Below the pieces are notes generated by a model. It did no database searches, had not been told where the DNA came from, and saw nothing but the letters and a program-made list of their open reading frames with translations. From Bifidobacterium breve (GTDB taxonomy: Bacteria; Actinomycetota; Acidimicrobiia; Acidimicrobiales; Acidimicrobilacustridaceae), in assembly GCA_945878645.1 (NCBI GenBank), contig CAMCTW010000004.1, positions 1 to 37,665 of the forward strand: a stretch of 37,665 nucleotides of DNA, in the 5' to 3' direction. The first letter of the stretch is position 1, and each line of letters begins with the position of its first letter. The position numbers were made by a program, and so were the translations under genes. Shown piece by piece: positions 1 to 37,665 of the stretch.

Positions 1-1042
1 CGGAGTTCGGTTTCACTTCTTTGATCGGCGTCGTTACAAGGTCAACAGTGTCCAGATTGAATGTTGGGTAGTAAACACTCGACGTAAGCGGTCGATTGCA
101 ACCGAAGGGATCCTGCGGGGTGAGTTTCTGCCGCAATTCCGGATCGTCAATGGAATTGAGGTTGCTAATCGCAGCATTGGTCGAGATCTCAACCGATGCC
201 GGATGAAACAAAATCGCCCCCTCAACCCGATCCCATAAAAGTCGTCGTATCTCGAGTCGTTGTGACTCATCAGCGGCAAACCGCTCCCTCTGTTCATCGG
301 TAAACGGTTCATCGAGCTTCGGCATCACCCATGGGGCCGACCGTTGAAAAACCGTGAGATGCGAAGCTTGCTTGGCAATTACGGGAACGAGTTGCACTGC
401 GGTAGCGGCACTACCAATGACGCCGACGCGCTTTTCCGCCATGTCCAAATCCTCTGGCCACTGCGCGGTGTGGAAACTAGGGCCGATAAATGATTCGAGC
501 CCATCGATCGAAGGCCATGTCAACTCATTGAACATTCCAACAGCACTGACAACGACCTCTGCTTCAATCCGCTCACCATCAGTAGAAGTCACAACCCAGA
601 CATTTGCGACGTCATCTCGTTCGACAGAGTGAACTGTGATACCAAAGCGCATACAGCCACGAAGATCAAAATCATCGACAACACGCTCGAAGTACTCGAG
701 CAACTCTGGTTGTGTGGCATACGGACGCGACCACGACGGATTTGGCGCAAACGAAAATGAATACAGGTGTGCTTGCACGTCGCACGCCGCGCCCGGATAG
801 CGGTTGTGCCACCAGGTACCCCCCGGCCCGGCGGCGCGTTCGAGCACGGTGACCTCATCAAAACCGGCCCTTCGAAACCGATAGGCCGCGATAATTCCGC
901 CCGGCCCAGCACCAATCACAATGATGCGCCGGCGGGGCGACTCGGACGTTCGTTCATTGCCAAGGTCGGGAAGTGCTGTGGGATCGAAAAGCGGATCAAC
1001 AGAACCTTGTTGCACTGCCGAAACCCTCATTCGTTCCCCCAT
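1..1042 (-). CDS. Flavin-containing / Baeyer-Villiger type monooxygenase (C-terminus beyond window start)
   Basis: Manual minus-strand translation is open from 1042 to the window edge: ...RRIIVIGAGPGGIIAAYRFRRAGFDEVTVLERAAGPGGTWWHNRYPGAACD... It has the GxGxxG FAD motif, GGTWW, and a BVMO fingerprint FxGxxxHxxxWP (FIGPSFHTAQWP). Absent from the ORF track because it has no stop in the window. Start 1042 or in-frame ATG at 1030. Confidence 0.9.
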   Translation of the reverse strand, partial: MGERMRVSAVQQGSVDPLFDPTALPDLGNERTSESPRRRIIVIGAGPGGIIAAYRFRRAGFDEVTVLERAAGPGGTWWHNRYPGAACDVQAHLYSFSFAPNPSWSRPYATQPELLEYFERVVDDFDLRGCMRFGITVHSVERDDVANVWVVTSTDGERIEAEVVVSAVGMFNELTWPSIDGLESFIGPSFHTAQWPEDLDMAEKRVGVIGSAATAVQLVPVIAKQASHLTVFQRSAPWVMPKLDEPFTDEQRERFAADESQRLEIRRLLWDRVEGAILFHPASVEISTNAAISNLNSIDDPELRQKLTPQDPFGCNRPLTSSVYYPTFNLDTVDLVTTPIKEVKPNS

Positions 1043-1056
1043 TATTTGTGGCCGCT

Positions 1057-1824
1057 TTACCAGCGCCGGCCGCGTGAATGCATGAGGCGCCGAGTGCGAA
1101 GTCGACGCTTTCGATACCGAAGTCCAATCACTGCAGCAGTAATAGCTACGAGGAGCAGCACAAACAATGTGCCCAGGATCTCGAGGAACTTGTCCTTCGA
1201 GGAACTGACCTTCACCTTCTGGGTATCGGTGTCGGTGAATGACGCTTCGTAGGTCTTGGTCGTTCCACCGGCCGTGACGATTAGGTCGAGTCCGACCAGC
1301 GAGGCTGGCGGCGCCTTTTCTTCCGCTTCAATCTTGGCGAGCAATCCGCCCGACGCATCGCCACCCAGAGTCGTAGCTAATTGTTGATCGCCAAACATTG
1401 CGAGGCCTGCAGTCGTGTCGATCTGACCAGTCACTTTTACTGACGTCGACAACAACCCATCGGATCGTTTGATGAGCATGTCGCGATAGGGACCATCAGG
1501 ACCGCTCAACTGCGCGAGCAGCGCCGTTCCTTCTTCAGGTGTCTCGAACGACTGATGCACGCGTATCCAGGTGAGGTCGCCTTCTTTCGAAGCTGCGTCG
1601 ACTTCCCACCCAGCCTGCACAAGATCATCGGCACGCAACGCTTGTGCGGGATCGCCAACGCGCTTCAGCGCCGCATCGTCGAAACCGATGCCTTGCGTGA
1701 TCGTTCCTTTGCCATTGAGTCCAACGTCAATCTTGGTTTCAATCTGCACGCGACAACCGGCAGCAACGAAGACAACGAGCGCGAGGAACGCGAACACTCG
1801 CAGCAGTCGACGGTTCCTCAACAC
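1057..1824 (-). CDS. LppM-like lipoprotein with C-terminal transmembrane helix
   Basis: ORF 1057..1908; lipobox-like FAFLALVVFVAAGC then CRVQIETKIDVGLNGKGTITQG; C-terminal TM ILGTLFVLLLVAITAAVIGLRYRKRR. The ORF N-terminus MKEPGPSARAPS is translated from a hairpin, so a GTG start near 1824 is preferred. Confidence 0.7.
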   Translation of the reverse strand: MLRNRRLLRVFAFLALVVFVAAGCRVQIETKIDVGLNGKGTITQGIGFDDAALKRVGDPAQALRADDLVQAGWEVDAASKEGDLTWIRVHQSFETPEEGTALLAQLSGPDGPYRDMLIKRSDGLLSTSVKVTGQIDTTAGLAMFGDQQLATTLGGDASGGLLAKIEAEEKAPPASLVGLDLIVTAGGTTKTYEASFTDTDTQKVKVSSSKDKFLEILGTLFVLLLVAITAAVIGLRYRKRRLRTRRLMHSRGRRW

Positions 1825-1874
1825 AGCGCGCAACCTACCAGCGCAAGTGCACGGCCCCGGTCGCGCACAACGAG

Positions 1875-1905
1875 AAGGAGCCCGGGCGCTGGGCCCGGGC
1901 TCCTT
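1875..1905 (-). terminator. Strong GC-rich hairpin downstream of clpC, terminator-like
   Basis: Perfect 13-bp inverted repeat aaggagcccgggc-gctgg-gcccgggctcctt, located just after the clpC stop (1930). No long T-tract. Confidence 0.65.
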
Positions 1906-1929
1906 CAAATGCTTTGTGATGCAGGTTCC

Positions 1930-4500
1930 CTATTCGGGAGCGCCAGCTTCTGCCAGTTCCATGGGCGGAGGCTCGAAGCCCTCGGTGGTATGGAACACGA
2001 TGATGCGATCGCCTGTTTCGGGATCGGGTTCGGCGTCGACCACGATGTTCTGGCCAGCGCGGAACTCCTTCCACAACAGACGCTCGGAAAGCGGATCTTC
2101 GACCATGCGCTGAATGGCACGACGCAGCGGACGAGCACCCAGCGTGGGGTCGTAGCCCTTATCGGCCAGCAGCAACTTGGCAGCCTCGGTGAGTTCAAGA
2201 CCAATGCCCTGACCTTCAAGCTGCTTGGTGACTCGCTTGATGAGCAGATCGACAATGGTCGTGACCTCGGCCTTGGAAAGTTCGTGGAACACGATGGTGT
2301 CGTCGATGCGGTTAAGGAACTCAGGGCGGAAATGCGCCTTGAGTGCATCGTTGACCTTTTCCTTCATGCGCTCGTACGACACGGCTTCGTCGGACTTACC
2401 AAAACCAATGTTGGCTTTGCGAAGATCGGCGGTACCGAGGTTTGAGGTCATGATCAGCACGGTGTTGCGGAAGTCGACCGAACGACCTTGTGAGTCGGTG
2501 AGTCGCCCTTCTTCGAGAATCTGCAAAAACGTATTAAAGACGTCGGGATGCGCCTTTTCGATTTCGTCGAAAAGCACAACCGAGAACGGCTTGCGACGCA
2601 CTGCTTCGGTGAGCTGTCCGCCTTCTTCGTAACCGACATAGCCAGGAGGCGAACCGACAAGACGACTGACGGTGTGCTTCTCCTGGTACTCAGACATGTC
2701 GAGCGAAATGAGCGAATCTTCATCGCCAAACAAGAATTCGGCGAGGGTCTTGGCCAGTTCGGTCTTTCCAACACCCGATGGGCCGAGGAAGATGAATGAG
2801 CCCGAAGGACGCTTGGGGTCTTTGAGGCCAGCACGCGTTCGACGGATGGCCTGACTCACTGCCTTGACGGCGTTTTCTTGACCAATGACTCGCTTATGCA
2901 ATTCATCTTCCATGCGCAGAAGACGAGCAGTTTCTTCTTCAGTGAGTCTGTAAACGGGGATACCGGTCCAGAGTGAAAGCACCTCGGCGATGGCTTCTTC
3001 GTCGACCTCGTCGAACAAGTCAATGCCGGAGTCCTTCATTTCCTGCTCTTTGGTTTCTTTCTGCGCAAGAAGTTCCTTCTCGCGATCACGCAGGCGTCCG
3101 GCCTCTTCGAACTGCTGAGCCTCGACCGCTTCCTTCTTCTCGGTTACGACCTTAGTGATTTCGTTTTCGAGTTCCTTGAAATCGGGTGGCGTTTCCATGC
3201 GCTTAATGCGCAAACGCGAGCCGGCTTCGTCGATGAGGTCGATGGCTTTGTCGGGAAGGAAACGATCGGCGATGTAGCGATCGGCCAAATTGGCCGCAGC
3301 AACAAGTGCTTGATCGGTGATGGTGACGCGGTGATGGGTTTCGTAGCGATCGCGCAAACCCTTGAGGATTTCAATGGTGTGGGCGACGGTGGGCTCTTCA
3401 ACCTTGATCGGCTGGAACCGACGCTCGAGTGCAGCGTCCTTTTCGAGATGCTTGCGGTATTCGTCGAGTGTGGTGGCACCAATAGTTTGGAGTTCACCAC
3501 GAGCAAGCATTGGCTTGAGAATGCTGGCCGCATCGATGGCGCCTTCGGCAGCACCAGCACCAACGAGGGTGTGGATTTCGTCGATGAACAAAATGATGTC
3601 GCCGCGTGTCTTGATTTCTTTGAGCACCTTTTTAAGGCGCTCTTCGAAATCGCCGCGGTAACGCGAGCCAGCAACCAGCGCGCCGAGATCGAGCGTGTAG
3701 AGCTGCTTGCCGTGCAACGTTTCCGGAACTTGGTCAGCCGCGATCGCTTGAGCAAGACCTTCGACAATTGCGGTCTTGCCAACGCCGGGCTCGCCGATAA
3801 GAACAGGGTTGTTCTTGGTACGGCGGCTGAGGACCTGCATGACGCGTTCGGTTTCGCGCGCACGACCGATAACCGGATCGAGTTTCTTTTCGCGAGCAAG
3901 TTGGGTGAGATTGCGACCGAACTGATCGAGAACTGCGGAACCACTCGGTGATGCTTCGCTTGAACCGCCTGTGGCGGCTCCGGCCTTTTCGCCCTGTTGC
4001 GGACCAGGACCGGAATAACCAGAAAGCAACTGAATGACTTGCTGGCGAACTCGAGAAAGATCGGCGCCAAGTTTGACGAGCACCTGAGCAGCAACGCCTT
4101 CGCCTTCACGGATGAGACCAAGAAGGATGTGTTCGGTGCCGATGTAGTTGTGGCCAAGCTGCAGTGCTTCACGCAGCGACAGTTCGAGAACCTTCTTGGC
4201 ACGCGGCGTGAACGGGATGTGACCGCTCGGCGATGAGCCGCCCTGACCGATGATTTCTTCGACCTGCGAACGCACAGCCTCGAGCGAAATGCCAAGAGAC
4301 TCGAGGGCCTTAGCGGCAACGCCTTCACCCTCGTGGATCAGCCCGAGCAGGATGTGCTCAGTGCCGATGTAGTTGTGGTTCAGGAGTCGCGCTTCTTCTT
4401 GTGCGAGCACGACAACCCTGCGGGCCCTATCGGTGAACCGTTCAAACACTTTGTAACCTGCTTCCCAGACGGGGATACGTGAGATGAGTGTACCCATCAC
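1930..4500 (-). CDS. clpC: ATP-dependent Clp protease ATP-binding subunit ClpC
   Basis: Double Clp_N repeats ([12 protein letters not shown] twice), Walker A GEPGVGKT and [11 protein letters not shown] motif region, ClpB-type C-terminus. Conserved N-terminus [20 protein letters not shown] suggests an alternative GTG start at 4449. Confidence 0.97.
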
Positions 4501-4611
4501 CTTCGAGATCGCCTCGTCGGAAATCCACGTTCACCGTGCCTTTGTCACAAGCAGTTCTCAACCTATCCGCCCGGTTGAGGTCCGAACCGGCCGCGGGCCT
4601 AACGTGGAGAA

Positions 4612-5637
4612 ATGGCAAGCGCCTCGCCCCTCCTCCAGTTGCCCGTTCTTCAGGCTGACCTTGCCCGGGTTGAAAATGCGCTGCAGGCCTCGGTGGTTAC
4701 CGAAGACCCGTTTCTGACCGAAGTCGCTAGCCATTTAATTCTCGCCGGCGGCAAACGCGTTCGTCCTGCCTTCTGCGTCACTTCGGCAGCAACCTCAGCC
4801 GCCGAAATGGGCGCCGCCACCCCTGAGGTCATCATGGGCGCAGTTTCGGTCGAGCTGGTCCACCTCGGATCGCTCTATCACGACGATGTCATGGACGATG
4901 CCACCACCCGTCGCACCGTCGAAAGCGTCAACGCTCGTTGGGGAAACCTCAAGGCCATCCTCGCTGGCGACTATCTCCTTGCCAAAGCATCTGAGATTGC
5001 TGCGTCGCTCGGAACCGAAGTTGCCGGATTACTTGCAGCCACTATCGGCAAACTGTGCGAGGGCCAAATTCTTGAACTGCAACACGCGTTCAGCATGGAC
5101 CGCACCGAAGACGCTTACCTGCGCTCCATCGATGGAAAGACCGCATCACTGCTCGGTACGGCATGTCGTGTCGGTGGAATTGTCGCCAATCTTCCTCGCC
5201 CTCAGATCGATGCGCTCACCACATTCGGAAATTCGTTCGGCATGGCATTCCAGATCGTCGACGACCTTCTCGATGTCACTTCCACCGATGAAGAACTGGG
5301 CAAACCTGCAGGCCATGACCTCGTTGAAGGCACCTACACCTTGCCGGTGATCCGTACACTTGCTGCTGGCGGCACCGAAGCCGATGAGCTTGGCTCGCTA
5401 CTGGTGAAACTGGCACCCACAGACGGTTCCATCGAACCGGTCGAAGATCCCGACACGCTTGACCGTGCTCGCACGCTGTTGCGTTCATCACTGTCGGTCA
5501 AAGACTCACTCGACACCGCTCGTTCCTATGTTGAAGCGGGCCAGCGTGCACTGGCTCCGTACGCGGGCACCGAAGCAGTCACTGCTCTCGAAGCCGCTGC
5601 CGAACATTTGCTCGGCACTGTTCGCTCTGCGGCCTGA
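4612..5637 (+). CDS. Polyprenyl (trans-prenyl) diphosphate synthase
   Basis: FARM/SARM motifs: LYHDDVMDDATTRR and FQIVDDLLDVT; GGKRVRP near the N-terminus. Confidence 0.93.
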   Translation: MASASPLLQLPVLQADLARVENALQASVVTEDPFLTEVASHLILAGGKRVRPAFCVTSAATSAAEMGAATPEVIMGAVSVELVHLGSLYHDDVMDDATTRRTVESVNARWGNLKAILAGDYLLAKASEIAASLGTEVAGLLAATIGKLCEGQILELQHAFSMDRTEDAYLRSIDGKTASLLGTACRVGGIVANLPRPQIDALTTFGNSFGMAFQIVDDLLDVTSTDEELGKPAGHDLVEGTYTLPVIRTLAAGGTEADELGSLLVKLAPTDGSIEPVEDPDTLDRARTLLRSSLSVKDSLDTARSYVEAGQRALAPYAGTEAVTALEAAAEHLLGTVRSAA

Positions 5638-5653
5638 ACCACGAAGCAGAACG

Positions 5654-6466
5654 TCAGATGTTCTTTTCGTAAATCAACCGAAGACCGTGAAGCGTCAACC
5701 ATGGTTCGGTGTGTTGAATGCGCTTTGAGAACGGCGTGATCGTTTCCGCTAGTCCCCCGGTGGAAATCACCGTGCATGTTCCGAGTTCCGCTTCGATCAG
5801 GTCACATAAACCGTCGACCTGCGCGGCGAACCCGTAAACAGCGCCCGACTGAATCGATTCCACCGTGGACTTTCCCAGAACGTTGCGCGGTGCGGTCAGT
5901 TCCACCGCTCGCAATGCCGATGCCCGGCCGACTAACGCATCCATTGAGATTTCGATGCCAGGGGCAATCGCGCCACCGAGGTAGACCCCGTCTTCAGAAA
6001 CGGCATCGCATGTTGTTGCCGTTCCGAAATCAGCAATGATCGTCGGCCCACCGTAAAGGTCGTACGCGCCAACAGCATTCGCGATGCGATCAGCACCGAC
6101 CTCTTTAGGGTTGTCGTAGTCAATGCGGATACCGGAGCGAACGCCGGGACCAATGACGATTGGCTCAAAATCTAAGTGACGCGCAGTGACCTGACGCAAC
6201 GTGGCAGTTACTTGCGGAACACCAGAGGAAATAACAATCCCATCGATATCCGAAAAACTGTTTCGACGGAGGGCGAGAAAGCCCTGCAGCATGACCGCGT
6301 ACTCATCGCCGGTGCGATCAGCGGCGGTCGAGATACGCCAATGATCAAGAAGACCGGCTTCTGGACGACGCCCAGCTGCGGTCCCACCATCGAGATCGTA
6401 AAGACCTACAACCGTTTGTGTATTTCCTGCATCAACAGCGAGAAGCATTCGTTGTTCCTCCGTCAT
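5654..6466 (-). CDS. coaX: Type III pantothenate kinase
   Basis: MLLAVDAGNTQTVVGLYD phosphate motif; DFGTATTCDAV; GGAIAPGIEISMDAL. Start at 6466 (MTEEQR) overlaps the nadC stop as ATGA; the ORF track extends further upstream. Confidence 0.93.
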   Translation of the reverse strand: MTEEQRMLLAVDAGNTQTVVGLYDLDGGTAAGRRPEAGLLDHWRISTAADRTGDEYAVMLQGFLALRRNSFSDIDGIVISSGVPQVTATLRQVTARHLDFEPIVIGPGVRSGIRIDYDNPKEVGADRIANAVGAYDLYGGPTIIADFGTATTCDAVSEDGVYLGGAIAPGIEISMDALVGRASALRAVELTAPRNVLGKSTVESIQSGAVYGFAAQVDGLCDLIEAELGTCTVISTGGLAETITPFSKRIQHTEPWLTLHGLRLIYEKNI

Positions 6467-7323
6467 GCCGGGTCGATGTCGAGTCCAATATCGAGGACCG
6501 GAGCAGAATTGGTGAGTCCACCGACCGAAATGCAATCGACTCCAGCGGCGCTGTACGACGCGATCGTTTCGAGAGTTATCCCGCCAGATGCTTCGAGCAA
6601 CGGGCGGTGCTGAGAACCAGAAGCGACGACCACACATTCACGAATCTTGTCCGGCGTCATGTTGTCGAGCAGTAACGCATCTGCACCAGCCGCAAGTGCT
6701 TCATGAACTTGCTCAATCGTGTCGCATTCGACATGAACGGTTCGTGCCGGCCACATCGAACGAGAACGGGCAACTGCATCGGTGATGCCGAACAACGCGA
6801 TGTGGTTGTCTTTCAGAAGGATCCAGTCGGAAAGATTGCCGCGATGGTTACGTCCACCGCCAGCGCGAACTGCAGCTTTCTCAAGAACTCGCAATCCAGG
6901 TGTGGTCTTTCGCGTATCCCACACATACGCGCTGCCACCCTTCGCTGCTTCAGCGACGTACTCGCTGGTTCGCGTCGCGATGCCCGAAAGGTGTCCTAAA
7001 AAGTTCAGTGCCGTTCGTTCCGCTGTCAGGATCGATGCCAAGCAACCGGTGACCGCTGCGATTACCGAACCTGGACTCACGATGTCACCATCAGTAACCG
7101 ACCATTCGAGAACCACGGTTGGATCGACCTGCGCGAAAGTTTCCGCCGCGCAGAGTCGACCGGCGATGACACCGTTGCTGCGAGCTACGAAGCGCGCAGT
7201 GGCGACCAAGTCTTGGGGAAGCAGTGCAGAAGTGAGGTCGCCAAGTGGCGTGAGATCCTCAGCGAGGGCACGTTCGACCGCATCAACGACAACGACTCGG
7301 GGCGGCTGAAGCAGGTCTGACAT
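6463..7323 (-). CDS. nadC: Nicotinate-nucleotide pyrophosphorylase (carboxylating)
   Basis: AEDLTPLGDLTSALLP, TRKTTPGLRVLEKAAVRAGGGRNHRGNLSDWILLKDNH, and C-terminal EASGGITLETI. Start MSDLLQPP at 7323 preferred. Confidence 0.95.
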   Translation of the reverse strand: MSDLLQPPRVVVVDAVERALAEDLTPLGDLTSALLPQDLVATARFVARSNGVIAGRLCAAETFAQVDPTVVLEWSVTDGDIVSPGSVIAAVTGCLASILTAERTALNFLGHLSGIATRTSEYVAEAAKGGSAYVWDTRKTTPGLRVLEKAAVRAGGGRNHRGNLSDWILLKDNHIALFGITDAVARSRSMWPARTVHVECDTIEQVHEALAAGADALLLDNMTPDKIRECVVVASGSQHRPLLEASGGITLETIASYSAAGVDCISVGGLTNSAPVLDIGLDIDPA

Positions 7324-7364
7324 TCCGAAAGCCTGCCCTGCCGAGCCCGACCAGAGCGAACCGG

Positions 7365-8927
7365 TCAGACGATCACCAATCGCAGAGCCAAATTCGGGTC
7401 CAGCGAGGGGCAATCGTCACGGGTATGCGCACCGCGGCTTTCCGTGCGAGCTTCAGCGGCAACAAGGAGAGCGGTGGCTACGGCGGCCAGGTTCGCCAGT
7501 TCCCACGCAGCAACACCAGTGGCATCGGCGAGAGTGCGGGCGTGCTCGACCTTTGCCGCCGTTGCTGCGAGCGAACTCGCATCTCGCACAACTCCGGCGC
7601 CAACGGTCATTGCCCATTGCATGTCATCACGGGCGGTCGCAAGTGCGTCGGCGTCACTTTCGATCACCGATGACAATGACTCAGGCGCGCGCCATCCCTC
7701 AATGCGACGGCCACCATCACCATCGAGTGCTCGCATAACGCCCGTCAGTTCTGGAGCATCGATACCCAGTTCGATAGCTTCAACAACGCGAGCCCCAAAT
7801 ACCATTCCCTCGAGCAATGAGTTTGAGGCCAGTCGATTCGCGCCGTGCACACCTGAACACGCAACTTCACCAGCAGCCCACAGACCCGGAATGCTCGTCG
7901 CTCCGTTGAGGTCGGTGAGGACGCCTCCGCACAGATAATGCGCCGCCGGAGCAATCGGAAGGAGATCGTGGGAGGGATCGAACTTGAGACCGGAAAGCAT
8001 CGCGGCGATGGTTGGAAATCGAATATCGAATTGTTCGAGACCAGTCACATCGAGCAAGCAGTGATCCGTATGTAGTTCGATCATGCGGCGAACCATCGCT
8101 CGACTGACCTGATCACGCGGAAGCATTTCATCGACGAATCGTTCGCCATTGATGTCGCGAATGAGTGCTCCATGACCGCGTAATGCTTCAGAAAGCAACG
8201 GGCGCGGCATACGCTCATGATGAAGTGCTGTCGGATGGAACTGCACAAACTCAACATCGGCTACTGCAGCACCAGCGCGCAATGCCATCGCAATGCCGTC
8301 ACCAGTCGCCTCAAGTGGATTCGTCGTTACCGAAAAAATCTGCCCGGCTCCACCCGAAGCCAGCAAAACATTTCTGGCGCGAACAACGCCAACGGTTCCA
8401 TCGGCTAGCGCCGCACGGACACCAACGCATCGGCCGTTTTCAACCACAAGGTCGAGGGCAAACGCATGCTCATGAATTTCCGTTGCTTCACTTCGCACCG
8501 CAACGACCAGCGCTCGTTCGATTTCGGCCCCAGTAGCAACACCTCCGGCGTGAACGATTCGCGGCAGTGAGTGACCACCTTCGCGCGCTAATTCGAACTT
8601 GCCGTCAGCGTCGCGATCGAATCGCGCCCCAAGTGAAACCAGATCACGAACTCGAACTGGACCCTCTTCAACCAGAATGCGCACCGCATCAACGTCACAA
8701 AGCCCAGCGCCAGCAGCGAGCGTGTCCGCCAGATGCAGATCAGTGGAATCGGGATCACCACCAAGAACAGCAGCCACACCACCTTGGGCCCATCTGGTTG
8801 TCGACTGCTCAAGCGGACCCTTGGTAAGGACTCCCACACGAACACCATCTCGAGCCGCGGCACGCACGGCGGCCGAAAGTCCGGCAACGCCAGAACCGAC
8901 AACAAGAAGATCGAGCTCGGCAGTCAC
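7365..8927 (-). CDS. nadB: L-aspartate oxidase
   Basis: FAD motif VVGSGVAGLSAAV; TRWAQGGVAAVL; FVQFHPTALHH; GLWAAGEVACSGVHGANRLASNSLLEG. Confidence 0.95.
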   Translation of the reverse strand: MTAELDLLVVGSGVAGLSAAVRAAARDGVRVGVLTKGPLEQSTTRWAQGGVAAVLGGDPDSTDLHLADTLAAGAGLCDVDAVRILVEEGPVRVRDLVSLGARFDRDADGKFELAREGGHSLPRIVHAGGVATGAEIERALVVAVRSEATEIHEHAFALDLVVENGRCVGVRAALADGTVGVVRARNVLLASGGAGQIFSVTTNPLEATGDGIAMALRAGAAVADVEFVQFHPTALHHERMPRPLLSEALRGHGALIRDINGERFVDEMLPRDQVSRAMVRRMIELHTDHCLLDVTGLEQFDIRFPTIAAMLSGLKFDPSHDLLPIAPAAHYLCGGVLTDLNGATSIPGLWAAGEVACSGVHGANRLASNSLLEGMVFGARVVEAIELGIDAPELTGVMRALDGDGGRRIEGWRAPESLSSVIESDADALATARDDMQWAMTVGAGVVRDASSLAATAAKVEHARTLADATGVAAWELANLAAVATALLVAAEARTESRGAHTRDDCPSLDPNLALRLVIV

Positions 8928-8955
8928 AGGGCTGCAGTCTGACCGAAGAACGGTG

Positions 8956-9354
8956 TCAGGCTCGGAATCGAACAGGAAATTCTTGAGCAGCGATGGTCAC
9001 GGCCTCGAATTCATCAATCATGTGGTTGGCGCCGTCGACATGCACAACACGAGGGACGTAGTCCTCGAGTTCGATCTCGTCATAGTCGGCGTAGGTGATC
9101 ACAATGATGCGGTCACCAGGCTGTACTAAACGTGCTGCAGCGCCGTTGAGACATACCGTGCCCGGACCACCGGGGATCGCGTAGGTCTCGAACCGAGCAC
9201 CGTTATCGATATCGACGACCTGCACCTGCTCCCATTCGCGAATGTCGGCCCGCTCCATCAATTCCGTATCGAGGGTGATGGAACCCACGTAATGGAGATT
9301 GGCGTCAGTAATACAAGCGCGATGGATCTTTGATTTCATCATTCGACGTTGCAT
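8956..9354 (-). CDS. panD: Aspartate 1-decarboxylase
   Basis: [29 protein letters not shown] (pyruvoyl Gly-Ser) ... [32 protein letters not shown]. Confidence 0.96.
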
Positions 9355-9407
9355 CGTCTTCTCCTTCAGCTTGGCGCCGCGTGCGGTCACCTTGCGGGTA
9401 AGGCTCC

Positions 9408-10262
9408 CTACGGTACGTCGACACCCAGGTTGTCGAGTAATCGCGGCGTTCCCAGCTGCGCCACCATCAACAACCGCACCGTGGTTCCACTCACCAATCG
9501 ATCGGGAGTGAGCAATGACTCAGGGTTCACGACCGCGGCGTAATCAAGTACGGCAAGCGGTTCGGCATCGATGATCGAAGCCATATGTGATTCGACAACC
9601 GATGGATCGCTCTCCCCCGCTTCGACCATGGCGGCTCCGGCGCGAAGGGCTCGGCTGATAACCGTGGCGGCTTCGCGTTCGGTTGACGACAGATAAACAT
9701 TCCGACTCGACATGGCCAGACCATCATTTTCTCGCACGATGGGACAACCAACGATCACAACTGGCTGATCAAGGTCGGCAACCATTCGGCGAACAACCGC
9801 CAGTTGCTGGAAGTCCTTCTCGCCGAAATACGCCCGACAAGGACCGGCGATGTTGAACAACTTCGTGACGACGGTGGTGACACCATCGAAGTGCGTGGGA
9901 CGACTCGCGCCTTCCATTGAGGAAGTAAGCCGATCGACATGAACATTCGTAAGCGTCGGTTCGGGATACATCTCATCGGTCGTTGGCGTGAAGACAACAT
10001 CGGCTCCGGCCGCTTCGGCGAGTTCGAGATCGCGCTCAAGCGGACGCGGGTAGGCATCAAGGTCTTCACCTGCACCGAACTGCAGCGGGTTGACAAAAAT
10101 CGTGAGCGCGACGACGTCGCAATCGTTTGCGGCAGCACGAAGGAGCGATAAGTGCCCTTCATGCAGTGCGCCCATGGTTGGAACGAGTCCGACCGTACGT
10201 CCGAGCGCGCGAACCGTTTCAAGGTGCTCACGAAACTCTGATTTTGTGGAAATGACCTGCAT
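9408..10262 (-). CDS. panC: Pantothenate synthetase
   Basis: [57 protein letters not shown]. Confidence 0.97.
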
Positions 10263-11047
10263 CAGTTTTCCGTTTCGGGAATTGGTAGCGTCGATTCATC
10301 GTTCGGTGTTCGTCGAGAGTCCACCACGCGACGAGCCGCGTCCACCAATGCGTCATACAACGCAAGTTCGGAGGGGTCGATCGCGTCACGATGACGAGCG
10401 ACCGTGTCCCAGTCGCCACGCGCCACAGGGCCCGTCAACGCATCAATGACCCCAAGGTCTTCGATGTTATCGATCGTCGCACGAACGAGTTCTAAATACG
10501 CCTCGATCGGTACGCCAGCAGAACGGGCCACGCGTTCCGCGGAACCAAGCAGGGCAACAACGTGATTCGACGCAATCGCCGCAGCCGCGTGGTAGGCAAC
10601 TCGATGTTCATCGTCGACAACGAACGATCGACCACCAAGCGCATCGGCAAGCGATTCCATACACTTGAGCGCGCTCTCCGTGTTCGCATCGATAGCGAAC
10701 CATGCGCCGCCAACCAATCGCTCAGCTCCAATTTCCGGAGTCGGCATCGATGTCAGAGGATGAAGCGCTGCGCGTTGCGGATGATCTGCTAGCGCTTCAA
10801 GACCGAGCGCGCCAGAAAGATGGACAACAACTGTTGTTGGATCGGGCGTGATCTCGCGTGCGACCTCGACGATGACGCCATCTGGAGTCGCAATGACTAA
10901 AAGATCAACCCCGCTTGCTGCCGCCGAGAGCGACTCACCGCGTTGAACGGGAGCAACCACCGTCCATCCAACCCGTGCCAACGCAATTGCCAGCGCTCCA
11001 CCCGCACGGCCCGGCCCAATGATTCGGACCGAACTGTTCGTGGTCAT
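10262..11047 (-). CDS. Rossmann-like / DUF2520 domain protein
   Basis: VRIIGPGRAGGALAIALARVGW NAD-binding motif; HPLTSMPT; located immediately upstream of panC in the operon, as in other actinobacteria. Start at 11047 overlaps the folK stop (ATGA). Confidence 0.8.
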   Translation of the reverse strand: MTTNSSVRIIGPGRAGGALAIALARVGWTVVAPVQRGESLSAAASGVDLLVIATPDGVIVEVAREITPDPTTVVVHLSGALGLEALADHPQRAALHPLTSMPTPEIGAERLVGGAWFAIDANTESALKCMESLADALGGRSFVVDDEHRVAYHAAAAIASNHVVALLGSAERVARSAGVPIEAYLELVRATIDNIEDLGVIDALTGPVARGDWDTVARHRDAIDPSELALYDALVDAARRVVDSRRTPNDESTLPIPETEN

Positions 11048-11508
11048 CCTGGTTCGGCGTCGATTGGTCCGACGCGATGCACGTGACCCTCGGCCCGGTC
11101 GGCCCAATCAGGTCCGGCTACATCAGGAGCAAGATCGGCAAGCGGCGCCATTACGAAACGACGCGATTGCATTCGCGGATGGGGAACTTCGAGATCGGGT
11201 TCGGAAATCGTGACTCCGTCGATCCAGATGATGTCGACATCGAGCGTGCGCGGGCCCCACCGAACGGTACGCACTCGGTTTGCCGCCGATTCAAGACGAT
11301 GACAAACACCCAACAATTCGCGCGCACTCAACTCGGTATCGAGTTCAATCACGATGTTGAGAAACGGGTCTTGCTCTGGTCCGCCAACAGGATCGGTGCG
11401 ATAGACCGGTGACACCGCAACAACTGAATCAAGCGAATTCACCGCTTCACGCAAAAGCGACCACGAATCACCGATGTTTGAGCCGAGGCTCAAGAAGGCA
11501 CGTGACAT
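11044..11508 (-). CDS. folK: 2-amino-4-hydroxy-6-hydroxymethyldihydropteridine pyrophosphokinase
   Basis: FLSLGSNIGDSWSLLREAV; VYRTDPVGGPEQDPFLNIV; RWGPRTLDVDIIWIDG; VPHPRMQSRRFVMAPLADLAP. Confidence 0.96.
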   Translation of the reverse strand: MSRAFLSLGSNIGDSWSLLREAVNSLDSVVAVSPVYRTDPVGGPEQDPFLNIVIELDTELSARELLGVCHRLESAANRVRTVRWGPRTLDVDIIWIDGVTISEPDLEVPHPRMQSRRFVMAPLADLAPDVAGPDWADRAEGHVHRVGPIDAEPG

Positions 11509-11874
11509 TCAGCGTCCCCGAGTGATGGTGACGCCCGAAGTGGCCAGAGCCTGCGGCACTGGTGGGCGCAACTTCCGCACAGAAACCGTTACTGACAATG
11601 CTCGGGGATCGGCGAGCACTGCGTCGGCAATGTTCTGGGCGAGGTGTTCAAGTAACTGCGGGGTGCCGTTGAGAATCACGCGCTCAACTGATGCAGTGAT
11701 AGCTCCGTAATCAAGCGTGTCGGCGAGATTGTCTGACGCACCCGCCGCAGAAAGGTCGGCGACGACATCAAGGTCGACTTCGAGCGGCTGCGCCCGTTCA
11801 CGCTCTTCGGGAAGCGCGCCACAAATACCGGTCACCACAAGTTGGCGAAGTTCAATTCGATCAGTCGGGGCCAT
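11509..11874 (-). CDS. folB: Dihydroneopterin aldolase
   Basis: IELRQLVVTGICGALPEERERAQPLEVDLDV; DTLDYGAI; SVTVSVRKLRPPVP; between folK and folP. Confidence 0.93.
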   Translation of the reverse strand: MAPTDRIELRQLVVTGICGALPEERERAQPLEVDLDVVADLSAAGASDNLADTLDYGAITASVERVILNGTPQLLEHLAQNIADAVLADPRALSVTVSVRKLRPPVPQALATSGVTITRGR

Positions 11875-11890
11875 AAGGCAGCGCTCCGGT

Positions 11891-12409
11891 TCAGGCAGGC
11901 GGCGGGATCGTCAGTGAAATCGCAACCAACTCACGACCAATGGGGCCGAGTTGGCGCTGCGTCAACTGCTCGATCACGGTAACAACACGCGGCGGGCTCT
12001 CGACTAGGCCGTTCCAGAGCAAGTAGCCGGCGATCAGACCACACACGCGATCACTGAGTTCTTCAGCATGGATAAGGATCCGTTCGCCGCGCTCGAGCAA
12101 GGTTCGCAATTCCGCGAAGAACGCCGATTCGAAAAGACCGAGATCGTCTTCGGGGACGGGGCGATGGCGCCAGGTGACACCCAGCTCGTCGTAGTTGTGG
12201 AGATTGAGGGGAGCCGTGATCGTCGAGATGACACAGGTGAATCCCTGTTCGCGGACCCAGATGATTTCCTCTTGGCGGCGAACCTTTCGATGGTTCGCTC
12301 CATAGCCACCGGGTCGCTCACAGAGGGCGAGTCGCTCAGCGATCACCCAATGAAAGTTGCGGGGTCGGATCCCCTGCGCCCATTTCCCTTTACTGGCCAC
12401 GGCGTTCAT
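11891..12409 (-). CDS. PTP/DSP-fold protein with substituted catalytic Cys (putative pseudophosphatase) in folate operon
   Basis: 172 aa; DSP-like layout: NFHWVIAERLALCERPGG ... GFTCVISTI ... RPVPEDDLGLF ... ILIHAEELSDRVCGLIAGYLLWNGLV. The P-loop HCx5R reads H-A-EELSD-R. ATGA overlap with the folP stop. Confidence 0.6.
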   Translation of the reverse strand: MNAVASKGKWAQGIRPRNFHWVIAERLALCERPGGYGANHRKVRRQEEIIWVREQGFTCVISTITAPLNLHNYDELGVTWRHRPVPEDDLGLFESAFFAELRTLLERGERILIHAEELSDRVCGLIAGYLLWNGLVESPPRVVTVIEQLTQRQLGPIGRELVAISLTIPPPA

Positions 12410-13227
12410 GCTGCCACGACTTTGGCCGCTTGTTTGGCGCTTCTGACGTCATGAGCGCGAATCATGCTTGCTCCGGCCTGCATTGCCCAGACTTCCGTCG
12501 CGATCGATCCGGCAAGACGATCGTCGGCTGGAACCAGTTCGTTGGAACCGTCAGATGTCGCAAGGAGCCTTCCCAGCATGGCTTTTCTGCTTGTCCCTAC
12601 GACAACCGGCCAACCCATTTCAACGATGCGATCAAGGTGCGCGAGCAGGGCCAGATTGTGCGAATCGGTCTTCCCAAACCCAAACCCAGGATCGACCCAA
12701 ATTTCTTTTACTCCGGCCTCTGAAGCAGCCATTGCGCGCTCGCGAAGGAACGCACACACCTCGGCAACGACGTCGTCGTAGTGAGGATCGGCCTGCATCG
12801 TGCCCGGTTCGCCCTGCATATGCATGGCGATCCACCCCACACCAAGTTCCGCCGCAACGGGCCAAAGTGATGCCGACACATCGTTGATGAGCGTCGCTCC
12901 GGCGGCCACCGCAGCCTTTGCCACCTCGGCTTTGCGGGTATCGATACTGAGTCGACAACGACCGGCGAGACCTTCGATCACCGGAATGACTCGAGCGAGT
13001 TCCGTTTCGACATCGACTGGAGCAGCACCGGGACGAGTTGACTCTCCACCTATGTCAAGGACTGAGGCGCCTTCATCGACCAGCGTCAGGCCATGTGCAA
13101 TTGCGACTTCGGGGTCGAGAAACTTCCCACCATCACTAAATGAATCGGGGGTGACGTTGACAATCCCCATGACCAATGGGATTGATGTCGGAGTTCCGAC
13201 TCCGAGCCGAGGTTTGACGTCGGCCAC
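12406..13227 (-). CDS. folP: Dihydropteroate synthase
   Basis: LVMGIVNVTPDSFSDGGKF; GASVLDIGGESTRPGA; IWVDPGFGFGKTDSHNLALL. Confidence 0.97.
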   Translation of the reverse strand: MADVKPRLGVGTPTSIPLVMGIVNVTPDSFSDGGKFLDPEVAIAHGLTLVDEGASVLDIGGESTRPGAAPVDVETELARVIPVIEGLAGRCRLSIDTRKAEVAKAAVAAGATLINDVSASLWPVAAELGVGWIAMHMQGEPGTMQADPHYDDVVAEVCAFLRERAMAASEAGVKEIWVDPGFGFGKTDSHNLALLAHLDRIVEMGWPVVVGTSRKAMLGRLLATSDGSNELVPADDRLAGSIATEVWAMQAGASMIRAHDVRSAKQAAKVVAA

Positions 13228-13229
13228 GT

Positions 13230-13805
13230 TTAGTCGCGAGCGATGAATCGCATCGCTTCAAGTCGGGTCGCAGCGCTTTCACGGAACAATCCACGCACGG
13301 CTGAGGTCACGGTGCTTGAACCAGGCTTGCGAACTCCACGCATCGACATGCACAAATGCTCTGCTTCGATGACAACGAGCACGCCTCGCGGTTGCAACGT
13401 GGTTTCGAGCTCGTCGGCAATCTGCGCGGTCAGACGCTCTTGCACCTGCGGGCGTTTGGCGTAGGCGTCGACAAGGCGAGCGATTTTTGAAAGACCAGTC
13501 ACACGACCATCGGTACCGGGGATATAGGCAACATGGGCTTTACCCATGAACGGAACCAAGTGGTGTTCGCACATCGAAGTGAGTGCGATATCGCGAACCA
13601 TGACCATCTCGTCGTGATTCGCTTCGAACATGACCTGAAGGTGGCTGCTGGGATCATCACGAAGACCAGCAAAAACCTCGGCGTACATGCGCGCAACACG
13701 ATCGGGGGTGTCCTGAAGGCCATCGCGGTCAGGATCCTCGCCAATTGCGATGAGGATCTCTTTCACGGCGGCTGAGATACGGGGAAGATCAACGGGGTCC
13801 ATCAC
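13230..13805 (-). CDS. folE: GTP cyclohydrolase I
   Basis: [65 protein letters not shown]. Confidence 0.97.
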
Positions 13806-13883
13806 GGTCTCCTAGTGAGGGGACGAGAACAGAAACGTTCATTCGTGCGAGGATCGTACCGATTCCCACTGGATTTAACGACC

Positions 13884-14465
13884 TCAGTGACCACTTTCCG
13901 GGCCAACAAAGACCCGAAGATCGTCGAGATTGCGATAGCGCTCCGCCACATCGAGACCATAACCGACGACAAACTCATCGGGAAGTCGGAAACCTACGTA
14001 GCGAAGATCGGGTTCAACTTTCTGCATGCCTTCTTTGAGCAGAAGGGCACAGACCTCGAGGCTGGCGGGATGTCGCGCCGCCAAATTCTTTCGGAGGTAG
14101 TTCAGCGTGAGACCGCTATCGACGATGTCCTCGACAATGATGACATCGCGCCCAGTGAGATCAATATCGAGATCCTTCACGATCCGGACCACGCCACTGG
14201 TCTTCGTTGCTGTGCCGTAAGAAGACACCGCCATGAAGTCGAGCTCGACGGGTAACGCGATTGCGCGAGCGATGTCGGCCATAAACATGACCGCACCTTT
14301 GAGAACCGCAATCAGCAACGGCGCGCGGCCGGCGTAATCGGCCGTGATCTCTTCGCCTAATTCAACAATGCGCTGCTGAATGGCTTCGTGGCTGACGAGG
14401 ATCTGGCCCAGATGGGGATCGACATCGGGATGCGGGTGGTCATTTCCAGACGCGCTTTGGATCAC
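13884..14465 (-). CDS. hpt: Hypoxanthine phosphoribosyltransferase
   Basis: LLIAVLKGAVMFMADIARAI; VIIVEDIVDSGLTLNYL (PRPP motif); LRYVGFRLPDEFVVGYGLD. Confidence 0.95.
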   Translation of the reverse strand: MIQSASGNDHPHPDVDPHLGQILVSHEAIQQRIVELGEEITADYAGRAPLLIAVLKGAVMFMADIARAIALPVELDFMAVSSYGTATKTSGVVRIVKDLDIDLTGRDVIIVEDIVDSGLTLNYLRKNLAARHPASLEVCALLLKEGMQKVEPDLRYVGFRLPDEFVVGYGLDVAERYRNLDDLRVFVGPESGH

Positions 14466-14486
14466 GCGGCGAATGTAGTGCAGTCC

Positions 14487-15389
14487 TCAGACTTTCGGTG
14501 CCGCCACGATTCGCAACCGACCTGCGGTTCGTTCGACGCGACGATTTCCACCCACGTCGGTCGCGGTGGCCTCGCCCTTTACGACGGCCATGACGCGATC
14601 AATCGTTGCTGCGTCAGGCGGATGTCGCTCTTCTGCGCCTTCTCGGAGCCACTCTCGGAGAGCGACGCGAGCAATCGCCTCGGGTGCATCGCGAAGAGTC
14701 CGCGCATCAGTTGGGTCAAGCGCAGTCGCTTCGAAACGCAAATGATCAGCAACCGACGCGAACACATCGGCCTGGCGATCGAGAATCGGAACCGGGTCGC
14801 GGCCAGCAATCTCGGCGAGCAACGGAAGTACTTCGTGCCGAACACGATTGCGAACAAACGCAGGATCGCTATTACTGGGATCAAAGAACGGTTGGATCCG
14901 TTCAACTTCACAGACCCGTTCTGTTTCCGATCGACGCAGATCCAAAATCGGATGACGGAGGCCCGGGCGGATCGAAGCCAACCCGTCAGGCCCTGCACCG
15001 CGCAACAGATTCACGATCATTGTTTCGGCCCGATCGTCCGCAGTGTGACCAAGAGCAGCGTCGGGCCCCAGCACTTCGTGGCGAGCGGTTCGAGCCCGAG
15101 CTTCAAGATTGGCGCCCGCATCCACCATCACTGATTCAGCCCGGAACGACGCGCCAAGACCATCGGCAACCGATCGGACACGATCGGCCTCGTCACGCGA
15201 GCCAGCACGCAACCCGTGATCGACATGAACCGCCGTGACAACACAGCCTGCGGCGACAGCCAAAACCAACAGGGCCATCGAGTCAGCGCCGCCTGACACA
15301 CCACAGACCAATGGAGAGCCCGCGGGCGGGAACGTGCAACGAGCCAGCAATTCCTCGTGACGTTCAGCGAGAGAACTCACGACGAACAA
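14487..15389 (-). CDS. tilS: tRNA(Ile)-lysidine synthase
   Basis: PP-loop CGVSGGADSMALLVLA; HVDHGLRAGSRDEAD; GHTADDRAETMIVNLLRGAG. Confidence 0.93.
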   Translation of the reverse strand: MFVVSSLAERHEELLARCTFPPAGSPLVCGVSGGADSMALLVLAVAAGCVVTAVHVDHGLRAGSRDEADRVRSVADGLGASFRAESVMVDAGANLEARARTARHEVLGPDAALGHTADDRAETMIVNLLRGAGPDGLASIRPGLRHPILDLRRSETERVCEVERIQPFFDPSNSDPAFVRNRVRHEVLPLLAEIAGRDPVPILDRQADVFASVADHLRFEATALDPTDARTLRDAPEAIARVALREWLREGAEERHPPDAATIDRVMAVVKGEATATDVGGNRRVERTAGRLRIVAAPKV

Positions 15390-15395
15390 TCGAGT

Positions 15396-16469
15396 TCAGC
15401 CAGCAACCGGAAGTGGAGCAGCCATGCGGTCGATCCATAAACGCGGTTCGCGAATCTCGATGATGCTCGGAAGATTCTCTGGCCCTTCCCATGCACGAGA
15501 CAACAACGGTTGGCCCCCCGCGCGTTCAACTTCAGTGATGAACGCTTCTCCTTGGGCGTACTGCGCCAACTTGGCTTGCAGGCCAATCAACTGCTGAAAA
15601 ACTTTTGCCATACCGCGCGCTGATTCGCGTCGCTCGCGCAAAACCTTCGAAAAACGATCGGCGCTCGGAACCAGGTCGTGCCCGGCACGATCCATCGTGA
15701 TGTCACCGTGTCCTTCGAGAAGACTCATCATGCCGCTCACCTGATCGAGAACTGCCCGTTGTTCAGGACTAGCGATCAGATTGACCAATCCGCCATCGGC
15801 AAGTGGTTTCTGTCCGGCACGAATTGCAGCAGTGACCCGAGCGATGGTCTCGCTCACACGAGCTGGGTCGGGGTCGATGGTGTTCATTGTTTCGTGAACG
15901 AGTCCGAGGAAATGTTCTCGGAGCCACGGCACGCCCGTGAATTGCGCGCGATGTGTGACCTCGTGCAACGCAAGCCACATGCGGAACTCTTCGGGCGGAA
16001 ACGCAAACTGTTTTTCGAGCGCAAGAACGTTTGGACCCACGTAATAAACGATGTCCTGGTCTTGCGGATTCTCTTCTTCGATCACGAGTAAGTCGTACTG
16101 ACCCAACACCCGCGCCGACATCCAACCGAGGACCACTCCGAGTTCAGCACCAGCAATTCGAGCAGTCAGTGGCGCAACGCGACTAGACGAAACACGATCG
16201 CCGAACTTTTCGAGCATCGGCGCCAACAAACGTTGGAACGAGGCGAGGTTGGCGCGGATCCAGCCCGGTCGATCGGTGACTCGAGCGCGCGCAGTACCAG
16301 CGAGTGATCGAAGTCCCGTTTCTTGTGCAACCAACTCTTCAGCGATCGCCGTTAAACGATCGAAATCAGGTTGCAGCGATTGATAGTGATAACTGGCGGC
16401 GAAGGGATCCTTCTTCGATGTGCGGATCGCAACCCGTTCGGCTACTCCCCAATCGACCGCTGCGGCCAC
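15396..16469 (-). CDS. DUF2342 family zinc-dependent metalloprotease
   Basis: HExxH as LALHEVTHRAQFTGVPWLREHF; N-terminal AAAVDWGVAERVA; adjacent to tilS-hpt as in mycobacteria. Confidence 0.88.
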   Translation of the reverse strand: MAAAVDWGVAERVAIRTSKKDPFAASYHYQSLQPDFDRLTAIAEELVAQETGLRSLAGTARARVTDRPGWIRANLASFQRLLAPMLEKFGDRVSSSRVAPLTARIAGAELGVVLGWMSARVLGQYDLLVIEEENPQDQDIVYYVGPNVLALEKQFAFPPEEFRMWLALHEVTHRAQFTGVPWLREHFLGLVHETMNTIDPDPARVSETIARVTAAIRAGQKPLADGGLVNLIASPEQRAVLDQVSGMMSLLEGHGDITMDRAGHDLVPSADRFSKVLRERRESARGMAKVFQQLIGLQAKLAQYAQGEAFITEVERAGGQPLLSRAWEGPENLPSIIEIREPRLWIDRMAAPLPVAG

Positions 16470-16473
16470 AAGC

Positions 16474-16608
16474 TCAGCGCTTGGGATAGCGGGGAGCGAC
16501 GACCAGCTTCAAATAAAGGCCGATCATTACTGCCAAGACCCCGATTGCCGAGGCGACCAGAACCGGCGCAATCCAAAATGCCCATACCTGCGCGAACAGA
16601 AGATTCAT
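16474..16608 (-). CDS. Small membrane peptide (44 aa)
   Basis: Manual translation MNLLFAQVWAFWIAPVLVASAIGVLAVMIGLYLKLVVAPRYPKR*; single TM helix; tightly packed between rsrA-like and DUF2342 genes; below the ORF track cut-off. Confidence 0.6.
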   Translation of the reverse strand: MNLLFAQVWAFWIAPVLVASAIGVLAVMIGLYLKLVVAPRYPKR

Positions 16609-16618
16609 AGGTCTAATT

Positions 16619-16951
16619 CTATGCCTCTCGGCGAGGCTCTCCGCCACCACCGGACTCCGTCCCCCCAGATCCTTGGATCCGGAGATAGGTCAGTTTCTCT
16701 TCGATCCGGATACGAAGCGTGTTGGGAAACTCCACGGTATGGGTCTTGGTCGAGATCACCATCCGAAGTTCCGCCTCGAAATCAAACACCTCGAAGCAGG
16801 GACTGCAGGACTCAAGATGAGCCGCGATGCTCGCCCGCAAGGCGTCGGTGAGCTCCTGGTCAAGAAAGCTGTCGACCTCGGCCATCACCTTTTCGCAGTC
16901 GGGGGTGACGGCAAATGGAACGCCGGACGGGGAGTTGGGGTCGTGGGTCAT
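16619..16951 (-). CDS. Zinc-binding anti-sigma factor (RsrA-like)
   Basis: HxxxCxxC motif HLESCSPC plus upstream Cys (TPDCEKV); directly downstream of SigR-type sigma factor with ATGA overlap. Confidence 0.88.
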
Positions 16952-17538
16952 GGCGCTTCCAAGGAGGCTTCAGGAATGGCATCGGTCAGTCCCCGCTCAA
17001 GGGCATAGTCATGTAACCGCTTCTGGAGTGCTTTTCTTCCACGATGAAGCCGGCTCATGACGGTACCGATCGGGATATCAAGATCTTCGGCAATTTCCTT
17101 GTACGAAAGCCCCTCGACGTCGCTTAGCAATATCGCGAGACGATAGGACTCTGGCAGCGCATCGATTGCACTCTGCACCTCGGCATCGGAGAACAAGTCC
17201 ATAAGTTCATCCTCGGCACTGCGAGAGGCCCGAACGGCTTCAAGTCCACCCATCCGGCGGTACAGGTAGAAATCTTCGACATCGTCGAGTTCTATTTCTT
17301 CGGGACGGCGCTTCTTCGACCGATACGAGTTGATATAGGTATTGGTCAGGATGCGGAACATCCAGGCCCGCAAATTCGTACCTTGCTCAAAACCTGCGAA
17401 ACCTTTGTAGGCCTTGAGGTAGGTCTCTTGAACAAGATCTTCGGCATCGGACGCGTTATGCGTCATTCGTAGCGCGGTGGAATACAACTGCGGCATGTAC
17501 TCCATTGCCTGCTCGGCAAACGCTTGTTGATCGGCCAT
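16948..17538 (-). CDS. ECF RNA polymerase sigma factor, SigR/SigH type
   Basis: [90 protein letters not shown]. Start MADQQAF at 17538; the upstream ORF extension would be translated from the tRNA. Confidence 0.92.
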
Positions 17539-17541
17539 CAG

Positions 17542-17614
17542 AGCCCGAGAGGAGAATCGAACTCCTGACCTGCTCATTACGAGTGAGCTGCTCTGCCGTC
17601 TGAGCTACCCGGGC
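17542..17614 (-). tRNA. tRNA-Thr (anticodon CGT)
   Basis: Minus-strand cloverleaf: GCCCGGG TA GCTC AGACGGCA GAGC A GCTCA CTCGTAA TGAGC AGGTC AGGAG TTCGATT CTCCT CTCGGGC T. Acceptor, D, anticodon and T stems all pair. CCA is not encoded. Confidence 0.95.
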
Positions 17615-17637
17615 GGGAAGCGATGAGGTTAGCCGCC

Positions 17638-17668
17638 GGGTCGGAAACGACCCACTCGGCGAAGTGGG
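17638..17668 (-). promoter_or_regulatory. Two overlapping, mutually exclusive hairpins in the holB/tRNA-Thr spacer
   Basis: gggtcg(17638-17643)-gaaa-cgaccc(17648-17653) and cccact(17651-17656)-cggcga-agtggg(17663-17668). The arms share 17651-17653. Confidence 0.4.
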
Positions 17669-17684
17669 CTCGATGGAAGTGGAC

Positions 17685-18776
17685 TCAATGGTGGGGTCGG
17701 CCAAGTTTCGTAAAGAGCGCCACCAACTGCAGTCGCTCGTTGGGGTTCCTCACCAGATTGGTCGCTAGGGCCGCAATGTCATCGATTGCAGCAGCAATCT
17801 CAGCTGGCCGCGGTGAAGCCGCGAGATCATCGCGGTAGCGCCGCGAAAGTTCCGTAAGACCGGCACGAATTTCATCAGTTCGGTATCGACGGACTTCGCG
17901 TTTATGGCGATCTTCGAACTGCTTGCGGCCCGACCCGCGTTCGCCTCGAGCAGCCACGAGTTCGGCGAACTCGGCAACTTCCGCGGCATGGGAGTCGGCC
18001 AATGGAGCCATGGCGTCTTCGATCATCGCCAACAGGTCATCGACCGTTTCAATTGCGCGTGCGCCCGTGCCATCGAGGCGATCAGGAACAGCGCGCCACG
18101 CAGCACGCCGCAACGAAAGCCGGTCATCGGTTGCCAACAACCGCGCGCGTCGGAGATCTCCGACCGCAGCGGCTGCCGCTTCAGCGGCACGGTCAGGCGC
18201 GACGCCTTCGGCGATCAATCGCTCGGTAACCACGTCATCAGTGATCGTTGCAAGGTCGATGCGTACACATCGGCTCGCAATTGTGACGAGATCATTCGGA
18301 ACATCGTCGGCGAGAACCACGAACACCGTTCCGGCGGGCGGTTCTTCAATGGTCTTTAATAACTTTGGAGCAGCGGTTGTCACAAGATGGAACTCGTCAA
18401 GAATGAGAACCTTCGGACCGTTCTCGATAGACGAACGCGCCGCGGTCGCAATGATCGCGTCGGCCTGCTCGGCAGAAATCGATGCACCAACTCGTTCGAA
18501 CTCGGTGATGTCGGAATGATTTTGCATCAATGCCATCCGCGCTTGCCGCACAGCATCGTCGCCCGTGCGATCACGACTTACCAACGCAGCAGCAAAGGCT
18601 CGCGCGAGTTCACGCTTTCCACTTCCGCGCGGACCAACCAGCATGTACGCGTGCACTGGTGCATTGACTGCAGCACGAAGTTCGCCAATCGCATCGTCCT
18701 GGCCGACGACATTGGCCCAGAGTTCAATTCCAGCGAGTTCCGCCGACAGCGGCGGGTAGTCGGTACGTGATGTCAC
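17685..18776 (-). CDS. holB: DNA polymerase III subunit delta'
   Basis: VVGQDDAIGELRAAV; YMLVGPRGSGKRELARAFA; KVLILDEFHLVTTAAPKLLKTIEEPPAGTVFVVLADD. GTGA overlap with tmk. Confidence 0.9.
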   Translation of the reverse strand: MTSRTDYPPLSAELAGIELWANVVGQDDAIGELRAAVNAPVHAYMLVGPRGSGKRELARAFAAALVSRDRTGDDAVRQARMALMQNHSDITEFERVGASISAEQADAIIATAARSSIENGPKVLILDEFHLVTTAAPKLLKTIEEPPAGTVFVVLADDVPNDLVTIASRCVRIDLATITDDVVTERLIAEGVAPDRAAEAAAAAVGDLRRARLLATDDRLSLRRAAWRAVPDRLDGTGARAIETVDDLLAMIEDAMAPLADSHAAEVAEFAELVAARGERGSGRKQFEDRHKREVRRYRTDEIRAGLTELSRRYRDDLAASPRPAEIAAAIDDIAALATNLVRNPNERLQLVALFTKLGRPHH

Positions 18777-19384
18777 AGAGGCAGTTGTAGCCGCTCAGCG
18801 ACGACAGCGAACACCGCAGCGGAAACCTCTTCGATCGAAGGGGTGCCATCGATGACCACCCAACGATCTGGTTCGGCCGCCGCTTGGGATCGGAAACCTT
18901 CGATCACTGCCGCATGGAACGACGCCGGTTCTGACTCCATCCGATCGCGGGAGGAACCGAGACGAATATCGGCTTCGGCCTCGGGTACATCGAGAAGAAC
19001 GATGAGGTCGGGCCATACGCCACCCGTCGCCCACAGCGAGAGGTTGCGAATTTCGCTCACCGGGAGTCCACGACCATGGCCTTGGTAGGCGATCGATGAA
19101 CCCGCAAACCGATCAGAGACCACGTGACGTCCCGATAGCAAAGCCGGCTCTACAACTTCCGCTACGTGCTGCGCGCGATCGGCAGCCATGAGAAGTGCTT
19201 CAGCGCGATCAGAAAGGTTGACTGTTTGCGGATCGAGAAGAACGGCACGTAATCGTGCGCCGATCACTGTTCCACCTGGTTCGCGAGTGAGCACTGCATC
19301 GATCGCTGTTGCTAAACGTTGCGACTGCGTCGATTTTCCGCAGGCCTCGCCACCTTCAAACGCAATGAATATTCCGCGAGTCAT
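18773..19384 (-). CDS. tmk: Thymidylate kinase
   Basis: GIFIAFEGGEACGKSTQSQRLA; LTREPGG; VVSDRFAGSSIAYQGHGRGLP. Confidence 0.95.
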   Translation of the reverse strand: MTRGIFIAFEGGEACGKSTQSQRLATAIDAVLTREPGGTVIGARLRAVLLDPQTVNLSDRAEALLMAADRAQHVAEVVEPALLSGRHVVSDRFAGSSIAYQGHGRGLPVSEIRNLSLWATGGVWPDLIVLLDVPEAEADIRLGSSRDRMESEPASFHAAVIEGFRSQAAAEPDRWVVIDGTPSIEEVSAAVFAVVAERLQLPL

Positions 19385-21027
19385 ATCGGTTCTCCGGAAG
19401 CTTCGTCGTCGCGGTGAGGTTCAGGTACGGGGCCGGCCGGGCGCAGATCGATCGGAGTGAAATCAAGCGGCTGTGGATCCGGGGGATTGGGCCGAGATGG
19501 ATGATCGGATTCGCCAGCACGCTTCGTTCGCTGCCCTGCACGCAACGAAGCTCCAGCAACAAACCCTGCAGCGATGATGATCAGCGCAGCAAGCCACAAC
19601 GCAAGTCGAACGCCTGGGAGTTCCACCGTTTTTCCAGCGACGTCGATGCGATTGTTAATCAAGGTTGATGCCATACGTCCAAGAATTGCTGCAAGTAGTG
19701 GACCAGCAACCATCGCAATAAGCACGCACATGCGAACAAGAGTGTTGAGTGAACTGAAGACACGACCGCGAAGATCATCAGCGACTTCTTGTTGGAGCAT
19801 TGCAAAACCGAGAACGTAAACCGGCCCGACAGCAATCCCCATCAGTCCAACGAAGATCACCGCAGCCCACAACGACGAAGATGAGGCAGCGCAGAACAAC
19901 GCTATTCCCGCAACAAAGAGCGCGGCGGTGAATGTTGTGGTTTGAGGCAATCGCTTCTGGAATACCGACACTCCAACAACGCCGATCGCGACACCAAAGC
20001 CAAGCGCTGTGGTGAACAGTCCGTAGCCAGCCGCACCGGCATCGAGAACTTCGGTCGAAAACACTGCGCCGAGCGGAATAAGCATGCCGCCACCGATAAG
20101 TCCAGTAGCAAGTCCAAGATTCACGGCGCGAACGGTGTGGTTCTTCCAAATTTCGTTCCAGCCCTCACGAAGTTCTTCCAGTGTGGCTTTGATATCGACG
20201 CGTCGTTCATCATCGGCTGTCGTTCGGACGCGCCGCTCCCGTTTAGGGAATGTGAGTCGGCTAATCATCCACGCCGAAAAAACGAACGTGAGTGCATCGG
20301 CATAAAACGCGAATGCCATCTGATTGGTCTCGAGCCACCCAAGTCCAGGAACTCGGCCAATCCAAACTGACAATCCGGCCAGAAGTGCAAACAGCAACGA
20401 TGCGAACGGAAAGGTTCCGTAGGCCGCAGCCAGTGACAACGAGTTCGCTGTCGTTAAGTGTTCCGGAGGAACCAAGTTCGGAACTTCCGAATCCTTCGCT
20501 GGACCCCACAACAACGTGAGAACTTCTAGTACGAGCGATGCAAGAACAAGACCAATGACATCGCTGACGAACGGAAGCAGCGCCATCACAACTGCTCGTC
20601 CAATATCGCAACTGACCATCACCTTCTTGCGATCCCAACGATCAACAAGCACGCCCGCTAGTGGTCCGAAGAAAAACCCAGGCACGATGCGCGCGGCCAT
20701 GACGAGTGAGATCGCACCAGCACCAGCACCGCCACCGATGGTGGCCGCTAGAAGGATGATCGCCGAGAAGCCCAACCAATCGCCCGTGGCGGAGACAACT
20801 TGAACAAGCCAAAGCCGGAAAAACTCGTGACTGCCAAAAAGACGAACGTGGAAACCTGGTCGATCCGAGGGATCCTTCGTAAAGAGTGTTTCGGTGTCCT
20901 CACCAAAAAGTGAGGCACGACTCCAGCCCGGGATGGTCGCGTCAACGTCGGGGCCAGAAGCCTCGACGGGCATTGCATCCTCGGGGGGATCGGCTTCGTC
21001 CCGGGGTTCGGGGCGATGCACAGCCAT
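19381..21027 (-). CDS. MFS transporter (MFS_3-like), stand-alone, overlapping tmk
   Basis: Multiple TM helices; GPLAGVLVDRWDRKKVMVSCDIGRA MFS motif A-like; NLVPPEHLTTANSL; acidic N-terminal extension of about 60 aa. ATGA overlap with tmk. Confidence 0.88.
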   Translation of the reverse strand: MAVHRPEPRDEADPPEDAMPVEASGPDVDATIPGWSRASLFGEDTETLFTKDPSDRPGFHVRLFGSHEFFRLWLVQVVSATGDWLGFSAIILLAATIGGGAGAGAISLVMAARIVPGFFFGPLAGVLVDRWDRKKVMVSCDIGRAVVMALLPFVSDVIGLVLASLVLEVLTLLWGPAKDSEVPNLVPPEHLTTANSLSLAAAYGTFPFASLLFALLAGLSVWIGRVPGLGWLETNQMAFAFYADALTFVFSAWMISRLTFPKRERRVRTTADDERRVDIKATLEELREGWNEIWKNHTVRAVNLGLATGLIGGGMLIPLGAVFSTEVLDAGAAGYGLFTTALGFGVAIGVVGVSVFQKRLPQTTTFTAALFVAGIALFCAASSSSLWAAVIFVGLMGIAVGPVYVLGFAMLQQEVADDLRGRVFSSLNTLVRMCVLIAMVAGPLLAAILGRMASTLINNRIDVAGKTVELPGVRLALWLAALIIIAAGFVAGASLRAGQRTKRAGESDHPSRPNPPDPQPLDFTPIDLRPAGPVPEPHRDDEASGEPI

Positions 21028-21080
21028 GAGAAGAGCCTAGGAGAGGTCCCTGCTGCCCCTGAGCACCACCCTGAGGGTAT

Positions 21081-23927
21081 TCAGCGTTCTTGATCGAGGA
21101 TCTGGGACTCGGACCTGACCACATTGGACTTCTTCGCCGCCTTCTTGGCCGCCTTCGACTGCCCGGTAGCCACCGTGTGCTTGGTCATCAGATCAGGCTT
21201 CTTGGCTCGTGATTTGGCGCTCTTCTTGGCCGTCGCCTTCTTTTTCGCGGCCTTCTTCACGGACTTCTTCGCTGCCTTCTTGGCCGCCGGCCCACCGTTT
21301 TCCGCGATGTAAACACGCCGATCCTGAAGAAGCTCTGCCCCGCGCTCGGGACTCAGTGTTTCGGGAACATCGCCAATACGAAGCGAGGCATTGGTCTCGC
21401 CATCAGTGACGTAGGGCCCAAACTTTCCGTCTTTGATCAACATTTGACGGCCTGAGGCTGGGTCGATGCCGAGATCCGCCAATGGAGGCTTCGGCGCCCG
21501 CTTCCCATACTGGCGCGGCACCGCGAAGAGCGCGAGTGCGTCTTCAAACGTGACTCCAAGCATCTGCTCTTCAGAATCCAGGCTCCGAGTTTCCGGCTTC
21601 TCGGCCTCGCCTTCATCGCCCTTGGTCAGATACGGACCGAACTTTCCGTTCTGCGCACGAATCGATTTTCCGGTTTCGGGATCTGAACCAAGAACCTTCG
21701 GGAATGACAAAAGTTCGAGTGCGGTTTCGAGTGTCACCTCGTAAGGATCCATCGATTTGAACAGCGAGGCGCGACGAGGCTTCTCGTCGGGAGCTTCTTC
21801 AATTTCTCCCAGCTGGACGTACGGTCCAAAGCGGCCACTCATGACAAAAACCGTCAGACCGGTTTCAGGATCTTCACCGATGGGCTTGCCGCCCTTCGGC
21901 ATGGCAAGCAATTCGAGCGCAACTGCGACAGTGAGATCGGCGGGCGGAAGGTTCTCGGGCACCGACGCAGTGTCGTCACCGCGCTGCACATAGGGCCCGA
22001 ACTTTCCAGGTTTCGCGATGACGGGCATTCCATTGTGATCGTCGCCCAACAAGAACGTATTGATAGCGGCCGCATCGATTTCAGGAAGTCGCTCGGTGAC
22101 CAGGTCACGAAGCCCATCTTTTCGCACTCCGTCAACCATGGGACCGAAATAGAACTCGGCAAGTGTGTCGACGCTGTTCGCATCACCATTCGAGATGCGA
22201 TCGAGTACTCCTTCGAGATTCGCGGTGAAGTCGTAGTCGACGAGTTCAGCGAAGTGCTGTTCGAGCAGCGTGGTTACCGCGAATGCATTCCAACTGGGAA
22301 CAAGTGCAGAACCCTTCTTCCACACATAGCCACGGCCCTGAATGGTTTCCATGATTGATGCATACGTCGAAGGACGACCAACACCAAGCTCTTCCATTTT
22401 TCCGACAAGCGATGCTTCAGTAAATCGAGCTGGCGGTTTTGTGGCGTGACCTTCCGGACTGATTTCCGTGGCATCAAGACCGTCGCCGACCTTCAACTGC
22501 GGCAGCCGGCGTTCGGTGTCGTCTTCGCTTTCTAAATCGGTGTCGTCGGTGCGCCAGTCTTCGACCTGCATCCAACCGCGTTCAGTAATAACCGTGCCTG
22601 CCGCCGAGAATTCTGCATCTCGGCCACTCGCCGTTACCGAACCAAGGCGAACCGTGACGGTTTCACCAATTGCATCGATCATCTGCGATGCAACAGTGCG
22701 TTGCCAGATGATCTCGTACAGACGAAATTCGCCGGGGGCAACTTCATTCCGAACTTCTTCGGGTCGACGGAATCGATCACCAGCGGGACGGATAGCTTCA
22801 TGCGCTTCTTGCGCATTCGCTGCTTTCTTGCCCCAGGTACGCGGATTTTGTTCAATCGCCGAAGCACCGTACCGCTCGGTGATTTCCGCTTTCGCTGCAG
22901 CGACAGCTGCGGCAGAAAGATTGGTGGAGTCCGTTCGCATGTAGGTGATGTAGCCCTGCTGGTAAAGACCCTGGGCCATCGACATGACCTGCTTGGCTGA
23001 CACTTTGAGACGGCGACCGGCGACCTGTTGCAGCGTTGACGTCGTGAACGGGGCGAATGGTCGCTTGCGATAGGGCTTGGACTCAACACTTCGTACTGAG
23101 AATGACGATGACTGCAGTTCTGCGGCGAGGGAAGTCACTGTTTCTTCATTGAGGATGACGCGGTCGTCGCGCTTCAGATCGCCATCGTCATCGAAATCAT
23201 TTCCCGTGGCGATACGAACGCCATCGAGTTCAAGAAGTTTTGCTCCGAAGGGAATCGGTTCAGAGGACGCGGCGAACACGCCTTTGATGTCCCACCAGTC
23301 GGAAGAGACGAACGCCATGATTTCGCGTTCACGTTCCACCACAAGGCGTGTCGCAACACTCTGCACACGGCCTGCCGACAATCCACGATTGACCTTCTTC
23401 CACAGAACCTGAGAAAGGTCATAGCCAGCGAGTCGGTCGAGGAGTCGACGCGTTTCCTGCGCGTCGACGAGTAACTGATCGAGCTCACGCGGATTGGCAA
23501 ATGCCTCGCGAATCGCTGGGGCGGTGATTTCGTGGAACACCATTCGGTAAACGGGCATGTCCTTCGGCGGCTTCAACACCTGGAGCAAATGCCACGCAAT
23601 TGCTTCGCCCTCGCGATCCTCATCGGTTGCGAGATACAGCGCATCAGCGTTCTTCAATGCACGACGAAGTTCAGCGACGGTGTCTTTCTTCTTGTCATAG
23701 ACCTTGTAATAGGGCTTGAAGCCGTCATCGGGATCAATGCCCAGGTACGACCACCACTCTTTTTGTTTCCCCTCGGGGAGCTCCTTGGCCTTGGACACGA
23801 GATCACGAATGTGACCAACCGATGCGATAACAGTCGGTGACGCGCCACCGGTGTCCTCGCCGCGGAGGAATTCGGTGATCTTCTTCGCCTTGGTGGGCGA
23901 TTCGACGATGACGAGGGGACCGGCCAT
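21081..23927 (-). CDS. topA: DNA topoisomerase I
   Basis: MAGPLVIVESPTKAKKITEFL toprim; TDEDREGEAIAWHL; YITYMRTDSTNLS active-site Tyr; four C-terminal K/RFGPYV/L repeats; Lys/Ala-rich tail. Start at 23927 (ORF track start is 52 codons too far upstream). Confidence 0.97.
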   Translation of the reverse strand: MAGPLVIVESPTKAKKITEFLRGEDTGGASPTVIASVGHIRDLVSKAKELPEGKQKEWWSYLGIDPDDGFKPYYKVYDKKKDTVAELRRALKNADALYLATDEDREGEAIAWHLLQVLKPPKDMPVYRMVFHEITAPAIREAFANPRELDQLLVDAQETRRLLDRLAGYDLSQVLWKKVNRGLSAGRVQSVATRLVVEREREIMAFVSSDWWDIKGVFAASSEPIPFGAKLLELDGVRIATGNDFDDDGDLKRDDRVILNEETVTSLAAELQSSSFSVRSVESKPYRKRPFAPFTTSTLQQVAGRRLKVSAKQVMSMAQGLYQQGYITYMRTDSTNLSAAAVAAAKAEITERYGASAIEQNPRTWGKKAANAQEAHEAIRPAGDRFRRPEEVRNEVAPGEFRLYEIIWQRTVASQMIDAIGETVTVRLGSVTASGRDAEFSAAGTVITERGWMQVEDWRTDDTDLESEDDTERRLPQLKVGDGLDATEISPEGHATKPPARFTEASLVGKMEELGVGRPSTYASIMETIQGRGYVWKKGSALVPSWNAFAVTTLLEQHFAELVDYDFTANLEGVLDRISNGDANSVDTLAEFYFGPMVDGVRKDGLRDLVTERLPEIDAAAINTFLLGDDHNGMPVIAKPGKFGPYVQRGDDTASVPENLPPADLTVAVALELLAMPKGGKPIGEDPETGLTVFVMSGRFGPYVQLGEIEEAPDEKPRRASLFKSMDPYEVTLETALELLSFPKVLGSDPETGKSIRAQNGKFGPYLTKGDEGEAEKPETRSLDSEEQMLGVTFEDALALFAVPRQYGKRAPKPPLADLGIDPASGRQMLIKDGKFGPYVTDGETNASLRIGDVPETLSPERGAELLQDRRVYIAENGGPAAKKAAKKSVKKAAKKKATAKKSAKSRAKKPDLMTKHTVATGQSKAAKKAAKKSNVVRSESQILDQER

Positions 23928-23989
23928 GGGGGGACACAATGAGACCACCCCGGCGCCTCTGTCAATCGCAGCCATTCGAACCACCGTCG

Positions 23990-24020
23990 CGGGGACCCCT
24001 AAAGGGGGTCCCCGATTTTT
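23990..24020 (+). terminator. Intrinsic-terminator-like hairpin with T-tract in the divergent topA/cupin spacer
   Basis: cggggacccc-taaag-ggggtccccg (10-bp perfect stem) followed by attttt; T-tract orientation is +, toward the cupin gene. Confidence 0.7.
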
Positions 24021-24076
24021 CTTATCCACAGCCCTGTTTTCCCGCCCTGAACGGGGATTTCGGCCATACTCGGCCC

Positions 24077-24487
24077 GTGACACCTGCCGGCGAAAACCCC
24101 ATCTCAGACGACGACACCCTTCGACCCCTCGGCGAGGCCGGATCAGGCGAACGACGCCCGTGGGGTGAGTTCGTCATCCTCGACGACGGCCCCGCCGCCA
24201 AGGTCAAGCGCATCAGTGTTGAACCTGGACAGCGGTTGTCCTATCAATCGCACGACAAGCGCTCAGAACATTGGATCGTTGTCGAAGGAACAGCCATCGT
24301 CACGCTCAACGATGTGGACCACTCCGTCGAGTCTGGCGGCACGATTGAGATTCCTGTCCACACAAAACACCGAGTTCGTAACGACGGCACAACACCCGTG
24401 GTGTTTATTGAAGTGCAGACCGGCACGTACTTCGGTGAAGACGACATCGTCCGCTACGAAGACGACTACGGAAGAGCAGGTTCCTAA
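24077..24487 (+). CDS. Cupin, mannose-6-phosphate isomerase type II C-terminal-like
   Basis: [53 protein letters not shown] ... [13 protein letters not shown] ... [25 protein letters not shown] start at 24077 preferred, since the ORF upstream runs through the hairpin. Confidence 0.85.
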
Positions 24488-25719
24488 TGGACTTCGCACT
24501 CAGCCCACGCGCCACGGACCTTCAACAACGCCTGCTCGCATTTATGGAAGAAAAGGTGATCCCGGCAGAGCCAGCCTTTGCTGAGGAAATGCGCGCTTCA
24601 GGGGATCCCCACTTCCACCCACACGTGATGGAAGAACTCAAAACCGAAGCGAAAGCGCGCGGTTTGTGGAATCTCTTTATGCCACACACCACCGAGTGGA
24701 CACCCGATCCAGTTTCGAATGTTGACTACGCACCGCTCGCAGAAATCACCGGACGCAGCCCTCTCGGTCCCGAGTCAGTGAACTCCGCTGCGCCCGACAC
24801 CGGCAACATGGAAATCCTTGCGCTGTTCGGAACTCCCGAACAAAAAGATCGTTGGTTGGTTCCATTACTCGAAGGCGAAATCCGATCTTGTTTCGCCATG
24901 ACCGAGCCTGATGTTGCGTCGAGTGATGCACGAAACATCAGTCTCAGCATCGTTCGTGATGGCGACGACTACGTTCTAAATGGCCGTAAATGGTGGATTT
25001 CAGGCGCGGCAAACCCACGTTGCCGTGTGGCAATCGTGATGGGAAAAACTGATCCATCGGCTCCCACGTACACGCAGCAATCGATGGTGCTCGTGCCCAT
25101 GGACACGCCCGGACTTACCGTTGTGCGCGATCTCATGGTGTTCGGATACAACGATCGCGAAGGCCATTGTGAGTTGAAGTTCGACAATGTTCGCGTACCC
25201 GTGTCCAACATTCTCGGCGAAGAAGGCAGCGGCTTTGCGCTCGCACAAGCCCGTCTCGGTCCTGGCCGCATTCACCACTGCATGCGGTGCATCGGTATGG
25301 CTGAACGCGCTCTTGAACTCATGTGTCGCCGAGTCACCGAACGCGTTGCTTTCGGTAAGCCACTTGCCCAACAAGGCGTCATTCAGGAATGGATCGCCGA
25401 TTCCCGCATGGAAATCGAACAGGCCCGCCTGCTCACAATGAAGGCGGCGTGGCTGATGGATACCGTCGGCAACAAGGGGGCTCGCACCGAGATCTCCGCT
25501 ATCAAAGTGATCGCCCCAAATGTTGCACTCGCTGTTGTCGATCGCGCGATTCAGGCGCATGGCGGCGGCGGTGTTTCGCAGGACTTCCCCCTTGCGGGAA
25601 TGTGGGCTGGCCTGCGTACGCTTCGATTTGCCGATGGGCCGGACGAGGTTCACCGCATGCAACTGGCTCGCCGCGAACTCGGGCGTTACACCGACTCCGG
25701 CGAGTCCAAGCCGACCTGA
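24487..25719 (+). CDS. Acyl-CoA dehydrogenase
   Basis: [82 protein letters not shown] overlap with the cupin stop. Confidence 0.93.
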
Positions 25720-25747
25720 GGCGATTTCCGCAACGCTCGTTCGTCCA

Positions 25748-27181
25748 CTATTTCGGGCTTTTTGGAAGCAGCGCTGAGTCAGGGATCACATCGAAAAGTT
25801 CGGCATTTTCCGCAGCTTCAATCGCGAGCTCTGCAGCACTAGATCGCTTCGCCGCAAGACTCAGTACCAACGCCGCCAAAATACCTGCCACCGCTGAGGC
25901 GACCAAGACTCCGACTTTCGCCTCCTCGGTGAAAAGAGGATTGGTAAACGCAAGCTCGGTCACAAAGAGCGAAACGGTAAAGCCAATTCCCGCGGCCATT
26001 GCGATGCCGAACAAATGAAGATTGGTGGCGCCACGCGGTCGACGAGCAATCCCAATTGCAATTGCAATCGTCGCAGCACCGAAGACGCCAACTGTTTTTC
26101 CAACAACGAGACCGAGTGCTACTCCCCATGTGACCGCAGAGCCCGCTGCAGCTCGGACTGATTCTGAAGTCAACAAAATACCGGCATTGCAAAGCGCAAA
26201 GATTGGGATGATGACGTAACTCGTCCACGGGAGCATGCGGTCAACCAGACGTTCACCAACTGGTACCGACTCTTTAATCAAAAACGAAGCTGCGGCGACA
26301 TCGGCTGCGCTCAATTCCGATTGGTTTTCGAGTCGATCGGCGATTGCTTCTGAATCGAGATCAGGCCTCAACGCATCTGTAGGAGTGAGGAAGCCCATCG
26401 CGACTCCAGCCACCGTTGCGTGCACGCCAGATTTCAACATGCAGTACCAAACCACCACGCCGATGGCGAGGTACAGCGGGCCGTACCAAATACGGCGACG
26501 GCGCATCAGCCAAACAAGAACGAGTAACGCGATTGCTGCGCCTAACCAAACAAAACTCATTGACTTGCTATAAAAGATCGCGATAACTGCGATTGCTCCA
26601 AGATCATCTGCGACAGCAAGAGAGAGCAAGAAGAGTTTTAACGCAACCGGAACTCGATTCCCCAACAACGCAACGACCCCGACGGCAAAAGCAATATCCG
26701 TTGCCATCGGAATTCCCCATCCTTGGGACGCGTCTGTTCCTGCATTGAAGGCGAAATAGATCAACGCAGGAACGATCATTCCGCCAAGAGCAGCAATGAT
26801 CGGCAACGCTGCGGCCTTGCGGTCGCGGAGTTCACCCTTTACCAACTCACGCTTGATCTCGAGCCCGACCACAAAGAAAAAGAACGCCATCAATGCATCA
26901 TTTACAAATTCGTGCAGCGTCAGTTGAAACCCAACGGGTCCTGCATCGAAAATGATCTCTGCATTGAGAAATGACGCGTAGGAGTCCTTCCATGGCGAGT
27001 TCGCCCAGATCAGCGCAATCACCGTGGCAGCAAGAAGCAAGATCCCGCTAGCGGCTTCAATCGCAAGGAATCGAGCCGCAGGTCGGGCGAGACGGCGAGC
27101 AAGAAATCGATCTGTGCCAAGCCACGTATGGCTCCATGGATGGTGTTGGTTCAGATCGTCATCAGCCACGGGCATTCCCAT
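25748..27181 (-). CDS. nhaA: Na+/H+ antiporter NhaA
   Basis: NDALMAFFFFVVGLEIKRELVKGELRD; GWGIPMATDIAFAVGVVALLGNRVP; SLAVADDLGAIAVIAIFY. Confidence 0.95.
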   Translation of the reverse strand: MGMPVADDDLNQHHPWSHTWLGTDRFLARRLARPAARFLAIEAASGILLLAATVIALIWANSPWKDSYASFLNAEIIFDAGPVGFQLTLHEFVNDALMAFFFFVVGLEIKRELVKGELRDRKAAALPIIAALGGMIVPALIYFAFNAGTDASQGWGIPMATDIAFAVGVVALLGNRVPVALKLFLLSLAVADDLGAIAVIAIFYSKSMSFVWLGAAIALLVLVWLMRRRRIWYGPLYLAIGVVVWYCMLKSGVHATVAGVAMGFLTPTDALRPDLDSEAIADRLENQSELSAADVAAASFLIKESVPVGERLVDRMLPWTSYVIIPIFALCNAGILLTSESVRAAAGSAVTWGVALGLVVGKTVGVFGAATIAIAIGIARRPRGATNLHLFGIAMAAGIGFTVSLFVTELAFTNPLFTEEAKVGVLVASAVAGILAALVLSLAAKRSSAAELAIEAAENAELFDVIPDSALLPKSPK

Positions 27182-27251
27182 GCAGAGTTGTCTATTCGGG
27201 CTACATCATCACTCAGTTTCACGAATGTGACGGGTGTATTACATCGATCGC

Positions 27252-27599
27252 TCATCGTTGAAGGGAAGCGATGGCCTGATCGACTGCCGGAAAATTAGGA
27301 AGAATCTCGATAACTCGAGTGATCTCAAGGTCGCGCAGGACTTGCCCCTCGGCTCGGGCGAGTGCCAAATCACCTTGGCGAAGTCTGGCTCGTTTGATTC
27401 CTTCGAAAATCACACCGAGACCAGTTGGATCGAGAAGATCCACTCCCGCGAGATCAAGCACGATCTTCGGCGTTTTGAGCTCTGCGGTCACGCGAATGAG
27501 CTCCTCACGGAGACGAGGAGCCGTGGAGATATCGAGATCACCGATGATCGCAATGACCACCACACCCTCAATGGGTTCTGTCGCAACGAGATCAAACAT
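27252..27599 (-). CDS. STAS-domain protein (anti-sigma factor antagonist-like)
   Basis: VVVIAIIGDLDISTAPRLREELIRV ... IVLDLAGVDLLDPTGLGVIFEGIKRAR. Start 27599 or 27635. Confidence 0.85.
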   Translation of the reverse strand: MFDLVATEPIEGVVVIAIIGDLDISTAPRLREELIRVTAELKTPKIVLDLAGVDLLDPTGLGVIFEGIKRARLRQGDLALARAEGQVLRDLEITRVIEILPNFPAVDQAIASLQR

Positions 27600-27741
27600 C
27601 ACTCGAGAATCCGTTCCGGTGAGAGCAAGGCACACATACGCCGAGGATCTTCAGGTTACCGCTCTTGATTCGATCCAACCGATTCAGCAAAGTCGCCCAG
27701 AGAGGCCGGAGAGTCAGCAAGCGGTCATACGATCACCCCCA

Positions 27742-30027
27742 ATGGCTCGTAGTCCTTCTCCGTCTCTTGACACATTTGTCGCGGCGCTTCAGTCCGATAA
27801 ACGCGTCGTACACGTCGAGCGATCACCAGCGCGTCGTGCCCGTTTCGCGACTCTTGCCGAGCCGTTGTCCCAGGCTGTTGCGGGAATCATTCCTGAGCAA
27901 GGACTGTGGTCACATCAGGCAGAGTCAATTGATCACATTCGTGCCGGTCGATCCGTGGCCATCGCTACTGGCACAGCATCGGGGAAGTCACTGTGTTTCC
28001 AACTCCCCATCGCAGAAGCAATCGCCGCGGGACCGCCTCCGGCAACGGCCCTGCTTCTCTTTCCAACGAAGGCCCTCGCCCAAGACCAACTTCGTTCACT
28101 CACTGCGCTCAATGTTCCCGGACTCATCGCCGCAACTCACGACGGAGATTCCTCTCCCGAAGCACGCAAGTGGACCCGTGCACACGCAAACGTTCTGCTC
28201 ACGAATCCTGAAATGTTGCATATGAGCATGCTCCCGGTTCACGCGAACTGGGGCACCTACTTCAAGCGACTGCGCTACGTGGTTATTGATGAATTACACA
28301 TGTTGCGCGGAATGTTTGGCAGCAATGTTGCACAGGTTCTGCGTCGTCTACGCCGCATCTGCGCACACTACGGATCCGATCCAGTTTTTATTTTTACTTC
28401 CGCCACCATCGGTGACCCAGCCACGCTGGCGTCCACCTTGTGCGGATTGCCTGTTGAACCTGTCGTCGACGATGGTTCTCCACGCGGCGAGCGTTTGTTC
28501 GTTCTGTGGGACCCGGACGGCATCAACGATGGTTCGGAAGAAGAGCCCCGTCCAGTTTCTTCATCTCGGGATACCGCCGAAATTCTGAGTGCGTTGGTGA
28601 AAGACAACCACCGAACCATCGCGTTCTGCAGAAGTCGCAAAGGTACCGAACTCGTCACCGCCGATGTGAAACGCCGACTTTCGAAACGGCTCTCACCAAC
28701 TGTTCGGTCCTACCGCGGGGGCTACCTCACATCTGAGCGACGTGAAATCGAGAAAGAACTCTTCGACGGAACATTGCGCGGCGTCGTAGCGACAACTGCG
28801 CTCGAACTCGGGATCGACGTCGGCGGCCTTGACGCATGCATTCTCAATGGCTTTCCAGGAACGATCGCTTCGATGTGGCAACAGGCCGGTCGCGCCGGTC
28901 GCGCATCACAACAGTCGTTGGCTGTCCTCGTCGCCGGTGATGATCAGCTCGACCAATGGTTCGTGCATAACCCCACCGAACTTTTCCAACGATCGCCAGA
29001 ACCAGCCGTCATCAATATTGCCAATCCTTACGTTCTCAATCCTCACTTGGCCTGTGCGGCATTCGAACTTCCGCTCACCGACGCTGACGAAGCGTGGTGG
29101 CCAGATGTTCTCGACGACGCAATACGCGATCTCGTGCACGATGACGTGCTCAAGATTCGCCAACCAACGGATCGCGCCGGTCTTGGAGCTGTGTGGGCCG
29201 GTCGCGGTAGACCTGCCAATGGCATCGGTCTCCGCAGTGCAAACGCCAACGAATTCCGCATTGCGACCGCCGATGGTTCAATCATCGGAACCGTCGATGG
29301 TTCACGCGCCTTTCGGCTTGTTCATCCAGGTTCGATCTATTTGCATCAGGGGACGGCGTGGAAAGTAACCGAACTCAATATCGATGATCATGTGGCAATC
29401 GTCGAACCTCATGACGGCGGTGAGTACACCCAGCCTCGAGCAGTGACCGATATCCGCATTCTGACCACCGATAACGAGAGGCCCATCGGCGCCGCCGATC
29501 TCTGTCTCGGCACGGTTGAGGTCGAAACCACTGTTATCGGTTATCGAAGGTTCGACACATTCACTCGAGAACAACTCGGAACTCACGACCTCCTGCTGCC
29601 TTCCTCTCGACTGGTCACACGCGCGTTCTGGTACGTCATCGGCGATCACATCACGAGCGTGGCGGGACTTGGACCGGCGGAACTCCCTGGTGCCCTTCAT
29701 GCCGCCGAGCACGCCGGAATCGGCATCCTGCCCCTCTTCGCAATATGCGACCGTTGGGATGTCGGTGGCGTCTCAACGCCGTACCTGCCCGAAACAGGTG
29801 CCGCAACCATCGTCATCCACGATGCGTTTCCCGGTGGCGCGGGAGTAGCTGAACTGGGATTCGCGGCGGCTGACCGACACCTTCCCGCCACACTCGAGGT
29901 CATTGAGTCATGCGCATGTGTGAGTGGCTGTCCGTCATGCATTCAGTCGCCGAAATGTGGCAATGGCAATGAGCCACTCGATAAGGCTGCGGCGGTTTCG
30001 TTACTGCAGGCCATGCTTTCCCGCTGA
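27742..30027 (+). CDS. DEAD/DEAH-box helicase, YprA/Hrq1-like, with C-terminal DUF1998-type Cys cluster
   Basis: ATGTASGKSLCFQLP (Walker A), VIDELHML (DEAH-like), FTSATIGDP, QQAGRAGRASQ, and C-terminal CACVSGCPSCIQSPKCGNGN. Start MARSPSPS at 27742 preferred. Confidence 0.92.
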   Translation: MARSPSPSLDTFVAALQSDKRVVHVERSPARRARFATLAEPLSQAVAGIIPEQGLWSHQAESIDHIRAGRSVAIATGTASGKSLCFQLPIAEAIAAGPPPATALLLFPTKALAQDQLRSLTALNVPGLIAATHDGDSSPEARKWTRAHANVLLTNPEMLHMSMLPVHANWGTYFKRLRYVVIDELHMLRGMFGSNVAQVLRRLRRICAHYGSDPVFIFTSATIGDPATLASTLCGLPVEPVVDDGSPRGERLFVLWDPDGINDGSEEEPRPVSSSRDTAEILSALVKDNHRTIAFCRSRKGTELVTADVKRRLSKRLSPTVRSYRGGYLTSERREIEKELFDGTLRGVVATTALELGIDVGGLDACILNGFPGTIASMWQQAGRAGRASQQSLAVLVAGDDQLDQWFVHNPTELFQRSPEPAVINIANPYVLNPHLACAAFELPLTDADEAWWPDVLDDAIRDLVHDDVLKIRQPTDRAGLGAVWAGRGRPANGIGLRSANANEFRIATADGSIIGTVDGSRAFRLVHPGSIYLHQGTAWKVTELNIDDHVAIVEPHDGGEYTQPRAVTDIRILTTDNERPIGAADLCLGTVEVETTVIGYRRFDTFTREQLGTHDLLLPSSRLVTRAFWYVIGDHITSVAGLGPAELPGALHAAEHAGIGILPLFAICDRWDVGGVSTPYLPETGAATIVIHDAFPGGAGVAELGFAAADRHLPATLEVIESCACVSGCPSCIQSPKCGNGNEPLDKAAAVSLLQAMLSR

Positions 30028-30405
30028 TTCCGCCCGCATGACCACGGTCGCGTGCAGGTCGACATCGGGAACAAGTGCTCCGATGATCGCGAAATCAGTG
30101 ACACTGCGATACGAAACCTCGACTCGAACTGTGTCACCGCCCTCAAGCATCGTGACCCCGACTGAGATCTGATCCGAACGCAGTTCCCCCGCGCGCTTCG
30201 CGGCGGTCATTGCTGCGCTAAGACGATCTGTATCGCTTACTGCCGCGGCTCTTGCTGCCTCACGCGCAGCGTGGGAAACAAGAACTTGATCGCGCACAAC
30301 AAAGCCCGCTTGCGCAATAAAGAGGACAACGATGACGACGAGGGGGAGAATCAACGCGAATTCAACAGTGGATTGTCCGTGATCCCCCCACCTCGTCTTC
30401 TTCAC
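30001..30405 (-). CDS. TadE-like pseudopilin
   Basis: DHGQSTVEFALILPLVVIVVLFIAQAGFVVRDQVLVSHAAREAARAAAV; class III prepilin G^QSTVEF motif. Overlaps the helicase 3' end by 27 bp. Confidence 0.85.
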   Translation of the reverse strand: MKKTRWGDHGQSTVEFALILPLVVIVVLFIAQAGFVVRDQVLVSHAAREAARAAAVSDTDRLSAAMTAAKRAGELRSDQISVGVTMLEGGDTVRVEVSYRSVTDFAIIGALVPDVDLHATVVMRAESAGKHGLQ

Positions 30406-30581
30406 TTGACCTTGCCGATCACGCCATCAAGAACGGCATCGAACAGCGTGCCGATCGCTCCCGATTGTGTTGCCCAACCGAGAAGCAACAGCGCAATCCC
30501 CGCTGCTCCTAAAAGAACAAGCGCATATTCGGCAGTGGTCTGACCACGCTCACTGCGAAAACGTGTGCGAAATCGATTCAT
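30402..30581 (-). CDS. Flp/DUF4244-like small pilin (59 aa)
   Basis: Manual translation MNRFRTRFRSERGQTTAEYALVLLGAAGIALLLLGWATQSGAIGTLFDAVLDGVIGKVK*; G^QTTAEY prepilin site; GTGA overlap with TadE. Missed by the ORF track (<60 aa). Confidence 0.85.
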   Translation of the reverse strand: MNRFRTRFRSERGQTTAEYALVLLGAAGIALLLLGWATQSGAIGTLFDAVLDGVIGKVK

Positions 30582-30632
30582 TGAAACTCCTTTGTTGTAG
30601 CGAGACAGAACTTGAACGGGGGAAGATTCGAT

Positions 30633-31202
30633 TCACCAGTGCAGAGAACCGAGCGAGGACACCACAAGTGGGACGATCGCCAGGAGCCCGAACGCCGGCA
30701 GAATGCACATCACGAGAGGGAACAGCAACTGAACCGGGAGCCGTCGAGCATTAGCTTCCGCCCAACGCCGACGTTGTAGCCGGGCATCGGTCGCAACCCG
30801 CTCAAGCGCCGGCCCAAGCGCCACGCCGTCAAACGCTGCCGAGCGGAGCGCCGCCGCCAACGGACGGACTGACTCACCGAGTTCGTCAAACACGTCAAGC
30901 GCATCACCTAGACGTTGACCGAGCGACACTCGTCGACGAACCTCGACAAGTGTCGGAACAAAGACCTCTGGAGCTCGCGGTTCGACGACGTCGACTAACT
31001 GATGCACCGAAAGTCCGGCTCCGACGGCAAGACGAAAGAGGTCGACAAGCTCAGGAGCACTTTGTCGACGAGCAGTATCGGTGGCCAGTGACGCTGATCG
31101 ATGTCGAACCACCGGAACCAGTGATGCCCCCACTACCAACGCACAGCCAACCCATGGGCCAACGACGATCATCGGTGGCGACCAATCAAGCGCGACATCC
31201 AA
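30633..31202 (-). CDS. TadC-like type II/IV secretion F-domain membrane protein
   Basis: T2SF-like: ELVDLFRLAVGAGLSVHQLVDVVEPRAPEVFVPTLVEVRRRVSLGQRLGDAL; C-terminal TM helices; in tad operon. Confidence 0.8.
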   Translation of the reverse strand: MDVALDWSPPMIVVGPWVGCALVVGASLVPVVRHRSASLATDTARRQSAPELVDLFRLAVGAGLSVHQLVDVVEPRAPEVFVPTLVEVRRRVSLGQRLGDALDVFDELGESVRPLAAALRSAAFDGVALGPALERVATDARLQRRRWAEANARRLPVQLLFPLVMCILPAFGLLAIVPLVVSSLGSLHW

Positions 31203-31930
31203 AACGCTCCCAAAGCATCAAGCCCCAGCCCCAGACCGACGCACGCCCACCCGATTGGCCGCCTAATAAGCACGTCGAGAATCCGGTGATCGACCATTGC
31301 CATCGCTACGGCAAAAACCACTGGGGCGACGACAAGTACAACCGCAGAAGCCCGTGATTGCGAAGAAAGGGCGGCCACCTCGCGTTCAAGCGCGACACGA
31401 TCGCGCAAGGAAGCCGCGACCCCGTCAAGGACACGAGCCGTTGCCCCACCCGAACTTGAGGCCAGCTCAAGAGCCGTCGCGGTCAGTTTGCGGTTCGGAA
31501 GTTGGTCCTCGGCTCCCCATTCCGCAACTGCCTTCTGTAGCGATTGTCCGTTGTCTAATTCCGCGGCCACGCGTGCAAAAACCACGTCTTCGTTACCGAC
31601 TCCTCGCAGGGCGAGAGAGAGGGTTGCCCCTGCGCGCAACTGCCGAACCACACGGTCAAGGGAGTCGGGAATACGCATCTCTATTCGCCGCTTACCTCGT
31701 TGTTCTGCACCACGATGAAGTGGTTCGAAGATTCCAAGCGTTGAGAGACGGAGAATCGATCCACGCGCTGTACGCACGAACAGCGAATCGCTGCGAGTGA
31801 GAGTTTCCGCAGCAAATCGTTGATGGACTCGACGCGCCGCCATCATCTCGGGGGCGGTAGCGATCACCGTTATGGTCGAAAGAACCGCAATGACAGTGAC
31901 CACCACAACCACGATCAATCGCAAACTCAT
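31169..31930 (-). CDS. TadB-like type II/IV secretion F-domain membrane protein
   Basis: RIPDSLDRVVRQLRAGATLSLALRGVG ... ALELASSSGGATARVLDGVAASLRDRVALEREVAALSSQSRASAVVLVVAPVVF. Start MSLRLIVV at 31930. Confidence 0.85.
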   Translation of the reverse strand: MSLRLIVVVVVTVIAVLSTITVIATAPEMMAARRVHQRFAAETLTRSDSLFVRTARGSILRLSTLGIFEPLHRGAEQRGKRRIEMRIPDSLDRVVRQLRAGATLSLALRGVGNEDVVFARVAAELDNGQSLQKAVAEWGAEDQLPNRKLTATALELASSSGGATARVLDGVAASLRDRVALEREVAALSSQSRASAVVLVVAPVVFAVAMAMVDHRILDVLIRRPIGWACVGLGLGLDALGAFWMSRLIGRHR

Positions 31931-33111
31931 GACGCAACCCAGGACAAGAGCGCCGGACCGAGATGAGGCGCCCGGCACGGTCGGCTGGGCAGCGTGACCA
32001 GTTCACCCGAAGGGCCTGTCAACACGTTCACAGAGATGCTGCTGCCGGTTTCACCATCGGGCATCGGTTCGGCCATCGAGACAACTCGCCGAGATCCATC
32101 CGGTTGGCGAGCAACGTGAACGATGAGATCGACCGCAGCGCGCAGTTGTTCACGAACCGCGGCCAGGGGCAAGGCAACATCGCCCATAAGTACAAGAGTT
32201 TCAAGACGTCGAATGGCATCAATCGGTGAGTTGGCATGACAGGTTGAAAGTGAACCGTCGTGACCGGTGTTCATGGCCTGCAACATGTCAATTGCTTCGC
32301 CCGAACGAACTTCACCAATCACGATGCGATCGGGGCGCATGCGTAACGCATTGCGAACAAGGTCCCGGATGGAAATCTCACCTGCGCCTTCAGCATTTGC
32401 TGGTCGACGTTCGAGTCGAACAACATGACGCCCGGGGAGCCGCAACTCGGCCGTGTCTTCGATTGTGACCACGCGTTCATCTGGCGGAATGAACGCGGTG
32501 ACCGCATTGAGCAACGTTGTCTTCCCTGCTCCGGCACCTCCGCTCACGATGATGTTGCATCGCGACTGCACCGCCCACTCCAGTAATTTCGCAACTCCAG
32601 GCGAACAGACTTCGGGTAACTGAACACGTCGCGCACCGAACCTTCGAATAGTGATCAGCGGCCCATCGACGGCAAGTGGAGGGACAACCCCATTCACCCG
32701 CGATCCATCAGGAAGTCGGGCATCGACCAACGGTGAGGTGCGATCAATGCGAAGACCAAGTGGGGCGACAATGCGTTCAAGCAGTGCATAGGTTGTCGCG
32801 CTCTCGATAATGATCCCGGTGCACTCAAGCCGGCCGGAACGCTCGACCCAAAGATCGCCTGCTCCATTGACCATCACTTCATCGATGGCCGGGTCGGCGA
32901 GAAATTGATCGAGAACACCGAGCCCACTGACACGTGAGTGAATGCGGTGAATGAGATCGATGACCGTTCGGTCGTCAAGGAGCGGATCGTGTTCGACAAG
33001 AAGCTGTTGAATCGCAGCTGCGTCGTGATGGCCATGGTCGAGTAATTGCCTATGCATGTGTTCGACCACCGAATCAAGCAGGGAATCACTAGTGGAGTCA
33101 GGCGACGTCAC
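31927..33111 (-). CDS. TadA/CpaF-type secretion ATPase
   Basis: [18 protein letters not shown] (Walker A), [65 protein letters not shown] start at 33111 preferred. Confidence 0.93.
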
Positions 33112-33766
33112 GGAGCGCCCTCCCCAACGAAGACGGAAGCCGCGCCGCAAGAAGCCCCGCGTCGACGGCACGGGCGACTGCGGCATCGACTTCGATAGTT
33201 GCGACGACTGGGACTCCGAGCACATCCTCGACATCGCTCCGACCTAAGGCCCGTCCCGCTTCTTCAATGAGAACAACGCCGGTGGGGCGAAGCGGAAGCG
33301 ATAACGCCCGGCGAAGCGAAATGAAGCACGGCCGAGTGACGAGGAGCGAGGTTGTTGCTGCCTCGGCAAAGCAACGGCGAACTAGATCCTCTGAATCTCC
33401 GTTGCCCGTGATGCGTCCAACATCCACAACGACGGGACGCTCGTCGGCAATCAGTCGTTCCGTACAGATCCTGGCTCGTACCTCACTAGTGAGTGCTCTT
33501 CGCCCCCGCGGTACCAGCCGGACAGAGTCGGCAACTGGTCGCTCGAGTCGTTCGATCGCCACAACTCCGACCGACTCCGACGCTGCGAACCAGTCCGAGA
33601 GACCCGGCCCATCGGGTTCAGGCCTTCCAAAAACAGTGGGCCCATCGCCTTCGAGGTCAACGAAGACAGAACCAGCATCGGACTGCTGCCCGAGCAGAAC
33701 GGCCAACGCGACTGACACCACCGTTGTGCCAGATCCACCTTTTGCAGACCAACACGAAAACACCAT
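33098..33766 (-). CDS. TadZ/CpaE/Ssd-like atypical P-loop protein
   Basis: MVFSCWSAKGGSGTTVVSVALAVLLG: MinD-like loop with KGGSGTT rather than KGGxGKT; first gene of the tad operon. Confidence 0.8.
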   Translation of the reverse strand: MVFSCWSAKGGSGTTVVSVALAVLLGQQSDAGSVFVDLEGDGPTVFGRPEPDGPGLSDWFAASESVGVVAIERLERPVADSVRLVPRGRRALTSEVRARICTERLIADERPVVVDVGRITGNGDSEDLVRRCFAEAATTSLLVTRPCFISLRRALSLPLRPTGVVLIEEAGRALGRSDVEDVLGVPVVATIEVDAAVARAVDAGLLAARLPSSLGRALRDVA

Positions 33767-33858
33767 GCACCCTCCCGTTCACGACATCGAAACAAGGGAA
33801 GGAGCCGGTACCGTACGAACTCGCAGCCATCACGTCAAGGGCCTTGCGCGTCAACATC

Positions 33859-34752
33859 ATGGGGATTCCTCAACCCACCCGTATGCTCAGTGACGTGGAA
33901 GCCGCGTTTTTCGATCTCGATAAGACCGTTATTGCGCGTGCATCGATGATCGCATTTGGACGATCGTTCCGTCAGGCGGGGATGATCAATCGACGCGTGA
34001 TGGCGAGAGCTGCCTGGAATGGTTTGGTCTTTCACACGCTCGGCGCCGACGAAGAACGAATGCGTAAGTTCCGAGAGTCTGCGCTTCGTGTCACAAGAGG
34101 CTGGGACCACGACGCTGTTGGCGCCCTCGTTCGTTCCACCCTGACTGACGTCATCGATCCAATTGTCTACGACGAAGCATTGGAATTGATTCAAGAACAC
34201 CGTGAAGCAGGCCGACTAGTTTTCATCGTTTCCGCATCGCCAGAAGAGATCGTCATGCCGCTGGCGAACTACCTCGGTGCCGACGGCGCGATTGCCAGCC
34301 GAGCGCGCATCGACGCCCATGGTAAGTACACCGGCGAGGTCGATCTCTATGCCTACGGTCCTTTTAAAGCGGAAGCAATCGCCGATGTCGCCGCATCTCG
34401 AGGTATCGATCTCTCGAAGAGTTGGGCCTATTCCGACTCAGCAACCGACGAACCCATGCTTCGCGCGGTTGGAAATCCGGTCGCAGTAAATCCCGACCGA
34501 GAACTCAAACGAATCGCAGTAGCGGAAGATTGGCCAATTCTGTCGTTCACACATCGCGTCCCTTTACGCGAACGCGTCACACTTCCTCCGCCCGGCCGCG
34601 TCGCAACAGGCGCGGTAGTCGCCACCGGGGTGTCCGCTGGACTTTTCCTCGGGTGGTGGATTCTGACCCGGCACTCGATGCCGAGGTCAGCGGGATTCAG
34701 GCGTCTTGGAGCTTCTTCACCGCGAATGCGGCGAGGGCGACAACGACGATGA
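33859..34752 (+). CDS. HAD-IB family hydrolase (SerB-like) with C-terminal TM
   Basis: AAFFDLDKTVIARAS; IVSASPEEIVMPLANYLGADGAIASRARIDAHGKYTGEV; SWAYSDSATDEPMLRAVGNPVAVNPD; TM GAVVATGVSAGLFLGWWIL. Start 33859 or 33883. Confidence 0.9.
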   Translation: MGIPQPTRMLSDVEAAFFDLDKTVIARASMIAFGRSFRQAGMINRRVMARAAWNGLVFHTLGADEERMRKFRESALRVTRGWDHDAVGALVRSTLTDVIDPIVYDEALELIQEHREAGRLVFIVSASPEEIVMPLANYLGADGAIASRARIDAHGKYTGEVDLYAYGPFKAEAIADVAASRGIDLSKSWAYSDSATDEPMLRAVGNPVAVNPDRELKRIAVAEDWPILSFTHRVPLRERVTLPPPGRVATGAVVATGVSAGLFLGWWILTRHSMPRSAGFRRLGASSPRMRRGRQRR

Positions 34753-34771
34753 GCACGAGCAGCTTCTTCAT
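34697..34771 (-). CDS. 24-aa membrane micropeptide (DLW-39-like N-terminus, speculative)
   Basis: Manual translation MKKLLVLIVVVALAAFAVKKLQDA*; overlaps the HAD C-terminus antisense. Confidence 0.4.
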   Translation of the reverse strand: MKKLLVLIVVVALAAFAVKKLQDA

Positions 34772-34825
34772 GGTTCTCACTCTAGAACGGAGCCTCGGCT
34801 CAGTTCCATTGCGATTCCAATGCGC

Positions 34826-35446
34826 TCAGGATGGCGGCGTGGTTCCCGTTGGCCAACGGTTCACAGCAAGCACCCGGCAGGCATAGGCCCCGTCAGGCCG
34901 ATAGGGAACAATAGCTGTCCAGGTCGTGGTTGCATGCTCAGGAACGGCCAGTACCGAGACGGAACTGGCTGCGAATTCCTCACCTGAACTTCCAGGCCCA
35001 CTGCTGCGAAACGACACGTCAATCTCGTAATCGGCCGTCTTAGTTGTCCAGTTCGTCAACGTGCCCGAGGCCTTCACCCCGCCGCTCCCGTCGCTTTCAC
35101 AGGTACCCAGATGGATATCGCGCTGGGGCGGATGCACGGCGTCCCGGCTGGCCGTGGCAATCCCCGTTTCAACGAATACCTGTTGACGCACTTTGGCATT
35201 GGCATCTTCGTCAGAAATGCCGAATACTCTAATGCCAACAACAACCAGCACGATGGCCAACACCAACGCGATGATCGCCAACACGGCTCCGACAATGAGA
35301 ATCGCGACACAACCACGCTGGTCCGTCGCTTCGTTGGTCGCCGAGAGCGGCGGCGGCGGGTTCGGTCCAGGCGTTACCGATGGTGCCGGCGGAACACCAG
35401 CCATCGGGAACTCTGCGTCGGGATCGTCGTCGAAGTGTTCAGTCAT
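34826..35446 (-). CDS. Membrane-anchored extracytoplasmic protein with FxLYD-like domain
   Basis: Pro-rich N-terminus, TM CVAILIVGAVLAIIALVLAIVLVVVGI, then ASGTLTNWTTKTADYEIDVSFRSSG beta-rich domain. Confidence 0.65.
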   Translation of the reverse strand: MTEHFDDDPDAEFPMAGVPPAPSVTPGPNPPPPLSATNEATDQRGCVAILIVGAVLAIIALVLAIVLVVVGIRVFGISDEDANAKVRQQVFVETGIATASRDAVHPPQRDIHLGTCESDGSGGVKASGTLTNWTTKTADYEIDVSFRSSGPGSSGEEFAASSVSVLAVPEHATTTWTAIVPYRPDGAYACRVLAVNRWPTGTTPPS

Positions 35447-35471
35447 GGCCGCGGGTTACTCCGCGAAACGA

Positions 35472-36413
35472 TCAGACGGCGAGTAGGTCGCGTGCGCCAG
35501 TGTCTGACGATGGATGACGAAGCTTGGACATTGCTCGAGCTTCGATCTGACGAATTCGCTCACGAGTGAGATTGAAGTGTTCGCCAACCTCTTCAAGCGT
35601 GCGAGGTTCACCACGATCGAGACCGAAACGAAGTTTCAGGATTTCGCGCTCACGCTCGTCGAGAGGTGAAAGCAAACGGCTGATCTCTTCGGGAAGGAGC
35701 GCTGTTGCGGCAACCTCGAAGGGCGATTCGGCCGAGCGATCTTCAACAACATCGCCAAGTTCGGCGTCGCCATCTTCACGAAGCGGCTCAGAAAGCGAAA
35801 GAGGTTCCGCAGCGAAGCGAAGCGCTTCGGTGACTTTATCTTCCGGCATTTCAACCTCGGCCGAAAGTTCGGCGAGAGTTGCGGGACGACCAAGCTTCAG
35901 TTCAAGACGCGCACGCGCCTTCTGCAATCGAGCAAGCGTGTCGCCAGCGTGAACTGGGAGACGGATGGTGCGACCCGTGTTTGCGATACCGCGAGTGATG
36001 GCCTGACGGATCCACCAGGTGGCGTAGGTCGAAAACTTGAAACCCTTGCGCCAGTCGAACTTTTCGACGGCATGCATAAGACCCAGGTTGCCCTCTTGAA
36101 TGAGATCAAGAAGGGGAAGGCCAGAGGCCTGATACTTCTTGGCGATCGAAACAACGAGACGAAGGTTGGACTGCACGAACGTGCGCTCGGCGTCGTCGCC
36201 CTGCTTTATTAAACGCTTCAGTTCACGCTTGCGAGCAACGGTGAGGGTTTTCGTTGCTTCAACTTCAGCGCGAGCAGCGACGCCGCCCTCGATGGCTTGG
36301 GCGAGACGAACTTCGTCGTCCTTCGTGAGCAGGGGGTACTGGCCAATATCGGTCAGATAGAGACGGACGAGATCTTCTTCGTCGCGTTCAACACGTTCCT
36401 TAGCCACTGCCAC
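35472..36413 (-). CDS. RpoD/SigA-family (group 1/2) RNA polymerase sigma factor
   Basis: DLVRLYLTDIGQYPLLTKDDEVRLAQAIE (1.2); NLRLVVSIAKKYQASGLPLLDLIQEGNLGLMHAVEKFDWRKGFKFSTYATWWIRQAITR (2); RTLEEVGEHFNLTRERIRQIEARAMSKLRHP (4.2). Confidence 0.95.
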   Translation of the reverse strand: MAVAKERVERDEEDLVRLYLTDIGQYPLLTKDDEVRLAQAIEGGVAARAEVEATKTLTVARKRELKRLIKQGDDAERTFVQSNLRLVVSIAKKYQASGLPLLDLIQEGNLGLMHAVEKFDWRKGFKFSTYATWWIRQAITRGIANTGRTIRLPVHAGDTLARLQKARARLELKLGRPATLAELSAEVEMPEDKVTEALRFAAEPLSLSEPLREDGDAELGDVVEDRSAESPFEVAATALLPEEISRLLSPLDEREREILKLRFGLDRGEPRTLEEVGEHFNLTRERIRQIEARAMSKLRHPSSDTGARDLLAV

Positions 36414-36526
36414 ACCTCAGACTTGGGCCCGGAGAATCGGCCATGGGGGCCGCCGGGGTGTGTCAACGATACCGGTCCGGTCAAGCCCCCCAACCGAGCC
36501 AAGCCGAATTCATCGGGAAAGAGCCG

Positions 36527-37075
36527 TCAGGCCCCAAAAATCTGACGGATTTGGGTCGTCGCTCCAGCAATGCCGGCCCTGCTCTGCTCGGCGTGAGCCC
36601 GCTCCTCGGCCAGTTCCAGCACCAGTTCTCTTGGGCCGACACTCGTCTCGAGATCGTTGGAGACATCGGTAATGGCGATTCCGAGCAACCGGCGGATAGG
36701 GCCATCGGCGACGGCGGTGGTCCGCTCAAGATGCTCGATCATGGCCCCACGAAGTGCTGGGAGCAGCTCTTCGTACGCCAGAACCATCTGTGCGCCTTGC
36801 GAGGATCCGGCGAGCTCAGCAACGAGAGTGAACACCTCATGCTCAATGTCGGTTGGTTCCATGAACGCGTCGGGTCCGGGTGCTGCAGTCGGCAACATTT
36901 CGAACCAGCGACGTGATCGCCATGCGCAGTGATCGGCGGTAGCAACCAGTGTGAGTTTCGCGATCGGCTCACTCACATCGGCCGCCCATCGGCCAAGGAG
37001 TCCGAACAGCAACTGTTCAACACGACAATACGACGCCATGCGATCAACTGACTCGCCTGCGGTAAGGAACTCCAT
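36527..37075 (-). CDS. Helical (possibly ferritin-like) protein of unknown function
   Basis: 182-aa ORF, coding-like composition, helical: MASYCRVEQLLFGLLGRWAADVSEPIAKLTLVATADHCAWRSRRWFEMLP... No decisive motif. Confidence 0.5.
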   Translation of the reverse strand: MEFLTAGESVDRMASYCRVEQLLFGLLGRWAADVSEPIAKLTLVATADHCAWRSRRWFEMLPTAAPGPDAFMEPTDIEHEVFTLVAELAGSSQGAQMVLAYEELLPALRGAMIEHLERTTAVADGPIRRLLGIAITDVSNDLETSVGPRELVLELAEERAHAEQSRAGIAGATTQIRQIFGA

Positions 37076-37106
37076 GGACTGAAGGTTAGGCGAAGCGCCG
37101 CCTCGA

Positions 37107-37665
37107 CTACCGGCGATATCGGTTCACAATGGGCAGACGGCGGTCTTTACCGAACGCCTTCGAAGTCACACGTGGACCTGGAGGCGACTGGCGGCGCTTG
37201 TACTCCGCCAAGTCAACAAGTCCCACGATGCGCTCAACCACAGTTGGGTTGTGGCCAGCGGCGATGATCTCTTCGATCGAATGATCGCCTTCGACGTACA
37301 TCGCGAGAATGGGATCAAGTTCCTCGTAGGAAGGAAGGCTTTGATCGTCACGCTGATCGGGCCGAAGCTCCGCAGAAGGCGGCTTAACCAAAACGTTTTG
37401 GGGAATGAGATCCCGGCCCGCGCGTTCATTGCGATACCGACAAAGGCGATAGACCAAAAGTTTTGAGACGTCTTTAATGACCGCGTAGCCACCCGCAGAA
37501 TCTCCGTACAACGTTGAGTAACCAACTGACGACTCACTCTTGTTTCCCGTATTGAGTAACAGCCATCCAAACGCGTTCGATAGTCCCATCAAGGTGACAG
37601 CGCGGAGCCGACTCTGCAGATTCTCCTCGGCCAGACCAATCGCCTTGCCGTCGTAGGACGACGAG
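37107..37665 (-). CDS. nadE: NAD+ synthetase, C-terminal part (N-terminus beyond window end)
   Basis: Frame stays open to the edge: [73 protein letters not shown] ... [26 protein letters not shown]. Confidence 0.95.

Follow-up and report, generated by a model that had tools for sequence, protein, structure and literature searches.

Pseudophosphatases are known mainly from eukaryotes. In STYX, a protein with the PTP fold, the catalytic Cys has been lost, but the protein is still under selection and works by binding; it keeps the remainder of its P-loop. Active dual-specificity phosphatases (DSPs) of the DUSP23/VHZ type retain the HCx5R motif, which holds the catalytic Cys and the phosphate-binding Arg. 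Here we describe a bacterial protein, called X below, whose best structural match is to atypical DSPs, DUSP23/VHZ among them (PDB 2img, 4erc), with which it shares length and predicted fold; unlike them, X is without HCx5R and has, ahead of helix 1 and within it, an ERxGG-x4-HRxxRRxEE motif. We argue that X, a PTP/DSP superfamily member closest in structure to the DUSP23/VHZ-like atypical DSPs, probably does a housekeeping job by binding and has no catalytic activity. Pseudophosphatases are already known; a class-wide bacterial one with the loop and motif of X is new.

The gene for X was found in a window of 37,665 nucleotides, the whole stretch of DNA that we analysed, within a folate operon neighbourhood (Table 1). 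An original prediction, made from the letters alone, had placed a 172-residue frame between folP and folB with an ATGA overlap, and both ORF calls and the Pfam matches of the neighbours confirm it. The gene reads from 12409 to 11891 on the minus strand, which had not been given before; its start lies inside the folP stop (a 4-base overlap), and folB begins 16 bases past its end. DUF2520, panC and panD are also among the Pfam-identified genes around X, and locus comparison singles out the tilS-type gene as the neighbour that stays with X when the folate genes are gone from the locus. Titled relatives are mostly MAGs of Acidimicrobiia/Acidimicrobiales. Public contigs titled Bifidobacterium breve (L001 and L013, with 100% and 82% identity at the X locus) or Ferrithrix thermotolerans (L040, 55%) bear the locus as well—these titles look wrong.

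Table 1. Features of the X locus, with positions in the window.
Feature	Position	Strand	Basis
X, PTP/DSP-fold pseudophosphatase (predicted fold), 172 aa, ATG start	11891..12409	-	fold prediction and orthologue survey
Family signature E31RPGGYGANHRKVRRQEEIIW51, most conserved segment of X	12257..12319	-	homologue alignment
Degenerate P-loop H114-A-E-E-L-S-D-R121 (active PTPs: HCx5R; X family: H-x-[D/E]-x3-[D/E])	12047..12070	-	sequence and homologue alignment
folK (HPPK)	11044..11508	-	Pfam
folB (dihydroneopterin aldolase), directly downstream of X	11509..11874	-	Pfam
folP (dihydropteroate synthase), ATGA overlap with X	12406..13227	-	Pfam
folE (GTP cyclohydrolase I)	13230..13805	-	Pfam
hpt-type phosphoribosyltransferase	13884..14465	-	Pfam
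tilS-type PP-loop protein	14487..15389	-	Pfam

That X has a PTP/DSP fold, as first proposed from its layout, is as certain as a prediction allows. AlphaFold2 with an alignment of 80 homologues gave a model with a mean pLDDT of 91.8 and a pTM of 0.87, in which the P-loop position lies between a strand (111-115) and a helix (120-132); the DSP fold has helices on the flanks of a central sheet, and its P-loop joins the last strand to a helix. Foldseek returned 230 PDB matches to this model at E<=0.001, the top ones DSPs; VHZ/DUSP23 was best (E 8.6e-8 to 1e-7, TM 0.79-0.82 by target), and KAP, the baculovirus RNA 5'-phosphatase and Cdc14 were also in the top ranks. A protein from the sister branch of the family, discussed below, is likewise predicted to have a DSP fold by AlphaFold2 (pLDDT 93.3) and Foldseek, and a STYX-type pseudophosphatase (PDB 2r0b) ranks 14 among the Foldseek matches to its model.

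When X alone was searched against the PDB (phmmer), one DSP was found, 25xa ('Dual specificity protein phosphatase family protein'; E=4e-4), with HAEELSDR of X aligned on HCRAGYGR; with an 80-homologue profile, 25xa reached E=2.6e-10, and VHR and other DSPs matched weakly. This sole clear sequence relative of X in the PDB is co-linear with it over profile positions 14-150 and shares its NxxWVI...LA start. The P-loop of 25xa is complete, its His aligned to H114, and the HRxxRRxEE segment falls in an alignment gap, so the family that has lost the phosphate site is the one that carries the motif.

The catalytic site, its Cys replaced by Ala115 in the window, has truly been lost family-wide. We counted residues in 145 distinct homologues, 20 of them from another class: Cys115 is present in 17 and Arg121 in 93, but the two never occur together, so that the combination of catalytic Cys and phosphate-binding Arg is missing from X and from every homologue. 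The Ala115 codon is GCT, two substitutions from TGT, just as the original prediction had it. Class members have G, A, R, K, Q, H, N, S, M or rarely C at position 115; this variety, together with the low dN/dS reported below, rules out a sequencing error or a recent inactivation. A surviving phosphatase among the relatives is ruled out too, since the Cys115 carriers (2 class members and 15 sister-branch members) are all without Arg121.

Other features of the loop are kept. His114 is found in 145/145 homologues, and acids stand at both 116 and 120 in 138. Loops in the class mostly read HGEELGDR, HAEELSDR or HKEEVGER, with HRDTIDDT-like forms in deeper lineages; those of the sister branch read HCDRxxEW or HVDRPGEW, with the general form H[C/V/I/G][D/N]R..E[W/F]. 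The HCx5R spacing, which was thought to be preserved, does hold for the window sequence and its near relatives; the Arg is not family-wide, however, and the loop has been acidified. A P-loop that varies across homologues, as this one does, was among the outcomes that the original prediction had itself named as counting against it. The candidate general-acid segment RPVPEDD is present at residues 83-89, and 103 of the 125 class members have D or E at position 88, where the sister branch has mostly V, A or E; both R121 and the PEDD segment are conserved among nearer relatives only. Judging from the loop sequences, the acidic residues gained should disfavour phosphate binding, and X should therefore not simply trap phosphorylated ligands via its P-loop in the manner of STYX-type proteins—in X the Arg has been lost as a family feature and two acids have been gained, and in this STYX differs.

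Conservation is strongest at the other end of the protein. The ERxGG-x4-HRxxRRxEExxW signature is nearly invariant in the family; W21, E31, R32, G34, G35, H40, R41, R44, R45, E48 and W51 are invariant or nearly so in the 145 homologues. Mean identity is 63% in the N-terminal part against 41% in the C-terminal part, which holds the P-loop, and overall identity is similar to that of FolB, TilS and PanC. In this basic and acidic motif, residues R32, H40, R41, R44, R45, E48 and W51 are placed just before and in helix 1.

Orthologues of X are present in all 61 of the nearest genomes and in 190 of the 198 class genomes sampled, almost always as a single copy, and streamlined genomes of about 1.1 Mb keep it. 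One apparent duplicate, a head-to-head inverted X locus with equal scores (L031, G024:C50:33156-35215), looks like an assembly palindrome. Outside the class, a phylum-wide sample yielded profile matches in 3/197 genomes, all from one family; in the class of that family, presumably Thermoleophilia, where the sister branch of X occurs, 21/120 genomes match, one by 37 residues only. This last (L220, G495) is an X-like remnant between folP and folB, and may be a pseudogene, a frameshift or contamination. The dN/dS of X against close relatives is 0.00-0.12. X thus combines a predicted PTP fold and missing catalytic residues with purifying selection; the orthologous family, the absence of Cys115 with Arg121 throughout it, the acidic loop, the N-terminal motif and the low dN/dS together indicate a real pseudophosphatase rather than a mutant or an error.

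The reading of X that we find most economical, and consider somewhat favoured overall, is non-catalytic binding. The stretch ahead of helix 1 walls one side of the active-site cleft in DSPs, so the N-terminal motif of X probably faces the old P-loop: helix 1 and the loop that precedes it would line the former cleft, as the DSP recognition loop does. Motif and acidic loop together may then make up a re-purposed site, whose partner would be a ligand or, with greater likelihood, a protein or an RNA, bound but not hydrolysed. The housekeeping job of X would be independent of folate synthesis, and X would sit in the tilS-hpt-fol operon through an inherited, old gene order. Two observations count against such a reading. 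The persistent folP-X-folB order by itself suggests a folate role, and the strong invariance of H114 and of the acidic positions 116 and 120 could also reflect a new catalytic site that does not use Cys.

The main rival takes up this second point, and we consider it rather unlikely: X would catalyse a reaction without Cys, on substrates that are not pterins. H114, the two acids and the N-terminal His/Arg cluster could conceivably make up a hydrolase or transferase site on the PTP fold, dependent on a metal or on acid/base chemistry. Besides the loop residues, H40, R41, R45 and E48 are nearly invariant, and polar invariance of this kind is typical of catalytic sites; the same residues could equally serve binding or structure, however, and no metal motif of the HxH/DxD type was seen in X. 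To our knowledge, enzymes with the PTP fold use Cys. There is a small chance that a PTP fold, early in actinobacterial evolution, was converted into a site of a new kind, in which the former P-loop, now acidic, and a newly gained Arg/His motif jointly recognise a ligand or act on it by non-Cys chemistry. If true, this would be a non-Cys site with an important function in nearly the whole class, the most streamlined members included, and so far unknown elsewhere.

An improbable alternative is a role in folate synthesis, in which X would bind or dephosphorylate dihydroneopterin tri- or monophosphate, or scaffold FolP and FolB. The original prediction had connected X, by position, with the gap at dihydroneopterin triphosphate (DHNTP) dephosphorylation. 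The linkage on which it drew is conserved in much of the class: folP-X-folB, joined to folP in the window by the ATGA overlap, is the commonest order and holds at most loci, and tilS-X or other orders are found in several lineages. The pathway also offers room for such a protein, as a non-specific phosphatase is believed to remove the last phosphate of dihydroneopterin phosphate (DHNP), and most genomes lack DHNTP pyrophosphatase genes (PMC1971073). The step posited for X is filled by FolQ, a DHNTP pyrophosphatase, and by the non-specific DHNP phosphatase (PMC1971073); FolQ is a Nudix protein and not a PTP, and X, judging from its distribution, is dispensable for folate synthesis and persists in its absence.

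The genomes that separate X from the pathway bear against the proposed gap role. In family f7, where X adjoins tilS with no folate gene alongside, six genomes keep X (G067, G089, G096, G186, G211 and G221; 95-99% complete, G186 being a single 4.97-Mb contig), and in these six no HPPK or FolB was found, and the only DHPS matches were MetH-length frames and weak ones (about 98-102 bits); such species would seem not to synthesise folate. The complete 4.83-Mb genome of another f7 member (G085) has folB and folK about 2.4 Mb from X. G216 retains X in the order tilS-hpt-ftsH-X-DUF2520-panC, with folate genes missing on both sides and no DHPS outside a MetH-length frame. Conversely, the three genomes of family f26 (G073, G172, G219) have folP and folK but no X; in G073 folB was also found, and folP and folB abut. 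Further, P-loop Cys and Arg are both unconserved family-wide, and the sister branch is without folate linkage—X there is usually near a 4HBT_2 thioesterase-type gene, with folP and folK elsewhere (loci L165-L167, L203-L219). Co-occurrence of X with the genes of de novo folate synthesis thus fails, whereas clustering with folate genes holds. The folate link of X is positional only: the operon is where X resides in many genomes, not its purpose. X could conceivably act in the use of folate instead of its synthesis, since auxotrophs still need folate.

The loci vary in other ways. Marine members have tilS-hpt-X-folB-folK, with folE and folP missing at the site. Six loci (L130, L138, L162, L172, L199, L202) have folP-X-folK without folB; several genomes with this order carry a second HPPK elsewhere, and in G216 HPPK adjoins FolB on another contig. 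About 1.5 kb of extra sequence, with ORFs that have no Pfam match, lies between X and folB in some genomes (L140:4184-5044, L142, L143).

Some members of the family, from two lineages, carry tails (L141:3892-5328, L159, L096:1498-2373). The long L141 frame adds a K/A-rich tail and nothing more, which ruled out a fused domain from which the function of X might have been read. The tails and the persisting tilS neighbour are hints of a nucleic-acid context, no more. That X is a nucleic-acid-associated accessory protein, acting for example with tRNA or TilS through its basic N-terminal motif and histone-H1-like Lys/Ala-rich tails in contact with RNA or DNA, is very improbable: it would fit the tilS-X adjacency where folate genes have left, the 298-residue K/A-rich tail of one lineage (Pfam HC2, 3.8e-6), the 123-residue K/A/P-rich tail of another and the RNA 5'-phosphatases among the structural neighbours, but most members are tail-less, the HC2 match is below the curated cut-off, and the sister branch has its thioesterase gene, not tilS, nearby.

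Most likely, X represents a family that is new and uncharacterised, on a fold that is known. Neither Pfam nor NCBIfam gave a match above the curated cut-off for the window protein; across 80 members, the best DSP-type match was Tc-R-P at 6e-4, below cut-off, and NCBIfam gave none. Our literature search found no paper describing the family, and no bacterial pseudophosphatase with an X-like distribution turned up in our searches. A published search for Acidimicrobiia signature proteins took the proteins of A. ferrooxidans as its starting point and gives only ones of unknown function, which may or may not include X (PMC5962788).

A single-copy, strongly conserved and unannotated protein in nearly the whole class—aquatic and soil bacteria, including members with genomes of about 1.1 Mb—suggests that a housekeeping function has gone unrecognised. 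Its distribution also frees X from the folate pathway, where annotation based on synteny would put it.
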